A program made the position numbers and the translations under genes. From contig NZ_LIRJ01000031.1 of assembly GCF_001419745.1 (NCBI RefSeq), forward strand, positions 1 to 64,000: a DNA stretch of 64,000 nucleotides, written 5' to 3'. The notes under the pieces were generated by a model, which was not told the origin of the DNA, made no database searches, and worked only from the letters and a program-made list of their open reading frames with translations. The DNA comes from Streptomyces silaceus (GTDB lineage Bacteria > Actinomycetota > Actinomycetes > Streptomycetales > Streptomycetaceae). Positions 1-64,000 of the stretch are shown one piece after another; position 1 is the first letter of the stretch, and each line of letters opens with the position of its first letter.

Positions 1-507
1 GCCGACGCCCCCGCGCTCGCCGCCCTCTCCCCCGAATCGGCCTGGATCCATGCCAGTTGGGGCGGCCCCGAGGGGCTCGCGGGCTCCGGGCACGGCCGGG
101 GCGCGTTCGACCGGGACGGCACGCTCGCGGCGGTGGCCTGCGGTTACTTCGTCGGACAGACGTACGAGGACGTCGCCGTGGTCACCGCGCCCGAGCGGCG
201 TCGCGAGCGCCTCGCCCTGGCCTGCGTCACCGCCCTGTGCGCGGACATCGCCGCGCGGGGCCGCACCGCGAGCTGGTCGTGCGCGCAGGAGAACCGCCCC
301 AGCCGGCTGCTGGCCTGGACGGCTGGATTTCGACTGCGCCATGAATACGTCCGGTACGTCACGGGAAGCCCCAGAGAACTCCCGCACCAGGCCTCACCGG
401 CCCCTAGCCGCCCACCTGTTCGAGATCAAGAGTGTTCAGAAGAGGGCAAGGTCACAGCCTCGAATGACACCGCGTGCCAGGGGTTGCGCCCTAGCATCGG
501 GGCATGA
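1..507 (+). CDS. GNAT family N-acetyltransferase (partial, 5' end outside window)
   Basis: The reading frame is open from base 1, so the N-terminus lies outside the window. The visible part carries a GNAT-like C-terminal fold: a strand around ACGYFVGQTYEDVAVVT, then RRRERLALACVTALCADIAARG, a helix of the kind that follows the acetyl-CoA pyrophosphate loop, then NRPSRLLAWTAGFRLRHEYVRYV, the usual 'colleague residue, less specific partner' ending. About 45 residues of low-complexity tail follow. The TGA stop overlaps the mutA ATG in an ATGA arrangement, so the two genes are probably co-translated. Small-molecule or protein acetylation is a family-level inference; the substrate is unknown. Confidence 0.75.
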   Translation, partial: ADAPALAALSPESAWIHASWGGPEGLAGSGHGRGAFDRDGTLAAVACGYFVGQTYEDVAVVTAPERRRERLALACVTALCADIAARGRTASWSCAQENRPSRLLAWTAGFRLRHEYVRYVTGSPRELPHQASPAPSRPPVRDQECSEEGKVTASNDTACQGLRPSIGA

Positions 508-2354
508 CGGTCCTGCCTGACGACGGGCTTTCTCTGGCCGCCGAGTTCCCTGATGCGACCCATGAGCAGTGGCAACGCCTGGTGGAAGGCGTGCTGCGCA
601 AGTCGGGTAAGGACGTATCGGGCACGGCCGCCGAGGAAGCACTGTCCACCGCCCTCGAGGACGGGCTCATCACCCGCCCCCTGTACACCGCCCGCGACAC
701 CGTAGCCGATGTCGGACATCCCGGATTCGCACCCTTCGTACGAGGGGGCACGGCAGGCGGCAATGCGGCCATGGGCTGGGACGTCCGGCAGCGGCACGCG
801 AGCGGGGACCCCGCCGCCACGAACGAGGCGGTCCTCACGGACCTGGAGAACGGCGTCACGTCGCTCTGGCTGACCCTGGGCGCCGCCGGCCTCCCCGTGT
901 CGGGCCTGGAGCGGGCGCTGGACGGCGTACTCCTCGACCTCGCGCCCGTGGCCCTCGACGCCGGCGACCAGTGCGAGCCCGCGGCGCGCGAATTCCTGCG
1001 CATCGCCGAGGCCGCGGGCGTCGCCGACGGCGCGCTGCGCGGCACCCTGGGCGCGGACCCCCTCGCCCACGAGGCCCGCACCGGCGAGCGGATCGACTCC
1101 GTCGCGGGCCTCGTGGAGCCGGCGAAGCTGTGCGGCGAGCGCTACCCGCATCTGCGCGCCGCGACCGTGGACGCGCTGCCGTACCACGAGGCGGGCGCCT
1201 CCGCCGCGCAGGAACTCGCCACCTCGCTCGCCACCGGCGTCGCGTACCTGCGCGCCCTCCACGAAGGCGGCATGGCCCTCGACAAGGCCTTCGCCCAGCT
1301 GGAGTTCCGCTACGCGGCCACCGCAGACCAGTTCCTGACCATCGCCAAGTTCCGGGCCGCCAGGCGGCTTTGGGCCCGCGTCGCCGAGGCGTCGGGGGTG
1401 CCGGACGCCGGCGCCCAGCGCCAGCACGCGGTGACCTCGTCGGTGATGATGACCCGCCGCGACCCGTGGGTGAACATGCTGCGCACGACCGTGGCGTGCC
1501 TGGGCGCGGGCGTCGGCGGCGCGGACGCCGTGACGGTCCTGCCGTTCGACCACTCCCTGGGCCTGCCGGACGCGTTCGCGCGCCGCATCGCCCGCAACAC
1601 CTCGACGATCCTCGTGGAGGAGTCCCACCTCGCCCGGGTCATCGACCCGGCGGGCGGCTCCTGGTACGTGGAGCGGCTCACCGACGAACTCGCCCACTCC
1701 GCCTGGGACTTCTTCCAGGAGATCGAGCGCGGGGGCGGCCAGGCCGCGGCGCTGCGCTCGGGTCTGGTCGGCGACCGGATCGCGGCCACGTGGGCCCAGC
1801 GCAAGAAGAAGCTGGCGCGGCGGCGCGAGCCCATCACGGGCGTCAGCGAGTTCCCGCTGCTCGCCGAGCGCGCGGTGGAGCGCGAGCCCGCCGCCGCGGC
1901 CCCGGCGGGCGGACTGCCCCGGGTGCGCCGCGACGAGGCGTACGAGGAGCTGCGTACGCGCTCGGACGCGCACCTCGAGGCGACGGGCAACCGGCCGAAG
2001 GTGTTCATCGCCGCCCTCGGGCCGGCCGCCGCGCACACCGCGCGCGCCACCTTCGCGTCGAACCTCTTCATGGCGGGCGGCATCGAGCCCGTGCACGACC
2101 CGGTGACGGTGGACGCCGAGTCGGTCGCCGAGGCGTTCACGGCCAGCGGGGCGAAGGTCGCGTGCCTCTGCTCCAGCGACGCGCTCTACGACGAGCAGGC
2201 CGCCGATGTCGCCAAGGCCCTGAAGTCGGCGGGCGCGCTGCGGGTGTTCCTCGCGGGGCGCGGCGAGTTCACCGACGTCGACGAGAACGTCTTCGCGGGC
2301 TGCGACGCGGTCGCCCACCTCACCTCCACCCTCGACCGCATGGGAGTGGCGTAA
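504..2354 (+). CDS. mutA: Methylmalonyl-CoA mutase small (beta) subunit
   Basis: 616 aa, the usual length for the non-catalytic partner of heterodimeric methylmalonyl-CoA mutase, which converts (R)-methylmalonyl-CoA to succinyl-CoA using adenosylcobalamin. It has the TIM-barrel region (for example [20 protein letters not shown] and [20 protein letters not shown]) and a C-terminal Rossmann-like domain from about residue 490. The cobalamin motif DxHxxG is absent; the equivalent stretch reads [11 protein letters not shown] near residue 503, as expected for a MutA that does not bind B12. The stop codon overlaps the mutB ATG (TAATG), so translation is coupled and stoichiometric production is likely. 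Cytoplasmic; propionate, valine and odd-chain fatty acid catabolism, or the reverse direction to supply methylmalonyl-CoA extender units. Confidence 0.95.
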
Positions 2355-4555
2355 TGCGGATCCCCGATTTCTCCGACGTCGGACTCGACGCGGGTGGCGG
2401 GCCCTCGGGCTCGGACGAGCAGTGGCGTGCCGCCGTGAAGGAGTCGGCGGGCCGCTCCGAGGCGGACCTGCTGTGGGAGACCCCCGAGGGCATCGCGGTC
2501 AAGCCGCTGTACACGGGCGCCGACGTGGAGGGCCTGGACTTCCTCGCCACGTACCCGGGCGTCGCGCCGTATCTGCGCGGCCCCTACCCGACGATGTACG
2601 TGAACCAGCCCTGGACGATCCGGCAGTACGCGGGATTCTCCACCGCCGAGGAGTCGAACGCCTTCTACCGCCGCAACCTCGCGGCGGGGCAGAAGGGCCT
2701 GTCGGTCGCCTTCGACCTGCCCACGCACCGCGGGTACGACAGCGACCACCCGCGCGTGACGGGTGACGTCGGCATGGCGGGCGTCGCCATCGACTCGATC
2801 TACGACATGCGTCAGCTGTTCGACGGGATCCCGCTGGACAAGATGACGGTGTCGATGACGATGAACGGCGCCGTGCTGCCCGTTCTCGCGCTCTACATCG
2901 TGGCGGCGGAGGAGCAGGGCGTCGCGCCCGAGAAGCTGGCCGGAACCATTCAGAACGACATTCTGAAGGAGTTCATGGTCCGCAACACCTACATCTATCC
3001 GCCGAAGCCCTCGATGCGGATCATCTCCGACATCTTCGCGTATACCTCGCAGAAGATGCCGCGCTACAACTCCATCTCCATCTCCGGCTACCACATCCAG
3101 GAGGCAGGCGCGACGGCCGACCTGGAGCTGGCGTACACACTGGCCGACGGCGTGGAGTACCTGCGCGCGGGCCGTGACGCGGGCCTGGACGTCGACGCGT
3201 TCGCGCCGCGCCTCTCGTTCTTCTGGGCCATCGGCATGAACTTCTTCATGGAGGTCGCCAAGCTCCGCGCGGCGCGCCTGCTGTGGGCGAAGCTCGTCAA
3301 GCAGTTCGACCCGAAGAACGCCAAGTCGCTCTCGCTGCGCACGCATTCGCAGACGTCGGGCTGGTCGCTCACGGCGCAGGACGTGTTCAACAACGTCACG
3401 CGCACCTGCGTCGAGGCGATGGCGGCGACCCAGGGCCACACCCAGTCGCTGCACACGAACGCCCTGGACGAGGCGCTCGCCCTGCCCACGGACTTCTCCG
3501 CGCGCATCGCCCGCAACACCCAGCTGCTGATCCAGCAGGAGTCGGGCACGACCCGCTCGATCGACCCGTGGGGCGGCAGCGCGTACGTCGAGAAGCTCAC
3601 GTACGACCTGGCACGCCGTGCCTGGCAGCACATCGAGGAGGTCGAGGCGGCGGGCGGTATGGCGCAGGCCATCGACGCCGGCATCCCGAAGCTGCGCGTG
3701 GAGGAGGCGGCGGCCCGCACGCAGGCCCGCATCGACTCGGGGCGCCAGCCGGTCATCGGCGTCAACAAGTACCGGGTGGACAGCGACGAGCAGATCGAGG
3801 TCCTCAAGGTCGACAACTCCTCGGTGCGCGCCCAGCAGATCGCCAAGCTGAAGCGGCTGCGCGCCGAGCGCGACGAGGCGGTCTGCCAGGACGCGCTGCG
3901 CGCCCTCACCGCGGCGGCCCAGCGCGGCCCCGGCCAGGGCCTGGAGGGCAACCTCCTCGCGCTCGCCGTGGACGCGGCGCGGGCCAAGGCCACGGTCGGT
4001 GAGATCTCCGACGCACTGGAGAGCGTGTTCGGGCGGCACGCGGGCCAGATCCGTACGATCTCCGGTGTGTACCGCACCGAAGCAGGCCAGTCCCCGTCCG
4101 TCGAGCGCACGCGCACGCTCGTGGACTCCTTCGACGAGGCCGAGGGCCGCAGGCCCCGCATCCTGGTCGCCAAGATGGGCCAGGACGGCCACGACCGCGG
4201 CCAGAAGGTGATCGCCTCCGCCTTCGCCGACCTGGGCTTCGACGTGGACGTCGGCCCGCTCTTCCAGACCCCGGCCGAGGTCGCGCGCCAGGCCGTCGAG
4301 GCGGACGTGCACATCGTGGGCGTCTCCTCGCTGGCCGCAGGCCACCTCACCCTCGTACCGGCGCTGCGCGAGGAGCTCGCCGCCGAGGGCCGCGACGACA
4401 TCATGATCGTCGTGGGCGGGGTGATCCCGCCGCAGGACGTGGACGCGCTCCACGAGGCGGGCGCCACGGCGGTGTTCCCGCCCGGCACGGTGATCCCGGA
4501 CGCGGCGTACGACCTGGTGAAGCGACTGGCGGCCGACCTCGGCCACGAACTGTGA
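2354..4555 (+). CDS. mutB: Methylmalonyl-CoA mutase large (alpha) catalytic subunit
   Basis: 733 aa. The frame is open far upstream inside mutA, but ATG 2354 ([11 protein letters not shown]) overlapping the mutA stop is the natural start. The N-terminal CoA-binding TIM barrel contains [39 protein letters not shown] and the conserved [11 protein letters not shown]. The C-terminal cobalamin domain has the base-off/His-on motif at D611-G-H613-D-R-G616, in which His613 should be the lower axial cobalt ligand. With MutA it forms the active heterodimer; MeaB follows four bases downstream. All hallmark motifs are intact, so function is nearly certain. Confidence 0.97.
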
Positions 4556-4559
4556 GCCG

Positions 4560-5582
4560 GTGAGCGCCGACCCCATGCCTGTGACGATCGACATCGATGC
4601 GTATGTGAAGGGCGTCCTCGACGGGAAGCGCGCGTACGTCGCGCGCGCCATCACCCTCGTCGAGTCGACCCGTCCGCAGCACCGCGCGCTGGCGCAGGAG
4701 TTGCTCACCGAGCTGCTCCCGCACAGCGGGCGGGCCCGGCGGCTCGGCATCAGCGGAGTGCCGGGGGTCGGCAAGTCGACCTTCATCGACGCGCTCGGCA
4801 CGATGCTCACCTCGCTGGGTCACCGGGTCGCGGTGCTCGCGGTCGACCCGTCGTCCACGCGCACGGGCGGCTCCATCCTGGGCGACAAGACCAGGATGGA
4901 GCGGCTCTCGCTGGATCCCGCCGCCTTCGTCCGCCCGTCTCCCTCCGCCGGCACGCTCGGCGGGGTCGCCAAGGCGACCCGGGAGTCGATCGTGGTGATG
5001 GAGGCCGCGGGGTACGACGTGGTGCTCGTGGAGACCGTGGGCGTCGGCCAGTCGGAGACGGCGGTCGCGAACATGGTCGACACGTTCCTGCTGCTGACCC
5101 TGGCCCGCACCGGCGACCAGCTGCAGGGCATCAAGAAGGGTGTCCTGGAGCTGGCGGACGTGATCGCCGTGAACAAGGCGGACGGCCCGCACGAGCGGGA
5201 CGCGCGCTCGGCGGCGCGTGAACTGGCGGGCGCGCTGCGCCTGATGCACCCCGCGGACGCCTCCTGGACGCCGCCGGTCCTGACGTGCAGCGCCCGCGAG
5301 TCGAGCGGTCTCGACACCCTCTGGGAGCGGATCGAGCAGCACCGCACGCTGCTCGACTCGTCCGGCCGCCTCGCCGCCAAGCGCCGCGACCAGCAGGTCG
5401 ACTGGACCTGGTCGATGGTGCGGGACGAACTGCTGGGCAGGCTGCGCGCCCACGCGGACGTGCAGCGTGTCGCCCCGGATCTCGAACAGCGCGTGCGCGA
5501 GGGTACGTTGACGGCGACCTCGGCCGCCGAGCAGATCCTGGACGCGTTCCAGGGCGACCGGGTCGCGCCGCCTGCCGGGTGA
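4560..5582 (+). CDS. meaB: MeaB-type GTPase chaperone of methylmalonyl-CoA mutase
   Basis: 340 aa from a GTG four bases after mutB. G3E-family P-loop GTPase: Walker A GVPGVGKST at residues 66-74 (Lys72), then VLAVDPSSTRTGGSILGDKTRM and the Mg/switch region VVLVETVGVGQSE, and NKAD as the base-specificity motif. Members of this ArgK/MeaB family protect methylmalonyl-CoA mutase from inactivation and gate adenosylcobalamin loading. The position directly behind mutAB supports this role over the old 'LAO/AO transport ATPase' name. Probably cytoplasmic and transcribed with mutAB. Confidence 0.94.
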   Translation: MSADPMPVTIDIDAYVKGVLDGKRAYVARAITLVESTRPQHRALAQELLTELLPHSGRARRLGISGVPGVGKSTFIDALGTMLTSLGHRVAVLAVDPSSTRTGGSILGDKTRMERLSLDPAAFVRPSPSAGTLGGVAKATRESIVVMEAAGYDVVLVETVGVGQSETAVANMVDTFLLLTLARTGDQLQGIKKGVLELADVIAVNKADGPHERDARSAARELAGALRLMHPADASWTPPVLTCSARESSGLDTLWERIEQHRTLLDSSGRLAAKRRDQQVDWTWSMVRDELLGRLRAHADVQRVAPDLEQRVREGTLTATSAAEQILDAFQGDRVAPPAG

Positions 5583-5630
5583 GCGCGTCCCTCGCGCACG
5601 CGTCCCTCGTGAAATGGAGCCACCCGCACG

Positions 5631-6704
5631 ATGACCGCCGTGAACGCCACTCCCGACGACACCCCTGCCCTGCTCCGCCGTGAGGGGCGGGCGGGGCACA
5701 TCGTCCTCGACCGGCCCCGGGCCATCAACGCCCTGAACCACTCCATGGTCCGGATCATGGCGGGCGCCCTCGACGACTGGGAGCGGGACGCCTCGGTGGC
5801 GACGGTGGTGCTCACCGGCGCCGGGGAGCGCGGGCTGTGCGCGGGCGGCGACATCCGCTCCATCCACGACGACGTGCGCGCGGGCCGCGCGACGGCGTCG
5901 GCGGCGTTCTGGTACGACGAGTACCACCTCAACGCCCGGATCGCCCGCTATCCGAAGCCGTACGTCGCCGTGATGGACGGCATCGTGATGGGCGGCGGCG
6001 TGGGTGTCTCGGCGCACGGCAGCGTGCGGGTCGTCACCGAGCGGTCCCGGGTCGGGATGCCGGAGACCGGCATCGGCTTCGTGCCCGACGTCGGCGGCAC
6101 CTATCTGCTCACCCGCACGCCCGGCGAGCTCGGCACCCATCTCGCGCTGACGGGCGGCGCGGTGGGCGCGGGCGACGCGCTGCTGTGCGGCCTCGCCGAC
6201 CATTTCGTACCGTCCGAGCGACTGCCCGAGTTCACGGCGGCGCTGGCCGGCACCGATCCGGCGGACGCCGTGCGGCGGTTCGCGACGCGGGCACCGGAGG
6301 GCGAACTCGCCGGGCACCGCGAGTGGATCGACCACTGCTACGCGGCGGACTCCGTGGAGGAGATCGTCGACCGGCTGCACGCCTCCGGTGACCGGCACGC
6401 CAAGGAGGCCGCGGAGACGCTTCTCGCCAAGTCCCCGATGTCCCTCAAGGTCACGCTCGCCGCGCTGCGCCGGGCACGGGAACTGCCGTCCCTGGAAGCG
6501 GTGCTGGAGCAGGAGTACCGCGTCTCCTGCGCCATGCTGGCCGCGCCGGACCTGCCCGAGGGGATCCGCGCCCAGGTGGTCGACAAGGACCGCAGGCCGC
6601 GCTGGTCGCCGGCGGAGCTGTCGCAGGTGACGGACGCGGACGTGGCCCGCGTCTTCGCGGCGGTGGACGGTCCGGCGGACGACGGCGGTCTTCGCCTCCT
6701 CTGA
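5631..6704 (+). CDS. 3-hydroxyisobutyryl-CoA hydrolase (enoyl-CoA hydratase superfamily)
   Basis: 357 aa crotonase-fold protein. The oxyanion-hole motif CAGGDIRS (70-77) and MDGIVMGGGVG (115-125) are present. The catalytic pair of the HIBCH subgroup, Glu and Asp eight residues apart, is seen as E145 and D153 in MPETGIGFVPDVGG. Length and the C-terminal ECH_2 domain fit 3-hydroxyisobutyryl-CoA hydrolase of valine catabolism better than a plain enoyl-CoA hydratase. Valine degradation yields propionyl-CoA, which becomes methylmalonyl-CoA, the MutAB substrate, so location 48 bases after meaB makes biochemical sense. Substrate is inferred, not proven. Confidence 0.88.
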   Translation: MTAVNATPDDTPALLRREGRAGHIVLDRPRAINALNHSMVRIMAGALDDWERDASVATVVLTGAGERGLCAGGDIRSIHDDVRAGRATASAAFWYDEYHLNARIARYPKPYVAVMDGIVMGGGVGVSAHGSVRVVTERSRVGMPETGIGFVPDVGGTYLLTRTPGELGTHLALTGGAVGAGDALLCGLADHFVPSERLPEFTAALAGTDPADAVRRFATRAPEGELAGHREWIDHCYAADSVEEIVDRLHASGDRHAKEAAETLLAKSPMSLKVTLAALRRARELPSLEAVLEQEYRVSCAMLAAPDLPEGIRAQVVDKDRRPRWSPAELSQVTDADVARVFAAVDGPADDGGLRLL

Positions 6705-6753
6705 CGCCCGCGCCACGCCGTCACGCCGGGTCCCTTGCACCGGTCACGCCTGG

Positions 6754-6799
6754 CCCCATCCACCGGTCACGGCGGGCCCCATCCACCGGTCACGGCGGG
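6754..6799. repeat. Two perfect 23-bp tandem repeats plus a degenerate third copy
   Basis: The unit CCCCATCCACCGGTCACGGCGGG-type sequence (23 bases, core CCACCGGTCACGG) occurs at 6754-6776 and 6777-6799. A diverged copy (TGCACCGGTCACGCC) lies just upstream at about 6735-6750. The second copy contains the stop codon (TCA on the + strand, 6790-6792) of the minus-strand gene that follows. It sits between two convergent genes, so a slipped-strand duplication is the simplest explanation. Confidence 0.85.
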
Positions 6800-7263
6800 T
6801 CGATCTCCGTCACGACGGCCAGGAGTTGGAAGGGCAGCTCCCGGTCCCACTGGGCGACGCCGAGCGCGATCCAGCGGTCCTCCACGCGCCACAGGTGCAG
6901 ATCGGGGACGGCCGAGCACAGCTGCCGCCACGGCTCCGGTATCTCCTCGGTCTCCTCCCCCGCGTGCCCGCCCGTCTCGAAGTCCTCTTCCATGGCGCGC
7001 TCGAAGAGACGTGCCAGGCTGAACCTCTGCGGCGGGCCCCACCGGTCGGCCAGGAGCACGGTCAGGCCGTCGCGCTCGGCCTCGAACTGCTCCTCAGCGG
7101 CGTGCCAGCGCGTCCCGTCGTCCTCCCAGAAGGTGTCGCTCGTCAGTAACTCCGCGATGTGGTACCCGGGTCCCTCGGCGCCGCACGCCGACCTGCCGTG
7201 CTCCGCGGGGAACTCCCGGGAGCGCAGCAGGTCGATGGCGGCGAGATGCTGTGCGGTACTCAT
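6790..7263 (-). CDS. Hypothetical protein (157 aa, acidic)
   Basis: I do not recognise the family. Start chosen at MSTAQHLAAIDLLRS (ATG complement at 7261-7263), which gives 157 aa. The sequence is acidic and tryptophan-rich (SDTFWEDDGTRWHAAEEQ, PEPWRQLCSAVPDLHLWRVEDRWIALGVAQWDRELPFQLLAVVTE). It has no signal peptide or membrane segment and looks like a small soluble cytoplasmic protein with an alpha/beta C-terminal half. It is divergent from a histidine kinase gene and ends inside a tandem repeat. No function can be assigned. Confidence 0.75.
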   Translation of the reverse strand: MSTAQHLAAIDLLRSREFPAEHGRSACGAEGPGYHIAELLTSDTFWEDDGTRWHAAEEQFEAERDGLTVLLADRWGPPQRFSLARLFERAMEEDFETGGHAGEETEEIPEPWRQLCSAVPDLHLWRVEDRWIALGVAQWDRELPFQLLAVVTEIDPP

Positions 7264-7410
7264 GACGTCCAGTAAACCGGGCGCCACTGACAACGGGTCA
7301 CCTGCCGTGGGCGTCGGCCGCACCGCACCACCAAGACCCTCCGCACCAGGCAGTTCACCTCCCCCACGAGGGGGAGCCGCCCCTGCCGACACGGCTGGCA
7401 GGATGACGGC

Positions 7411-8652
7411 ATGCCCGGCTTCCTCAGACCCCTGGCGCGCGCGGTCACCTACGCGCGTTGGCTGCACATCCTGGTGGGTTCGGTGATCGCCTGGATCTGT
7501 GGCGCGATCTACCCCGGCCTGCCCGTCGACGCGCGTACCGACTGGCTTCTCATGCTGGTCATTCCCGTGCCCCTGGTCGTCGCGGCAGCGATGGTGCCCG
7601 CCATGCGACGCGTCGAGGGTCTTCAGGCACGGATGTTGCTGTTCCCGTCCCCGCAGCCGCCCGGACACGAACGGCACGCGCGCGTGGACGATGCCGATGA
7701 CGACCCCGGCATCTCCGTGGCCCCGTCCGCCTCGTGGCGGGACCGGGCGAGGACCGCGCTGTGGCTCGTGCTGCGCCTGGAGGTGGGCGGCGTCATGGCC
7801 CTGGCGACCGTGCAGCTCCTGGGCCTGGCCTTGTCCCTGCTGGGCTCGACGGACGACGAACGGACCCACGCCTCGGGCGCGTTCCTGCCCACCCCCTCCC
7901 TGGGCCGGGCCGACATCCTCCTGAGCGTACTGCCCGTCCTCGTCGTGCTGGCCCTCGCCGTCGCGGTCGGCCACGGCATGGCGTGGGCGGCCCGCAGGCT
8001 CCTGGGGCCCTCCCCCGCGGAGCGGCTCGCCGCCCTGGAGGAGCGCACCGAACAACTCCTGGAACGCAACCGCATCGCGCGGGAGCTGCACGACTCGATC
8101 GGGCACGCGCTGACCGTCGCCGTCGTCCAGGCGGGCGCGGCCCGCGCCGCGGCCGACCCGGAGTTCACCGACCGCGCCCTGGAGGCCGTCGAGGAGACCG
8201 GCCGCGCGGCCCTGGACGACCTGGAGCGTGTCCTTCGGATCCTGCACGAGGACGGGGAACCCGCGGGCGAACGGCCCACGCTCACCGACACCGAGCGCCT
8301 GCTCGCCTCCGCCCGCGCCTCGGGCGCCGAGGTCGACGCCGAGGTGACGGGCCCGCTGGAGCGCATCCCCGGGCCCGTCTCGCGCGAGGGCTACCGCATG
8401 CTCCAGGAGGCGCTGACGAACGTCCTGCGCCACTCGGGTCCGGTTCCGGTACGGCTGCGCGTCGCCGTCGACGACGCCCGCCTCGTGATGAACGTACGCA
8501 ACGCGCTCACCCCCTCCACCTCGCCCCACACCGGTCGCGGCGGCAGCGGACTGCGCGGCATACGGGAGCGGGCCGCGCTCCTGGGCGGCCGCGCCACGAC
8601 GGGTCCGCACGACGAAGCATGGCAGGTCCACGTCGAACTACCCCTGCGGTGA
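7411..8652 (+). CDS. Sensor histidine kinase, HisKA_3 (NarL partner) type, orphan
   Basis: 413 aa. The N-terminal half has hydrophobic segments around residues 15-35, 45-65, 110-135 and 165-190 (for example LHILVGSVIAWICGAI and ILLSVLPVLVVLALAVAV). The dimerisation/phosphoacceptor motif ARELHDSIGHALTVAVVQAGAAR places the phosphorylated histidine at His227. A HATPase domain with GYRMLQEALTNVLRHSG and GGSGLRGIRERAALLGG follows. Such kinases normally pair with a LuxR/NarL response regulator in the same operon, but none is adjacent: the next gene is a ROK regulator. Signal and partner are unknown. Confidence 0.9.
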   Translation: MPGFLRPLARAVTYARWLHILVGSVIAWICGAIYPGLPVDARTDWLLMLVIPVPLVVAAAMVPAMRRVEGLQARMLLFPSPQPPGHERHARVDDADDDPGISVAPSASWRDRARTALWLVLRLEVGGVMALATVQLLGLALSLLGSTDDERTHASGAFLPTPSLGRADILLSVLPVLVVLALAVAVGHGMAWAARRLLGPSPAERLAALEERTEQLLERNRIARELHDSIGHALTVAVVQAGAARAAADPEFTDRALEAVEETGRAALDDLERVLRILHEDGEPAGERPTLTDTERLLASARASGAEVDAEVTGPLERIPGPVSREGYRMLQEALTNVLRHSGPVPVRLRVAVDDARLVMNVRNALTPSTSPHTGRGGSGLRGIRERAALLGGRATTGPHDEAWQVHVELPLR

Positions 8653-8785
8653 TCTACGCTGACCGGACGCCGGTCGCAGTGTCGCGCCTGTCGGCGTGCG
8701 GGACCGTGGCGGGTCCGGCACTCGCCGCTGTCCCGTCCTGCGAGTACGATCCGGCCATCATGCGCACGAGCTGGGAGGACGGACG

Positions 8786-9943
8786 TTGGGGCAGCTGACC
8801 GGCGGGGACCCCTCTCTGTTGCGGCGGATCAACTCCGCGGTGGTGCTGCACGCGCTGCGTGCCGCGGACTTGGCGACGCTCACGGAGATCACCCGCGTGA
8901 CCGGGCTCTCCCGGCCCACCGTCGAGGGGGTCGTCGAGGGCCTCATCGAGGCGGGACTCGTGGTGGAGTCCGCACCCGAGGACAGCGGCGCCCGGCGCCA
9001 GGGACGCCCTGCCCGGAAGTTCCGCTTCCGAGCGGAGGCGGGCCATCTGCTCGGCCTGGAGATCGGCTCCCACCGGGTGGCGGCCGTCCTCTCGGACCTG
9101 GACGGCACGGTCCTCGGCACCGGTGCGAAGAGCGTCTCCGCGGAGGCCTCGGCGGACGACCGGCTCGAACGCCTGCGGACGATGGTGGCCGACCTGCTGC
9201 GCCGCGCGGGGATCGCCCGCAGCTCGCTGCGCGCGGTCGGGGTGGGCAGCCCCGGCATCCTGGAGGCCGACGGCACGGTGCAGCTGAGCACGGCGCTGCC
9301 CGAGTGGACGGGGCTCCAGCTGGGCGAGCGGCTGCGCCGCTCGTTCAAGTGCCCGGTCCTGGTGGAGAACGACGCGAACGCCGCGGCCGTGGCCGAGCAC
9401 TGGAAGGGTGTCGCGGCCGACACGGACGACGTGGTCTTCGTCCGCGCGGGGCTGAGCCCCGGCGCGGGTTCCCTGATCGGCGGGCGGCTGCACCGCGGCT
9501 ACGGGGGCGCGGCCGGCGAGATCGGCGCGCTGCACCTCCTGGGCCGCGAGGCCACCCCGGAGACCCTCCTGTCCACCACGGGCGAGCCCCTGCACCCACT
9601 CGACGAGCAGGCGGTCGCCGACGTCTTCGCCCACGCTCGCGAGGGCGACGAACGCGCCCGGGCGGCGGTGGAGCGCTTCATCCAGCGCCTCGTGCACGAT
9701 GTGGCGGCCCTGGTCCTCGCCCTCGACCCCGAGCTGGTCGTGGTCGGCGGCTGGGCGTCCGGCCTGGACGGCGTCCTGGAACCCCTGGACCGCGAACTGG
9801 CCCGCTACTGCCTGCGCCCACCGAAGGTGGCCTTGTCGACGCTGGGAGAGGCGGCGGTATCGACCGGCGCCCTGCGCCTGGCACTAGACCACGTGGAGGA
9901 GCAACTGTTCGCCGTGGAGGGAACGGTAACGGCCCGCCGCTGA
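8786..9943 (+). CDS. ROK family transcriptional regulator lacking the ROK zinc motif
   Basis: 385 aa from TTG 8786, preceded by GGAGGA at 8773-8778; a GTG at 8696 in the same frame would add 30 unconserved residues. The N-terminal winged helix (LRRINSAVVLHALRAADLATLTEI...LSRPTVEGVVEGLIEAGLV) is followed by a ROK sugar-kinase-like domain with GVGSPGILEADG and VENDANAAAVAEHW. The usual zinc site (GEIGH followed by CxCGxxGC) is absent: here GEIGALHLLGREATPET runs on without cysteines. So it is probably a DNA-binding regulator of sugar use rather than an active kinase; no sugar gene adjoins it. Confidence 0.88.
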   Translation: MGQLTGGDPSLLRRINSAVVLHALRAADLATLTEITRVTGLSRPTVEGVVEGLIEAGLVVESAPEDSGARRQGRPARKFRFRAEAGHLLGLEIGSHRVAAVLSDLDGTVLGTGAKSVSAEASADDRLERLRTMVADLLRRAGIARSSLRAVGVGSPGILEADGTVQLSTALPEWTGLQLGERLRRSFKCPVLVENDANAAAVAEHWKGVAADTDDVVFVRAGLSPGAGSLIGGRLHRGYGGAAGEIGALHLLGREATPETLLSTTGEPLHPLDEQAVADVFAHAREGDERARAAVERFIQRLVHDVAALVLALDPELVVVGGWASGLDGVLEPLDRELARYCLRPPKVALSTLGEAAVSTGALRLALDHVEEQLFAVEGTVTARR

Positions 9944-9960
9944 GCCGCAGGGTTGCTTCC

Positions 9961-10006
9961 GCGTGTCGCAATTAATTCCCGGACATTTCCGGCATTAGCG
10001 ACACGC
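9961..10006. terminator. Inverted repeat between convergent genes (probable bidirectional terminator)
   Basis: GCGTGTCGC (9961-9969) and GCGACACGC (9998-10006) are perfect 9-base arms around a 28-base AT-richer loop. It lies between the 3' ends of the ROK gene and the GntR gene, which suits a shared terminator. There is no T-tract, which is common in this kind of genome. Confidence 0.5.
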
Positions 10007-10069
10007 CAGCGGGACTTTCCTGCAATCCCCCACTCCAGAGCATCGGCTCCGGCCGGGCCGGCGCGGCCC

Positions 10070-10831
10070 TCAGGCCGGCGCGCCTCCGCCCTCGTGGTGG
10101 ATCTCCACGCCCCCCGAGTCGCCGAAGGTCAGGCGGCACGTGTCGGCTCGGTAGGTGGCCACCGACACCGCGGCCGTGCGGCCCTCGGCGAAGAAGCGGG
10201 TGGTCACCATGAGGACCGGCGCTCCGGGGAGGCGGTCCAGGGCCTTGGCGTCGTCCGCGCGGGCCGAGCCGAGTTCGACGGCCCGGTCCTGGCCCTCGAG
10301 GTCGAGCCGGGCGAGCTCGCGCATGACGACGCGCGCACGGGCAGCGCCCGACGGAGCGTCCATGCCGGTCAGCTCGGCGACCGACGACGTGGGGACGTAC
10401 AGCAGCTCGGCCGCGACGGGCTGGCCGTTCGAGACGCGGGTGCGGCGCACCACGTGCACCTGCTCGCCGGAGAACGTCTCCAGCATGCGGGCGACCTCGG
10501 CGGGCGGTGCGGCCGGCGCGCAGTCCGCGGGCTGCCAGGCGTCGCCGACCGCACCCGGCCACGAGCCCTGGGCGGAGCCGACGGCCACGCCCATGCGGGG
10601 CGGGGCGACGGTCGTACCGACCCCGCGGCGGCGCTGGAGCCTGCCTTCGAGCTCGAGCTGTTCGAGAGCCTGCCGGAGCGTGGCACGGGCGACACCGAAG
10701 CGGGCGGCGAGATCGCGCTCGTTCGGCAGGATCTCGCCGACGGCGAACTCGGAGTCGAGCGCCTCACTGAGCACGGTCTTCAGATGCCAGTACTTCGGCT
10801 CCGGCACCGTTTCGAGCTGCGTGGTCCCCAC
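10070..10831 (-). CDS. GntR family regulator, HutC/UTRA subfamily
   Basis: 253 aa from GTG 10831 with GGAGGA just upstream. The N-terminal winged helix spans about residues 10-77 (KYWHLKTVLSEAL...LPNERDLAARFGVARATLRQALEQLELEGRLQRRRGVGTTV). A UTRA-type effector domain spans about 95-240 (EQVHVVRRTRVSNGQPVAAELLYVP; VLMVTTRFFAEGRTAAVSVATYRADTCRLTF). DasR-like proteins of this subfamily respond to phosphorylated amino sugars, but several paralogues per genome are usual and the ligand here is unknown. A TGGTC-N2-GACCA palindrome about 100 bp upstream suggests autoregulation or control by DasR. Confidence 0.9.
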   Translation of the reverse strand: MGTTQLETVPEPKYWHLKTVLSEALDSEFAVGEILPNERDLAARFGVARATLRQALEQLELEGRLQRRRGVGTTVAPPRMGVAVGSAQGSWPGAVGDAWQPADCAPAAPPAEVARMLETFSGEQVHVVRRTRVSNGQPVAAELLYVPTSSVAELTGMDAPSGAARARVVMRELARLDLEGQDRAVELGSARADDAKALDRLPGAPVLMVTTRFFAEGRTAAVSVATYRADTCRLTFGDSGGVEIHHEGGGAPA

Positions 10832-10929
10832 CCTGTCCTCCGCATTCGCCGTTCACCGGCGGCGTTTTAGCGCCCTTGTTTATTAAAGGTTCCTGCACTA
10901 TCCCTGCGACCATAGGGCCGCACCCACCC

Positions 10930-10943
10930 TTGGTCAAGACCAA
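10930..10943. promoter_or_regulatory. DasR/HutC-type operator candidate TTGGTCAAGACCAA
   Basis: A perfect 6-base inverted repeat (TTGGTC, 2-base spacer, GACCAA) about 100 bp upstream of the GntR start. It matches 11 of 12 bases of the dre core TGGTCTAGACCA recognised by DasR in Streptomyces, differing only in the centre (AA for TA). Either autoregulation by the adjacent HutC-type protein or genuine DasR binding would explain it. Confidence 0.6.
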
Positions 10944-11061
10944 TCCTCGATCCGTTACAGCCCGCACAGGGGTGATGCCACAGAGCATTCATGCGCTGTT
11001 CGCGCGGGGCCAAGCGGGCGTAATCGGCCATGCGCGCGCGAACGGCGCACAAAGATCGCAG

Positions 11062-11091
11062 CAAAAAGCCCCCGCTCTCCCGGGCGGGGGC
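11062..11091 (-). terminator. Rho-independent terminator of the ECF41 sigma gene
   Basis: On the minus strand GCCCCCGC (11091-11084) pairs with GCGGGGGC (11075-11068) around an 8-base loop, followed by TTTTT (11067-11063). This is a classic stem plus U-tract about 50 bp after the sigma-factor stop codon. Confidence 0.85.
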
Positions 11092-11138
11092 TCTGTCCTG
11101 CGCAAACGCGTCTTTGTCAGCGATTCAAGAGTCTCGCT

Positions 11139-12038
11139 CTACCGCGCGAGCGACACGAGCTTGTCCGGATTGCGGACGATGTAGACACTCTGGACACGGC
11201 CGTCGGCGACATCCAACTGGAAGATGCTGTCCGGCTTGCCGTCAACAAGGAAGAGCAGTGCGTCGCCGCCATTGACTTCCAGGAAACGGAATTCGTACTC
11301 GGCGGCTCCGGGGACGCCCTTGCGGGCGACGCCCAGCAGGAACCGGCCGACCTTGTCGGCGCTCTCGATGACCCGCAGCGGCGCCTTGGACTTCCCGCCG
11401 CTGTCGCCGACCAGGCGGACGTCCGGCGCGAGCAGCGACATCAGCCCGTCCAGGTCGCCCTCCGTCGCCGCGGCGAGGAAACGCTCGGTGAGGTCACGGC
11501 GCTCGGCCGGGTCCACCTCGTAGCGGGGGCGGCCCGCGTCGACGTGCTTGCGGGCCCGCGCGGCGAGCTGGCGCACGGCGGCTTCGTTGCGGTCGAGCGT
11601 GAGGGCGATCTCGGAGAAGGGGAACCCGAAGGCCTCGCGGAGCACGAACACGGCGCGCTCCAGGGGCGAGAGGGACTCCAGGACGACGAGGACGGCCAGG
11701 GACACCGACTCGGCGAGGACGGCCCGCTCCGCGGTGTCGGGGACGGTCTGCCCGAAGTCGGTGGCGTAGGGCTCGGGGAGCCATGGCCCCACGTACGCCT
11801 CGCGTCGGGTCTGCACCTGGCGCAGGCGGTCGATGGCGAGCCGGGTCGTCACGCGCACCAAGTAGGCGCGCGGTTCGCGCACTTGGCCGTGGTCGGCCAC
11901 CGACCAGCGCAGCCAGGCCTCCTGGACGACGTCCTCCGCGTCGACCACGCGCCCGAGCATGCGGTAGGCGACACCCATCAGGACAGGGCGGTGCTCTTCG
12001 AAGACATCGGTCGCGCTGTTGGTGGCCACGTCCTCCAT
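11139..12038 (-). CDS. ECF41-type RNA polymerase sigma factor with C-terminal SnoaL-like domain
   Basis: 299 aa from MEDVATNSATDVFEEHRPV. Sigma2 covers about residues 12-80 and sigma4 about 110-168. A SnoaL/NTF2-like domain occupies about 180-299. Three signature motifs of the ECF41 group are present: WLPEP (86-90) in the sigma2-sigma4 linker, DSGGK (212-216; family DGGGR/K) and NPDKL (290-294) near the C-terminus. In this group the fused C-terminal domain replaces a separate anti-sigma factor. ECF41 genes usually adjoin a COE gene (carboxymuconolactone decarboxylase, oxidoreductase or epimerase); here the divergent neighbour is an alpha/beta hydrolase instead. Confidence 0.93.
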   Translation of the reverse strand: MEDVATNSATDVFEEHRPVLMGVAYRMLGRVVDAEDVVQEAWLRWSVADHGQVREPRAYLVRVTTRLAIDRLRQVQTRREAYVGPWLPEPYATDFGQTVPDTAERAVLAESVSLAVLVVLESLSPLERAVFVLREAFGFPFSEIALTLDRNEAAVRQLAARARKHVDAGRPRYEVDPAERRDLTERFLAAATEGDLDGLMSLLAPDVRLVGDSGGKSKAPLRVIESADKVGRFLLGVARKGVPGAAEYEFRFLEVNGGDALLFLVDGKPDSIFQLDVADGRVQSVYIVRNPDKLVSLAR

Positions 12039-12278
12039 CCCAGCCCACGAAACAGCCCGTGTCCAGCGGAAATCGGTGCGGCGCACAGCACATCGGGACC
12101 CCTCCGGCGGGTGCTCGGGCGGACCCGCACGGCCGCCGCGCGGGCGTACGCGCGGCGGTGCGCGTGAAGCACCGGCGACCACCCTCTTGAAGTGAGGCCT
12201 ACTGAGCGGTAATTGTTGCTGACATCGTGTCTAACGCATCGGACGAACCGTCGCCCAGCGGCGGGGACAGGAGTGGTC

Positions 12279-13109
12279 ATGGCGGCAGAGGTGTCCTTCG
12301 GTGTGGCGTCGCCCGACGGCCCGCGCACCGTGACGATCTCCTACGAACGTGCGGGCGCCGGTGAGCCGTTGCTGCTGCTGCACGGCATCGGGCACCACCG
12401 GCAGGCGTGGGACCCGGTGATCGAGATCCTGGCCGCCGAGCACGACGTGATCGCGGCGGACCTGCCCGGCTTCGGGACCTCCCCCGCGCTGCCGGACGGG
12501 CTCGCCTACGACCTCGCGACGGTCGTCCCCGTGCTCGGCGCGTTCTGCGAGGCCCTGGGCATCGAGCGGCCGCATGTGGCGGGCAACTCGCTCGGCGGGC
12601 TGCTCGCGCTGGAGCTGGGCCGCGAGAAGCTCGTGCGCTCCGTCACCGCACTGTCCCCCGGCGGCTTCTGGTCGCCCGCGGAGCGCCGGTACGCGTTCAC
12701 CACGCTGATCGCGATGCGGCGGGGCGCCCGGCTGCTGCCGCTGCCCGCGATCGAGCGCCTGTCGGGCTCGGCGGCCGGACGCACGGCGCTCACGAGCACC
12801 ATCTACGCCCGCCCTTGGCGCCGTTCACCGGGGGCCGTCGTCGCCGAGACGCTCGCGCTGCGCGATGCCAGCGGGTTCGACGCCACGCTCGCGGCCGGGC
12901 GTGACGTCGTCGTCCGGGACGACGTGCCGGGCCTGCCGGTCACCGTCGCCTGGGGCACGCGGGACCGGCTGCTCCTGCCCCGTCAGGGCATCCGCGCCAA
13001 GCACGCCATCCCCGGCGCACGGCTCGTCCGGCTCCCCGGGTGCGGCCACGTCCCGATGCACGACGACCCGGCCCTCGTCTCCCGCGTCATCCTCGACACC
13101 TGCCGCTGA
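12279..13109 (+). CDS. Alpha/beta fold hydrolase
   Basis: 276 aa from ATG 12279, preceded by AGGAG at 12269-12273; GTG 12273 is a less likely alternative. The alpha/beta hydrolase features are an oxyanion segment LLLLHGIGHH, the nucleophile elbow GNSLGG with Ser104, the acid in WGTRDRLL, and the histidine in LPGCGHVPMHDDP near the C-terminus. No signal peptide, so probably cytoplasmic. Substrate unknown. It is divergent from the ECF41 sigma gene across 240 bp and is a candidate target of that sigma factor by position only. Confidence 0.88.
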   Translation: MAAEVSFGVASPDGPRTVTISYERAGAGEPLLLLHGIGHHRQAWDPVIEILAAEHDVIAADLPGFGTSPALPDGLAYDLATVVPVLGAFCEALGIERPHVAGNSLGGLLALELGREKLVRSVTALSPGGFWSPAERRYAFTTLIAMRRGARLLPLPAIERLSGSAAGRTALTSTIYARPWRRSPGAVVAETLALRDASGFDATLAAGRDVVVRDDVPGLPVTVAWGTRDRLLLPRQGIRAKHAIPGARLVRLPGCGHVPMHDDPALVSRVILDTCR

Positions 13110-13985
13110 CCGGCGCCGGCCGACGACCCCGGACCCCAGGACCACCCCGGCGCCGACGAGGGCGCTGCCGATGGCCTGGGGTGCTCCGTAGCTGCCCGTG
13201 CCGACGAGAGGCGCGGTACCGGCCGCCGCGACCGGGATGAGCCCCGAGAAGAGCGTGGCCCGTTCCGCACCGATGCGCCGCAGGCCCGTGTACCAGAGGA
13301 CGAACCCGACGACGGTGACGACCGCCGACTGCCACAGCAGGGCGGCGCCTTCGGTGAGATCGGGCCCGCGCACGAAGGCGCTCCCGTCGACGGCGATCCC
13401 CAGGACCGCCGACTCGACGGCTGCGAGTCCGCACACGGTGGCGGCGAGGAGCCGGGGGCCGAGCGGGCGCACCACGGGCACGGCGAGCACCGCGAAGCCG
13501 ACCTCGCCCGCGAGCGCGCCCACTGAGAACACGAGCCCCGGGACGTCCGTGCGGCCCCAGCCCTGCACGGCGAAGGCGCCCGCGGCGACGAGCAGGGCGC
13601 CGGGCAGCACGGACTTCTGAGGGGTGCGCCGTTCCAGAAGCGGCACAAGGAGAGCGACGACCACGGGCGCGCATCCTACGAAGACACCCGGTACGGCAGG
13701 TTCCGCCGACCGTTCCGCAGCCAGAATCGCCACGTTGAAACCGACCATCCCCACGGCCGCCAGAAGGGCGAGGCGTCCCCATTGTCCGGTGCTCAGACGC
13801 CTCAGAGGCCTCGTGCCGCCCCGGCCCAACAGGGGGATCAGAAGCAGACAGGCGAAGCCGTAGCGGACGAACTGGCCTCCCAGGTATGGGTAGTCGCCCA
13901 GCACACTGTTGGCGGTGAAGGAGCCGCCGACGAGGAGGCAGGCGAGGGCCGCGGGCAGCGACCCCCGCGAGGAGTTCACGTTCAT
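12825..13985 (-). CDS. EamA/DMT-family transporter with an antisense-overlapping C-terminal tail
   Basis: 386 aa. Residues 1 to about 288 are a ten-helix EamA drug/metabolite transporter (PAALACLLVGGSFTANSVLG, FVRYGFACLLLIPLLG, LWQSAVVTVVGFVLWYTGLRR, IGSALVGAGVVLGSGVVG). After GRRRSAAG the frame stays open for about 95 further hydrophilic residues (DDAGDEGRVVVHRDVAAP...), overlapping 285 bp of the convergent hydrolase gene. That tail is just the antisense of the hydrolase and has no membrane character. The real protein probably functions as the 288-residue core. Exported metabolite unknown; divergent from a MocR regulator, a common pairing. Confidence 0.85.
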   Translation of the reverse strand: MNVNSSRGSLPAALACLLVGGSFTANSVLGDYPYLGGQFVRYGFACLLLIPLLGRGGTRPLRRLSTGQWGRLALLAAVGMVGFNVAILAAERSAEPAVPGVFVGCAPVVVALLVPLLERRTPQKSVLPGALLVAAGAFAVQGWGRTDVPGLVFSVGALAGEVGFAVLAVPVVRPLGPRLLAATVCGLAAVESAVLGIAVDGSAFVRGPDLTEGAALLWQSAVVTVVGFVLWYTGLRRIGAERATLFSGLIPVAAAGTAPLVGTGSYGAPQAIGSALVGAGVVLGSGVVGRRRSAAGVEDDAGDEGRVVVHRDVAAPGEPDEPCAGDGVLGADALTGQEQPVPRAPGDGDRQARHVVPDDDVTPGRERGVEPAGIAQRERLGDDGPR

Positions 13986-14021
13986 GCCCCGACGCTAGGA
14001 AGCCCGGCGGTCCTCGTTGAG

Positions 14022-14054
14022 GGCCACTTCCACGTCGGGTTCGGAGACCACTTC
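14022..14054. promoter_or_regulatory. Direct repeat GRCCACTTC x2, MocR operator candidate
   Basis: GGCCACTTC (14022-14030) and GACCACTTC (14046-14054) are direct repeats 24 bases apart in the 188-bp region between the divergent EamA and MocR starts. MocR-type regulators such as PdxR bind direct repeats in such divergent promoters. The assignment is positional. Confidence 0.35.
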
Positions 14055-14173
14055 GCGCCGCCCGTCCCCCGTACGCTCGCCCCGTCCGCGCGCCCCCACG
14101 GCGCGACCACTCATCCGCCCGGCCGTTCGCGCGAAGACCGAGGACCCGCGGACCCGAAGACCCGAAGAGGTGC

Positions 14174-15814
14174 ATGGCGCTGACTTCACAGCCACAGAGC
14201 GAGGCCGGCCGCGAGCGGTGGAACGCCGCCTGGGAACTGCTGCTGCCTGCCGTGTCCGCCCCCGCCCGCAGCCGGGGCCGCACGCTGCGCTCGGCCCTGC
14301 GGGAGGCCGTCAGATCGGGCCGGCTCACGGCGGGCACCCGGCTGCCCTCCAGCCGTGAACTCGCCGCGGACCTGGGCGTCTCGCGGGGTCTGATCACGGA
14401 GGCGTACGAGCAGTTGACGGCGGAGGGCTATCTGCGCAGCGACCGCGGTTCGGGGACGTGGGTGAGCGACGCGGCACGGGCCGCCGCTCCCCCGGTGTGT
14501 GACCTCGCCCCGCGCGACGGCCACGCGCGCGTGGACTTCCTTCCCGGGCTCCCGGACCTGTCGCTGTTCCCGCGCGCCGCCTGGGCCGCCGCCCACCGGC
14601 AGGAACTCGCCGCGCTGCCGCACCACATGCTGGGCTATCCGGACCCGCGCGGGCTGCCCCGGCTGCGCACCGTGCTGGCCGAACTCCTCGTGCGCCGCCG
14701 CGGTGTGGTCGCCGATGCCGAGCGCGTGGTCGTGTGTTCCGGGGTGGCCCAGGCCATGACCTTGCTGGCACAGGCCCTCCACGCGCGGGGACACACCACG
14801 ATCGGCGTCGAGGACCCCGGGAGCCCCGAGCACGAGACGCTGCTCTGTGCCGCGGGGGTCACACCGGTGCGGATCCCCGTGGACGAGGAGGGTGTGCTCG
14901 TCGAGGCCCTGCGGGACCAGGGCGTACGCGCGGTCGTCACCACCCCCGCCCACCAGTTCCCCTCGGGGATCGCCTACTCCGCCCGGCGCCGCGCCGCGCT
15001 CCTGGACTGGGCGCGGTCCGTGGACGGTCTGATCGTCGAGGACGACTACGACGGCGACTTCCGCTACGACCGCGCGCCGGTGGGAGCACTGCAGGGCCTG
15101 GACCCCGAACACGTCGCGTACACCGGTTCGGTCAGCAAGTCGCTGGCCCCCGGGCTGCGGCTGGGCTGGCTGCTGGTGCCGGAGAAACTCGCCGAGGAGG
15201 TCGTCGAGCGCAAGCGGGTCGTCGACCTCGGCAACCCGGTGCTCGACCAGGCGCTGCTGGCCCGGTTCGTGGAACGGGGCGAGTACGACCGGCAGTTGCG
15301 GCGCTGCCAGCGCGCGTACCGCGAGCGCAGGGACACGCTGGTGGCGGCGCTGCACGAGCGGCTGCCGGGCGTGCGGGTCACCGGGATCGCGGCCGGTCTG
15401 CACGTCATCGCGCGGCTGCCCGCCCGCTGGGGCCCGCAGGACGCCTTCCTGGCGCGGGCCGTGGCGGCGGGCGTCGCGGTCCGGCCACTCGGCGACTACG
15501 GCGCGGGGACGGACCGCACGGGTCCGGCGGGCGACGGCGTACGTCTGGTGCTCGGTTACGCCCATCTGTCACCGGCCCGCATCTCCGAGGGCGTACGGAT
15601 CCTGGCGGAGGCCGTACGCGGACCAGAAGCCGTACGCGAGAAGGAAACCGTGCGGCAGCCGGAAGCCGTCCGCGCACCGGATGCCGTGCGGAAGTCCCGG
15701 CCCGCGAGGAAACCGGCGCAGAAGACGAAAGGGGTGCGGCCCCCTCAGGAGATCGGGGCGGCGCGGACCTCTCAGGAGTTGGACCACGCGCGCGTGGAGA
15801 GCACCAAGCGGTAG
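14174..15814 (+). CDS. MocR/PdxR-type regulator (GntR HTH fused to aminotransferase domain)
   Basis: 546 aa. The GntR winged helix covers about residues 35-95 (LRSALREAVRSGRLTAGTRLPSSREL). It is joined to a class I aminotransferase-like domain whose PLP lysine is K322 in TGSVSKSLAPGLRLGW; IVEDDYDGDFRYD supplies the PLP-binding Asp/Tyr. After about residue 475 comes a basic tail with imperfect repeats of the type EAVR/ETVR/DAVR, unlike normal MocR C-termini. The last 43 bp overlap the convergent VOC gene. Likely senses an amino or PLP compound and controls the divergent EamA exporter. Confidence 0.92.
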   Translation: MALTSQPQSEAGRERWNAAWELLLPAVSAPARSRGRTLRSALREAVRSGRLTAGTRLPSSRELAADLGVSRGLITEAYEQLTAEGYLRSDRGSGTWVSDAARAAAPPVCDLAPRDGHARVDFLPGLPDLSLFPRAAWAAAHRQELAALPHHMLGYPDPRGLPRLRTVLAELLVRRRGVVADAERVVVCSGVAQAMTLLAQALHARGHTTIGVEDPGSPEHETLLCAAGVTPVRIPVDEEGVLVEALRDQGVRAVVTTPAHQFPSGIAYSARRRAALLDWARSVDGLIVEDDYDGDFRYDRAPVGALQGLDPEHVAYTGSVSKSLAPGLRLGWLLVPEKLAEEVVERKRVVDLGNPVLDQALLARFVERGEYDRQLRRCQRAYRERRDTLVAALHERLPGVRVTGIAAGLHVIARLPARWGPQDAFLARAVAAGVAVRPLGDYGAGTDRTGPAGDGVRLVLGYAHLSPARISEGVRILAEAVRGPEAVREKETVRQPEAVRAPDAVRKSRPARKPAQKTKGVRPPQEIGAARTSQELDHARVESTKR

Positions 15815-16182
15815 CCGTCGGGGTCCTCCACGGTGACGCCCCACTCGTTCCAGTACGGGTTGGGCGACAGGACACGCGTGCCGCCGTGCTCCTCCAGGCG
15901 GGCGACCAGCGCCTCGGGGACCTCGCCGTCCACGTAGACGACGAGCAGGTCCTCCTCGGTGGGGCGCGGCTGGACGGGGGCTGCGGCCTCGTGGACGAGT
16001 TCGAGGTGCCAGGACGCGTCGGGCCAGCCCACCATGAGCAGGTCGTGCTCGCCGGGAGCGCCGTCGCCCTCGGCCCGGTACACCACGTCCAGGCCGAGGC
16101 CGTCGACCCAGAAGCGCTCGGCCGCGGCCAGGTCGCGGGACGGGCGGGCGATGCGGATGTGGCTCTGGCCGTTCACGGGCAC
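15772..16182 (-). CDS. VOC family (glyoxalase/bleomycin-resistance fold) protein
   Basis: 136 aa from GTG 16182, preceded by GGGGGAG; GTG 16176 or an ATG-like start further out at 16206 are possible. Two beta-alpha-beta-beta-beta modules: HIRIARPSRDLAAAERFWVDGLGLDVVY and the second half ending WGVTVEDPDGYRLVLSTRAW, the standard C-terminal VOC signature with a metal-binding Asp/Glu region. May be a dioxygenase, a lyase or a drug-binding protein; nothing nearby decides this. Confidence 0.83.
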   Translation of the reverse strand: MPVNGQSHIRIARPSRDLAAAERFWVDGLGLDVVYRAEGDGAPGEHDLLMVGWPDASWHLELVHEAAAPVQPRPTEEDLLVVYVDGEVPEALVARLEEHGGTRVLSPNPYWNEWGVTVEDPDGYRLVLSTRAWSNS

Positions 16183-16373
16183 GCGACTCCCCCTTCGGTG
16201 CGGCACCCCGGCGGCGTGCCCTGGTCCCGAGCGTAGCCAGCAGTGGATCTTGCGCGCATCGGCCGTCCGTCCCGGGCGTCCGGTCCGACGGCGTACGCCC
16301 CTGGGCCTAGGCCGTGCCGAGGCAGGTCGGCGCGAACCCCGCGCGGCGGTTCCCCCTCGCCTGTGGGGAGTTG

Positions 16374-16395
16374 TTCACTTGTGGTTCGCGTGGAC
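16374..16395 (+). promoter_or_regulatory. PHO-box-like direct repeat upstream of phoD
   Basis: Two consecutive 11-base units, GTTCACTTGTG (16374-16384) and GTTCGCGTGGA (16385-16395), lie 64-86 bp before the phoD start. The Streptomyces PhoP box is built of 11-base direct repeats beginning GTTCACC. The first unit matches 6 of 7 core bases and the second 5 of 7. Phosphate-starvation control is therefore likely. Confidence 0.5.
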
Positions 16396-16459
16396 GCTGT
16401 GGCGCAGTACCCGCCGGGCACCCGCACACTGGTCGCACCCGTCAACTGGAGGCGCATTC

Positions 16460-18040
16460 ATGTCAGATCGTCAGCCGAGCCCGTCCCCTCGCCGCCGCAG
16501 CGTGCTGCGCGGTTCGCTCGCCGTGCCGGCGGCGCTCGCCGTGCCCGCGCTCGCCGGGGCGGCTCCCTCGCTCGCCCTCTCGGGACGCCCGAAGGCCGGG
16601 TGGGGTGTGCAGGCCGGTGACGTGGGCGCGCATTCGGGACTCGTGTGGGTCCGCTCGGACAGACCGGCCCGGATGATCGTGGAGACGTCGGCCACCGAGT
16701 CGTTCCGCAACCCCCGGCGGTGGCACGGCCCGCTGCTCGGTCCGGACACGGACCTCACCGGGACGACCCGGCTGCGCGGTCTGCCGGCGGGCGAGCAGAT
16801 CCACTACCGCGTGCTGCTCGCGGATCCCGACGACCCCCGGCGCACGGGCGAGCCCGTCCGCGGCACGTTCCGTACGACGCCGAGGGGCCGCAAACAGGGC
16901 GTGCGCTTCCTGTGGTCGGGCGACATCGCCGGGCAGGGCTGGGGCATCAACCCGGACCGCGGCGGCTACCGCATCTTCGAGGAGATGCGCCGGCGGGACC
17001 CGGACTTCTTCCTGTGCAGCGGTGACAACATCTACGCCGACGGGCCCATCCTGCCGCGCGTCACGCTCCCCGACGGCACCGTGTGGCGCAACATCACGAC
17101 GGAGGAGAAGTCCAAGGTCGCCGAGTCGCTCGCGGAGTTCCGCGGCGCGTTCCGCTACAACCTGCTCGACGAGAACCTCAAGCGGTTCAACGCCCAGGTG
17201 CCGTCCATCGTCCAGTGGGACGACCACGAGGTGCGCAACAACTGGTACCCCGGGCAGATCCTCGACGACGCGCGCTACACGGAGAAGGACGTGAACGTCC
17301 TCGCCGGGCGCTCGCTGCGGGCGTTCAGCGAGTACTTCCCCGTCTCCACGCTGCCGCCGGGCGACGAGGACGGCCGGGTGTACCGCGTGCTGCGGCACGG
17401 GCCGCTCCTGGACGTGTTCGTCCTGGACATGCGCTCGTATCGCAACGCCAACTCGCCGGGCCGGCAGCCCGACGACGCCACCGGCATCCTGGGCGCCCGG
17501 CAGCTGGCCTGGCTGAAGCGGGAGCTCTCGCGCTCGCGTGCGGTGTGGAAGGTGATCGCGTCCGACATGCCGCTGGGCCTGGTCGTGGCCGACGGCAAGG
17601 AGAACTTCGAGGCCGTCGCGCAGGGCGATCCCGGTGCCCCGCTGGGCCGCGAACTGCAGATCGCCGAATTGCTGCGGCACATCAAGCACCGCAGGATCAC
17701 CGGCACGCTGTGGCTGACCGCCGACGTGCACTACACCTCGGCGCAGCACTACGACCCCTCGCGCGCCGCGTTCAAGGACTTCGCGCCGTTCTGGGAGTTC
17801 GTGTCCGGGCCGCTGGCCGCCGGCGGTTTCCCGGCGACGAAGCTCGACGGGACGTTCGGGCCCGAGCAGAAGTTCATCAAGGCGCCGAGCCGTGCCAACA
17901 CCTCTCCGGCCGAGACCCCGCAGTACTTCGGCGAGGTCGACATCGACGGGGGCAGCGGCGCGCTGACGGTGCGGCTGCGGCAGGAGGGCGGCGGCGTGCT
18001 GTTCACCCAGGTCCTGGAGCCGGGCCGGGTGGGGCAATAG
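16460..18040 (+). CDS. phoD: Tat-exported alkaline phosphatase D (PhoD family phosphodiesterase)
   Basis: 526 aa from ATG 16460 with GGAGG at 16448-16452. The N-terminus PRRRSVLRGSLAVPAALAV is a twin-arginine signal ending in ALAGAAP. A PhoD-like N-terminal beta domain is followed by the calcineurin-like metal site: SGDIAG, CSGDNIYADGP, QWDDHEVRNN and TADVHYTSAQHY supply Asp, Asn and His ligands. PhoD enzymes use Fe/Ca and hydrolyse phosphomonoesters and teichoic-acid-type diesters outside the cell to recover phosphate. The PHO-box-like repeat upstream supports PhoP control. Confidence 0.92.
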   Translation: MSDRQPSPSPRRRSVLRGSLAVPAALAVPALAGAAPSLALSGRPKAGWGVQAGDVGAHSGLVWVRSDRPARMIVETSATESFRNPRRWHGPLLGPDTDLTGTTRLRGLPAGEQIHYRVLLADPDDPRRTGEPVRGTFRTTPRGRKQGVRFLWSGDIAGQGWGINPDRGGYRIFEEMRRRDPDFFLCSGDNIYADGPILPRVTLPDGTVWRNITTEEKSKVAESLAEFRGAFRYNLLDENLKRFNAQVPSIVQWDDHEVRNNWYPGQILDDARYTEKDVNVLAGRSLRAFSEYFPVSTLPPGDEDGRVYRVLRHGPLLDVFVLDMRSYRNANSPGRQPDDATGILGARQLAWLKRELSRSRAVWKVIASDMPLGLVVADGKENFEAVAQGDPGAPLGRELQIAELLRHIKHRRITGTLWLTADVHYTSAQHYDPSRAAFKDFAPFWEFVSGPLAAGGFPATKLDGTFGPEQKFIKAPSRANTSPAETPQYFGEVDIDGGSGALTVRLRQEGGGVLFTQVLEPGRVGQ

Positions 18041-18104
18041 CCCGGCGGGTCAAATCATTGCCAAAGGGGCATAGGACCCCTTAACCCATCGGTCACACAT
18101 CGTT

Positions 18105-18114
18105 CGTGATCACG
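18105..18114. promoter_or_regulatory. Palindrome CGTGATCACG upstream of the ACT-GNAT gene
   Basis: A perfect 10-base palindrome 27 bp before the start, overlapping a weak 11-base direct repeat (GGTCACACATC, GTTCGTGATCA; 18091-18112) that faintly resembles a PHO box. A short hairpin (AAGGGG, 7-base loop, CCCCTT; 18064-18082) precedes it and may end phoD transcription. Confidence 0.3.
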
Positions 18115-18140
18115 CAACACCGGTCCAGCACAGTGGCCGT

Positions 18141-19628
18141 ATGAGAGCTGAGATGTCTGACGTGACACGGACGAAGCACGGTCGCCCCGTTCACCACTGG
18201 CGGCGCGACCTCGTCGAACTGGCGGCCCTGTTCACGGCCGTCGCGGTGGCCGACGCCGTGGCGAACATGATCGGGCACGGCCCCGACGGGCCCGCCCTGC
18301 TGGTGGTGTCGGCCGTGGTGCTCCTGGCCACGGTCGGCTTCCACACATGGTGGGCACGACGCCACAACCACGCACCGCCGACGGCGCACGATACCGGCAC
18401 CCGGTCTCCCGCGGACGCGGAGCGGACCGGGCCCGAGCCCACCACGGCCACGACCACCACCACGCCCGCGGCGTCCGAAGGCCAGGTGCCGGGCGCGGGC
18501 ACCCTGTGGCGGATGCGGACGACGGTGCGGGACGAGCCGGGGTCCCTGGCCGCGCTGTGCGTGTCGCTCGCCGAGCGGCGCGTGGACATCCTGAGCCTGC
18601 AGGCCCACCCGCTGGCCGAGGGCACCGTGGACGAGTTCCTGCTGCGCACTCCCGACGACCTGTCGGCCTCCGAGATCACCCGGGCCGTCTCCCGCGCGGG
18701 CGGTTCCGGCACCTGGATCGAGCGCGCCGACGCCCACGACCTGGTGGACGCCCCCACCCGCATCCTGGGCCTGGCCACCCGCACGGCGCTCGACGCGGCC
18801 GAACTCCCCCTCGCGCTGCGGCATCTGCTCGGCCGCTGCACGATCCGCTCGCTGCCCGCCGCGACGCGCAAGGGCGAGGCGGCGTCGGCGGAGGGCAGCC
18901 CGGTCGACGGCGTACTCGAGGACACCGTGCTCCGGCTCAAGGGCCCCGAGGGCGAAGTGATCACCGTGGAGCGGCCCTATCTGCCCTTCACGCCGACCGA
19001 GTTCGCCCGCGCGCGGGCCCTGGTCGAGCTGGACACGCGCCTCGGCCCGCGCATCCCGCGCAGCCAGGACGTCCTGACGCTGCCGGAGGGGGACTCCATC
19101 ACCGTGCGCCGGGCCGACACCGGCGACGTCGACACCGCCAAGGCCATGCACGAGCGGTGCTCGCCGCGCACGCTGAGCATGCGGTACCACGGCCCCGTGC
19201 GCGACGCGGACCGCTATCTCAACCACCTGCTCAGCCCCCGGTTCGGCCGCACCCTCGCGGTGCAGACCGCGTCCGGCCGGATCGTCGGGCTCGGCCACCT
19301 CCTCTGGGACGGCGACGAGACCGAGGTCGCCCTCCTGGTCGAGGACGGCTGGCAGCGCCGCGGCATCGGCAGCCAGCTGCTCGGCCGCCTCGTGGCGATG
19401 GCGGTCGAGGCGGGCTGCGAGAGCGTGTACGCGGTGACGCAGGCGTCCAACACGGGCATGGTCGCCGCGATGCGCGGGCTCGGCCTGCCGCTCGACTACC
19501 AGATCGAGGAGGGCACGCTCGTGATCACGGCCCGCCTCGACGCGACGCCGGTCGGCTCACGCCTGCCGTACGACGTCCAGGACGGGCGGGACGGCCCGGC
19601 CGAACGCCATCAGCAGGCCGAGCACTGA
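18141..19628 (+). CDS. Membrane-anchored ACT-domain GNAT acetyltransferase
   Basis: 495 aa (ATG 18153 is an alternative start). Two hydrophobic helices lie at about residues 24-45 and 51-70, then a Thr/Pro-rich linker (TTATTTTTP), an ACT domain at about 121-195 (RMRTTVRDEPGSLAALCVSLAERRVDILSLQ, where EPGSLAAL is the typical ligand turn), a middle segment, and a GNAT domain at about 318-465 with acetyl-CoA motif QRRGIG at 405-410. Soluble ACT-GNAT proteins of actinomycetes are amino-acid-regulated protein lysine acetyltransferases. The added membrane anchor would place such an enzyme at the inner face of the membrane. The target protein is unknown. Confidence 0.88.
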   Translation: MRAEMSDVTRTKHGRPVHHWRRDLVELAALFTAVAVADAVANMIGHGPDGPALLVVSAVVLLATVGFHTWWARRHNHAPPTAHDTGTRSPADAERTGPEPTTATTTTTPAASEGQVPGAGTLWRMRTTVRDEPGSLAALCVSLAERRVDILSLQAHPLAEGTVDEFLLRTPDDLSASEITRAVSRAGGSGTWIERADAHDLVDAPTRILGLATRTALDAAELPLALRHLLGRCTIRSLPAATRKGEAASAEGSPVDGVLEDTVLRLKGPEGEVITVERPYLPFTPTEFARARALVELDTRLGPRIPRSQDVLTLPEGDSITVRRADTGDVDTAKAMHERCSPRTLSMRYHGPVRDADRYLNHLLSPRFGRTLAVQTASGRIVGLGHLLWDGDETEVALLVEDGWQRRGIGSQLLGRLVAMAVEAGCESVYAVTQASNTGMVAAMRGLGLPLDYQIEEGTLVITARLDATPVGSRLPYDVQDGRDGPAERHQQAEH

Positions 19629-19663
19629 GGACCGGGACCGGCGGGCGCCCGGCAGGCGGAGCG

Positions 19664-19684
19664 CCGACGGTCACGAGCCGTCGG
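19664..19684. terminator. Hairpin between convergent genes
   Basis: CCGACGG (19664-19670) and CCGTCGG (19678-19684) form a 7-bp stem with loop TCACGAG between the 3' ends of the ACT-GNAT gene and the PLP enzyme gene. No T-tract; probable bidirectional terminator. Confidence 0.45.
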
Positions 19685-19699
19685 GCGGAGCACCGCGGT

Positions 19700-20938
19700 T
19701 CACAGTGCGGGGGCGGCCTCCGCGACGGGCCGCTTCGCCCCGACGGGCGCCGCCCCTGTCACCGCGACCGGTCCCAGCGCCCGGTCCAGGTCCCCCCACA
19801 GGTCCTCGACGTCCTCCAGCCCGCACGACATGCGCAGCAGCCGGTCGCTCACCCCGGACGAGTGCCGGTCGCCGACGTCCACCACGCGGTGGCTGATGGA
19901 CGCCGGGTGCTGGATCAGCGAGTCGACGCTGCCGAGGCTGACCGCCGGGGTGATCAGCCGTACCCCGGCGATCACTCCGTGCGGGTCGCCGCAGACCTCG
20001 AAGGCGACCATGGCGCCGCCGATCCGTGGGTAGTGCACGCGGGTCACGCGCGGGTCGGCGGCCAGCCTGCGGGCCAGTTCCGCCGCGTTCGCCGACGCCG
20101 CCCGCACCCGGACCGGCAGCGTGGAAAGACCGCGCAGCAGCAGGTACCCGGCGAGCGGATGCAGCACCCCGCCGGTGGCGAAGCGCACCTGGCGCAGCTG
20201 CCGCGCGAACTCCTCGTCGCACGCGACCACCCCGCCCAGGACGTCGCCGTGCCCGCCCAGGTACTTCGTGGCGCTGTGCAGCACCAGGCGGGCGCCACTC
20301 TCGACGGGCCGCTGCAGCACGGGCGTGGCGAAGGTGTTGTCGGCGAGCAGCGGCACCTCGCCGCACGCGTGGGCGATCGCGCGCAGGTCGAGTTCGGCAA
20401 GGGTGGGGTTGGCGGGCGACTCGACCATCACCAGGCCGGTGTCGGGGCGGATGGCGTCCGCGATGCCCGCCGGGTCGACCCAGGTCACCTCCGTACCGAC
20501 CAGACCCGCGGTGAGCAGGTGGTCGCTGCAGCCGTACAGCGGGCGGACGGCCACGACGTGGCGCAGGCCCGCGGCCCCTCGTACGAGAAGAACGGCGGTC
20601 AGCGCCGCCATGCCGCTCGCGAACGCGACCGCGCTTTCCGTGCCTTCGAGTCGGGCGAGGGCCGTCTCGAAACGGGCCACGGTGGGATTGCCGAGGCGGG
20701 CGTAGACCGGCGGCCCGTCGTCGACGGTCCCGTCGGCGGCGAAGGCGTCGATGCGCGCGGCCTCGGCCCGGCTGTCGCGGGAAGGGTAGGTCGTGGAGAG
20801 GTCGATCGGCGGGGCGTGCAGGCCGAGGTCGGCCAGGTCGTCACGGCCCGCGTGGACGGCCTCGGTGGCCAGGGCACGCGGCGGTGACGCGGCGTCGGCG
20901 GAGGGGCGGTGCGGTGCTGTCCCGGTGTTCGCTTCCAT
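19700..20938 (-). CDS. Cys/Met metabolism PLP-dependent enzyme (cystathionine/methionine gamma-lyase type)
   Basis: 412 aa from MEANTGTAPHRPS (ATG complement at 20936-20938). Fold type I gamma-family features are present: YARLGNPT (80-87), with Tyr and Arg that bind PLP phosphate of the neighbouring subunit, and FASGMAALTAVLL. ADNTFATPVLQRP supplies the Asp for the pyridine nitrogen, and SATKYLGGHGD has the PLP lysine K225. An adjacent divergent Lrp regulator is typical for catabolic members such as methionine or cystathionine gamma-lyase. The exact reaction (lyase versus synthase) cannot be read from sequence alone. Confidence 0.88.
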   Translation of the reverse strand: MEANTGTAPHRPSADAASPPRALATEAVHAGRDDLADLGLHAPPIDLSTTYPSRDSRAEAARIDAFAADGTVDDGPPVYARLGNPTVARFETALARLEGTESAVAFASGMAALTAVLLVRGAAGLRHVVAVRPLYGCSDHLLTAGLVGTEVTWVDPAGIADAIRPDTGLVMVESPANPTLAELDLRAIAHACGEVPLLADNTFATPVLQRPVESGARLVLHSATKYLGGHGDVLGGVVACDEEFARQLRQVRFATGGVLHPLAGYLLLRGLSTLPVRVRAASANAAELARRLAADPRVTRVHYPRIGGAMVAFEVCGDPHGVIAGVRLITPAVSLGSVDSLIQHPASISHRVVDVGDRHSSGVSDRLLRMSCGLEDVEDLWGDLDRALGPVAVTGAAPVGAKRPVAEAAPAL

Positions 20939-20959
20939 GTCGCACAGGCTGAACAACGG

Positions 20960-20977
20960 CCGGAGACCGGTGTCCGG
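20960..20977. promoter_or_regulatory. Inverted repeat in divergent PLP enzyme/Lrp promoter
   Basis: CCGGA (20960-20964), 8-base spacer, TCCGG (20973-20977) in the 60-bp gap between divergent starts. Position and size suit an Lrp binding site, but the match is short. Confidence 0.3.
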
Positions 20978-20998
20978 ATGCCGTGCTACGTTCGGCCG

Positions 20999-21499
20999 AT
21001 GGCCGAATCTGTCGCACTGGACCCGGTGGACCTGCATATTTTGCGCCTGCTGCAGAACGACGCCCGGACCACGTACCGCGACCTGGCGGCACAGGTCGGT
21101 GTCGCGCCCTCCACGTGTCTCGACCGTGTGACGCGGCTGCGGCGCTCGGGAGTGATTCTCGGACACGACCTGCGGCTCGACCCGGCGAAACTCGGCCGCG
21201 GGCTCGAAGCGCTGCTTTCCGTACAGGTGCGGCCGCACCGCCGGGATCTCGTGGGCCCGTTCATCGAGCGGGTGCGGGCCCTGCCCGAGTCGCTGTCCCT
21301 CTTCCATCTCACGGGGCCCGACGACTTCCTGGTGCATGTGGCGGTGGCGGGGCCCGCGGATCTGCAGCGGCTCGTCCTCGACGAGTTCACGGCGCGGCGC
21401 GAAGTGGCACGCGTGGAGACACGGCTGATCTTCCAGCAGTGGGCGTGCGGCCCGCTGCTGCCGCCCGACGCGACGACCGGGGCCGTTTCGGATCACTGA
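20999..21499 (+). CDS. Lrp/AsnC family transcriptional regulator
   Basis: 166 aa from ATG 20999 (MAESVALDPVDLHILRLLQND); ATG 20978 in the same frame would add seven residues. The N-terminal helix-turn-helix (TYRDLAAQVGVAPSTCLDRVTRLRRSGVILG) is followed by the RAM effector domain (LSVQVRPHRRDLVGPFIERVRALPESLSLFHLTGPDDFLVHVAV). It is divergent from the PLP enzyme across 60 bp and probably controls it in response to an amino acid, by analogy with Lrp-type local regulators. Confidence 0.92.
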   Translation: MAESVALDPVDLHILRLLQNDARTTYRDLAAQVGVAPSTCLDRVTRLRRSGVILGHDLRLDPAKLGRGLEALLSVQVRPHRRDLVGPFIERVRALPESLSLFHLTGPDDFLVHVAVAGPADLQRLVLDEFTARREVARVETRLIFQQWACGPLLPPDATTGAVSDH

Positions 21500-21546
21500 G
21501 GCCGATCCTGCTGACGCGCGCCCGTCCCTCGTACGAGGATGTCCGC

Positions 21547-23265
21547 ATGTCAGACACGAAGAACCCGCAGCCGAACGCCGGTCTCCTGCCCCGCGCCGTC
21601 GCCGACGCCTTTGTCGACGAGCTGATCGCCCTCGACCCCGTCACGGGCACCTATCTCGGCGTCGAGGAGAGCAACAGCAAGCTCCCGGACACCTCCCCCG
21701 AGGGCCAGGAGGCCCTCGCCCGCCTGGCCCGCACGACGCTCGCCCGGCTCGACGAGGCGGAGCGCCTGCCCGGCGCGGACAGTGAGATCGAACGCCGCTG
21801 CGGTCGGCTGCTCCGGGAGCGGCTCACCGCCCAGCTGGCGGTGCACGAGGCTGGCGAAGGACTGCGCGCGGTCGGCAATCTCCACACGATGCCGCACCAG
21901 GTGCGGGAGATCTTCACCGTGACGCCCATGGAGACCGAGGAGGACTGGGCGGCGATCGCGGAGCGGCTGCGGGCCGTCCCGGCCGCGCTGGAGGGTTACC
22001 GCGCGAGCCTCGAACTGGGCCTGGAGCAGAAGCTGTTCGGTCCGCCGCGGCCGACCGCGACGTTCATCGAGCAGCTCACGGAGTGGGCGGGCGAGGGGGG
22101 CGCGGAGCCGAGCGGACGCGGCTGGTTCGAGGACTTCGCGGCCGCGGGCCCGCAGGCGCTGCGCGCCGAGCTCGACGCCGCGGCACGGGCGGCGACCGCG
22201 TCCGTCGTGGCGCTGCGCGACTGGATGCGGGGCGTCTACGCGCCCGCGATCGAGGGCTCTCCGGACGTCGTGGGCCGCGAGCGCTACGCCCGACTGTCCC
22301 GCGAGTGCAACGGCACGGACCTGGATCTGGACGAGGCGTACGCGTACGGCTGGGCGGAGTTCCACCGGCTGCTCGCGGAGATGCGGGCCGAGGCCGAGAA
22401 GATCCTGCCGGGCGCGGAGACGCCGTGGGTGGCGCTCGCCCACCTCGACGAGCACGGCACGCACATCGAGGGTGTCGAGGAGGTCCGCGTCTGGCTGCAG
22501 GAGCTGATGGACGAGGCCATCGACGCGCTGGACGGCACGCACTTCGAACTCGCCGAGCGGGTGCGGAAGGTGGAGTCCCACATCGCCCCGCCCGGCGGCG
22601 CGGCGGCCCCCTACTACACGGGCCCGTCCGAGGACTTCTCGCGCCCCGGCCGCACCTGGCTGCCCACGATGGGCGACACCCGCTTCCCGGTCTACGACCT
22701 GGTCTCGACCTGGTACCACGAGGGCGTACCCGGCCATCACCTCCAGCTGGCCCAGTGGGCGCACGTCGCGGAGAACCTCTCCCGCTACCAGGCGACCGTC
22801 GGCATCGTCAGCGCCAACGCCGAGGGCTGGGCGCTGTACGCGGAGCGGCTCATGGACGAGCTCGGCTTCCTGACCGACCCCGAGCGCAGGCTCGGCTACC
22901 TGGACGCCCAGATGATGCGGGCGCTGCGGGTCATCGTCGACATCGGCATGCACCTGGAAATGGAGATTCCGGCGGACTCGCCCTTCCACCCGGGCGAGCG
23001 CTGGACGCCCGACCTCGCCCAGGAGTTCTACGACGCGCACTGCAGCCGTCCCACGGACTACGTGACGAGCGAGATGACGCGGTACCTCACCATCCCCGGC
23101 CAGGCCATCGGCTACAAACTCGGCGAGCGCGCCTGGCTGCTGGGCCGGGAGAACGCGCGCCGCCGGCACGGTGACGCGTTCGACGCCAAGGCCTGGCACA
23201 TGGCCGCGCTCTCGCAGGGCTCGCTGGGCCTGGACGACCTGGTCGACGAGCTGTCCAAGCTGTGA
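21547..23265 (+). CDS. DUF885 family metallohydrolase
   Basis: 572 aa from ATG 21547. The DUF885 hallmark HEGVPGHH is at 391-398 (His391, Glu392, His397/His398), a zinc-peptidase-like variant of HExxH. Further conserved pieces are WLPTMGDTRFPVYDLVSTWYHE, NAEGWALYAERLMDELGF and the C-terminal YLTIPGQAIGYKLGERAWL. No signal peptide, so cytoplasmic. Family members resemble M2/M32-like gluzincin carboxypeptidases but mostly lack known substrates. The stop overlaps the start of the next (broken) gene. Confidence 0.88.
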   Translation: MSDTKNPQPNAGLLPRAVADAFVDELIALDPVTGTYLGVEESNSKLPDTSPEGQEALARLARTTLARLDEAERLPGADSEIERRCGRLLRERLTAQLAVHEAGEGLRAVGNLHTMPHQVREIFTVTPMETEEDWAAIAERLRAVPAALEGYRASLELGLEQKLFGPPRPTATFIEQLTEWAGEGGAEPSGRGWFEDFAAAGPQALRAELDAAARAATASVVALRDWMRGVYAPAIEGSPDVVGRERYARLSRECNGTDLDLDEAYAYGWAEFHRLLAEMRAEAEKILPGAETPWVALAHLDEHGTHIEGVEEVRVWLQELMDEAIDALDGTHFELAERVRKVESHIAPPGGAAAPYYTGPSEDFSRPGRTWLPTMGDTRFPVYDLVSTWYHEGVPGHHLQLAQWAHVAENLSRYQATVGIVSANAEGWALYAERLMDELGFLTDPERRLGYLDAQMMRALRVIVDIGMHLEMEIPADSPFHPGERWTPDLAQEFYDAHCSRPTDYVTSEMTRYLTIPGQAIGYKLGERAWLLGRENARRRHGDAFDAKAWHMAALSQGSLGLDDLVDELSKL

Positions 23266-24166
23266 GCGCCGGTTTCCTCCTCCCGTCCGATCCCCTGCGC
23301 GCCGCGCGGCCCGACCCCGGGTTCGCCCCGGAGGCCGAGGCCGCGCGGGCGTGCGGCGCCGAGGTCGCGCTCGTCGACCACGACGCGCTGCTGGCCGGGG
23401 ACGCGGCAGGCGCCGTGGGGCGGGTGCCTCGCGGCTCGGGTCCGTACTGGTACTGGGGCTGGATGATGCCGGTCGCGCGCTACGAGGAGCTGTCGCAGGC
23501 CCTCGCGGCGCGCGGCTGCGCCCTGCTCACGCCCTCCGCCGCGTACGGCCGCGCCCATGAACTGCCGGGCTGGTACGACGTGGTGGCCGAGGCGTCACTC
23601 ACGTCGCGCAGCGTCTGGTGCGCGGCGGCCCCGGGCGCGCCTCCCCCGGCCGGGCGGCTCGCGGAGCTCGTCGCGCCGCTCGGCCCCGGTCCCGGGATCG
23701 TCAGGACTACGTGAAGTCCCGCAAGCACGAGTGGGACGAGGCGTGCTTCGTGCCCGACCTGACGGACGGCGCGCGGCTCTCCACGGTGGTCGAGCGGCTC
23801 TTCGCGCTGCAGGACGAGTCGCTCGCCGGCGGTCTGGTGGTACGCGCGTACGAACCGTTCGTCGCGGGCGGCGAGGCCCGCGTGTGGTGGCTGGACGGCG
23901 AGGTGCTGCTCGTGACCGCCCACCCGGACACTCCGGAGCGGCTGCCCTCGCCCGAACTCGACGGCGTGCGTGCGGCGGTGGCGGCGCTGGGCTGCCGGTT
24001 CGTGACGACGGATCTGGCGCTGCGCGAGGACGGGCGGTGGCGGGTCGTGGAGGTCGGCGACGGACAGGTCAGCGGGCTGCCTCGGGGCGCGCGGGGCGCC
24101 GACTCCATGGGGGCGGCGGACGCGCTGTACGCCGCGTTGGCCGCCGCCCCGACGCACACCGGATGA
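23262..24166 (+). pseudogene. ATP-grasp domain protein split by a -1 frameshift near 23702
   Basis: The first part begins at GTG 23262 (GTGA overlap with DUF885) and reads SAGFLLPSDPLRAARPDP... to PLGPGPGIV, then three wrong residues and a stop at 23714. The same protein continues in the +2 frame as DYVKSRKHEWDEACFVPDLTDG... to 24166. ATP-grasp homologues read IVKDYVKSRKHEWDEA at this point. One missing A near 23703 (GTCAGGACTAC instead of GTCAAGGACTAC) explains the break exactly. Intact, it would be about 301 aa, with the C-terminal VVEVGDGQVSGLP of ATP-grasp ligases. Either a recent pseudogene or a sequencing error. Confidence 0.87.
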
Positions 24167-24175
24167 CGCGGGACG

Positions 24176-25021
24176 TCAGCGGCGGAAGCCGCCCTCGGAG
24201 TCGATGACCTGGCCGGTGATCCAGGCGGCCTCGTCGGTGGCGAGCCAGGAGATGAGCCGGGCCGGGTCGTCGGGCATGCCCCAGCGTCCCGCCGGGAAGC
24301 GTGCCGCGATCTGCTCGTAGACCTCGCCGGTGAGGTAGTCCGTGTCCACGGGCCCCGGATTGACGCAGTTGACCGTGACGGCGAGGTCGGCGAGCGCGGT
24401 CGCGAGAGTGCGGGTCGCCGAGGCGAGCGCGCCCTTTTGCAGGCTGTAGGCGATCTCGTCCGGCATCCCGCCCGCGATGTCCTGACCCGAGGTCATCATC
24501 ACGACCCGCCCGCCGGGCGTCCGCTCCTGCAGCTTCGCGCGCAGCCGGGCGTACGCCTGGACGAGAAGGATCACGGACCGGGTGTCCACCTCCCAGTGCG
24601 CGTCGAGCATGGCGGCGTCGATCTCGCCGAGCGCGCCGTCACGGCCGCTGCGCGCGTGGTTGGCGACGAGGATGTCGAGCCGTCCGCCGAGCGCGTCGGC
24701 GGCCGTCTCGATCAGCCGGGCGGGGGCGGTGGGATCGGCGAGGTCGGCGGGCCCCGCGCACACCGGTGCCTCCGGGTCGCCGAGCGCCTCGCGCACTCCT
24801 TCGACGACCTGCTCGGGGCGGTCGGCGCCCCAGGGCATCTCGGCGTCGTGCGGGACGTGGTGGTGCAGATGGACACCGGCGCCGTACGCGGCGAGCCGCC
24901 GCGCCACGGCGTATCCGATGCCTCCACGGCGGCTGGCGCCGGTCACGAGGGCGGTCCGCCCGCGCAACGGCAGCGGGTCGCGGCGGAGTTGGCCGACGGT
25001 GGGATGCGGTAGATGCGGCAT
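24176..25021 (-). CDS. Short-chain dehydrogenase/reductase (SDR)
   Basis: 281 aa. The NAD(P) Rossmann motif is TGASRRGGIG. The central NNAG-type motif is replaced by VANHAR. Catalytic Ser lies in VVMMTSGQDI and the Tyr-Lys pair in AYSLQKGAL (YxxxK). The C-terminus (CVNPGPVDTDY, WLATDEAAWITGQVIDSEGGF) is standard for 3-oxoacyl-ACP-reductase-like SDRs. Annotators often call such proteins FabG-like; the substrate is not evident. It is convergent with the ATP-grasp pseudogene, ten bases apart. Confidence 0.9.
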   Translation of the reverse strand: MPHLPHPTVGQLRRDPLPLRGRTALVTGASRRGGIGYAVARRLAAYGAGVHLHHHVPHDAEMPWGADRPEQVVEGVREALGDPEAPVCAGPADLADPTAPARLIETAADALGGRLDILVANHARSGRDGALGEIDAAMLDAHWEVDTRSVILLVQAYARLRAKLQERTPGGRVVMMTSGQDIAGGMPDEIAYSLQKGALASATRTLATALADLAVTVNCVNPGPVDTDYLTGEVYEQIAARFPAGRWGMPDDPARLISWLATDEAAWITGQVIDSEGGFRR

Positions 25022-25116
25022 GACAGATCATGATGCGCGCCGGGTGACCGCCGCGCACGGCAGTTGTCCCGGCGCGGCCGCGTGCCGCGGGGAACAGCGG
25101 TACGCGGCGCCGCGCC

Positions 25117-25644
25117 TCAGCAGCCGCAGTCCTCGGCGTCGACCGGCGCGGTGAGCGCGTCGGGGTCGCGCTGCTCGCGGCCCTCCCAGGTCTCGAACTC
25201 GAAGCCCTCACGGGCCCAGTACTCGAAGCCGCCCAGCATTTCCTTCACCTGGAAGCCGAGTTGGGCGAGGGCCAGCGCCGCGCGGGTGGCGCCGTTGCAA
25301 CCGGGGCCCCAGCAGTAGGTGACCACCGGCACCGACGTGTCGAGCAGCGCCTCGGCCTGCTCGACGATGAGCGCCGTGGGCAGGTGGAGGGCGCCGGGGA
25401 CGTGGCCCTGGTCCCAGGAGGCGGTGGAGCGGGTGTCGATCACGACGAAGCCCGGGTCGCCGTCGGCGGCGAGCGCGGACGCCACGTCGGAGACATCCGC
25501 GTGGAAGGCGAGGCTCGCGCCGAAGTAGACGGCGGCCGCGGCCGGGGACGCCGGGGGGACACGCAGGACCGCGTTGTCGGCGGGGGCGACAGGGGCGGCG
25601 GAGACTGCGGAAGGGGCGCTGAGCTGCACGTTCGCGTTGTTCAT
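25117..25644 (-). CDS. Rhodanese-like sulfurtransferase domain protein
   Basis: 175 aa from MNNANVQLSAPS. An Ala/Pro-rich N-terminal 45 residues precede a single rhodanese domain: FVVIDTRSTASWDQGHVPGALHLP and the active loop YCWGPGCNGATRA with probable catalytic Cys111 and a second Cys116. The C-terminus ends EDCGC (Cys173, Cys175), a vicinal-type cysteine pair that could resolve or carry a persulfide. No signal peptide is seen. It probably transfers sulfane sulfur; acceptor unknown. Confidence 0.88.
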   Translation of the reverse strand: MNNANVQLSAPSAVSAAPVAPADNAVLRVPPASPAAAAVYFGASLAFHADVSDVASALAADGDPGFVVIDTRSTASWDQGHVPGALHLPTALIVEQAEALLDTSVPVVTYCWGPGCNGATRAALALAQLGFQVKEMLGGFEYWAREGFEFETWEGREQRDPDALTAPVDAEDCGC

Positions 25645-25707
25645 GGCAGAAAATCTACGGGTGGTGGCTGAAAGCCTGAAGGACTGATCACCGGCATCCG
25701 GGCCTTC

Positions 25708-25728
25708 TCGCCGGGGATTTCCCGGCGA
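25708..25728. other. Stem-loop in rhodanese leader region
   Basis: TCGCCGGG (25708-25715) and CCCGGCGA (25721-25728) form a perfect 8-bp stem with a GATTT loop, 64-84 bp upstream of the rhodanese start. It could be a leader hairpin or an operator. No T-tract follows on either strand. Confidence 0.35.
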
Positions 25729-25751
25729 TGCGCCGCTTTCACCGGGGGCAC

Positions 25752-25850
25752 TCATGGAGACGCGGCGACAGCGGGTTTGTCGCGAAAGACAGTTGCCAGA
25801 AGGGTGCCCCCTCCACCGAGAATGGTCCAGACCAGAACTCGCTTGTTCAT
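25752..25850 (-). CDS. Possible 32-residue hydrophobic small protein
   Basis: ATG at 25850 opens a 32-codon frame, MNKRVLVWTILGGGGTLL followed by ATVFRDKPAVAASP, ending in TGA. A basic start, a glycine-rich hydrophobic stretch and a polar tail look like a one-helix membrane peptide. Against it: no clear ribosome-binding site and third-position GC of only about 60 %, well below its neighbours. It may be chance. Confidence 0.2.
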   Translation of the reverse strand: MNKRVLVWTILGGGGTLLATVFRDKPAVAASP

Positions 25851-26154
25851 GCGGCAAAACGCAAGCTCACACGACGGTTCCGCGCTGCCGCAAAACGCTT
25901 CGGCGTACGTGGTCCATGACGACGGGTCAGCCGGCGGGCTCGCGCGGCCACCGTCCGGAACGGCGACATCCGGCCAGCGGCGCAGCCCCGGCGGACCTCC
26001 GACCGATCGTTCGAATGAAGGTCAATCGGCGTCACTGGTCTACGAAAAGGGCCCGAGGACCGTCAACTGCCCACGATCGCAACGGATTTCCGGCGGCCGA
26101 CCTCTTGCGCCGCCGACGCCTCCTCTGCCAGATTCAGCCCAGCCGAAATGGCAT

Positions 26155-26189
26155 GCACGCAACAGGAGATACCCGCCTCCTGTGCGTGC
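26155..26189 (+). other. Strong bulged hairpin upstream of protease gene
   Basis: GCACGC-A-ACAGGAG (26155-26168) pairs with CTCCTGT-GCGTGC (26177-26189): 13 base pairs with one bulged A and an 8-base loop. It begins 71 bp before the protease start with no plus-strand gene upstream to terminate, so a 5'-UTR or promoter role is more likely than a terminator. Confidence 0.5.
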
Positions 26190-26259
26190 GTCGTGGCCGC
26201 ATACCTATGCAGCCCCGCTCCCCAACAGAACGTTTCATCCCCACATAATGGAGACGAAC

Positions 26260-26997
26260 GTGCGTATATCCAGACTCGTCCCCGCACTCGCGGCCACCGC
26301 ACTCGCCGTCCTGGGGCTCGCCCCCACGGCCATGGCGCAGACCTCGGCGCAGGCGGAGGCACCCCCGGCGGCGTCCGTCGACGCCCCGCAGCCGATCATC
26401 GGCGGCGGCAACGCGAGCAACGCGCCCTGGGCGGCCCGGCTCTTCTCCAACGGCCGGCAGACCTGTAGCGCCACGATCATCGCCCCGACCTGGATCCTCA
26501 CCGCGAAGCACTGCGTCAGCGGCGGCGGCCTGTCCTTCCGCATCGGCAGCCTCGACCAGTCGTCCGGCGGCACCACGGCCAACGGCGTCAGCGTCACCAA
26601 CCACTCGGCCTCGGACCTGTCCCTGGTCAAGCTGGACCGCTCGGTGCCGGGCACGTACGCCCGTCTCGGCAACCCGGGCTCCGTCTCCGTCGGCCAGACC
26701 GTGCAGGTCTACGGCTGGGGCGCCACGTCCCAGTGCAGCCCCGAGATCAACTGCCAGTCGCGGCTCCTCAAGGTCGCCAACGTCGTCGTGACCGGCGGCT
26801 GCCGCGACGCCTACCAGGGCCAGGCCATCTGCGCCCGGCGCGGCGACGGCATCACCGCGGGCGGCGACTCGGGCGGTCCGATGATGGCGGGCGGCGCGCA
26901 GGTCGGCGTCGCCTCCACCAGCGACCGCCAGACGACGACGGCCTACACGAACGTGACGGCGTACCGCTCCTGGATCCAGAGCGTCGCGGGCGTCTGA
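26260..26997 (+). CDS. Secreted S1-family (chymotrypsin-fold) serine protease
   Basis: 245 aa from GTG 26260, with GGAG six bases upstream (ATG 26248 also in frame). A Sec signal ends at about TAMA-26, then a short propeptide and mature N-terminus IIGGG at 46. The catalytic triad is His84 (TAKHC), Asp119 (ASDLSLVKL) and Ser204 (GGDSGGP). Cysteines C69/C85, C159/C165 and C181/C191 can form three disulfides. The residue at chymotrypsin position 189 (six before Ser204) is Ile198, not the Asp of trypsins, so trypsin-like cleavage after Lys/Arg is not expected. Extracellular, probably nutritional. Confidence 0.92.
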   Translation: MRISRLVPALAATALAVLGLAPTAMAQTSAQAEAPPAASVDAPQPIIGGGNASNAPWAARLFSNGRQTCSATIIAPTWILTAKHCVSGGGLSFRIGSLDQSSGGTTANGVSVTNHSASDLSLVKLDRSVPGTYARLGNPGSVSVGQTVQVYGWGATSQCSPEINCQSRLLKVANVVVTGGCRDAYQGQAICARRGDGITAGGDSGGPMMAGGAQVGVASTSDRQTTTAYTNVTAYRSWIQSVAGV

Positions 26998-27040
26998 CGG
27001 GACCGCACGGTCTCCGGACCCCGGGGAACCCACCAGAACC

Positions 27041-27073
27041 GTCGCCTCCGCGCTCCCACCGCGCGGAGGCGAC
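27041..27073. terminator. Long GC-rich hairpin after protease gene
   Basis: GTCGCCTCCGCGC (27041-27053) and GCGCGGAGGCGAC (27061-27073) form a perfect 13-bp stem with loop TCCCACC, 44 bp after the protease stop. No T-tract, but typical of terminators in high-GC actinomycetes. Confidence 0.75.
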
Positions 27074-27168
27074 ACCGCCCGGGCAAGGACCTGCCGACAC
27101 GGTCCGGACAGGGACTTTCTGGGGCCCACCCCTTGATCGGCCGGGGTTTTCCCTGTTACCTCTCGGGG

Positions 27169-27615
27169 ATGACGGGTTATTCCACGGACGCCACCGACTG
27201 GCGCATACTCGACGTCCTCCAGCGCGAGGGCCGCGCCAGCTACGCCGAACTGGCGCGCGCCGTCTCGATGTCGGCGAGCGCCGTCACCGAACGGGTGCGG
27301 CGCCTGGAGGAGGCGGGCGTCATCCAGGGGTACGCCGCCGTGGTCGACCCGGACCGGCTCGGCCTCCCCATCCTCGCGTTCGTACGCCTGCGCTACCCGA
27401 ACGGCAACTACAAGCCCTTCCACGACCTGGTCGACGCGACCCCCGAGATCCTCGAGGCGCATCACGTCACGGGTGACGACTGCTTCGTCATCAAGGTCGC
27501 GGCGCGCTCCATGCACCACCTCGAAGAGGTCTCCGGGAAGATCGGCGCGCTGGGTTCGGTGACGACGAGCGTCGTCTACTCCTCTCCCCTGCCACGCCGC
27601 CCCCTCGGCCGCTGA
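27169..27615 (+). CDS. Lrp/AsnC family transcriptional regulator
   Basis: 148 aa from ATG 27169 (MTGYSTDATDWRILDVLQREGR). The HTH (SYAELARAVSMSASAVTERVRRLEEAGVIQGY) and the RAM domain (LAFVRLRYPNGNYKPFHDL...HVTGDDCFVIKVAARSMHHLEEV) are complete. It stands alone, with a terminator before it and the convergent sbcC after it, so its targets are elsewhere. Shorter than the Lrp protein at 21 kb and from a different subgroup. Confidence 0.91.
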   Translation: MTGYSTDATDWRILDVLQREGRASYAELARAVSMSASAVTERVRRLEEAGVIQGYAAVVDPDRLGLPILAFVRLRYPNGNYKPFHDLVDATPEILEAHHVTGDDCFVIKVAARSMHHLEEVSGKIGALGSVTTSVVYSSPLPRRPLGR

Positions 27616-27636
27616 CCCCTGCGTCCCGGGCGCCGT

Positions 27637-30600
27637 TCAGTCGCCGCCCCGCAGCCGCACGGTCGAGCCCGCGCGTCCCTTCACGACCTCCAGTTGCGCG
27701 TGCACGCGCCGCCTCAGGTCCGCGACGTGGCTGACGATGCCGACGCTGCGGTCCCGCTCGCGCAGCGCGTCGAGGACGTCGAGGACCTCGTCGAGCGTCT
27801 GGTCGTCCAGGCTGCCGAAGCCCTCGTCGATGAAGAGGGTGTCGAGGCGGACACCGCCCGCCTCGTCCGTGACCACGTCGGCGAGGCCCAGCGCGAGCGC
27901 CAGCGAGGCGAAGAACGTCTCGCCGCCCGACAGCGTCGCCGTGTCGCGCTCACGGCCCGTCCAGGCGTCGACGACGTGCAGGCCCAGGCCCGAACGGCCG
28001 CGTCCCGTGCGGTCGTCGGAGTGCACGAGGGTGTAGCGCCCGGACGACATGCGACGCAGCCGCACGGTCGCGGCCGCCGCCACCTGCTCCAGGCGGGCGG
28101 CCAGCACGTACGACTCCAGGCGCATCCTGCGTTCGTTGTCCGCCGAGGTGCCCGCGGCGAGGCCAGCGAGGCGCGCCACGCGGTCGTACGCGGCGCGCAG
28201 GGGCGCAAGGCCCCGCATCCCGTCCGCCGCCCGGCCCGAGAGCCGGTCGAGCTCGGCGCAGCGCCGGGCCGCGGCGTCGCGCGCGGAGGCCGCCCGGCGC
28301 AGCTGCAGGCCCGCGGCGTCCGCGGCGGTCTGTGCCGCCGGGAGGTCGGCGGTCCGCTGCCGTGCGGCGGCGGCCGTGTCCGGCTCGGCGAGCACGGAGC
28401 GCACCGCCGCCTCCTCGTTGCGCCAGGCGTCGATGCGGTGCTGGAGCTCGCGGTACCCGGCGTCGTCGAGCAGGGCCGCCGCCGCGTCCGTCGGCGTGTC
28501 GAACCCGGCGCGGAAGGCGGCGTCGGCGAGTCGCGCGTCCGCGTCCTTGAGGCGCTCGGCGGTCTCGTCGGCGGCGCGGGCGGCGTCGGCGGCCTCGGTG
28601 AGCAGAGCGGCCTGCCGCTCCAGCTGGCGGGCGCGGGCCGCCACGCTTTCCGTGCCGCCCCGCGCGCGGGCCAGCTCCTCGTCCAGAGCGCTCTGTTCGC
28701 GCTCCAGGGCGTCACGCAGGGTGGTCCGGGAGGCGGCCCGGCGCGCGGCCTCCTGCTGTCCGGCGAGCCTGCGGTCGTACTCGCGCTCGGCCTGCGCGAG
28801 CGCCTCTCGCGCGGCGTGCAGCCCGCAGGCGCGCTCGTGCGCCGCGGCGTGGGCACGGCGCAGCTCCTCGACCTCCGCGGCGAGTTCGTCGACGGTGGCG
28901 TCCTTCGATGCCGCGCTCGTCGCCTCGGTGTCCGCCGCACCGGCCCCGCCCTGTTCCGCGTCCCGCTCGGTCACGGCGCCGCCGCGTGCGGCCTCCGTCG
29001 CCGCCGCGAGCAACTCGCGTACGTCACCGAGCGCGCGCTCTGCGGCCGTGCGGGACTCGTCCGCCCTGCGGTGGGCGGCGAGCGCGGCCTCCTCGGCACC
29101 GCGGTCCACGTGTCCGGCGACCTTCCGCGCGGGCGCGGGGTGCTCCGTCGCGCCGCACACCGCGCACGGGTCGCCGTCGGTCAGGTGCGCGGCGAGTTCG
29201 GCGGCGATGCCCGTCAGGCGCTGCTCCTTGAGAGCGAGCCAGTGCTCATGGGCCGCGGTGGCGCTCTCGCGGGCGGCGAGGGCGCGCTCCTGCGCCTGTG
29301 CCGCGTCCTGGGCGAGCCCGTCGCGGCGGCGCGCCGCCGCGAGCCGTGCCCGGGCCGGTTCGAGGCGGCCCACCAGGCGCTCGGCGTGGGTGGCGGCTTC
29401 CTGGGCGGAGGCGATGCGCTCCTGGAGCGCGGCGCGGTTCTCCTCCCAGCCGTCGAGCCAGCCGGAGGCTTCCTGGAGGAGGTCGTCGTCGGCGCGCTCC
29501 TGGCGGTCCAGTGCCGTGCGCTCCGCGGTGATGTCGGCGAGCCGCTGTTCGCCGCGCCGGGCCGACGCGAGGCCTCCGAGGTCCTCGGCCGCCTTGCGCG
29601 CGGCGGCGGCGAGGCCCGCCGCGCCGGCGGCGGCGAACGTCTCGGGCAACCGGGCACGCGTGCGCGCCTCGGCCGCGGCGGCGGCGCGGTGCTCGGCGTC
29701 GGCGGTGTCGCGCAGGGCGAGCGCGGGCGCGACCGCCTCGGCCTTGCGGGCCCGCTCCAGCCTCTCCTCTAGGCCGCGCTGCTCGGCCTCGCGGGTGTGG
29801 AGCCGCGCCGCGCGCTCCTGCGCCTCGGCGAACCGGCGCTGCAGCCGGTCGAGTTCGCGTGCGTCGCCGAGGTCGCGCTCCGCGGCGGCCTGGCCGGACT
29901 CGGCGGCCGAGAGCGCGCAGTGCGCGATCGTGAGGCGCTCGCGGGCGCTCGTCCGGACGACGGCGGCCCAGGTGAGGACCGCCTCGGCCAGGCCGGGGTC
30001 GCCGGGGGCCGCGTCGGGCAGGGGCAGCTCGGCGCCCCCGCCGCCGTCCTCCGCCGCCTGCTGCATGCGGTGGGCGTCGGCCAGGAGCGCCGCGTCGCCT
30101 TCCTTGACCCCGGCCTCGGTGGTGCGCCGCTGCTCGGCGAGCCGCTGTTCGACGGCGGCGAACCTGCGCGTGTCGAAGAGCCGGCCGAGCAGCTTGCCGC
30201 GCGCCTCCGCGTCGGCGCGCAGGAAGCGGGCGAAGTCGCCCTGCGGCAGGAGCACGACCTGGCAGAACTGCTCCTTGCTCATGCCGAGCAGCTGTGTGAT
30301 CTCCTCGCCGATCTCCTGGTGCGACCTGCTGAGGTCCTTCCAGCCGCCCGGCTCCGCGTCCGCCCCGGCGTCGTACTCCCGCAGCCAGCTCTGCGCCTTC
30401 TCCGTGGTGGTGCCGGTGCCGCGCTTCTTGGGGCGCTCCCAGGGCGGCTGGCGGGTGATCTCCAGGCGGCGTCCGGCGACGGTCAGTTCGAGGCACACTT
30501 CCGTGCGCGTGCCCTGTGCCGCGTGGTCGCTGCGCAGCGACATGCCCTGTCCCGCGCCCTGGCGGGCGCCGGGCACCGAGCCGTAGAGGGCGTAGCAGAC

Positions 30601-30741
30601 GGCGTCCAGGACGGAGGTCTTGCCCGCGCCCGTGGGGCCGTGCAGCAGGAAGAGACCGGCGGCGGAGAGCTCGTCGAAGTCGATGTCCTGGGCGGTGCCG
30701 AAGGGCCCGAAGGCGGTGACGCGGAGGCGGTGGAGTCTCAT
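27637..30741 (-). CDS. sbcC: SbcC ATPase subunit of the SbcCD nuclease
   Basis: 1034 aa. The N-terminal SMC/Rad50-type ATPase lobe has Walker A GPTGAGKTS (35-43, Lys41) and the Q-loop region FCQVVLLPQGDFARFL. Long Ala/Arg/Glu-rich coiled coils flank a zinc hook with CAVC in GDPCAVCGATEHPAPA. The C-terminal lobe carries the ABC signature TLSGGETFFASLALALGLAD and Walker B LDTLFIDEGFGSLDDQTLDEVL. With SbcD it processes hairpins and blocked DNA ends. The start overlaps the sbcD stop by four bases, so the pair is co-translated. Confidence 0.96.
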   Translation of the reverse strand: MRLHRLRVTAFGPFGTAQDIDFDELSAAGLFLLHGPTGAGKTSVLDAVCYALYGSVPGARQGAGQGMSLRSDHAAQGTRTEVCLELTVAGRRLEITRQPPWERPKKRGTGTTTEKAQSWLREYDAGADAEPGGWKDLSRSHQEIGEEITQLLGMSKEQFCQVVLLPQGDFARFLRADAEARGKLLGRLFDTRRFAAVEQRLAEQRRTTEAGVKEGDAALLADAHRMQQAAEDGGGGAELPLPDAAPGDPGLAEAVLTWAAVVRTSARERLTIAHCALSAAESGQAAAERDLGDARELDRLQRRFAEAQERAARLHTREAEQRGLEERLERARKAEAVAPALALRDTADAEHRAAAAAEARTRARLPETFAAAGAAGLAAAARKAAEDLGGLASARRGEQRLADITAERTALDRQERADDDLLQEASGWLDGWEENRAALQERIASAQEAATHAERLVGRLEPARARLAAARRRDGLAQDAAQAQERALAARESATAAHEHWLALKEQRLTGIAAELAAHLTDGDPCAVCGATEHPAPARKVAGHVDRGAEEAALAAHRRADESRTAAERALGDVRELLAAATEAARGGAVTERDAEQGGAGAADTEATSAASKDATVDELAAEVEELRRAHAAAHERACGLHAAREALAQAEREYDRRLAGQQEAARRAASRTTLRDALEREQSALDEELARARGGTESVAARARQLERQAALLTEAADAARAADETAERLKDADARLADAAFRAGFDTPTDAAAALLDDAGYRELQHRIDAWRNEEAAVRSVLAEPDTAAAARQRTADLPAAQTAADAAGLQLRRAASARDAAARRCAELDRLSGRAADGMRGLAPLRAAYDRVARLAGLAAGTSADNERRMRLESYVLAARLEQVAAAATVRLRRMSSGRYTLVHSDDRTGRGRSGLGLHVVDAWTGRERDTATLSGGETFFASLALALGLADVVTDEAGGVRLDTLFIDEGFGSLDDQTLDEVLDVLDALRERDRSVGIVSHVADLRRRVHAQLEVVKGRAGSTVRLRGGD

Positions 30742-31901
30742 CGGGCGACCTCGCGCAGCGTGTCGTCGGTGCGGACGGCGTCGAACGCCGAGCGCAGCAC
30801 GGCCTGTTCCTCTTCGTCGGGTCCCGCGCCGCGCACATGGGTCACGAAGTCCTCCGCGATCTGCTGGTCGCTGCGGCCCTGGAGCCGCTTGGCGTACGAC
30901 ACGTCCGGGTCGTCGGGCGCGCGGTCCGGGTCGAAGACGAGGCTGAGGGTGTGGGGGAAGCGTTCGCAGAGCCGGGCCATCGGGTCGTCGGGCCGGACCG
31001 CGTCGGTGAGGGTGGCTTCGACCCACGCCTCCTCGTGGCGGGCGAGGTCCGCGTCGTCGAGCAGGGCGTCGAGGGTGCCCCGGATGCGGGCGAGCGGGCG
31101 CGGCACCGGGCAGTCGACGCGCTCGGCCTCGATCCCGCCGTCGGGGCCGAGGTCGACGAGCCACATGCTCTTGCGGTGGTCGGTCTCGGAGAACGAGTAC
31201 GGCAGCGGCGAGCCGGAGTAGCGCACGCGCGGGGCGATGGTCTGGCTGCCGTGCAGGTGGCCCAGCGCCGCGTAGTCGACGCCGTCGAAGACTCCGGAGG
31301 GGACGGCCGCGACCCCGCCGATCGTGATGTCCCGCTCGCTGTCGCTGGCCTCGCCGCCGGTGACGAAGGCGTGGGCGAGGACGACGGAGCGGGTGCCCCG
31401 CGCGCGGGTGGCGAGGTCGGCGCGCACGCGGTCCATGGCGGCGCCGATGACCGCCTCGTGGCCCGCCTTGGCGACGCCGAACTCGTCCTTGACCAGCGCG
31501 GGTTCGAGGTAGGGCAGGCCGTAGAACGCCACGTCCCCGTGGTCGTCGGCGAGGACCACCGGCTCGGCGCACGCGGACGGGTCGGTGCGCAGGTGGATGC
31601 CGGCGCGGTCGATGAGGCCGGCGCCGACGCCGAGGCGGCGCGCCGAGTCGTGGTTCCCGGAGATCATGACCGTCGGCACGCCGAGGTCCGCGAGCCGGTG
31701 CAGGGCGTCGTCGAAGAGCTCGACGGCCGCGAGGGGCGGCACCGCTCTGTCGTACACGTCACCGGAGACCACGACGGCGTCCACCGCGCGCTCGCGCACG
31801 GTCGCGACGAGGTGGCCGATGAACGCGGCCTGGGCGTCGAGCATGTTCACGCGGTGGAACGAGCGGCCCAGGTGCCAGTCGGACGTGTGCAGCAGCCTCA
31901 T
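30738..31901 (-). CDS. sbcD: SbcD nuclease subunit (Mre11-like)
   Basis: 387 aa. The calcineurin-like metal-site motifs are in order: DWHLG (Asp8, His10), VVSGDVYD, SGNHD, LAHAFVTGG and ALGHLHGSQTI. The C-terminal capping domain continues to ARVIRGT-like and DDPDVSYAKRLQGRSDQQIAEDFV. It forms the Mn-dependent exo/endonuclease of SbcCD with the next gene. The promoter presumably lies in the 96 bp before it; its upstream neighbour yigZ ends there in the same direction. Confidence 0.96.
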   Translation of the reverse strand: MRLLHTSDWHLGRSFHRVNMLDAQAAFIGHLVATVRERAVDAVVVSGDVYDRAVPPLAAVELFDDALHRLADLGVPTVMISGNHDSARRLGVGAGLIDRAGIHLRTDPSACAEPVVLADDHGDVAFYGLPYLEPALVKDEFGVAKAGHEAVIGAAMDRVRADLATRARGTRSVVLAHAFVTGGEASDSERDITIGGVAAVPSGVFDGVDYAALGHLHGSQTIAPRVRYSGSPLPYSFSETDHRKSMWLVDLGPDGGIEAERVDCPVPRPLARIRGTLDALLDDADLARHEEAWVEATLTDAVRPDDPMARLCERFPHTLSLVFDPDRAPDDPDVSYAKRLQGRSDQQIAEDFVTHVRGAGPDEEEQAVLRSAFDAVRTDDTLREVAR

Positions 31902-31997
31902 GATCCCCGAGACTAACGGGCGGGTCGGACATCACGGGCGGCTACTGCCGTAACCGCTCCTTCCGGGGCCCGCCGCATCCCGCCGGACCCCCGCGCG

Positions 31998-32624
31998 TCA
32001 GGCGTCCCCGTACGCCTCTCCGCCGAGCTCGAACACCGCGCTGCCCGCCGTGGCGTCGGCCAGCCAGCCGCGGAAGGCCTCCACGTCGGCGTCGGGCAGA
32101 CCGATCTCGATGGTGACCTCGTCGCCGTAGCGGACGTCGCGGACCTCGCGGCCGGCCGCCCGCAGATCGTTCTGGACCTTGCCCGCGCGCTGGTGGTCGA
32201 CGGTGACGGTGGCGAGGCGGAAGCGGCGGCGGGTGACGGTGCCCAGCGCGTCGAGTGCCTCGCCGACCGCTCCTCCGTAGGCACGGATGAGTCCGCCGGC
32301 GCCGAGCTTGACCCCTCCGTAGTAGCGGGTCACAACCGCGGCGACGTACCGCATGTCGCGGCGCATGAGCATCTGCAGCATCGGGACGCCCGCGGTACCG
32401 CCGGGCTCGCCGTCGTCGCTCGCCTTCTGCACGGAGGCGTCCGCCCCGATGACGTACGCGAAGCAGTTGTGCGTGGCGGTCGGGTGCTCCTTGCGGATGC
32501 GCGCGACGAAGTCCTGCGCCTCCCGCTCGGTGGCCGCGGGTGCCAGGGCGCACAGGAAGCGCGAGCGGTTGATCTCGATCTCGTGCACGCCCTCACGGGC
32601 CACTGTGCGGTACTCGTCCTGCAT
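31998..32624 (-). CDS. YigZ/IMPACT family protein (UPF0029)
   Basis: 208 aa from MQDEYRTVAREGVHEIEIN. The IMPACT N-terminal domain is clear: SRFLCALAPAATEREAQDFV, THNCFAYVIG, ASDDGEPGGTAGVPML and TRYYGGVKLGAGGLIRAYGGAV. A C-terminal DUF1949 domain of elongation-factor-like fold follows (VQNDLRAAGREVRDVRYGDEVTIEIGLP). Eukaryotic IMPACT modulates the GCN2 kinase; the bacterial role is poorly defined, possibly nucleic-acid or ribosome related. Cytoplasmic. Confidence 0.92.
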   Translation of the reverse strand: MQDEYRTVAREGVHEIEINRSRFLCALAPAATEREAQDFVARIRKEHPTATHNCFAYVIGADASVQKASDDGEPGGTAGVPMLQMLMRRDMRYVAAVVTRYYGGVKLGAGGLIRAYGGAVGEALDALGTVTRRRFRLATVTVDHQRAGKVQNDLRAAGREVRDVRYGDEVTIEIGLPDADVEAFRGWLADATAGSAVFELGGEAYGDA

Positions 32625-32787
32625 CCGACCAGGGTAGGCGCTCGCCGTTCGCCGCCACCGGCCGGGAGGGCCGCCCGGTGCGCCGGAGGGCCTGTCCGCG
32701 GATCCCGCGCGCCCCACGCGTGACCTGCGAGGTGGCGTAGGACACAGCACGCACGCGGGTGCCCCGCGCCGGGTACGGTGATCTCTC

Positions 32788-33507
32788 GTGACGTCACCTT
32801 CCATACCCGTGCGCCAAGTCCCCGATTCCGCGGGCCCCTTGGCATCCCTGCTCTCCGATGTGCCGGTCACAGTGGTCGAGACCCACGAGGACCCGGCCGA
32901 CGCCCTCCTCTTCCCCGAGGAGGAGGCGGTGGTCGCCAACGCGGTGGCCAAGCGGCGGAACGAGTTCACCACCGTCCGGCACTGCGCCCGTACCGCGCTG
33001 GGCCGGATCGGGGTGGCGCCCGCGCCGATCCTGCCGGGGCACCGCGGGGCGCCCGGCTGGCCGGCCGGGGTCGTCGGCAGCATGACGCACTGCGCCGGAT
33101 ACCGCGCGGCCGTCGTCGCCCGCGCCGGAGAGGTGACCTCGCTGGGCATCGACGCGGAGCCTGCCGAGCGGCTGCGCGACCCGGACGTCCTGAAGCTGGT
33201 CGCCGACGACACGGAGCGCGCCGCGCTCGCCGCGCTGGGCACGAGCCACCCGGGCACGCCCTGGGACCGGCTGCTCTTCAGCGCCAAGGAGTCCGTCTAC
33301 AAGACGTGGTTCCCGCTCACCGGACGCTGGCTCGGCTTCGAGGAGGCGCGGGTCGAGCTCGACCCGGCCGGGACGTTCACCGCGCGGCTGCTCGTCGAGG
33401 GGCCCGTGGTGGAGGGCGTCGAGCTGAAGGTGTTCTCCGGCCGGTGGGTCGTGCAGAACGGCATCGCGGCGACGGCGATCGTCCTGCCGATCACGTCGTC
33501 CTCGTAG
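32788..33507 (+). CDS. 4'-phosphopantetheinyl transferase (Sfp/EntD type)
   Basis: 239 aa from GTG 32788. Characteristic PPTase motifs: GAPGWPAGVVGSMTHCAGYRAA, GIDAEP (Asp122 and Glu124, Mg2+ ligands) and FSAKESVYKTW (Lys167, Glu168, Lys172). It transfers the phosphopantetheine arm of CoA to serine of acyl, aryl or peptidyl carrier proteins and so activates polyketide and non-ribosomal peptide synthases. No biosynthetic cluster adjoins it, so it is probably a genome-wide housekeeping PPTase of secondary metabolism. Confidence 0.93.
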   Translation: MTSPSIPVRQVPDSAGPLASLLSDVPVTVVETHEDPADALLFPEEEAVVANAVAKRRNEFTTVRHCARTALGRIGVAPAPILPGHRGAPGWPAGVVGSMTHCAGYRAAVVARAGEVTSLGIDAEPAERLRDPDVLKLVADDTERAALAALGTSHPGTPWDRLLFSAKESVYKTWFPLTGRWLGFEEARVELDPAGTFTARLLVEGPVVEGVELKVFSGRWVVQNGIAATAIVLPITSSS

Positions 33508-33530
33508 GACGTGCAGGGCGCGTAGGGCGC

Positions 33531-35168
33531 TCACTCCCCCTCGTCCCGGTCCCGGTACGTGCACCGCCCGCCCAGCCAGGTTCCCCGCACACGCGCGTGG
33601 CGGATCTCCATGGGGTCCGCCGTGCGCGGGTCCTCGGAGAGCAGGACCAGGTCGGCGGGGGCGCCGGGGACGAGGGCCAGGCGGTCGTCGGCGCCCGCCT
33701 GATGGGCGACGCCGGCCGTGGCGGCGGTCAGTGCCTGGTCGACGGTGAGCCGCTGGTGCGGGAGCCATCCGTCAGCCGGCTCGCCGGTGAACGTACGCCG
33801 GGTGACGGCGACTTGGATTCCCTCCAGGGGCATGTGCGAGCTGACGGGCCAGTCGCTCCCGAAGGACAGGCGCACGCCGTCGCGCGCGAGCTCACCCATG
33901 GGGTACTGCAGCGCGGCACGCTCCGCGCCGATCCGTGGGATGGACAGCTCGGTCTGGAGCGGGTCGGGCTGCGCCCACAGCGGTTCGAAATTCGCGATCA
34001 CGCCGAGCGCGGCGAAGCGGGGCAGGTCGGCGGGGTCGACGACCTGGACATGGGTGATCACCGGACGCCGGTCCCAGTCCGGGTTGGCGGTGCGGGCGGC
34101 CTCGATGGCGTCGAGGGCCGCGCGCACCCCCGCGTCGCCGATGGCGTGGATGTGCGTACGGAAGCCCGCCGCGTCGAAGGCGCACACCGCCTCGGCGAGC
34201 GCCGCGGGCTCCCACACGGGCATGCCGCAGCTGTGCGGCGCGTCCAGATAGGGGGCGAGCATGGCGGCCGTACCGCCCTCGATCACACCGTCGCTGAAGA
34301 ACTTGACCGTCCGCGCGGAGAGCAGTTCCCCGCCGTCGGCGTCCACGCGCGCGCGGGTCGCGGCGAACGGTCCGAGCTGCTCGCGCCAGCGGTCGGGGTC
34401 TGCGCGCTGCGCCAGGTCGACGCGGACGGACAGCGCCCCGCGGCGAGCCGCGGCCAGATAGGCGTCGGCCATCTCCGGTTCGACCCAGGCGTCCTGGACC
34501 CAGGTGATGCCCGCGCGCGCGTACGCGTGCCCGGCGCGGCGGACCGCTTCGACGAGGTCGTCCACCGGACGTGCGGGCACCTGGTCGAGCACGAGGTCGC
34601 AGGCGTGCCATTCGCGCAGTGTGCCCAGGGGTGCGCCGTCCGCGCGGCGCACGATCCAGCCGAGGCGCGGTTCGGGCGTCGTCTTGGTCACTCCGGCCCT
34701 GCGCAGCGCCTCGGTGTTGCACCACACCGTGTGGTAGTCGTGGGCGCGCAGCACGACGGGCCGGTCGGGCACCGCGGCGTCCAGCCAGCGCGCGTCGAAC
34801 TCTCCTTCGGGCGCGAGCGCGGGGTCGTAGGACGCGCCGACGATCCACGCGGCCTCCGGGTGCTCGCGAGCCCACCGTCCTACCTCGGCGACGATCGCGT
34901 CGACCGAGTCCAGCTCCTTGATCTGGGGGCCGAAGCTCTCCAGACCGCCGAAGAGCGGGTGGGCGTGGCCGTCTCCGAAGGCGGCCATCAGCAGCCCGTC
35001 GCCGATGTCGACGACGTCGTCGGCGCTTGCGGCGAGGGCGCGGGCCTCCTCGCCGAGCGCGAGGATCCGGCCGTCGCGCACGGCGAGCGCGGTGGTGTCC
35101 GCGCCGGTGCCGTGGACGTCACCGCCGGTGCGGACCGTGCCGAGGAAGACGAGGGTCGTCGCCGTCAT
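33531..35168 (-). CDS. YtcJ-like metal-dependent amidohydrolase
   Basis: 545 aa from MTATTLVFLGTVRTGG. The amidohydrolase metal site begins with DGHAHPLFGG (His68, His70), with later ligands in VITHVQVVD, THIHAIGDAG and FGSDWPVSSHMPL (Asp). The C-terminal beta-sandwich closes with GAPADLVLLSEDPRT. The YtcJ/AepA subgroup (Amidohydro_3) acts on N-acyl or cyclic amide bonds, but most members have unknown substrates. The downstream-promoter side is shared with the APC transporter gene, same strand, 105 bp apart, so uptake and hydrolysis of one substrate is possible. Confidence 0.9.
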   Translation of the reverse strand: MTATTLVFLGTVRTGGDVHGTGADTTALAVRDGRILALGEEARALAASADDVVDIGDGLLMAAFGDGHAHPLFGGLESFGPQIKELDSVDAIVAEVGRWAREHPEAAWIVGASYDPALAPEGEFDARWLDAAVPDRPVVLRAHDYHTVWCNTEALRRAGVTKTTPEPRLGWIVRRADGAPLGTLREWHACDLVLDQVPARPVDDLVEAVRRAGHAYARAGITWVQDAWVEPEMADAYLAAARRGALSVRVDLAQRADPDRWREQLGPFAATRARVDADGGELLSARTVKFFSDGVIEGGTAAMLAPYLDAPHSCGMPVWEPAALAEAVCAFDAAGFRTHIHAIGDAGVRAALDAIEAARTANPDWDRRPVITHVQVVDPADLPRFAALGVIANFEPLWAQPDPLQTELSIPRIGAERAALQYPMGELARDGVRLSFGSDWPVSSHMPLEGIQVAVTRRTFTGEPADGWLPHQRLTVDQALTAATAGVAHQAGADDRLALVPGAPADLVLLSEDPRTADPMEIRHARVRGTWLGGRCTYRDRDEGE

Positions 35169-35273
35169 GCTGTCGCTGTCTCCTTGCTGTCGTCGTCCAT
35201 CCGGTGATCGCGGGGTGCGGTTCGCCGGGTCATGGCTGGTGCCGCGCCCCGGTCCGTGCCGGTTCACGCGCGC

Positions 35274-36761
35274 TCAGACCCGCTCCGCGTCCACGGTCGT
35301 CAGTCGTTCGTACGCGGCCGGATCGCGTCGCCGGATTCGCAGCGCCACCGCCACCCCGGCCAGGAACAGCAGGGGCAGTGGTGCGATCAGGGCCGCGTTG
35401 ACGCCGCTGGACGCGCCGGTGAGCAGGTCGAGGTTGGCGCAGACCAGGACGATCATGACCGCGAGGCCCGCGCAGGCGAGCAGTGGGGCGACGGCCACGC
35501 GCCAGGCGGGCATGCCGCGCCGGTCGCGGCGGAAGAACCCGTACACGGCGAGGGCGGCGAGCGCCTGCATGAGCATCACGCCGAGGATCCCGGAGCCGTT
35601 GGTCCACAGGAACGTGACGTCGTAGGGATCGGCCCCGCTCAGCAGCGTCGCGACGAGCACGGCGAGTGCGATGACCGACTGGGTGACGACCGCGACGGCC
35701 GGGGCCCGGGTCCGCGCGGAGACCGTGCCGAGGCGGGCCGGGAGCAGGCCTTCCCTGCCGAGCGCGTAGAAGTAGCGGGCCGCGCCGTTGTGGAAGGCGA
35801 GGGTCGCGGCGAAGGCGCTGGTGATGAGCAGCACGTGCATGGAGTCGGCGGCCCAGGCCCCGGCGAAGCGCTCGGTGGCGGTGAAGACCATGTCGGCGCC
35901 GCCCGCGCCGTTCGCGACGTCCTGGGCGCGGTCGGCTCCGTACGCGTTGATGATCATCCATATGGTGAAGGTGTAGAAGAGCGCGAGGAAGGCCACGGCC
36001 GCGTAGGTGGCGCGCGGCACGCTCCGCTCGGGCCGCCGCGCCTCCTCGGCGTAGATCGCGGTGGCCTCGAAGCCGATGAAGGCGCCGAGGGCGAGGACGA
36101 ACATGCCGCCCATCCCGGAGGTGCCGAGGTGGGCGGGCGAGAGCGTGCCGAGGTCGAGGCCGCTCGGGCCGCCGCCGTGCGCGAGGACGCCTCCCTCGAA
36201 GACGAGCAGCACCAGGACTTCGAGGACGAGCGCGGCGCCGAGGACCTTGGCGCTCAGCGTCACCTTGAGGTAGCCGAGCACCCCGATGGCGGCGAGCCCG
36301 ATGGACGCCCAGGCCCACCAGGGCACATGGATCCCGGTGAGGTCCTCGAAGCCCGCTTCGGTGAACCAGCCGAACGCGGCGAGCAGTCCGACCTCGATGG
36401 CGTTGTACGAGAAGAGCGCGACGTACGCGGCGCCCGCTCCCGTCGGACGGCCGAGGCCTCGGCCGACGTAGGCGTAGAAGGCACCGGCGTTGCGCACGAA
36501 GCGGCTCATCGCCGTGAATCCCGCGGCGAAGACGACGAGCAGCACGCCGGAGAGCAGATAGCCGAGCGGTGCCGCCTCCCCCGCCATGCCGATGGCGAGC
36601 GGGGCCACGCCCGCCATGACGGTCAGCGGCGCGGCGGCGGCCACCACGAAGAACACCAGGTCGCCGGTGCCGATGGCACCGTCGCTGAGTCCGCGGGCGG
36701 CGGAGTCGGTGCCGGAAGCGGAGGCTGAGGCGGCGGGCGGGACGGAGGAGGGTGCTGTCAC
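35274..36761 (-). CDS. APC-superfamily amino acid permease
   Basis: 495 aa from GTG 36761. About twelve hydrophobic helices, starting GTGDLVFFVVAAAAPLTVMAGVAPLAIGMAG, a typical APC helix-1 region. GAFIGFEATAIYAEEARRPERSVPRATY is the conserved helix-6/loop signature, and AFHNGAARYFYALGREGLLPARLG follows helix 8. Imports an amino acid or amine by proton symport; substrate unknown. The divergent TetR gene and the palindrome between them suggest local repression. Confidence 0.92.
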   Translation of the reverse strand: MTAPSSVPPAASASASGTDSAARGLSDGAIGTGDLVFFVVAAAAPLTVMAGVAPLAIGMAGEAAPLGYLLSGVLLVVFAAGFTAMSRFVRNAGAFYAYVGRGLGRPTGAGAAYVALFSYNAIEVGLLAAFGWFTEAGFEDLTGIHVPWWAWASIGLAAIGVLGYLKVTLSAKVLGAALVLEVLVLLVFEGGVLAHGGGPSGLDLGTLSPAHLGTSGMGGMFVLALGAFIGFEATAIYAEEARRPERSVPRATYAAVAFLALFYTFTIWMIINAYGADRAQDVANGAGGADMVFTATERFAGAWAADSMHVLLITSAFAATLAFHNGAARYFYALGREGLLPARLGTVSARTRAPAVAVVTQSVIALAVLVATLLSGADPYDVTFLWTNGSGILGVMLMQALAALAVYGFFRRDRRGMPAWRVAVAPLLACAGLAVMIVLVCANLDLLTGASSGVNAALIAPLPLLFLAGVAVALRIRRRDPAAYERLTTVDAERV

Positions 36762-36818
36762 GCGCGTGCTCCCTGATGTCGGTGCCCGGCCGGGCCGGGA
36801 CGGCGAGGGCGGCCCGAA

Positions 36819-36835
36819 AACTAAACCCTTTAGTT
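36819..36835. promoter_or_regulatory. 17-bp palindrome, probable TetR operator
   Basis: AACTAAA (36819-36825), CCC, TTTAGTT (36829-36835): perfect 7-base arms in the 152-bp region between the divergent permease and TetR genes. TetR-family repressors commonly bind such palindromes in the shared promoter. The AT-rich arms stand out in this GC-rich DNA. Confidence 0.65.
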
Positions 36836-36913
36836 CGAGCTGGCAGGACCGTACTCTTCGGGTGGGGCGTCAGGGAAGACCCCCTTGCGGAACGGGAGTT
36901 GCGAGGCCGTGGC

Positions 36914-37570
36914 ATGACGGGCAGGGGCAGACCGCGCAGACCCGTGCTGAGCGCGGACCTGATCGCGCGCGAGGCGCTGGCACTGATCGACGCCGAGGGC
37001 ACGGCCGCGTTCAGCCTGCCGCGGCTCGCCGACCGGCTCGGGGTGCGGACCGCGTCGCTGTACAACCACCTGGACGGGCGCGCGGCCGTCGTCGAGGGGG
37101 TGCGGCGCCTGGTCGTCGAGGAGATGGACGTCTCCGCGTTCGCCGTGCTGCCCTGGCCCGACGCCCTCGCGGTGTGGGCGCGTTCGTACCGCGCGGCGTT
37201 CGCGCGCCACCCTCATGCCATCGACCTGCTCGCCACGACGACGATCAGCTCTCCGGCGACGCTCGCCATGTACGAGGCGGTGGTGGCGGCGCTGGCGCGC
37301 GGCGGCTGGCCGCGGGAGCGTCTGGTGGCGGTCCTGACGAGCGTGGAGTCCTTCCTGCTCGGCTCCGCGCTCGATCTCGTCGCGCCGCCCCTGATGATCG
37401 ACCCGGCGGGTCACGCGCCGCGCGTCCCCGTCCTCGCGGCTGCCCTGCGCGCGGCCCACGACGGGGACAAGGCGGCCCGCGCGGACCAGGCGTTCGAGGC
37501 GGGACTCGACGCGCTGATCCGCGGCCTCGTGGCGCAGTCGGAGGAGCTGCGGGGCGGCGGGTCCGGGTGA
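36914..37570 (+). CDS. TetR/AcrR family transcriptional regulator
   Basis: 218 aa from ATG 36914 (MTGRGRPRRPVLSADLIA). The HTH is AFSLPRLADRLGVRTASLYNHLDGRAAVVEGV, followed by a TetR_C-like ligand domain (TTISSPATLAMYEAVVAALARGGWPRERLVAVLTSVESFLLGSALDL). Upstream ATG codons in frame would add an unlikely leader. Predicted to repress the divergent APC permease and possibly its own gene through the palindrome at 36819-36835. Confidence 0.9.
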   Translation: MTGRGRPRRPVLSADLIAREALALIDAEGTAAFSLPRLADRLGVRTASLYNHLDGRAAVVEGVRRLVVEEMDVSAFAVLPWPDALAVWARSYRAAFARHPHAIDLLATTTISSPATLAMYEAVVAALARGGWPRERLVAVLTSVESFLLGSALDLVAPPLMIDPAGHAPRVPVLAAALRAAHDGDKAARADQAFEAGLDALIRGLVAQSEELRGGGSG

Positions 37571-37571
37571 G

Positions 37572-38255
37572 TCAGCGGTCGCCCGCCGTCTCGTCGGCGT
37601 GCGCGAGGGTCTCCCAGAACATGGCCTCGTAACTCTGTACGAGCCTGCCGTGGTGCAGGTGTGCCGCGGTGACGCTTCCCCGGTCGAGGCCGGCCTGCAC
37701 CGCGGTGAGCGCCTGCCGGTCGAGGTCCGGCGCGGGCTCGGCGAAGAGGTCGAAGAAGCCGCAGGCCTCGTCGGAGAAGCCGTGGCGTTCGCGCAGCGCG
37801 CGGGCGATGGCCGCGCAACAGCGGCCCCAGGAGGCGAAGTTGGCGGTGAGGGCGAGGACGACGTCGACCGGTTCGCCGTTCAGGGCGAGCCAGGCCACGT
37901 ACGCCGGGTAGGCCTGGCAGCCCGCCTGCGGTTCGTACGTCAGCCGCTCCGCCTCGTCGACCGCGCAGGCGTCGAGGAGCGGCGCGAGGCGCTCCTCGGC
38001 GAGGCTCTCGCCGTCGGCGAGTGCCTCGAAGAAGGCGGCGGACTCCGGGTCCTTGGCCTCGATGGACCGCTGCGCCAGGTGCCGGAAGGAGCGCCGGTCG
38101 GCGGGGATCACGTGGCACTGTTCCAGGGCGAGGACCGCGACCGTCCGCAGGCGCGCCCGGCCGTCGGCGATGCGCGGCACGAGCGGGTTGGCGGCCGGAT
38201 CCGCGGCGAGGAGTGCCGTCGTGGTCCGCAGGAGCTCCTGAGCCGTCGGTGTCAT
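37572..38255 (-). CDS. TenA/THI-4-like (haem-oxygenase-fold) protein
   Basis: 227 aa from MTPTAQELLRTTTALLA. All-helical fold with the TenA/PqqC-like pattern: ARLRTVAVLALEQCHVIPADRRSFRHLAQRS, a helix with GCQAYPAYVAWLALNGEPVDVVLALTANFASWGRCCAAIARAL, and SYEAMFWETLAHADE at the end. TenA proteins hydrolyse or bind thiamine fragments, but this branch has no obvious TenA catalytic cysteine arrangement and is often labelled only 'transcriptional regulator', without a DNA-binding domain. It is divergent from the TerB-like gene, sharing the palindrome at 38301-38324. Confidence 0.75.
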   Translation of the reverse strand: MTPTAQELLRTTTALLAADPAANPLVPRIADGRARLRTVAVLALEQCHVIPADRRSFRHLAQRSIEAKDPESAAFFEALADGESLAEERLAPLLDACAVDEAERLTYEPQAGCQAYPAYVAWLALNGEPVDVVLALTANFASWGRCCAAIARALRERHGFSDEACGFFDLFAEPAPDLDRQALTAVQAGLDRGSVTAAHLHHGRLVQSYEAMFWETLAHADETAGDR

Positions 38256-38300
38256 CGCGCGCACCCTCTCACTGGGCGGGAACTTCTCGGCCCGGCTGCT

Positions 38301-38324
38301 AGTTTCTACTCTGTTGTAGAAACT
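38301..38324. promoter_or_regulatory. Perfect palindrome AGTTTCTAC-N6-GTAGAAACT
   Basis: Nine-base arms at 38301-38309 and 38316-38324 around TCTGTT, in the divergent promoter of the TenA-like and TerB-like genes. The core TAC(A/T)-N4-TGTA and the wider TTTCTAC-N6-GTAG also occur upstream of terD (40365-40381). BlaI/MecI/CopY repressors bind TACA/TGTA half-sites, and a BlaI gene lies 1.6 kb away. Confidence 0.65.
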
Positions 38325-38405
38325 GGCGACGCCCCGGACCTGCGAGCAGCGTACCGGGGCCTCGCCCAACACCCCTGATACATCGATACGTTTATGGAGC
38401 TCCCC

Positions 38406-38861
38406 ATGGCCCTGTGGGACCGCGTCAAGGAATCCGCATCGACGATGCAGACCCAGCTGATGGCGAAGAAGAACGACCTCAAGAGCGGCGCCTTCCGCGA
38501 CGCGAGCATGGCGATGTGCGCTCTGGTGGCCGCCGCCGACGGCACCGTGGACGCCTCCGAGCGCCAGCGCGTGGCCCAGCTCATCGGGACGAACGAGGTG
38601 CTGCAGAACTTCCCCGCGGACGACCTGCGCCGCCGTTTCGACGAGTACGTGGACAAGCTGACGGCCGACTTCGCCTTCGGCAAGGTGAGCGTTCTCCAGG
38701 AGGTCGCGAAGGCCAAGAAGAAGCCGGCGGAGGCCCGCGCGGTCATCCAGATCGGCATCGTCATCGGCGGCGCCGACGGCGACTTCGACAAGGACGAGCA
38801 GGGTGTCGTGCGCGAGGCGTGCTTCGCCCTCGACCTGCCGCCGCACGAGTTCGACCTCTGA
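38406..38861 (+). CDS. TerB-like tellurite-resistance family protein
   Basis: 151 aa from ATG 38406, with GGAG six bases upstream (ATG 38394 overlaps this RBS and is less likely). All-helical TerB/DjlA-like fold with two acidic repeats, AADGTVDASE (43-52) and GADGDFDKDE (122-131). These resemble metal-binding loops and suggest an internal duplication. TerB works with TerD-type proteins at the membrane in tellurite and general stress phenotypes; biochemical activity is unknown. Preceded by a palindrome like that before terD. Confidence 0.88.
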   Translation: MALWDRVKESASTMQTQLMAKKNDLKSGAFRDASMAMCALVAAADGTVDASERQRVAQLIGTNEVLQNFPADDLRRRFDEYVDKLTADFAFGKVSVLQEVAKAKKKPAEARAVIQIGIVIGGADGDFDKDEQGVVREACFALDLPPHEFDL

Positions 38862-38872
38862 CGGACCCCGGC

Positions 38873-38896
38873 GGACCGGCCCCTGGGGGCCGGTCC
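38873..38896. terminator. Bidirectional terminator hairpin
   Basis: GGACCGGCCCC (38873-38883) and GGGGCCGGTCC (38886-38896) form a perfect 11-bp stem between the convergent TerB-like and M56 peptidase genes. Confidence 0.75.
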
Positions 38897-38918
38897 GTGT
38901 ACGGCGCCGCGGGCCCGC

Positions 38919-39851
38919 TCACAGCGGTGTGGCGGCGCGCAGGATCAGGACCATCGTGACCGCGGAGTTCGCGGAGGACATCGCCGAGACAGCGGTGCCG
39001 AACGCCGCGCACCACAGGGCCAGCCCCACCGCCGTGAACACGGAAGGGCGGGTGCGGGCGGCGGGCGCCGGGGCGAGCAGCGCGGCCACACGGCGCGGCA
39101 CCGGCCCCGGCGCCGCGAGTCCCGCCAGCGTCGGCGCGGGCACGCCCCGCGACACGAGGGCCGCCTTGCCGATCGCGCGGGCGACGGTGCGCCGGTCCCG
39201 CACGTCGCGCGCGGCCGCCTCGTCGGCCCACCGCTCCGCGGTGTAGGCGACGGAGGTGCGCAGCGGCCGCAGGAAGGGATTGGCGCGGGCCGCGAGCTGC
39301 GTGACGAGCAGATGCCGGTGGTGCCGCCCGGAGAGGTGCGCCCGCTCGTGCGCGAACAGCGCCCGGCGCTCGGGAGCCGCGAGCTTCGACAGCATGCCGG
39401 TGGTGACCACCACGCGCCCGCCCGCGCGCGACGGCAGCGCGTACGCGTACGACGCGTCGTCGTCGAGGACGGCGACGGAGGTGCCGGGCAGCCCTGCGAG
39501 CGCGCGGCTTCCCCGGCGGCGTACACGCGCGTGCCGCCAGAGCGTGCGCGCGCAGGCCGCGCACACGGCGAGCAGCGCGGGGATGGCGACCCGCCCCGCG
39601 ACCTCGTCATAGGGGACGGCGGCGCGCACCTCGGGGTCGGACCAGCCGTCGGGCAGGGGGTTTCCCGGCAGTTGGGCGGTGCCGACGACCATGAGAAGCG
39701 CCAGGCAGAGCGTGCTGCACAGGGCCATCACGCCGGCGACGGCGGTGAGCAGCCGGGTCGCGGCGCGCGGGTGGAGATGCTGCTCGGCGAGGCGGGCTAT
39801 CGGCCACGCGGTCAGCGGCAGCACGAGGGGCAGGAAGACGAACACGCCCAT
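38919..39851 (-). CDS. M56 (BlaR1/MecR1-like) membrane metallopeptidase
   Basis: 310 aa. Hydrophobic helices lie at about 4-20, 33-60, 87-105 and 275-300. The cytoplasmic gluzincin motif HERAH is at 168-172 (His168, Glu169, His172), with the further ligand region AERWADEAA. It has no penicillin-binding sensor domain, so it is the short M56 type. Such proteins respond to an unknown signal and cleave the BlaI/MecI repressor encoded beside them; the blaI-like gene lies 23 bp upstream in the same operon. Confidence 0.92.
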   Translation of the reverse strand: MGVFVFLPLVLPLTAWPIARLAEQHLHPRAATRLLTAVAGVMALCSTLCLALLMVVGTAQLPGNPLPDGWSDPEVRAAVPYDEVAGRVAIPALLAVCAACARTLWRHARVRRRGSRALAGLPGTSVAVLDDDASYAYALPSRAGGRVVVTTGMLSKLAAPERRALFAHERAHLSGRHHRHLLVTQLAARANPFLRPLRTSVAYTAERWADEAAARDVRDRRTVARAIGKAALVSRGVPAPTLAGLAAPGPVPRRVAALLAPAPAARTRPSVFTAVGLALWCAAFGTAVSAMSSANSAVTMVLILRAATPL

Positions 39852-39874
39852 CAGCGAAGTACCCCCCTCGGGCG

Positions 39875-40282
39875 TCAGTCGTCCGCGTCGGCGCCCGCCC
39901 GGCCGAGCAGGTCGCGCAGGAGCTGCTCGTCGTCGGGCGTGAGCGTGGTGACGAAGCTGGCGAGGACCGCCTCGCGGTCGCTCTCGCCGTCGAGCACCTT
40001 GCGCATGCGGAAGGCCGCGAGCCCGGCCTCGTCCGACGCGGGCAGCCAGGCGAAGGACCGGCCCGCGCGCTCCCGGGTGACCGCGTCCTTGGCGAGCAGG
40101 CGCGTCAGGATCGTCATCACGGTCGTGTACGCGAGGTCGCCGCCGATCCGCTCCTGCACCCAGGCGGCGCTGACGGGACCGCGCGCGGCGTGCAGCGCGG
40201 CGAGCACCTGCGACTCCAGTTCGCCCTGCGCGCGGCGGCGCAGCCGCGGCTGCGGCTCCTCGCTGTCGTCATGACGCTTCAT
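39875..40282 (-). CDS. BlaI/MecI/CopY family repressor
   Basis: 135 aa. The winged helix of the Penicillinase_R family is seen in LESQVLAALHAARGPVSAAWVQERIGGDLAYTTVMTILTRLLAKDAVTRERAGRSFAWLP. The C-terminal dimerisation part (LDGESDREAVLASFVTTLTPDDEQLLRDLL) carries the protease-sensitive region in this family. First gene of the blaI-M56 operon; its promoter region is shared with divergent terD and contains a TACA-N4-TGTA palindrome. Confidence 0.94.
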   Translation of the reverse strand: MKRHDDSEEPQPRLRRRAQGELESQVLAALHAARGPVSAAWVQERIGGDLAYTTVMTILTRLLAKDAVTRERAGRSFAWLPASDEAGLAAFRMRKVLDGESDREAVLASFVTTLTPDDEQLLRDLLGRAGADADD

Positions 40283-40367
40283 GCCCGGGTATCCCTCCTG
40301 CGACTCCGTGCTCCGCGGCGGACGGGGAGCGCCCTATCGTAACGGGGACACCGCGTCCCGTTAATTT

Positions 40368-40381
40368 CTACATTCCTGTAG
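40368..40381. promoter_or_regulatory. Palindrome CTACA-N4-TGTAG in blaI/terD promoter
   Basis: CTACA (40368-40372), TTCC, TGTAG (40377-40381), extended on the left by TTT. It has the same TTTCTAC-N6-GTAG layout as the palindrome at 38301-38324. TACA/TGTA half-sites are typical of BlaI/MecI/CopY operators, although known ones usually have a shorter spacer. Predicted BlaI autoregulation and terD control. Confidence 0.65.
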
Positions 40382-40427
40382 TTTTTACGGAACCACTCAT
40401 CCAGATCTCTGACCTCAGGAGGACATC

Positions 40428-41003
40428 GTGGGAGTTTCCCTGGCCAAGGGCGGCAACGTCTCGCTCAGCAAGGAGGCCCCGGGCCTCACCGCCGTGCTGG
40501 TCGGCCTGGGCTGGGATGTGCGCACCACCACCGGCACGGACTACGACCTGGACGCCAGCGCGCTGCTGTGCGACGACTCCGGCAAGGTCGTCTCCGACCA
40601 GCACTTCGTCTTCTACAACAACCTGACCAGCCCCGACGGCTCGGTCGAGCACACCGGTGACAACCTCACCGGTGAGGGCGAGGGCGACGACGAGGCCGTG
40701 AAGGTGAACCTCGCGCAGGTGCCCGCCCAGATCACGAAGATCGTCTTCCCGGTGTCGATCCACGACGCCGAGAACCGCGGCCAGAGCTTCGGCCAGGTCC
40801 GCAACGCGTTCATCCGCGTGGTGAACCAGGCGGACGGCAACGAGATCGCCCGCTACGACCTCTCCGAGGACGCCTCCACCGAGACCGCCATGGTCTTCGG
40901 CGAGCTCTACCGCCACGGCGCGGAGTGGAAATTCCGCGCGGTCGGGCAGGGTTATGCCAGTGGGCTGCGCGGCATCGCCTCGGACTTCGGTGTGAACGTC
41001 TGA
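40428..41003 (+). CDS. TerD family protein
   Basis: 191 aa from GTG 40428 with a perfect AGGAGG upstream. Canonical TerD (stress/CABP) domain: [49 protein letters not shown] (calcium-binding acidic loop), [25 protein letters not shown] and [22 protein letters not shown]. Streptomycetes carry many terD-type genes, some linked to development and calcium handling as well as tellurite resistance. Divergent from blaI over a shared palindrome. Confidence 0.95.
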
Positions 41004-41077
41004 GACGACCCCGGCTCGGACGGCATCACGCCGCGACCGCTGAGCGGCCCTCGGCCGCGACCATGAGGAGGCAGGCC

Positions 41078-41485
41078 ATGTACGGCGACCAGGAGACGGT
41101 GCGCAGGATCCTGACGGAGCTCGGCGACACCTGGGCCGTCGTCGGCCTGTCCAACAACCGCGACCGGGCGGCGTACGGTGTCGCGGCCGTGCTGCAGCGC
41201 TTCGGCAAGCGCGTGGTGCCGGTCCACCCCAAGGCCGAGACGGTCCACGGCGAGCAGGGATACCCGTCCCTGTCCGCCGTGCCGTTCCAGATCGACGTGG
41301 TGGACGTGTTCGTCAACAGCGCGCTGGCGGGCCAGGTGGCCGACGAGGCCGTGGCCGCCGGCGCGCAGGCGGTGTGGTTCCAGCTCGACGTGATCGACGA
41401 GGCCGCGTACGACAGGACCCGCGCGGCGGGACTGGAGATGGTGATGAACCGCTGCCCCGCCATCGAGATCCCGCGCCTCGGCTAG
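41078..41485 (+). CDS. CoA-binding domain protein (YccU-like)
   Basis: 135 aa from ATG 41078 with GAGGAGG upstream. A single CoA_binding_2 Rossmann domain: DTWAVVGLSNNRDRAAYGVAAVLQRFGKRVVPVHPK, then VDVVDVFVNS, GAQAVWFQLDVIDEAAYDRTRAAGLEMVMNRCPAIE. Homologous to the CoA-binding half of succinyl-CoA synthetase alpha but without catalytic parts. It probably binds CoA; its physiological role is unknown. 74 bp behind terD on the same strand, so it may be co-transcribed. Confidence 0.9.
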   Translation: MYGDQETVRRILTELGDTWAVVGLSNNRDRAAYGVAAVLQRFGKRVVPVHPKAETVHGEQGYPSLSAVPFQIDVVDVFVNSALAGQVADEAVAAGAQAVWFQLDVIDEAAYDRTRAAGLEMVMNRCPAIEIPRLG

Positions 41486-41875
41486 TCACGCCTCCTTCGG
41501 GTACCAGCGCAGCTCCACGGTGTTGCCGTCCGGGTCCCGCACGTAGAGGGAGAGGGCGACGCCCCGCGCGCCGAAGCGCTTGCCGGGGCCGTCCACCACC
41601 GTGAAGACACCGGAGTCGATGACCTCCTGCCAGTCGAGGGGCTCGACGACCAGGCAGATGTGGTCGACGTTCGAGCCCTCCGGCTGCCCGTCGGAGGGCT
41701 TGACCAGGTCGATGATCGTCGTGGGGCTGACCCGCACGGACGGGAAGGGGACCTCGCCGGCCCGCCACTCGTCCACCCGGACCGGTTCGAGACCCAGCGG
41801 ACCGGTGTAGAAGGCGAGCGAGCGCTCGACGTCGGCGACGTTGAGGACGAGGTGGTCGAAGGCGATCACGCGCAT
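41486..41875 (-). CDS. VOC family protein (glyoxalase/dioxygenase fold)
   Basis: 129 aa. Complete VOC fold with metal-type residues: FDHLVLNVADVERSLAFYTGPLGLE (His), NVDHICLVVEP (His) and LYVRDPDGNTVELRWYP (Glu). That gives the His, His, Glu pattern of glyoxalase I and extradiol-type enzymes, so a metal-dependent reaction is plausible. Its stop abuts the stop of the CoA-binding gene with no gap. Divergent from a LysR gene, which may control it. Confidence 0.87.
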   Translation of the reverse strand: MRVIAFDHLVLNVADVERSLAFYTGPLGLEPVRVDEWRAGEVPFPSVRVSPTTIIDLVKPSDGQPEGSNVDHICLVVEPLDWQEVIDSGVFTVVDGPGKRFGARGVALSLYVRDPDGNTVELRWYPKEA

Positions 41876-42037
41876 GAGGGTCTCCGTGGGTCGGGGCGCC
41901 GGCGGCGCCTGCCGTGGTGCGGCGGATGGGCGGACCTCATCGGTCCGGTCCGGCGGGCCGCCGACTCCCGTGGCCCGCCGTGGACTTCAGCATCTCCGAG
42001 CGGGCATCCATCGGTCCAACACATGCTTGTCATCGAT

Positions 42038-42060
42038 ATCCATCGCGATCCACGATGGAT
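42038..42060. promoter_or_regulatory. Palindrome ATCCATCG-N7-CGATGGAT before lysR
   Basis: Perfect 8-base arms (42038-42045 and 42053-42060) end two bases before the LysR start codon, within the VOC/LysR divergent region. LysR-type proteins bind interrupted palindromes and usually repress their own gene from such a site. Confidence 0.5.
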
Positions 42061-42062
42061 CA

Positions 42063-42950
42063 ATGGATCTCCAGCAGATGCGCTACGTCCTCGCGGTCGC
42101 CGAGACCGCGAGCTTCACCCGTGCCGCCGAGCGGTGTCACGTCGTCCAGTCGGCCCTCAGCCACCAGGTGGCCCGCCTGGAGAAGGAGCTGGGCGCCCGG
42201 CTCTTCGAGCGGACCAGCCGGCGGGTGCGGCTGACCACCGCGGGTGAGGCGTTCCTGCCCGCCGCGCGCCAGTCCCTGGAGGCGGCCGAGCGGGCCCGCG
42301 CGGAGGTCGCGGCGGCCACCGGCGAGATACGGGGCAAGCTGGTCGTCGGCTCCATCCCGACCGTGGCGGCGGTCGATCTGCCCGCGGTGCTGCGGGACTA
42401 CCGCCGGCGCTATCCCCAGGTGCGGATCAGTCTGCGCACGGGCTCCAGCGAGCGGCTCATCGAGCAGGTCCGCGACGGCGGCCTGGACGCGGCGTTCCTG
42501 GGCGTGCCGCCGGGGTTCCGGGCGCAGGGCGTCCACGACCACCAGCTCGCGCACGGGCGGCACGTCGCCGTGGTCGCCCCGGGGCACCCGCTCGCCGACC
42601 GGGCCGAAGTGGACCTCAGCGACCTCGCCGACGAGGTGTTCGTGGACTTCGCCGACGGCAGCGCCGCCCGCGCCCAGTCGGACGAGGCGTTCGCGGCAGC
42701 CGGCCTGCGGCGGGAGGTCGCCTTCGAGGTGTCCGGCGTCGAGCTCATGGCCCGGATGGTCCGCACGGGCCTGGGCATCGCCCTGCTGCCCGGGGCGTTC
42801 GCGGACGGGCTGCACGAGGTGCGGACGGTGCCGGTCGCGGGCGGTCCGGTACGGGTGGAGCGTCTGATCTGGAGCCGGTTCACGCCGTCTCCCGCGGCGT
42901 CCGCCTTTCTCGCCCTGCTGGGGGTCGGGACGCGGGAGCCCGACGCGTAG
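42063..42950 (+). CDS. LysR family transcriptional regulator
   Basis: 295 aa from ATG 42063 (MDLQQMRYVLAVAETASFTRAAERCHV). LysR HTH (SALSHQVARLEKELGARLFERTSRRVRLTTAG) and a periplasmic-binding-fold effector domain (GKLVVGSIPTVAAVDLPAVLRDYRRRYPQVRISLRTGSS; VRTGLGIALLPGAF) are complete. Another ATG at 42055 is out of frame. The divergent VOC gene is the obvious target. Ligand unknown. Confidence 0.93.
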   Translation: MDLQQMRYVLAVAETASFTRAAERCHVVQSALSHQVARLEKELGARLFERTSRRVRLTTAGEAFLPAARQSLEAAERARAEVAAATGEIRGKLVVGSIPTVAAVDLPAVLRDYRRRYPQVRISLRTGSSERLIEQVRDGGLDAAFLGVPPGFRAQGVHDHQLAHGRHVAVVAPGHPLADRAEVDLSDLADEVFVDFADGSAARAQSDEAFAAAGLRREVAFEVSGVELMARMVRTGLGIALLPGAFADGLHEVRTVPVAGGPVRVERLIWSRFTPSPAASAFLALLGVGTREPDA

Positions 42951-43001
42951 CCGCGGTGGTCGCGGGCTCACGGGCTCATGCACGGAAGGGCGCGTCCGGT
43001 C

Positions 43002-44063
43002 TCAGAACGGCCTCTCGGGCCAGCCGAGCAGCCGCGCGCCGATCACCGCCGTCTGCAGGGTGTAGCGGTGCACCGGGTCTGCAGGGTTGGCGCCGGTCAG
43101 CTGGTGGATGCGGTCCAGGCGGTACGTCAGGGCGCGCACGCTCAGCGCCAGGCGGCGGGCCGCCTCCGCCGCCACACAGCCGGAGTCGAAGAACGCGATC
43201 AGCGTCTCGATGAGCGGCCGCGCCCCGCCGCGGGCCTTCTGCAGCGGCCCGAGGGTGTCGAGGACCAGGTCGGCCATGGCCTGCCGGTCGCGGGTCAGGA
43301 CCGGGTAGACGAGCAGTTCGACGGCGCGCAGCACCGGCTCGTCCAGTTCGAGGCGCTCGGCGAGATCCAGCGCGTTCAGCGCCTCTTCGTACGACTGGAC
43401 GACACCGCCGGGTCCCGGCCGGGGACGGCCGATGGCGACGCGGCCCCCGTCGGTGGCGGCGTACGCGTGTTTGGCGAAGAAGGCGAGCACCTCGTCCTGG
43501 TCACCGGGGGCGACGCACACCAGGCGGCCCTCCTTCGTCGTGAGCAGGATGCTGCGGTCGCCGAACCGGCCGATCAGGGCCCGCTCGACCTCGCGGGGTA
43601 CGGGGTCCCCGTCCTCGTATCCGCCCGTGCCCTCGGCGACGGCGACCGCGTGCTCGTAGGAGAGGCGCAGCCCGAAGCGGTCCGCGCGTTCGACGAGGCG
43701 GCCGAGGTCGCTGCGGCCGTGGAGCAGGTCGTCGATGAACTCCCGGCGAGCGGCCTCCTCCTGGCGCACGGCCAGGCGCTGGGCACGTTCGTAGCCCTCG
43801 GCGAGGGCGTCGACGGCCTGCTCGGCGGCGTACATCACGCTGTCCGCGGAGACGGCACGTGAGGTGGGCCAGTGGGCGCGGGTCGCGGCCAGATGGGCGC
43901 CCACCAGAGCCCGCAGCCCGTACCCCGCCTCGGCGGCCCGCTCACCCAGCGCGCGTCGCGAGTCCAGCTCGTCGCGGGTCAGCCGCCGACCGGTCGCCGC
44001 GGCTCCGGCCAGGATGTGGGCATAGCCGTCGAGAAACTCCTCGGGTATGCCGTGCGCCGCCAT
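43002..44063 (-). CDS. PucR/CdaR-family regulator
   Basis: 353 aa from ATG 44063, preceded by AGGGGG. An N-terminal helical region (GIPEEFLDGYAHILAGAAATGRRLTRDEL...) is followed by a GGDEF-like/CdaR middle domain (AVAVAEGTGGYEDGDPVPREVERAL, GDRSILLTTKEGRLVCVAPGD) and the C-terminal PucR HTH (LIAFFDSGCVAAEAARRLALSVRALTYRLDRIHQLTG). PucR proteins regulate catabolic or lipid genes in actinomycetes. It has no clear neighbour target; the region upstream is shared with an F420 oxidoreductase gene. Confidence 0.9.
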   Translation of the reverse strand: MAAHGIPEEFLDGYAHILAGAAATGRRLTRDELDSRRALGERAAEAGYGLRALVGAHLAATRAHWPTSRAVSADSVMYAAEQAVDALAEGYERAQRLAVRQEEAARREFIDDLLHGRSDLGRLVERADRFGLRLSYEHAVAVAEGTGGYEDGDPVPREVERALIGRFGDRSILLTTKEGRLVCVAPGDQDEVLAFFAKHAYAATDGGRVAIGRPRPGPGGVVQSYEEALNALDLAERLELDEPVLRAVELLVYPVLTRDRQAMADLVLDTLGPLQKARGGARPLIETLIAFFDSGCVAAEAARRLALSVRALTYRLDRIHQLTGANPADPVHRYTLQTAVIGARLLGWPERPF

Positions 44064-44252
44064 GTCCCCCCTGATGTCGTGGTGGACCACAGCCACCTCG
44101 GTGAAACCTTGATGCCTTTCTAACGCATGAGGGGTCGACGGCGCCCCGCCGGGTCCGACATTTCGGGGCATGGCCAGGGGGGCCGGTACGCGACGTCGCC
44201 GTGGCCCACGAGGTCGAGGAACATTCCACTCCCCTCCGCCGTTGAAGGGGGT

Positions 44253-44693
44253 ATGCCTTTGACTGGTGAATACGAGCCCGGTACTTGGGGCTGGTCGAAC
44301 AAGCAGACCGACCTGTACGAGAGCTCGGGCGGCACCGACGGGACGACCCTCCAGGGCAAGCCCGTCATCGTGCTCACGTCGGTCGGCGCCAAGAGCGGCA
44401 AGCTGCGCAAGAACCCCCTGATGCGCGTCGAGCACGACGGGGAGTACGCGGTGGTCGCGTCCAAGGGCGGCGACCCGGCCAACCCGTCCTGGTACCACAA
44501 CCTCGTCGCCCACCCTCATGTGGAGCTGCAGGACGGCCCCGTGAAGAAGGACTACCGCGCGCGGATCGCCACCGGCGAGGAGCGGGAGATCTGGTGGGAG
44601 CGAGCCGTGGCCGCCTGGCCCGACTACGCCGAGTACGAGAAGAAGACAGCCCGGGAGATCCCCCTCTTCGTGCTGACGCCGTTCGAGCCCTGA
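44253..44693 (+). CDS. Deazaflavin (F420)-dependent nitroreductase-family oxidoreductase
   Basis: 146 aa from ATG 44253 with AAGGGGG upstream. Ddn-like fold (F420H2-dependent quinone/nitro reductase family): [41 protein letters not shown], then [19 protein letters not shown], the family's F420-binding signatures. M. tuberculosis Ddn, of this family, reduces menaquinone and activates nitroimidazoles. The physiological substrate here is unknown. Convergent with an LLM-type F420 oxidoreductase. Confidence 0.92.
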
Positions 44694-44769
44694 TCGGCTC
44701 TTTCTGCGGGCCTGTCCCACCCGGCACCCGGGAGGGCAGGCCCACAGGTTCGACAGGCCGGGACGCGGC

Positions 44770-45822
44770 TCACCCAGTCGCCGTCTCGCGCACGAGCTCG
44801 ATCGCGCGCCCCAGCGTGGCGAGCCGCGCGTCCAGCGTGTCGCCCGCCGGATACAGACGCACCGTGTCCACACCGGCCGCGCGCCAGACCCGCAGCCGCG
44901 CGCGGACCATCTCCTCGGTGCCGATCAGCGTGGTCGCGAGGACCATCTCGTCCGTGACGAGGCCGGCCGCGCCGTCGCGGTCGCCCGCCTGCCACCGCTC
45001 GCGGACCTCGGCGGCGACCTCGGCCCAGCCCTGCCTGCTGTAGGCGTCGTTGTAGAAGTTGGTCGTGGCGGAGCCCATCCCGCCGAGGCTGAAGGCGAGT
45101 TCCTTCTTGCGCCCGGCGACCATCGTGCGCAGCACGTCCTCGTCCTCCGCGAACGCCACCTCCGCGCCCTGGCAGACATCCAGGTCGGCGCGGCTGCGCC
45201 CGGCCGCGGCGAGCCCTTCGTCCAGAGGCGCGAAGTACGCCTCCTCGGCGCCTTCGGGCACGAAGCTCGTGCCGAGCCAGCCGTCCGCGATCTCACCCGT
45301 CAGACGCAGCATCTTCGGGGAGAGCGTGGCGAGGTAGACGGGCAGGTCGTGCTCGGGGCGCAGGGACAGGCGCATCGGGCGGGCCTCGCCGCCGGGCAGC
45401 GGAATGGTGAACTCCCGCCCCTCGTGGGCGATCTTCTCGCCGGCGGCCGCGCTCCGTACGATCTCCACCGTCTCCCGCATCCGGGAGAGCGGACGCGCGA
45501 ACGGCACGCCGTGCAGCCCCTCGATCACCTGCGGCCCGGACGGTCCGAGGCCCAACAGGAAGCGGCCCTCGGAGATGTGCGAGAGCGTGAGCGCCGCGCG
45601 GGCGATGGCGACCGGGCTGCGGGTGGCGAGCTGGATGATGCCCGAGCCGAGGAGCATCCGCTCGGTGCGGGCCGCCAAGTAGCCGAGCGGGGACGGCGCT
45701 TCGGCACCCCAGGCCTCGGCCACCCAGCAGATGTCCATGCCCAGCTTCTCGGCCTCGGACACGAAGTCGGCGGTCTGCCGCCAGTCCGCCCCGGACGCCT
45801 CGATCGTCGTCGACGTACGCAT
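44770..45822 (-). CDS. LLM-class F420-dependent oxidoreductase
   Basis: 350 aa from ATG 45822. Luciferase-like TIM barrel: MDICWVAEAWGAEAPSPLGYLAARTERMLLGSGIIQLATRSPVAIARAALTLSHISEGRFLLGLGPSGPQVIEGLHG, matching the F420-using actinobacterial branch in which GxGPSGPQV is typical. PVYLATLSPKMLRLTGEIADGWLG is the second conserved block. The ATG overlaps the SRPBCC stop (TGATG), so the two genes are translated together. It transfers hydride to or from F420; substrate unknown. Confidence 0.92.
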   Translation of the reverse strand: MRTSTTIEASGADWRQTADFVSEAEKLGMDICWVAEAWGAEAPSPLGYLAARTERMLLGSGIIQLATRSPVAIARAALTLSHISEGRFLLGLGPSGPQVIEGLHGVPFARPLSRMRETVEIVRSAAAGEKIAHEGREFTIPLPGGEARPMRLSLRPEHDLPVYLATLSPKMLRLTGEIADGWLGTSFVPEGAEEAYFAPLDEGLAAAGRSRADLDVCQGAEVAFAEDEDVLRTMVAGRKKELAFSLGGMGSATTNFYNDAYSRQGWAEVAAEVRERWQAGDRDGAAGLVTDEMVLATTLIGTEEMVRARLRVWRAAGVDTVRLYPAGDTLDARLATLGRAIELVRETATG

Positions 45823-46358
45823 CAGGCGCGCACCTCGTCCGCGGTCGCCGTGCCCTCGGCCAGGCGCCGGATCGCGTCGACCGTGGCGGTCATGCTCCGC
45901 TCGAACTCCCGCAGCCGTACGAACACGATCCTCTCCTCCTTGTCCGGCATCCGGTCGATGGCGTAGGAGAGTCCCGAACGGCCGGGGCCCAGCCGCATCC
46001 ACTGCGTCAGTTCGGTGCCGCCGTCCTCCCGCGCCGCGAGAGTGAACCGCCACAGGGCGCTGGGCTGTTCGGGGTCGGTCACCGCCCACGCGAAGACGCG
46101 CGGCGCCTCGCACGCGACGACGTACGACGTGGTCTCCCACTCCCCCAGCGACTCGTGCCTGCTGCGGCCGGCGAACCGTGCGCCGACCGCGGGCCCGCTC
46201 GCGCCGTCGAGCCACCCCGCCGACTGCAGCTCCCCGCTCAGCACCGGCATCAGGCCGATGTCGGAGACCAGCTCCCACACCCGCTCCGGCGACGCGGCGA
46301 TCCGCCCGCTCACCTCGACCGTCGGCCCGTCCGCATAGCGGGCACCCGTCCACTCCAT
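45822..46358 (-). CDS. SRPBCC family (START-like) protein
   Basis: 178 aa from MEWTGARYADGPTVEVSGRIAAS. Polyketide_cyc2-like SRPBCC fold with a ligand cavity: ASPERVWELVSDIGLMPVLSGELQSAGWLDG, GARFAGRSRHESLGEWETTSYVVACEAPRVFAWAV, and a long C-terminal helix (IVFVRLREFERSMTATVDAIRRLAEG). Probably binds or modifies a hydrophobic molecule handled by the co-translated LLM oxidoreductase. Confidence 0.87.
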   Translation of the reverse strand: MEWTGARYADGPTVEVSGRIAASPERVWELVSDIGLMPVLSGELQSAGWLDGASGPAVGARFAGRSRHESLGEWETTSYVVACEAPRVFAWAVTDPEQPSALWRFTLAAREDGGTELTQWMRLGPGRSGLSYAIDRMPDKEERIVFVRLREFERSMTATVDAIRRLAEGTATADEVRA

Positions 46359-46481
46359 CGTCGACCGTCCTCCACATCGTCCAAGGGCTCGGAAGTCGTC
46401 TCTGAGCTTGAGAGTTGCGTAGATGAACTCACTCGTCAAGAGTCGACGACCGGACAGGTGCACACCGTGGTCCGGGTGGGC

Positions 46482-46979
46482 TCAGCGGTTGAACCGCGCC
46501 TGCACGTCGGGACGTTCGGCGAGCCGGGGCGGGTAGCCGGGGCCCATGCGCGGGGTCGTGTTCGCGGCCGTCATCGGCTCCTTGCACGCGGCGCACACGA
46601 CCTCGGCGTGGCTCTCCCGACCGCAGCGGTCGTGGTGGAACACGACGGGCGCGCCCTCCTCGCCGCCCAGCCACCGGTCGCCCCACCTGTTCATGGCCGC
46701 GAGGACCCCGAAGAAGTCGCGGCCCTTCTCCGTGAGGACGTAGTCGTGGCGCACCGGATCGCGCTGGTAGGGCCGCTTCTCCAGGAGGCCCTCGTCGACG
46801 AGGCGGCGCAGCCGGTCGGTGAGCGTGTTGCGGGCGATGCCGAGCTCCTGCTGGAACACGTCGAACCGCGTGATGCCGTAGAACGCCTCCCGCAGGACGA
46901 GGGGCGTCCACCAGTCGCCGAGCAGGTCCATCGTGCGGGCGATGGAGCACGGCCAGTTCGCAAAGGAAGTCCGCCTCAT
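46482..46979 (-). CDS. HxlR family transcriptional regulator
   Basis: 165 aa from MRRTSFANWPCSIARTMDLLGDWWTPLVLREAF. The HxlR winged helix is complete (FDVFQQELGIARNTLTDRLRRLVDEGLLEKRPYQRDPVRHDYVLTEKG). Cys11 sits where redox-sensing HxlR proteins have their reactive cysteine. The C-terminus adds CGRESHAEVVCAACKEP, three cysteines in a zinc-ribbon-like pattern. Divergent from the moxR-VWA pair, which may be its target. Confidence 0.91.
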   Translation of the reverse strand: MRRTSFANWPCSIARTMDLLGDWWTPLVLREAFYGITRFDVFQQELGIARNTLTDRLRRLVDEGLLEKRPYQRDPVRHDYVLTEKGRDFFGVLAAMNRWGDRWLGGEEGAPVVFHHDRCGRESHAEVVCAACKEPMTAANTTPRMGPGYPPRLAERPDVQARFNR

Positions 46980-47150
46980 GGCGCCAGCATACGAACCGGC
47001 CCCCGGGCCCCAGAAGGCCTCACCCGCACAGGGCCCGGTAGGCCCGACCCGGGCGGGCACCGGAGGGTCTCACCATGAGACCCAGCAGTGAGGAGCCGTA
47101 CCGGAGGGACGTGACGTTCGACGCAAACGGCGCCGACCCGTTGTGGCCGG

Positions 47151-47187
47151 GTGCCCGGACCTGATCGGGTACGGAGGACCGGGCACC
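47151..47187. promoter_or_regulatory. Inverted repeat upstream of moxR
   Basis: GTGCCCGG (47151-47158) and CCGGGCAC (47179-47186), extended by one pair (G47150/C47187), around a 20-base loop, 44 bp before the moxR start. Could be an HxlR operator or a leader hairpin. Confidence 0.35.
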
Positions 47188-47229
47188 GGGCGGGGCACCG
47201 GTCGGGCCGACGAAGCAGGAGAACTCCCC

Positions 47230-48099
47230 ATGACGACCGGGTACTTCACATCCGTCGACGATGTCGCGGCCCGGCTGGCCGCGACCGGCTATCTGGCCTC
47301 GCCCGCCGTCGCCACGACCGTCTTCCTCGCCGACCGGCTCGGCAAGCCCCTGCTGGTGGAGGGCCCCGCGGGCGTCGGCAAGACGGAGCTGGCGAAGGCC
47401 GTCGCCGAGGTCGCGGGCGCGCGGCTGGTGCGGCTGCAGTGCTACGAGGGCGTCGACGAGTCCCGCGCGCTGTACGAGTGGAACCACGCCAAGCAGCTCC
47501 TGCGCATCACCGCGGGGCGCGACGAGTCGTGGGACGAGACGCGGACCGACATCTTCAGCGAGGAGTTCCTGCTCTCGCGCCCGCTGCTCGGCGCGATCCG
47601 GGGCGCCGACCCGAAGGTCCTGCTGATCGACGAGACGGACAAGGCGGACGTCGAGGTGGAGGGCCTGCTCCTGGAGGTCCTGAGCGACTTCCAGGTCACG
47701 GTCCCCGAGCTGGGCACGATCAGCGCCGAGCGGCGCCCCTTCGTCGTGCTCACGTCGAACGCGAGCCGGGAGCTGTCCGAGGCGCTGCGCCGCCGCTGCC
47801 TCTTCCTGCACATCGGCTTCCCCGAGGAGGAGCTGGAGCGCCGGATCGTGCGCATGAAGGTGCCCGGCCTGGACGAGGCGCTGGCCGCGTCCGTGGTGCG
47901 GGTGGTCGGGGCGCTGCGGGCGATGGACCTGCGCAAGGTGCCGTCGGTGGCCGAGACCATCGACTGGGCCCGCACGCTGCTCGCGCTCGGCGCGGACGCG
48001 CTGGACGAGACCGTCGTGCGCGACAGCCTCGGTGTCGTCCTCAAGCACCAGGACGACGTGCTGAAGGCCGCCGCCAAGCTGGACCTGGACGCCGTGTGA
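47230..48099 (+). CDS. MoxR-type AAA+ ATPase (CoxD-like)
   Basis: 289 aa from ATG 47230. Walker A GPAGVGKTE (45-53, Lys51), Walker B VLLIDETDKAD, sensor-1 region VVLTSNASRELSEALRRRCL and arginine-finger/sensor-2 segments. MoxR ATPases act with VWA proteins to insert metals or remodel protein complexes; in CO dehydrogenase gene clusters the pair is CoxD-CoxE. The stop overlaps the GTG start of the VWA gene, giving tight coupling. Confidence 0.93.
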   Translation: MTTGYFTSVDDVAARLAATGYLASPAVATTVFLADRLGKPLLVEGPAGVGKTELAKAVAEVAGARLVRLQCYEGVDESRALYEWNHAKQLLRITAGRDESWDETRTDIFSEEFLLSRPLLGAIRGADPKVLLIDETDKADVEVEGLLLEVLSDFQVTVPELGTISAERRPFVVLTSNASRELSEALRRRCLFLHIGFPEEELERRIVRMKVPGLDEALAASVVRVVGALRAMDLRKVPSVAETIDWARTLLALGADALDETVVRDSLGVVLKHQDDVLKAAAKLDLDAV

Positions 48100-49667
48100 C
48101 GGCGGCACCCGGCCCCGGGGGCCCGCCCGGATCCATGGCCGAGGAGCTGCCGGGGCCCGGGGCCGCGCCCCCGCCCGGATCCCCGGCCGCGAGCCCGCCC
48201 GGCCCGGCAGCAGCCGCGAGCCTGCCGGGATCCACCGTCGCCGGCCTACCCGGCTCCTCCTCCGGTGGCTTCGCCGGCGGGCTCACCGGTCGACTCACCG
48301 GGCTGGTCGCGGCGCTGCGCGCGCACGGTCTGCGCATCGGGCCCGGCGAGACCGTCGACGCGGCCGCCGCCCTGGAGGCGCTCGGCGTCGCCGACCGCGA
48401 GCGGGTCAGGGAAGGCCTCGCCGCGGCGCTGCTCCACCAGGAGAGCCAACGGACGGTCTTCGACCCCGTCTTCGATCTGTACTTCCCGCTGGGCGTCGGC
48501 GGACCGGACGGCGCCGACGGACGCGATCGCGAGAGCGGCAGCGAGGCCGACCGTCAGGCGCTGCGCGAGCGTCTGGTCGCCGCGCTCGCCGCCGACGACC
48601 AGGCCCTGCTGGGCCAGTTGGCGGGCGAGGCGGTGGACGGTTTCGGCGGCTACGGCTCGTCCTCGGCCGGCTCCGACGGCTGGTCGTCCTACCAGACCCT
48701 GAGCCGGCTCCGGCCCGAGACGCTGCTCGCGCGCGTCCTCGCCGCCCTGCGCGCGGGGCCGGCCGGGCAGGACACCGGGGAGGCGGCGTTCACGGACCGT
48801 CTGGAGGCCGACGAGATCCGGCGCCGCATCGAGGGGTTCCGCGAGCGCGTGCGCACCGAGGCACGCCGCCGGGTCGCCGAGCGGCGCGGCACGGAGGAGA
48901 TCGCCCGTCGGGCCGTGGCGACCACCGCCGAACGCGTCGACTTCCTGCTGGCGGGCCGCGCCCACCTGGACGAACTCCGCAGGGCCGTGCACCCGCTGGC
49001 CCGCAAGCTGGCGACCCGGCTCGCCGCCCGGCGCAGGCGCGCCGCGCACGGCAGCATCGACCTGCGCCGCACGCTGCGCGGCTCGCTGTCGACCGGCGGG
49101 GTGCCGATGCGGCCCGTGCTGCGCCGCCGGCGTCCCGCCCGGCCCGAGCTGGTGCTGCTGTGCGACGTGTCCGGCTCCGTCGCGGGCTTCGCGAACTTCA
49201 CGATGCTGCTGGTGCAGGCGCTGCACGACCAGTTCAGCAAGGTCCGCGTGTTCGCTTTCGTCAACCGGATCGACGAGGTGACGGACCTGGTCGCCCACGG
49301 CGCCGCCGACCCGGCGGGCCTCGGTGGCCGGATCATCGGCGAGGCCACGGTGACGGGCTGGCACGGCAGCAGCGACTACGGCACCTCCCTCGGGGAGTTC
49401 GCCGAGCGGTACCTCGACGCGGTGGGCCCGCGTTCCACGGTCTTCGTCCTCGGTGACGCCCGGACGAACATGAGCGACCCGAACCTCCCCGCGCTGCGCG
49501 CCATCGCGGGCCGGGCCCGCCAGGTGTACTGGCTCAACCCCGAGCAGCGCGCGCAGTGGTCGACGGGCGACTCCGCAGCCGACGCGTACGCCGAGCTGGT
49601 CGATATGCACGAGTGCCGCAACGCACGCCAGCTCAGCGGGCTCGTCGCGCGGCTGCTGCCGATCTGA
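48096..49667 (+). CDS. VWA domain protein, CoxE-like
   Basis: 523 aa from GTG 48096 (GTGA overlap with moxR; ATG 48135 is an alternative). Residues 1-60 are Pro/Gly/Ala/Ser-rich low complexity. A helical region follows. From about residue 345 comes the CoxE-type VWA domain with the MIDAS motif CDVSGSVAGF (DxSxS) and STVFVLGDARTNMSDPNLPAL. The conserved ending VYWLNPEQRAQWSTGDSAADAY is typical of CoxE. It is the substrate or adaptor partner of the MoxR ATPase in assembling a metal enzyme or membrane complex; target not encoded directly beside it. Confidence 0.9.
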   Translation: MTAAPGPGGPPGSMAEELPGPGAAPPPGSPAASPPGPAAAASLPGSTVAGLPGSSSGGFAGGLTGRLTGLVAALRAHGLRIGPGETVDAAAALEALGVADRERVREGLAAALLHQESQRTVFDPVFDLYFPLGVGGPDGADGRDRESGSEADRQALRERLVAALAADDQALLGQLAGEAVDGFGGYGSSSAGSDGWSSYQTLSRLRPETLLARVLAALRAGPAGQDTGEAAFTDRLEADEIRRRIEGFRERVRTEARRRVAERRGTEEIARRAVATTAERVDFLLAGRAHLDELRRAVHPLARKLATRLAARRRRAAHGSIDLRRTLRGSLSTGGVPMRPVLRRRRPARPELVLLCDVSGSVAGFANFTMLLVQALHDQFSKVRVFAFVNRIDEVTDLVAHGAADPAGLGGRIIGEATVTGWHGSSDYGTSLGEFAERYLDAVGPRSTVFVLGDARTNMSDPNLPALRAIAGRARQVYWLNPEQRAQWSTGDSAADAYAELVDMHECRNARQLSGLVARLLPI

Positions 49668-49747
49668 GACACCGCGCCTCTCCCTCAACACCGCCTCCTG
49701 CCACACCTCTTGACGCTTCCTCACCTCAGCCTCACCATGGCGCGTCG

Positions 49748-49761
49748 AGAAAGCGTTTTCT
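49748..49761. promoter_or_regulatory. LacI-family operator candidate AGAAAGCGTTTTCT
   Basis: Arms AGAAA and TTTCT around a GCGT centre, 62-75 bp before the GH16 start. LacI-family repressors, which control many secreted glycosidases in Streptomyces, bind palindromes with a central CG such as this. No LacI gene is in the window, so the regulator is elsewhere. Confidence 0.6.
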
Positions 49762-49822
49762 ACCCGGCATCCGAGGAATGGCCCCTCGCCCGCCGGGAGC
49801 GGCCCGACCGAGAGGTGACGCC

Positions 49823-50737
49823 ATGCGAGACCACCGCGCCGTCGTCCGTTCCCGCCGTCGCGCGGCCGCCGGGCTGCTGCTCGGCGCCTGCGCGCTCGCG
49901 GCTGCCGTTCCGGCGGCGGCCGCACCCACCGGAGCCTCCGGTGGCCCACCTCCGGCCTCACTGATCGACCCCGCGACACCGCGGGGAGTCCAGCCTCTGG
50001 GTGCGGACGACGCCCGCGCCGCGAGCGCCCAAGCTCTGGTGTTCAGCGACGAGTTCGACGGCTCCACGGTGAGCACGGCGCGCTGGACCGCCCGCGACCA
50101 GGAGCGTTCCGGTGCCGCGCCCGGCGACCGCTGGTGGTACAAGCCGGCCGATGTCCGCACGGACGGCAAGGGCGCCCTCGCCATCGACGTACGGCAGCTC
50201 GCCCCGAACCAGTTCTCCGGCGGCCGGATCGACAGCCAGGGCAAGTTCACCTACACGCACGGCACACTGGAGGCACGCGTGCACACCCCGGCGCGGACCA
50301 ACGGACATCTCGCGGCGGTCTGGCTGCAGGCCGACGCGGGGCTCACACCGGGCGGCGCGGTCGACGGCACGGCGCGCGACGGCGCCGAGATCGACGTCAC
50401 CGAGACCAACTTCCAGGCCGACACGTACTCGGCGACCCTCCACTGGGACGGTTACGGCGCCGACCACCGGTCCTCGTCCGCGGTCGCGAACGCACCCGGC
50501 CTGCACGGCACTTGGTACCACACGTTCGGGCTGACCTGGACGCCGACGCGGATGCAGTTCCTGTACGACGGCGCCGTCGTGCGCACGGTCACCGACCCCG
50601 GCCTGATCAGCCAGGTCAAGGAGTTCCCGATCCTGTCGCACGAGGTGCTCGACAACTGGGCCGACGGGTCGGTGCACGACGAGGTCTTCGACTGGAACTC
50701 CACGATGTACGTCGACTACATCCGCGTCTGGCAGTAG
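49823..50737 (+). CDS. Secreted glycoside hydrolase family 16 endoglucanase (laminarinase-like)
   Basis: 304 aa from ATG 49823 (MRDHRAVVRSRRRAAAG). A Sec signal ends at about AAA-34. GH16 jelly-roll core: LVFSDEFDGSTVSTARW, YTHGTLEARV, and the catalytic E189-I-D191-V-T-E194 motif (ExDxxE form) with nucleophile and acid/base glutamates. WYHTFGLTWTPTRMQFLYDG and MYVDYIRVWQ close the fold. Likely cleaves beta-1,3- or mixed-linkage glucans outside the cell. Upstream LacI-type site suggests induction by oligosaccharide. Confidence 0.93.
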   Translation: MRDHRAVVRSRRRAAAGLLLGACALAAAVPAAAAPTGASGGPPPASLIDPATPRGVQPLGADDARAASAQALVFSDEFDGSTVSTARWTARDQERSGAAPGDRWWYKPADVRTDGKGALAIDVRQLAPNQFSGGRIDSQGKFTYTHGTLEARVHTPARTNGHLAAVWLQADAGLTPGGAVDGTARDGAEIDVTETNFQADTYSATLHWDGYGADHRSSSAVANAPGLHGTWYHTFGLTWTPTRMQFLYDGAVVRTVTDPGLISQVKEFPILSHEVLDNWADGSVHDEVFDWNSTMYVDYIRVWQ

Positions 50738-50757
50738 CGGTCGCCGCCCCGGCGCGG

Positions 50758-51669
50758 TCAGCTCCCCCGGATGGCCTCCAGCGCGATGCGCGCCATGTTC
50801 CGCGAACCGCTCGCGTTCGGATGGACCGGTGCCGCCGGCAGGAGGGGCACCGGCCCCTCGACCCATCGCTTCGTCGGGTCCACCTGGCACATGTCGTGTC
50901 CCGGCACGGACAGGTCCACGTACCGGGCGCCGCCCGCCGTCGCCCGGGCGGCGATCATCGCGTGCAGCTTGCGCTGGACACCGCGCAGCCAGGGCACATC
51001 GCCCTTGGCCAGAGGGATGTACGGGTAGCAGCCGTCGCCCCGCGCGGGCAGCAGCGCCGGGTAGCCGAGGACGTACACGTCGGCCTCGGGCGCGCGCCGG
51101 TGGATGCCGCGCAGGACGGCCGCGAGCCTGGGGGCGGTGGCGTTGATGGCCTCGACGAAGGGGTCCTTGCCGTCCTTGACCATCGCGTCCTTGCACGGCG
51201 AGCCGTCCGGGTCGCCTACGCTGAGCCTGAAGCAGTCCATCAGTTTGCCGAACCCGATGTCGTTGCCGCCGATCTCCAGGGTGACCAGCGTGGTGTTCTT
51301 GCGCAGCGAGTCGAACTGCGGCGGGTTGGGCCCGCCGGGCGTGACGTCCTGCGGCGCGGTCATGTCCTTGGTCTGCGCGCCGCCGCAGCTGGCGTCCGTG
51401 AAGGAGGCGGGACGCAGACGCTGTGCGATCACCGATGGATAGTTGTTGTTCGAGCGGAAACAGCCGAGCGGCGAGCCCGGCTGCGGCAGCCCGGTCAGAG
51501 GGGACGAGGTGAACGAGTCGCCGAGCGCCACATACCTCTCGTGGCCGGGACCGGTGGCCGTGGCGGGTGCGGCACCGGGCAGCAGCAGCCCGGTGACCGC
51601 GCAGCCGGCCGCCACGGCGACGGCGGCTCTGCGGGGCGAACGGAACGTTCGGCGTGCGGAGTTGACCAT
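50758..51669 (-). CDS. Secreted SGNH/GDSL esterase-lipase
   Basis: 303 aa from ATG 51669 with GGAGGAG upstream. The Sec signal ends near APATATG. SGNH blocks: VALGDSFTSS (Ser52), LVTLEIGGNDIGF (Gly, Asn), and HPNASG with catalytic His near the C-terminus. Six further cysteines (GCFRS, SCGGAQ, DCFRLS, PCKDAM, GCYPY, MCQVD) can form three disulfides, as in the secreted SGNH lipases and esterases of Streptomyces. Extracellular ester hydrolysis; substrate not known. Confidence 0.92.
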   Translation of the reverse strand: MVNSARRTFRSPRRAAVAVAAGCAVTGLLLPGAAPATATGPGHERYVALGDSFTSSPLTGLPQPGSPLGCFRSNNNYPSVIAQRLRPASFTDASCGGAQTKDMTAPQDVTPGGPNPPQFDSLRKNTTLVTLEIGGNDIGFGKLMDCFRLSVGDPDGSPCKDAMVKDGKDPFVEAINATAPRLAAVLRGIHRRAPEADVYVLGYPALLPARGDGCYPYIPLAKGDVPWLRGVQRKLHAMIAARATAGGARYVDLSVPGHDMCQVDPTKRWVEGPVPLLPAAPVHPNASGSRNMARIALEAIRGS

Positions 51670-51775
51670 GACTCCTCCGTGGCGTCGGGGGCGGCACCGC
51701 CCTGGTGACACCGCCATGGTCGGTGTCTCATGCCACTCGCGTGTTCATGATGAACTCCAGAGTTGGAGCACCCGC

Positions 51776-53041
51776 ATGGGGACGGATTCCGAACCGCCGG
51801 GTACCGCGGGTCCTCCGGCGCCCCGCATCGGCGGCACGCCCGTCGACGGCCTGCTCACCGCCGCGCTGCCACGGCTCACCCGGCTCATGGTCGCGGCCTT
51901 CACCGCCGAGGTGCCCGCCTACGCCGCGCTGCCCCGCGAGGAGCTGGCCGGAGACGTGACGCGTGTGTGCGAGCACGGCATCCGGGTCGTCGCCCGCGCC
52001 CTGCGGCACGGCCCGGGTCTGGCCGACCCGGGCGAACTCCTGCCTCTCGTACGCTCCGCCGCCCGCCGCGCCGAGGAGGGCGTACCGCTGTCGGCGGTGC
52101 TCTGCGCGTACCACCTGGGCTGGCAGCTCGGCCTGGACGAGCTGCTGGCCGGGGCCGGGCCCGGGGATCTGGCGGCGGTGGCCGCGACGCAGCGGGTCGC
52201 CCTGACCCAGCTGCGGCTGGCCACCCGCGCCGTCACCGACGCCTATCTCGACGCGCGCGAGGCGCTCCACGGGTACGAACAGGCCGCCCGGCACGACCTG
52301 TTGACCGCCCTGCTCGACGGGCGGGACGCCACCGAGGCCGCGGCGCGCGCCGGACTGCGGCCCGCTCCCGCGTACGTCGTCCTCGCGCTGGCCTTCGCCG
52401 ACCACCCCGACGAGGCGCTGCCGGGAACGGGCGGCGCGGTCGCCGCGCGCCGCAAGGTCCGCCGCGCCCGGTCCGAGGTCGACCACGACGCGCGCGGTGG
52501 CGCCCTGCACGCGCTCGGTCCGCACGGCGGCCGGGTGCTGCTGCCCTCCGACGACGCCGGCCGCGCGCTGGGAGAGGACTGGGGGCGGCTCGTCGCGCTG
52601 GTCGCCCGGCTCGCGGACCGCACGGGCGCCGCGGTCCTCGCCGGGGCGGCGTCCGCCGTGCCCGCCGGTGTCCCCGCTGCCGTCGCCGAGTCGGAGGAGG
52701 TGCTCCGGGTGGCGCGGACCTTCGGACGGCCGCCCGGCGCCTATCGGGTGGTGGACGTCCTGCTGGACTACCAGCTGACCCGGCCCGGCGCGGGCCGCGA
52801 CCGGCTCGCGGCGCTCCTCGCCCCGCTGGAGCGGCAGCCCGCGCTCCTGGAGACGCTGCGCGCGTACGCGGACAGCGGCTTCCGGCGCCGGGCGACGGCG
52901 GAGGCCCTGCACATCCATCCCAATACGGTCGACTACCGGCTGCGCCGCGTCACCGTACTCACCGGTCTCGACCCGACGCTGCCAGCGGAACTGCCGCGCC
53001 TGCGGGCCGCGTTGGCGGCGCACCGCTGGGGCACCACCTGA
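51776..53041 (+). CDS. PucR-family transcriptional regulator
   Basis: 421 aa from ATG 51776 with GGAG at 51764-51767. N-terminal helical sensor part (LLTAALPRLTRLMVAAFTAEVPAYAALPREELAGDV), an all-helical middle, and a C-terminal PucR HTH (LRAYADSGFRRRATAEALHIHPNTVDYRLRRVTVLTG). Second PucR protein in the window, with a different N-terminus from the one at 43 kb. Divergent from the SGNH esterase gene across 106 bp and may control it. Confidence 0.9.
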   Translation: MGTDSEPPGTAGPPAPRIGGTPVDGLLTAALPRLTRLMVAAFTAEVPAYAALPREELAGDVTRVCEHGIRVVARALRHGPGLADPGELLPLVRSAARRAEEGVPLSAVLCAYHLGWQLGLDELLAGAGPGDLAAVAATQRVALTQLRLATRAVTDAYLDAREALHGYEQAARHDLLTALLDGRDATEAAARAGLRPAPAYVVLALAFADHPDEALPGTGGAVAARRKVRRARSEVDHDARGGALHALGPHGGRVLLPSDDAGRALGEDWGRLVALVARLADRTGAAVLAGAASAVPAGVPAAVAESEEVLRVARTFGRPPGAYRVVDVLLDYQLTRPGAGRDRLAALLAPLERQPALLETLRAYADSGFRRRATAEALHIHPNTVDYRLRRVTVLTGLDPTLPAELPRLRAALAAHRWGTT

Positions 53042-53051
53042 CGCATTGTCA

Positions 53052-53711
53052 TCAGGCGTCGTCCTGGGTGTCGTTCAGATAGGTGAGGACGGCCAGGACC
53101 CGACGGTTGCTGTCGTCGTCATCGGTGATGCCGAGCTTGCCGAACATCGAGGTCGTGTGCTTGCCGATGGCGCTGTCGCTGAGGAACAGCCGGCGGCCGA
53201 TGGCGTGGTTGGAGAGCCCCTCGGCCATGAGGGCGAGCACGGAGTGCTCGCGTTCGGTGAGCTTCTCCAGCCGCCGGTTGGAGAAGCCGCTGGAGAGCAG
53301 CTTGCCGATGACGGCCGGGTCCATGGCGGTGCCGCCGCCCGCGACGCGTTGCAGGGCGTCGATGAACTGATCGGCGTCGAACACGCTGTCCTTGAGGAGA
53401 TAGCCGACGCCTCCGGAGCCGTCCGACAGGAGTTCGCGGGCGTAGAGCTGCTCCACGTACTGGGAGAGGATCAGGACCGGCAGGCCGGGAATCTCGCGGC
53501 GGGCGGCGAGGGCCGCCCGCAGGCCCTCGTCCTTCTGGCTCGGCGGCATGCGGACGTCGACGACGGCGACGTCCGGCCGGTGGGCCAGCAGGGCGTCGAG
53601 GGTCTCGGGCCCGGTGGTCGCCGTCGCCACCACCTCGTGCCCGAACGCCTCGATGAGGCGGACCATGCCGTCGCGCAGGAGGTAGAGGTCTTCGGCTACA
53701 ACGATTCGCAT
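53052..53711 (-). CDS. NarL/LuxR-type response regulator
   Basis: 219 aa. Receiver: Glu7/Asp8 acidic pocket, phosphoacceptor Asp52 in AVVDVRMPP, Lys107 in YLLKDSV. LuxR-type HTH at about 150-210 (EKLTEREHSVLALMAEGLSNHAIGRRLFLSDSAIGKHTTSMFGKLGI). Start overlaps the end of the kinase gene by 16 bp, so translation is coupled and the two form one system. Confidence 0.95.
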   Translation of the reverse strand: MRIVVAEDLYLLRDGMVRLIEAFGHEVVATATTGPETLDALLAHRPDVAVVDVRMPPSQKDEGLRAALAARREIPGLPVLILSQYVEQLYARELLSDGSGGVGYLLKDSVFDADQFIDALQRVAGGGTAMDPAVIGKLLSSGFSNRRLEKLTEREHSVLALMAEGLSNHAIGRRLFLSDSAIGKHTTSMFGKLGITDDDDSNRRVLAVLTYLNDTQDDA

Positions 53712-54955
53712 CGGACCATCATCCTCGCGCTGGTCGGGCCGCCCACGGGGCTGGTGATCTCCAGGGCGCCGTCGAAGACCGCGAGGCGTCGGCGCAGGCC
53801 CGCGAGTCCGCCGTCGGCCCGCACCTCGGCGCCGCCCCGGCCGTCGTCCTCGACGTCGACGACGATGCCGATGTCGTCCCGGGCCAGCGCGATCCGCACC
53901 CGGGTCGCGTGGGCGTGCTTGGCCGCGTTGGTCAGCAGCTCCGCGATCCCGAAGTACACGGCGGACTCGATCGGCGGGTCCAGGCTCAGCGGCGCCGCTG
54001 CGGTGACCGTCACGTCCAGCGGGCTGTCCAGGGCGAGGGCGCGCACCGCGTCGACGAGCCCTCGGTCGTTCAGGACCGGCGGGTTGATGCCCCTCACCAG
54101 GTCGCGCAGTTCGCTCAGGGAGGTGGCGGCGCCCGCCCGTGCCTGCCGCATCAGGGCCCTGGCCTGCTCCGGGTCGGTCTCCATCAGCTTCTCCGCGGTC
54201 GCCAGCGAGAGCCCGAGGCCGACCAGGCGGGCCTGGGCCCCGTCGTGCAGGTCGCGTTCGATCCGGCGGATCTCGGCGGCCTGCGCGACCGTCGTGTCCG
54301 CGCGCTGGGCCGTGAGCTCGTCCACCCGCTCGGCGAGCAGCATCGCGGGCGACGGGCGCAGGAAGCGCACGGCCACCGGCTCGGCGACCCGCCAGGCGTA
54401 GGGCGCCAGGGCGACGGCGGCGAGCAGGCCGAGTCCGCCGAGGAGACGCGCGACGGGCTCGGGCCCGGTGAGAGCGACGACCGCCGCCGCGAGCCCGGCC
54501 GGCGGGAGTGCCGCGACCGCGCCCGCGGTCCACGGCGCGACAGCCGTGAAGCGTACGTCGCGCCAGGTGGCGGGATCGCTCCAGCGGAGACGCCACCGCT
54601 GGTCCATGAGGGCGTCGCGACGGGTGCGCTCGTAGCCGAAGCCGTTCCACCAGTGGCCGGTGGACAGCTGGGTGACCGGTCCGGGCCGCCGGTACCCGGC
54701 GGGGAGCACGGTGCCGGTCCACCGCGCGACGAGGGCGCGGAACATCCGGCAGACCGGCCGGGCCAGGGCGAGGGTGCCGACGCCGACCAGCACGACCGGC
54801 GCCACCCACGACCACGGGTTGCCCGCTCCCCACCACATCCCCAGCGCGACGGCACCGGCCCACACGGCCGGCACCAGCATGCTGACGACCGCCACGGCGC
54901 ACGCCCGCGCGAACCCCACGCAGACCCCCGCCATCCACGACGTCACCTGTCGCAT
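53696..54955 (-). CDS. Sensor histidine kinase with N-terminal membrane domain
   Basis: 419 aa from MRQVTSWMAGVCVGFARAC. Hydrophobic helices at about 17-42, 49-66, 137-162 and 168-188 form a sensor-like membrane domain. HisKA_3 motif RRIERDLHDGAQARLVGLGLSLATAEK places the phosphohistidine at His237, and HATPase parts include FGIAELLTNAAKHA, VDVEDDGRGGAEV and GGLAGLRRRLAVFDG. Partner of the response regulator it overlaps. Input signal unknown. Confidence 0.94.
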   Translation of the reverse strand: MRQVTSWMAGVCVGFARACAVAVVSMLVPAVWAGAVALGMWWGAGNPWSWVAPVVLVGVGTLALARPVCRMFRALVARWTGTVLPAGYRRPGPVTQLSTGHWWNGFGYERTRRDALMDQRWRLRWSDPATWRDVRFTAVAPWTAGAVAALPPAGLAAAVVALTGPEPVARLLGGLGLLAAVALAPYAWRVAEPVAVRFLRPSPAMLLAERVDELTAQRADTTVAQAAEIRRIERDLHDGAQARLVGLGLSLATAEKLMETDPEQARALMRQARAGAATSLSELRDLVRGINPPVLNDRGLVDAVRALALDSPLDVTVTAAAPLSLDPPIESAVYFGIAELLTNAAKHAHATRVRIALARDDIGIVVDVEDDGRGGAEVRADGGLAGLRRRLAVFDGALEITSPVGGPTSARMMVRCESL

Positions 54956-55032
54956 GACCTTGCTCTCCTTCGCATCCCACGGCCCGGAGTCCCCACTGTG
55001 CACCCGGAGGAGCCCGGTCCCGCGGGAATCGA

Positions 55033-55066
55033 CGCCGAGGTGGGTCCAGCCACACCCACCTCGGCG
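55033..55066. terminator. Strong 13-bp hairpin between MEDS operon and kinase gene
   Basis: CGCCGAGGTGGGT (55033-55045) and ACCCACCTCGGCG (55054-55066), perfect stem with an 8-base loop. It lies 39 bp beyond the stop of the MEDS-ATPase gene on the minus strand and separates it from the two-component operon. Confidence 0.75.
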
Positions 55067-55104
55067 CCCAGGCACACCGTCGAGGACGCGTCGCGGGGCG
55101 GCGC

Positions 55105-56076
55105 TCAGCGGCGGAAGTGCATGCGCACGGCCGTCCCCTCCGTGCCGAGCCGTTCGGTGACCAGGTCGCTCAGCTGTCGTACGACCCACAGTCCGTGGCC
55201 CGTGGGGGCCAGCGGGTCGGGTGGGAGGTGGCCGAGGTAACCGGCGTCCCGGACGGAGACGGCGGGGCGTCCGCCGCCGGTGTCGGCGACCTCGCAGACC
55301 ACCCAGTCCGGGTCGCTCCACAGCCGCAGCACGCCGTGGCCACCGCCGAAGCGCACGGCGTTCACCACCGCCTCGTGCACCGCGGCGGCCATGTCGCGCG
55401 CCCGTTCCTCGGCCAGGCGGCACCGGCGGGCGAACTCCGCGACGGCCAGCCGGGCGGCCACCGACTCGCCCCGGGCGAAGGGCACTTCACGGGGCTTGTC
55501 CGTGGGGTGGGTCAGGTCCGGGACCTTGTCGGCGAGTTCGCTGCACTCGGTGTAGAAGTCCGCCGGGTCCGTGAAGTCGCCGCCGACGACGGGGCCGTTC
55601 TCGCCGCCGGTCACCTCGGGGTGGGTGCGCCGGACGTCGGCGAGCACGGCGTCGGGCAGGACGCGGGCGTCGTAGGGGCACACGATCCAGTGACGCGAGT
55701 CGGCGAACGCCACGTTGACCAGCGATTCGTAGCGCGCCCACTCCAGGGTCTCGACGGGCGCGCGCCCGGACCACACGGGCTCGCCGATGACGCGGACGCG
55801 GCGGGCGCCGCCCTCCTCGCGCTCGGTGCAGTAGTCGTTGTACTTGCGCAGGGTGCGGGCGGGGAACTGGTACCAGTCGCGGGCGTCGGCGAAGTCGACC
55901 TCGCCCGCGGCGGCACCGAGGCCGTCCTTCAGCAGGGCGATGTTGTCCCGGCGGACGACGGCGAGCACCGCGTCGCCCGCCGCGAGTCCGTCCCGGACGA
56001 AGTCGAGCGTGCCCGACAGGAATTCCTCGTCCGAGGCGTAGCACAGCGCCTGGTGGACGAAGCCGGAGCGTGTCAT
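55105..56076 (-). CDS. MEDS-domain protein with RsbW-like histidine-kinase ATPase domain
   Basis: 323 aa from [19 protein letters not shown]. An N-terminal MEDS sensor domain (about 5-170: [50 protein letters not shown]) is followed by a HATPase_c_2 domain of the anti-sigma kinase type: [20 protein letters not shown] (N box), [12 protein letters not shown] (G1) and [16 protein letters not shown] (G2). It has no phosphoacceptor-His domain, so it is a Ser/Thr kinase or ATPase candidate of a partner-switching module. The ATG overlaps the stop of the MEDS-STAS gene by four bases. Confidence 0.9.
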
Positions 56077-56966
56077 GCGTCCTCGTCCTCCTTTCCCATG
56101 TCGAGGCCGGGGATGCGGTCCCAGCCGGTGACCCGCATGACCCGGCGCACGTGGGGCGCGACGCCGTCGAGGATCAGGCCGCCGCCCATGGCGTACAGAC
56201 CCAGCCCCGTGAAGACGAGGAGCCTCAGCGCGCACACGTCGATAAAGGTCAGATCGCGCAGGTCGAGACGCGTGCGGTGGGGGTCGTCCGGCCGGCTCGT
56301 CGCCCGCTCGGACTCGGCGCGCAGGGCGCGGGCCACCGCCGTGATGTTGCTGTCGTCCACCTCGCCGCACAGGGCGAGGCCGGGCGGGGTGAACGTCCGG
56401 GTGATGCGCAGCAGTTCGTCCTGCCAGACGTCGTCCGCGACGGCCCTGCCGTGGTGCAGGGCGTCCAGCGCGTCCAGTTCACGCCTCTTGAACACGCGGC
56501 GGTCGTACTGGCACAGCCCGATGACGGGCAGCGCCTGGAAGACCGGTTCGAGCAGCCGCTCGGCGTCGCACAGCCCCTTGGGCGGCTCGGCGCCCCGGTC
56601 CGGCGGGACCTCCAGGGCGACGCGCAGCCCCAGGAACCCGTCGGCCACCGCGCCTTCCGCCTCGCGGCGCACGTGCTCGTCGAGGTCCCACAGGCCGCTC
56701 GGGGCGCCGAGGCGGGAGCTCACCCGCAGTCTGCCGGTGGCCAGCGCGCCCGCGACGTCGCCGCCCTGCCTCCGCAGGAACCCGAAGACAACCGGCGGCG
56801 GCTCCTCGACCGAGGTCAGGAGCAGTCCGCGCTGCCCGCTCGCCAGGCCGTCCAGGAGGAACGCGGCGAGCACCGCCTCGCGTTCCTCGTCCGTGTCGTA
56901 GCCGAAGAAGAGATGATCTCCTGGCCGCATCTGCCCCACTGCTCGCAAGGCAGGAGCGGTGTCCAT
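56073..56966 (-). CDS. MEDS-domain protein with STAS-like domain lacking phospho-acceptor Ser
   Basis: 297 aa from [25 protein letters not shown] domain (about 10-190: [35 protein letters not shown]) is joined to a STAS-type segment (about 200-290). The anti-anti-sigma signature [21 protein letters not shown] has D243-V-C-A where classic SpoIIAA/RsbV proteins have D-S-S/T-G, so the phosphorylatable serine is missing. It is the first gene of the pair with the ATPase protein, translationally coupled. Divergent from the STAND ATPase gene. Confidence 0.87.
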
Positions 56967-57098
56967 CCTCACGCACCCCCTCCGCACAACCTCCGCCGCA
57001 CCGCTACCCGATGTGGCTGGACGATTACACGTTACGCATCCGAGGCGCCCCTCGGAACGGACTAAGGTGATCCGCATCATGGCAGGTCGAGGGGGAGT

Positions 57099-59195
57099 AT
57101 GGCGGGCGCAGCGGGCAAGGACGACGGCCGGTCGGGCAATCTGCCCACGGAGGCGAACGCCTTCATCGGACGTCGCCCGGAACTCTCGCGTATCGCGGCA
57201 CTGTTGGGCTCCGCGCGGCTGGTGACCCTCACCGGGCCCGGCGGGGTGGGCAAGTCCCGGCTCGCGCTGCGCGCCGCCCACGATGCGCGGCCCGCGTTCC
57301 CGGACGGCGCCTGGCTGGTCGAACTCTCCTCGCTGACCGACGCGTCCCTGCTTCCTCACGCGGTCATGGACGCGCTGGGGCGCTCGGACCAGACCGTGCG
57401 CCCCCTGCTCGACGTCCTCGTCGAGGGGCTGACCGGCAGGCCGGTGCTGCTCGTGCTGGACACCTGCGAACACATCCTGACGCCGTGCGCCCAGCTGGTC
57501 GGCGAACTCCTGGACCGCGTACCCCAGTTGCGGATCCTGGCCACCAGCAGGCAGCCGCTGGCCGTGCCCGGCGAGTACGTCCTGCCCCTCGACCCGCTGC
57601 CGCTCGGCGCCGCCGCGGACGCCGGCGAGGGCGCCGTCGCGCTGTTCACCGCACGGGCCACCGCGGCGGCGCCCGCCTTCCGGGTGACCGAGGCGAACCG
57701 CGCGCAGATCGAGGCGATCTGCACGCGCCTCGACGGGATCCCGCTCGCCCTGGAGCTGGCGGCGGTGCGGCTGCGCGGCATGCCCCTGGACCGTTTGCTG
57801 GAGGGCCTCGACTCGCGGTTCGACCTGCTCACCGCGCGTACCGAGCCGCGGATCGCCCGGCATCAGACGCTGCGTACCGCGATCGGCTGGAGCCATGAGC
57901 TCTGCACGCCGCTGGAGCGGCTGCTGTGGGCGAGGCTGTCGGTGTTCGCGGACGGCTGGGACCTGGAGGCCGCCGAATTCGTCTGCCACGGCGGGCCGTT
58001 GGAGACCGAGCGCGTCCTCGAACTGCTCTCCTGGCTCATCGAGAAGTCCATCGTGGTCCAGGAGCCGGACGGCGCCGGCATGCGCTTCCGAATGCTCGAC
58101 ACGCTGCGCGCGTTCGGGGCGCAGTGGCTGGAGGGCCTCGGCGAGAGCGAGGCCGTGCGGCGCCGCCACCGGGACTACTACCGGTGGCTGGCCCGGCGCG
58201 GCGAGGCCGAGTGGCTCGGCTCCGCGCAGCGGGCGTGGGCCGAGCGGATGTGCGCCGAGCACGCCAATGTGCGGCTCGCCCTGGAGGAGTGCCTCGCCGA
58301 CCCGGACACGTCGTGCGCGCTGGAACTCGCGGGCACGCTCTGGTTCTTCTGGTTCGCCTGCGGATACGCGGAGGAGGGCCGTACGTATCTGGCACGTGCC
58401 CTGCGCCGCGGCGACGACAGCAGCGCCGAGCGGGTGCTCGCGCTGTGGGCGCAGCGGCTGATCACCCTCGACCCGGAGGACCTGGACGCGTCCGAGCAGG
58501 TGTCCACCGCCTACACCCGGCTCGCCGCCGCGCGCGGACTGCCCGAGGAGGCGCTCCATCTGCCGCTGAACGGCGCGAGTCTGGCCGTGCGCGGGGAGTC
58601 GGCGCGCTCCGCCATCCTGCACGCCCCCTCGGGGCAGGCCCCCGCGGGCGGCGGGGGCGCGGTGTTCTTCCGGCTGACGGCGCTGGCCGTCCAGGCGTAT
58701 CTGCTCGTGGCGCAGGGCGCGTTCGAGCGGGTGGCCGCGGTCGCGGGGAGGTTGCGCGCCGAGTGCGAGAAGTGCGGCGAGCTGTGGATGCGGGCGTGGG
58801 GCGACTACTACCTCGCGCTCGCCCGGCTCGGCCAGGGGGACGCGACGGCGGCCGCCGGGCACGCCCGCGGCGCGCTGTGCGCCAAGTGGCGCGTCCACGA
58901 CCGCCTGGGCACCGCGGCGGCCGCGGACCTGCTCAGCGCCGTCGAGGCCGCGCGGGGGCGGGCCGAGCGGGCCGCGCAGCTCTTCGGTGTCAGCAGCCGG
59001 TTGTGGGGCGAGGCCGGTCTCGCCGAACTCGGCCGCCACAACGCGACCAGCTTCCGCACGCATCACGAGAGGCGGCTGCGCACGGCTCTCGGCGACTCCC
59101 TGTGCGACCGGCTGCTGGGCGCCGGGCGGGGGTTGACCACCGATCAGGCCATCAAGCTGGTGCACGGCGACGGGCTCCCGGGCGGCTCCTGCTGA
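57099..59195 (+). CDS. STAND-type NTPase without DNA-binding domain
   Basis: 698 aa from ATG 57099 with AGGGGGAGT upstream. NB-ARC/AfsR-like NTPase: Walker A GPGGVGKS (46-53, Lys52), Walker [12 protein letters not shown] (Asp121) and the GxP motif [17 protein letters not shown]. Then a winged-helix-like module ([31 protein letters not shown]) and TPR-like helices to the C-terminus. Many such proteins are LuxR or SARP regulators with a terminal HTH; none is seen here. It may be a signalling scaffold that switches on ATP binding. Partner unknown. Confidence 0.88.
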
Positions 59196-59246
59196 ATCGC
59201 CTTCCCGCAGGAGCCGCACCGGCGGGGCCCACGGCCCCGGCGCCGC

Positions 59247-60398
59247 TCAGGCCATCGCACCGGCCCTCAGCGGCGGGCCGCCCTGGGTGTCGTGGTGGAT
59301 CGGTGTCCGTGACCCGGTGAGCGGCAGGCCCGTGCCGCCCTGGCGGGCCGCGACGATCTCCGCCGCGATGGACAGGGCCGTCTCCTCCGGGGTCCTGGCC
59401 CCGAGGTCGAGGCCGATCGGCGAGCGCAGCCGGGCCAGCTCCGCCTCGGTGACGCCCACCGCGCGCAGCCTGCGGTTGCGGTCCTCATGGGTGCGGCGCG
59501 AGCCCATGGCGCCGACGTAGGCGACGGGAAGGCGCAGCGCGAGGCGCAGCAGCGGCACGTCGAACTTGGCGTCGTGGGTCAGCACGCACAGCACGGTGCG
59601 GGCGTCCGCCGCCGTGCGCTCCAGGTACGCGTGCGGCCACTCGACGACGATGTCGTCCGCGTCGGGGAAGCGGGCCGGCGTCGCGAAGACGGGCCGGGCG
59701 TCGCACACCGTGACGTGGTACCCGAGGAACTTGCCCGCGCGGACCAGGGCCGCCGCGAAGTCGACGGCACCGAACACGATCATGCGGGGCGGCGGCACGC
59801 TCGACTCGACGAGCACGGTCACGGCACTGCCGCAGCGCGAACCGCTCTCCGAGACGACGAACTCCCCGGTGCGTCCCGCCGCCAGCAGGGCGCGGCTCTC
59901 CCCCACCGCGGTGCGGTCGAGGTCCGGGTGCCCGCCGAGGCTTCCTTCGTACGTCCCGTCGGCGCCGACCAGCAGGGGCCGGCCGAGGAGCTCGGCCGGG
60001 CCCCGGAAGACCCGTGCCAGTGCCGCCGCCCCGCCGTGGACGGCGGCGGACAGGGCGGCGGCGTACACCGCCCTGTCCGGCGCGTCCGCGGCCACCGGCG
60101 TGACCAGCACCTCGATGACACCGCCGCAGGTCAGACCGACGGCGAAGGCGTCCTCGTCGCTGTAGCCGAACCGTTCGACCGCGGCCGTGCCGTCCTGGAG
60201 CGCCTGGACGCACAGGTCGTACACCGCGCCCTCCACACAGCCCCCGGAGACCGAGCCGATGGCGGTGCCGTCGCCGTCGACGGCGAGGGCCGCGCCCGGA
60301 CCGCGCGGGGCGCTGCCGCCGACGGTCACGACGGTGGCCACCGCGAAGTCCCGGCCCTCCTCGACCCAGCGGTTCAGGTCGGCGGCGATGTCAAGCAC
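59247..60398 (-). CDS. XdhC/CoxI-family molybdenum cofactor chaperone (PaoD-like)
   Basis: 383 aa. The N-terminal XdhC_CoxI domain (MLDIAADLNRWVEEGRDFAVATVVTVGGSAPRGPGAALAVDGDG, GSVSGGCVEGAVYDL) and the C-terminal Rossmann domain (MIVFGAVDFAAALVRAGKFLGYHVTVCDARPVFATPARFPDADDIVVEWP, YVGAMGSRRTHEDR) are both present. These proteins bind and sulfurate molybdenum cofactor and insert it into the large subunit. Its start overlaps the end of the large-subunit gene by eight bases. Confidence 0.93.
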   Translation of the reverse strand: MLDIAADLNRWVEEGRDFAVATVVTVGGSAPRGPGAALAVDGDGTAIGSVSGGCVEGAVYDLCVQALQDGTAAVERFGYSDEDAFAVGLTCGGVIEVLVTPVAADAPDRAVYAAALSAAVHGGAAALARVFRGPAELLGRPLLVGADGTYEGSLGGHPDLDRTAVGESRALLAAGRTGEFVVSESGSRCGSAVTVLVESSVPPPRMIVFGAVDFAAALVRAGKFLGYHVTVCDARPVFATPARFPDADDIVVEWPHAYLERTAADARTVLCVLTHDAKFDVPLLRLALRLPVAYVGAMGSRRTHEDRNRRLRAVGVTEAELARLRSPIGLDLGARTPEETALSIAAEIVAARQGGTGLPLTGSRTPIHHDTQGGPPLRAGAMA

Positions 60399-62550
60399 GG
60401 GATTCGTCTCCCGGTACGGCTCCGGTGGCGCCCGGCAGCACCCCGGCCCGCAGCACGCGGTCGGGGCGGATCGGCAGTGTCCGGTGGCGTACGCCCGTCG
60501 CGTGCCAGACCGCGTTGGCGACCGCCGCCGCGGCGCCGACGATCCCGATCTCGCCGATGCCCTTGATGCCGACCGGGTCGTCGGCGTCGGGGTCGGCCAC
60601 CCAGTCCGCCTCGATGCGCGGCACGTCGGCGTGCGCGGCGACGTGGTAGCCCGCGAGGTCGGGGCTCACCAGCGCGCCCGACGCCCGGTCCCTGACCGCC
60701 TCTTCGTGCAGCGCCATGGACAGGCCCCAGGTCATGCCGCCGATGAACTGGCTGCGCGCGGTGAGCGGGTTGACGATCCGTCCCGCGGCGAAGATGCCGA
60801 GCATGCGCCGCACCCGTACCTCGCCGGTGGCGACGTCGACGGCGACCTCGGCGAACTGCGCGCCGAAGGAGTGCCGTTCCTTCTCGGAGAGCGTGCCGAG
60901 GACCGCGCTGGTGTCCGAGCGCACGGTGATGCCGTCCGGCGGGATGTGCCCACCGGGAACGAGCTTCTCGCGCAGTTCGCGCGCGGCGGCCGTGACGGCC
61001 CAGCCCCAGGAGCGGGTGCCCATGGAGCCGCCGGCGAGCATGGCGTGGCCGAAGTCGCTGTCGCCGATGCGGACCTGGACGCGGTCCGCCGGCACCTCCA
61101 GGACGTCCGCGGCGATCAGCGTGAGCGCGGTGCGCGCGCCGGTGCCGACGTCCGCGGCGGTGATGCGCACCGTGTAGGTGCCGTCGGCCTCCGCGGTGAC
61201 GGCCGCCGTGCTCGGGGCGACGAGCACCGGGAAGGTGGCCGCGGCGGTGCCGGTGCCGAGCAGCCAGCGGCCCTCGCGGCGCAGGCCCGGACGCGGGTCG
61301 CGGTCCGCCCAGCCGAACCTGCGGGCGCCCTCGTCGAAGCAGGCCAGCAGATTGCGGCTGCTGAACGGCAGTCCGGAGACGGGGCCCACGGCCGGTTCGT
61401 TGCGCACGCGCAGCGCGATGGGGTCCATGCCGCACTTCTCGGCGAGTTCGTCGAGCGCGGACTCCACCGCGAAGGACCCCGGCGCCTCGCCGGGCGCGCG
61501 CACCCAGGTCGGTGTCGGCACGTCGAGGCGCACGACGCGGTTGGTGGTGTGGTGCGCGTCGGCGGCGTACATCGGGCGGCCGTATCCCGCGCTCGTCTCG
61601 ACGAACTCGTGGACGGTCGACGACAGGCTCTGCCCCTGGTGTTCGAAGGCGCGCAGCCGTCCGTCCGGTTCGGCGCCGAGCCGGACGCGCTGGGTGGTGG
61701 GGCTGCGGTAGCCGACGAGCGAGAACATCTGGCGGCGGGTCAGGACGACGCGGACGGGCCGGTCGAGCATGGTCGACGCCATCACGGCGAGGACCTGGTG
61801 GACCCGCAGGCCCTTGGAGCCGAAGGCGCCGCCGACGTGTTCGGAGAGCACGCGCACCGAGGAGGGGTCCAGGGAGAAGAGCTTGGCGATCTCGTCGGCG
61901 ACCCAGGTGCTGCCCTGGTTGGAGTCGACGATCTCGAGGCGGCCGTTGTCCCAGCGCGCCGTCGCCGCGTGCGGCTCCATCGAGATGTGGTGCTCTTCGG
62001 GCGTGGTGTACTCGGCGTCCACGACATGGGCGGACGCGGCGAGTTGGGCGTCCAGGTCGCCCTTCTCGACGCGCATGCCGTCGCCTTCCGGCAGATACGT
62101 GCCGGGACGTCCCGCGGAGAACTCGACGTCGTGCGGCTCCTGGTCGTAGTGGACCACGAGCGCCTCGGCGGCCTCCCTGGCCTGTTCGGACGTCTCGGCG
62201 ACGACCATCGCCACGGGCCAGCCCACGAAGGGCACCCGGTCGTGCTGGAAGAGCGCGACGACGGGGTCGGGGCGGCCCAGCGTGCCCTCGTAGTTCGCGT
62301 CGACGCGCGGCGCGTTGCCGTGGCACAGCACGGCCAGGACGCCGGGCATCGCGAGGGCGGGGTCGGCCTCGACGGACCGTACGCGGCCGCGGGCGATCGT
62401 CGACGGCACCAGCCAGCCGTGGGCGAGGTTCGCGAAGGGCAGCTCGCCGGCGTAGCGGGCCGCGCCGGTGACCTTGTCGCGGCCCTCGACGCGGGTGTGC
62501 GCGGTGCCGACGGCGCCCTTCACCGTGGTGGTCTCGGTGGTCGTGGTCAT
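60391..62550 (-). CDS. Molybdenum-binding subunit of aldehyde oxidoreductase (PaoC-like)
   Basis: 719 aa. Xanthine-oxidase-family molybdopterin subunit: GRDKVTGAARYAGELPF at the N-terminus, GGAFGSKGLRVHQVLAV, RAPGEAPGSFAVESALDELA, DVGTGARTALTLIAADVL, and the catalytic glutamate in IKGIGEIGIVGAAAAVANAV. Length is close to E. coli PaoC (about 730) and shorter than fused xanthine dehydrogenases. Together with the subunits upstream it should oxidise aldehydes or N-heterocycles; the 4Fe-4S-type FAD subunit favours a PaoABC-like aldehyde oxidoreductase. Confidence 0.92.
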   Translation of the reverse strand: MTTTTETTTVKGAVGTAHTRVEGRDKVTGAARYAGELPFANLAHGWLVPSTIARGRVRSVEADPALAMPGVLAVLCHGNAPRVDANYEGTLGRPDPVVALFQHDRVPFVGWPVAMVVAETSEQAREAAEALVVHYDQEPHDVEFSAGRPGTYLPEGDGMRVEKGDLDAQLAASAHVVDAEYTTPEEHHISMEPHAATARWDNGRLEIVDSNQGSTWVADEIAKLFSLDPSSVRVLSEHVGGAFGSKGLRVHQVLAVMASTMLDRPVRVVLTRRQMFSLVGYRSPTTQRVRLGAEPDGRLRAFEHQGQSLSSTVHEFVETSAGYGRPMYAADAHHTTNRVVRLDVPTPTWVRAPGEAPGSFAVESALDELAEKCGMDPIALRVRNEPAVGPVSGLPFSSRNLLACFDEGARRFGWADRDPRPGLRREGRWLLGTGTAAATFPVLVAPSTAAVTAEADGTYTVRITAADVGTGARTALTLIAADVLEVPADRVQVRIGDSDFGHAMLAGGSMGTRSWGWAVTAAARELREKLVPGGHIPPDGITVRSDTSAVLGTLSEKERHSFGAQFAEVAVDVATGEVRVRRMLGIFAAGRIVNPLTARSQFIGGMTWGLSMALHEEAVRDRASGALVSPDLAGYHVAAHADVPRIEADWVADPDADDPVGIKGIGEIGIVGAAAAVANAVWHATGVRHRTLPIRPDRVLRAGVLPGATGAVPGDESRA

Positions 62551-63539
62551 CGGGCCGCCTCCTCGGCGAGTTCGGTCAGCACGGCCACGACGAGGTTGCG
62601 CAGCAGCGTCACCTTGTAGCCGTTGTGGGGCAGGGCGCGGGCGGCGGCCAGTTCGGCGTCGGCCGCGGCGGCGAACGCCTCGGCGGTCGCCGGGCCGCCG
62701 GTCAGCACCCGCTCGGCCTCGCGCGCCCGCCAGGGCCGGGAGGCCACCGCCCCGAAGGCGATGCGCACCTCGCGCACCACGGAGTCCTCGACGTCGAGGG
62801 CGGCGGCGATCGACCCGATGGCGAACGCGTACGAGGCGCGTTCGCGCACCTTGCGGTAGCGGGAGTGGGCGGCGACCGGCGCGGGCGGCAGGGTGATCCC
62901 GGTGATGAGCGCCCCGGCGGGCAGGGCGGTCTCCAGATGCGGGGTGTCGCCCACCGGGAGATAGAAGTCGGCGAACGCCGACTCCCCCGGTCCGTCGGCC
63001 GATTCGTAGTGGACGACGGCGTCGAGGGCGGCGAGCGCCACGCCCATGTCCGAGGGGTGCACGGCGACGCAGTGCTCGGTGGCGCCGAGGATGGCGTGGT
63101 TGTGGTGCTCGCCCTCGACGGCGGGGCAGCCGGTGCCGGGCGCGCGCTTGTTGCAGGGCTTGCTCAGGTCGGTGAAGTAGCCGCAGCGGGTGCGCTGCAG
63201 GAGGTTCCCGCCGACCGTGGCCATGTTGCGCAGCTGGCCCGAGGCGCCCGCGAGGACGGCCTGCGTCAGCGCCGGGTAGCGGCGCCGGACGTCGGGGTGG
63301 GCGGCGAGGTCGCTGTTGGTGACGGTCGCGCCGATGCGCAGCCCGCCGTCGGCGGTGGTCTCGATGTGGTCCAGGGGCAGTTCGCGCACGTCGACGAGGA
63401 GCGCGGGGCGCTCGACGCCGGTCTTCATCAGGTCGACGAGGTTGGTGCCGCCGCCGAGGTAGCGGGCGTCCGGGTCGGTGCCGAGCACGGCGACCGCGCC
63501 GGGCACGTCGTACACCCGCTGGTAGTCGAAGTCCCTCAT
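62547..63539 (-). CDS. FAD-binding subunit with extra Fe-S cysteines (PaoB-like)
   Basis: 330 aa from MRDFDYQRVYDVPGAVAVL. FAD-binding PCMH fold (RYLGGGTNLVDLMKTGVERP, GQLRNMATVGGNLLQRTRCGYF) with CO_deh_flav_C at the end. Four cysteines C119, C129, C138 and C157 (RTRCGYFTDLSKPCNKRAPGTGCPAVEG, TEHCVAVHPSDMG) lie in an insertion also found in PaoB, where they bind a 4Fe-4S cluster. Overlaps the genes on both sides by four bases. Confidence 0.93.
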   Translation of the reverse strand: MRDFDYQRVYDVPGAVAVLGTDPDARYLGGGTNLVDLMKTGVERPALLVDVRELPLDHIETTADGGLRIGATVTNSDLAAHPDVRRRYPALTQAVLAGASGQLRNMATVGGNLLQRTRCGYFTDLSKPCNKRAPGTGCPAVEGEHHNHAILGATEHCVAVHPSDMGVALAALDAVVHYESADGPGESAFADFYLPVGDTPHLETALPAGALITGITLPPAPVAAHSRYRKVRERASYAFAIGSIAAALDVEDSVVREVRIAFGAVASRPWRAREAERVLTGGPATAEAFAAAADAELAAARALPHNGYKVTLLRNLVVAVLTELAEEAAR

Positions 63540-64000
63540 GCCGCTCCTTCCTCGGCGCGCGCCGCGCGGGCGACCGCCTCGACGATCGAGACGTACGCGC
63601 CGCAGCGGCACAGGTTGCCGCTCATGCGCTCGCGGATCTCCTCCGCGGTGAGTTCGGGGACGCCCGCCTCGGGCCGGACATCGGTGGTGGCGGCGCTGGG
63701 CCAGCCCGCCGCGTGCTCCTCGATGACGCCGAGGGCGGAGCAGATCTGGCCCGGTGTGCAGTAGCCGCACTGGAAGCCGTCGAGGTCGAGGAAGGCCTGC
63801 TGCACGGGGTGCAGCCGGTCGCCCTCCGCGACGCCCTCGATGGTGGTGATCTCGCGCCCTTCGGCGGCGACCGCGAGCTGCAGACAGGAGACGGCGCGGC
63901 GGCCGTCGATCAGCACCGTGCAGGCGCCGCACTGCCCCTGGTCGCAGCCCTTCTTGGTGCCGGTCAGGTCGAGGCGCTCGCGCAGCGCGTCGAGCAGGGT
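63536..64000 (-). CDS. 2Fe-2S subunit of aldehyde oxidoreductase (PaoA-like, partial)
   Basis: The frame is open to the right edge, so the N-terminus, including any signal peptide and the first part of the plant-ferredoxin domain, is missing. Visible 155 codons (154 aa) begin TLLDALRERLDLTGTKKGCD. First cluster: CDQGQCGAC with the later Cys in SCLQLAVA. Second cluster: CGYCTPGQIC and NLCRCGAY in the Fer2_2 domain. Both 2Fe-2S sites are intact. Electrons pass from the Mo subunit through these clusters to FAD. First known gene of the operon. Confidence 0.93.
   Translation of the reverse strand, partial: TLLDALRERLDLTGTKKGCDQGQCGACTVLIDGRRAVSCLQLAVAAEGREITTIEGVAEGDRLHPVQQAFLDLDGFQCGYCTPGQICSALGVIEEHAAGWPSAATTDVRPEAGVPELTAEEIRERMSGNLCRCGAYVSIVEAVARAARAEEGAA

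Follow-up and report, generated by a model that had tools for sequence, protein, structure and literature searches.

The locus at 18141..19628 of the Streptomyces silaceus window (the whole 64,000-nt stretch of DNA analysed) raises the question of whether an ACT-GNAT acetyltransferase can be held at the membrane and, if so, under what control and near which cellular function it would work. A sequence-only reading had described two membrane helices and a Thr-rich linker ahead of ACT and GNAT domains, had compared the product with the ACT-GNAT enzymes of actinomycetes, and, as phoD precedes the gene, had connected the tether with transporters or the uptake of phosphate.

Domain layout and the N-terminal hairpin

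The open reading frame was confirmed in the window. It starts with an ATG and encodes a single protein of 495 aa having, from the N- to the C-terminus, a two-helix membrane hairpin, a Thr-rich linker, an ACT domain, a middle domain and a GNAT domain (Table 1), so the architecture proposed earlier holds. The middle domain was absent from that description. In the AlphaFold model it shows the order helix-helix-strand-strand-strand-helix.

Table 1. Features of the gene and of its upstream region in window coordinates
Feature	Coordinates	Strand	Evidence or remark
GlnR box TTAAC-n6-GTCAC (predicted)	18081..18096	+	begins 60 nt ahead of the ATG
Second conserved element TTCGT-n6-GCAAC, holding the palindrome CGTGATCACG	18103..18118	+	palindrome conservation, consensus
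-10-like hexamer CACAGT	18129..18134	+	motif conservation
Hairpin-linker-ACT-middle-GNAT gene, 495 aa	18141..19628	+	ORF and translation
Membrane helix 1 (predicted), residues 19-46	18195..18278	+	hydropathy, conservation, AlphaFold, pN/pS
Membrane helix 2 (predicted), residues 50-75	18288..18365	+	hydropathy, conservation, AlphaFold, pN/pS
Thr/Ala/Pro-rich linker, residues 76-119, not conserved except 76-80	18366..18497	+	pN/pS 1.08 over residues 81-119
ACT domain, residues 120-196; DxPGxL loop 131-136	18498..18728	+	Pfam, AlphaFold, fold match
Middle domain, residues ~197-308	18729..19064	+	AlphaFold; pN/pS 0.26 over residues 196-305
GNAT acetyltransferase domain, residues 309-467; Glu395; QRRGIG 405-410	19065..19541	+	Pfam, fold match

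The GNAT domain scored 37.5 bits against Pfam Acetyltransf_1 (cut-off 20.7), and its closest solved folds are the lysine acetyltransferases Rv0998, S. lividans Pat and E. coli PatZ. The acetyl-CoA motif QXXGX(G/A) is present, and E395, Q405, G408 and G410 are each invariant in all 65 GNAT-bearing rows of the alignment. From the alignment with PatZ, Glu395 would correspond to the catalytic glutamate of the active site. The ACT domain reached 17.1 bits in Pfam, under the cut-off of 27, and its assignment is therefore decided by the fold: when the ACT-middle module was modelled alone (AlphaFold, pLDDT 86), model residues 1-85 matched solved ACT domains. The matches returned by these fold searches were filled by the ACT part, so they have little bearing on the middle domain. 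The loop between beta1 and alpha1 of the ACT domain (DXPGXL) reads DEPGSL, with P133, G134 and L136 present in 76 of 76 aligned sequences and D131 in 72 of 76. The full-length AlphaFold model (36 related sequences) had a mean pLDDT of 78 and a pTM of 0.51, with a disordered linker (pLDDT <50 at residues 77-96 and 98-115) followed by an ACT-like stretch at 121-195, the middle domain at about 204-301 and the GNAT stretch at about 310-465. The gene is present in a single copy in its own genome, where two extra weak GNAT matches belong to other proteins.

Several lines of evidence point to the hairpin as a genuine part of the protein. The best 19-residue Kyte-Doolittle means were 1.78 (residues 27-45) and 1.98 (residues 52-70), and AlphaFold places a helix over each of these stretches. 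The mean net charge across 58 orthologues was +4.1 for the N-terminal tail, -0.8 for the loop and +1.9 for the segment following helix 2; by the positive-inside rule this pattern argues for an N-in/C-in topology, with the ACT and GNAT domains in the cytosol. The mean frequency of the majority residue was 0.90 for helix 1, 0.80 for helix 2, 0.45 for the linker and 0.90 for the GNAT domain, and 0.94 for residues 73-80. The corresponding pN/pS values were 0.21 (helix 1), 0.43 (helix 2), 1.08 (linker) and 0.23 (GNAT). By these measures helix 1 is as constrained as the GNAT domain, and the hairpin appears to be no chance feature. From the two conserved hydrophobic helices of membrane-crossing length and the positive-inside charge, we infer that the hairpin sits in the membrane. 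In the open-access literature that we searched, we found neither localisation data nor a report of a membrane part.

The start of the protein is conserved as well. In most listed orthologues the ATG corresponds to residue 1 or to residue 5 of the window protein, not to one beyond residue 110, and with a start at either position the spacing to the -10-like motif and the GlnR box is unchanged. Nor are the helices confined to this genome. We drew 197 genomes from the order, 182 of them in the family of the window (f1). One of these 182 had no match, two had a GNAT by itself (about 180 aa), and 179 had an ACT-GNAT orthologue; among the 179, both helices were present in 133, one helix in 8 and none in 36, and 2 with runs of N were left unclassified. 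For this tally, strong hairpin matches were counted as two helices, weak or absent ones were read individually, and 15 unmatched genomes were assigned by elimination against the genome list. Two loci having a hydrophobic hairpin once read from the box-marked start were counted as two-helix. In one genome the hairpin and the enzyme looked separated, but that locus is one of the two with runs of N. In 78 of 80 named Streptomyces loci the alignment sets in within the first 25 residues. The predicted two-helix anchored version is the common Streptomyces form of the ACT-GNAT enzyme.

Orthologues devoid of the transmembrane helices retain similar N-terminal residues and upstream DNA. Two of them lie at different places in the trees, which makes repeated loss of the hairpin probable. 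The 36 hairpin-less and 8 one-helix orthologues keep ACT-GNAT, so that retention of this part does not depend on the tether.

Kinship with SvePatA and probable control by nitrogen

The S. venezuelae protein SvePatA (Sven_0867) has been described as an asparagine-activated acetyltransferase of acetyl-CoA synthetase (Acs), and 24 of the 24 family members tested in the same study acetylated Acs in vitro (Lu et al. 2017, PMC6434083). The residues given there for asparagine docking in SvePatA are D109, K112, P113, E114 and C139. Just one of our 76 sequences, L027, carries all five, and its upstream DNA contains TTAACCCGTCAGTCAC, the GlnR site published for Sven_0867 (PMC3087709). The best 80 named-genome matches to L027 are all from Streptomyces, with identities up to 92% (S. 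exfoliatus 91%, S. zaomyceticus 88%); S. venezuelae does not occur among these 80. We presume that L027 is the SvePatA gene of S. venezuelae. It is 71% identical to the window protein at the amino acid level, and on this sequence evidence the window gene is orthologous to the characterised asparagine-type gene (SvePatA/Sven_0867/SCO1293). The earlier comparison with actinomycete ACT-GNAT enzymes was therefore right in kind but incomplete, since the anchored form is common in Streptomyces and a presumed S. venezuelae orthologue had already been characterised. By analogy with these relatives, the window protein is predicted to be activated by asparagine and to acetylate Acs.

If L027 is SvePatA, the SvePatA gene also encodes the hairpin, which is counted in the published numbering, and residues D109 to E114 lie in the linker. 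The K112A and P113A substitutions were without effect, and asparagine activation was kept (PMC6434083); this would be expected of residues in a linker for which we detect no constraint. As many as four of the five docking residues would fall there, which points to the ACT loop instead, and the published asparagine site is unsettled given the K112A and P113A results.

Lu et al. worked with purified Streptomyces enzymes. Their main text uses none of the words transmembrane, soluble, GlnR and nitrogen and has 'membrane' for blotting only; we found no mention of the hairpin, the GlnR box or the middle domain there (PMC6434083). The word 'membrane' is likewise absent from a commentary (PMC5861322), and the passages on ACT-GNATs in a 2021 review give these enzymes no membrane part (PMC8556138). 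As the majority of the Streptomyces forms in our sample are probably membrane proteins, results obtained with purified protein may miss the working site and the targets.

The upstream DNA points to nitrogen control. In 58 of 63 Streptomyces genes, a GlnR box ([GT]TnAC-n6-GTnAC) starts 60 or 61 nt upstream of the start codon; as a control, 12 of 3150 shuffled 110-nt upstream sequences hold one anywhere. When G[AC]nAC was also allowed in the second half, at 59-61 nt, the box was found in all 78 named loci with an aligned N-terminus (2 of the 80 did not align), in 47 of 55 ACT-bearing genes from another set, picked mostly because their hairpins were weak or missing, and in both GNAT-only genes. 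The window box is of the GTnAC-n6-GTnAC type and matches in position the GlnR site listed for Sven_0867. Its occurrence in Streptomyces genes without the hairpin, even in two without ACT, means that the box is not tied to the hairpin alone; as these two GNAT-only genes show, the sensor and the tether can be lost with the box and the enzyme retained.

The second conserved element keeps the 11-bp period of the GlnR box and may be a second GlnR box. In 57 of 58 genes its palindrome, with up to 2 mismatches allowed, starts 36 or 37 nt ahead of the ATG. A CACAGTG-like motif starts 12 or 13 nt before the ATG in 54 of 58 (34 of 1160 shuffled 25-mers hold one anywhere). This -10-like motif, with A and T at -11 and -7 when the ATG is taken as +1, suggests a leaderless transcript.

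Published expression data are consistent with this arrangement. Sven_0867 was induced 6.7-fold on nitrogen starvation, was 5.2-fold lower after ammonium, was non-responsive in a glnR mutant and had a ChIP-chip peak in the 2011 study (PMC3087709), and SCO1293 was reported to be induced by nitrogen limitation (PMC3073908). The window gene also appears to be controlled by GlnR through its predicted site. In the literature that we found, the description of Sven_0867/SCO1293 as a GlnR target (2011) and that of SvePatA as an acetyltransferase (2017) are not joined.

Relatives with other architectures

Outside Streptomyces, we distinguished soluble ACT-middle-GNAT proteins (type A), hairpin-ACT-middle proteins without GNAT (type B), and ACT-middle-GNAT proteins with a TetR-like N-terminus (type D). 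When the best 8 candidates per genome were scored across the class, 141 of 394 genomes had an ACT-middle match with E below 1e-8, of which the weak ones near this limit may be other ACT proteins. Forty loci from outside the order comprised 23 of type A (four of them with weak GNAT matches), 9 of type B, 1 with ACT-middle alone and 7 of type D. The soluble type A paralogues of other families begin right at the ACT domain. Ten further type B genes were read, of which nine belong to family f3 and one to f5. In most type B proteins the hairpin is homologous to that of Streptomyces; L193, L207 and L079 have a different-looking one following a CxxC motif. Pfam names at most ACT, and no acetyltransferase domain, in the five type B proteins scanned. 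Type D was considered as a one-helix membrane protein, and this was rejected as the N-terminus is TetR-like by eye; of two such proteins scanned, one gave a Pfam TetR_N match, below the cut-off.

A search for the hairpin itself, with the best 16 candidates from each of the 394 class genomes, gave at least 50 matches with E below 1e-14, 47 of them in ACT-middle genes (30 from Streptomyces and 17 from f19 type B) and 3 in genes without ACT. The GlnR box occurs at 59-61 nt in 7 of 9 type B genes of f3, in 7 of 17 of f19, in the single anchored gene of f2, and in 2 of 3 lone hairpins, for which boxes 60 or 61 nt before an ATG or GTG were scanned. In type A the box was found in 3 of 34 genes (f19 0/13, f28 3/17, others 0/4). 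The shuffled expectation, where run, was about 0.01 or less per set. The f28 count combines 3 of 7 from a first set, in which four genes have weak GNAT matches (16-31 bits), with 0 of 11 from a second, one genome being repeated, and the second set took in hairpin-less genes without a GNAT check. The box was found in none of the three CxxC-type B genes and none of the seven type D genes, both of which stand outside the A/B counts; of the two genes with ACT-middle alone, one had a box relative to an inner GTG, and it was also kept out. Comparison of 17 of 29 anchored or lone-hairpin genes with 3 of 34 type A genes gave a Fisher p of 3e-5, related genes being counted as independent. The 29 consist of f3 type B (7/9), f19 type B (7/16), the f2 anchored gene (1/1) and the lone hairpins (2/3), with L294, the 17th f19 type B gene and one having no box, left aside. 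The predicted GlnR box is commoner in the anchored lineages than in type A.

Types A and B occurred together in 14 of the 35 f19 genomes searched, all of which had been chosen for having a match. A strict rule that type B needs a type A partner was rejected: A was present in 32 of these 35, B in 17 and B alone in 3, and 11 of 12 f3 genomes have B and none a full A. These A/B counts are not prevalences, because the 55 genomes were chosen for having a match. No type B neighbour was common to distant clades with the crude gene finder used, which missed several genes. In the ACT-middle tree the Streptomyces group joins type B of one f3 genus (support 99/93), on a weak backbone and with type B not forming one clade; in the GNAT tree the anchored group stays together (94/93).

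Proposed role, alternatives and known systems

We consider it probable, taking all parts of the proposal together, that the gene encodes the Streptomyces asparagine-type ACT-GNAT lysine acetyltransferase, held in the membrane by an N-in/C-in hairpin and induced by GlnR. On nitrogen starvation, active GlnR would bind the box 60 nt upstream and switch the promoter on, with a transcript that probably begins at the ATG. The protein would insert by its hairpin at the inner face of the cytoplasmic membrane, from where the flexible linker would let the cytosolic ACT-middle-GNAT part reach soluble substrates. Binding of asparagine to the ACT domain would raise the GNAT activity, and acetyl-CoA synthetase, perhaps with other enzymes, would be acetylated and inactivated, by which acetate activation would be tied to the nitrogen state. 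The most likely purpose of the tether would be the placing of the enzyme at a nitrogen-related membrane site. An enzyme made in starvation and yet activated by asparagine has no obvious logic. The kind of enzyme is already known; what is new is the conserved tether, the link between GlnR and acetylation, and the enzyme-less relatives whose promoters share this layout.

A wider scheme is advanced only tentatively. GlnR box, ATG and hairpin may form a conserved nitrogen-starvation membrane cassette, whose cargo is nothing, ACT-middle (type B), or a sensor with an acetyltransferase. The hairpin would then be a docking element, and type B a membrane amino-acid sensor acting in trans, in some genomes beside a separate soluble ACT-GNAT; the two would be united in Streptomyces.

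That the hairpin is accidental or vestigial, the working enzyme being a soluble form made from an inner start or by cleavage, seems rather unlikely to us. The 36 of 179 orthologues lacking both helices and the 8 lacking one, all with ACT-GNAT kept, would fit such a reading, as would the soluble paralogues elsewhere that start at the ACT domain. However, the pN/pS of helix 1 is near that of the GNAT domain and far under that of the linker, the start codon is equally far from the -10-like motif and the GlnR box in both of its positions (residue 1 or residue 5), and a homologous hairpin recurs in relatives devoid of GNAT. Quite improbable, too, is a protein acting mainly as a small-molecule acetyltransferase such as N-acetylglutamate synthase, in line with older annotations. 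Papers call Sven_0867/SCO1293 an N-acetylglutamate synthase, similar to one, or an N acyl glutamate synthase (PMC3087709, PMC3073908, PMC8981147), and nitrogen control would suit an amino-acid enzyme. The sequence, on the other hand, scored 22.4 bits with the NCBIfam amino-acid N-acetyltransferase model PRK07922, far from its cut-off of 180, protein lysine acetyltransferases are nearest to it in solved fold and in sequence, and every family member tested in vitro acetylated Acs (PMC6434083).

The neighbourhood speaks little for the connection with phosphate uptake, which we regard as very improbable. In the window, phoD (Pfam PhoD, 305.9 bits) does end about 100 nt upstream of the gene, and PhoD was found in 66 of 80 named loci within flanks of up to 6 kb. 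In just 27 of the 80, however, it lies within 800 nt; in most of the others it is about 4.3 kb off, and in 14 no PhoD match was present in these flanks. What is conserved as a control element is the GlnR box, which together with the published GlnR dependence points to nitrogen. SCO1293 protein was reported to be more abundant in phosphate proficiency than in limitation (PMC8981147). The genes kept downstream in the 80 loci are DUF885-like (80), cystathionine-gamma-lyase-like (75) and Lrp-like (75), where labels other than PhoD are our reading of the sequences. For the preferred reading of a nitrogen-controlled anchored enzyme, the 36 of 179 tether-less orthologues, the two GNAT-only genes and the enzyme-less relatives are natural controls for the role of the tether and the sensor.

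Among known systems, the asparagine-type AAPatA enzymes (SvePatA, Sven_0867; ScoPatA, Q93IX7) have the same ACT-GNAT order and motifs and are orthologous, and the window protein differs from them in nothing but sequence divergence. The cysteine type (AmiPatA, MaKat) shares the ACT-middle-GNAT core, but has no hairpin, starts at the ACT domain and rarely has the GlnR box (3 of 34) that the window gene carries; we infer that our type A is this cysteine type from the numbering given for AmiPatA (Asp16/Ser17) and from the host range. The GNAT domain is nearest in fold to that of the mycobacterial cAMP-gated Pat (Rv0998/MSMEG_5458), which also puts an N-terminal small-molecule sensor before a GNAT domain, but has a cyclic-nucleotide domain where the window protein has ACT. 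The mycobacterial enzyme is not known to have a membrane hairpin. AcuB, a Bateman-ACT protein of the acu operon, acts in trans on acetylation by binding and inhibiting the deacetylase AcuC; it has another architecture, senses adenine nucleotides and offers an analogy for type B only (PMC13121692). Type B and the lone hairpins share a homologous hairpin with the window protein. Type B, unlike the window protein, has no acetyltransferase domain, but it also shares the ACT and middle domains, and 14 of 26 type B genes of f3 and f19 have the GlnR box at the same place.

Upstream element and neighbouring genes

Upstream of the studied gene, we noted an element, GTTCGTGATCACGCAAC, whose only exact copy in the genome is the one in the window (see table). 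When up to three mismatches were allowed, the same genome gave 22 matches, whereas the reversed control gave 5. Two of the 22 overlap on contig C119 and together make up a full palindrome, GTTCGTGATCACGAAC. The genes beside the studied gene were largely kept among the 80 loci compared: the DUF885-like gene in all 80, and the cystathionine-gamma-lyase-like and Lrp/AsnC-like genes in 75 each.

Features around the studied gene
Feature	Window position	Strand	Remark
GTTCGTGATCACGCAAC	18102-18118		Between the GlnR box and the -10-like motif
Cystathionine-gamma-lyase-like, Lrp/AsnC-like and DUF885-like genes	about 19700-23265	minus (cystathionine-gamma-lyase-like)	Labels assigned by eye

Reduced and rearranged relatives

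Two Streptomyces loci, L259 (genome G152) and L260 (G079), encode proteins of 180-181 aa with the GNAT domain only, devoid of the hairpin, the ACT and the middle domain; both have the GlnR box TTAACCCCGCGGTCAC 60 nt 5' of the ATG. In eight other Streptomyces orthologues (L261, L262, L266-L268, L271, L274 and L275), a single hydrophobic helix is left, which by eye is the second of the hairpin, and their topology would differ from that of the two-helix form.

The hairpin also occurs alone, in proteins of ∼100 aa from family f19 (L292 and L293) that carry a CxxC motif close to the C-terminal end and have a GlnR box 60 nt 5' of their own ATG. Three hairpin-ACT-middle proteins (L193, L207 and L079) have a C-x-V-C-G motif preceding a hairpin of different appearance; a GlnR box at 59-61 nt was found in none of the three. 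One f2 genome, G037, has both an anchored (L066) and a soluble (L067) ACT-GNAT gene.

In genomes of f22, f29, f36 and f40, a TetR-like N-terminus lies ahead of ACT-middle-GNAT (L218-L224). Two of these proteins were scanned against Pfam: TetR_N scored 19.4 in L221, under the cut-off of 24, and gave no match in L223. From their domain order, L218-L224 are possibly transcription regulators that both sense amino acids and acetylate.

Naming of the orthologues

The available text of PMC6434083 (2017) describes Sven_0867/SCO1293 as a protein acetyltransferase and mentions neither GlnR nor nitrogen. In the available passages of the nitrogen papers, PMC3087709 among them, Sven_0867/SCO1293 is named a putative acetyltransferase or N-acetylglutamate synthase.
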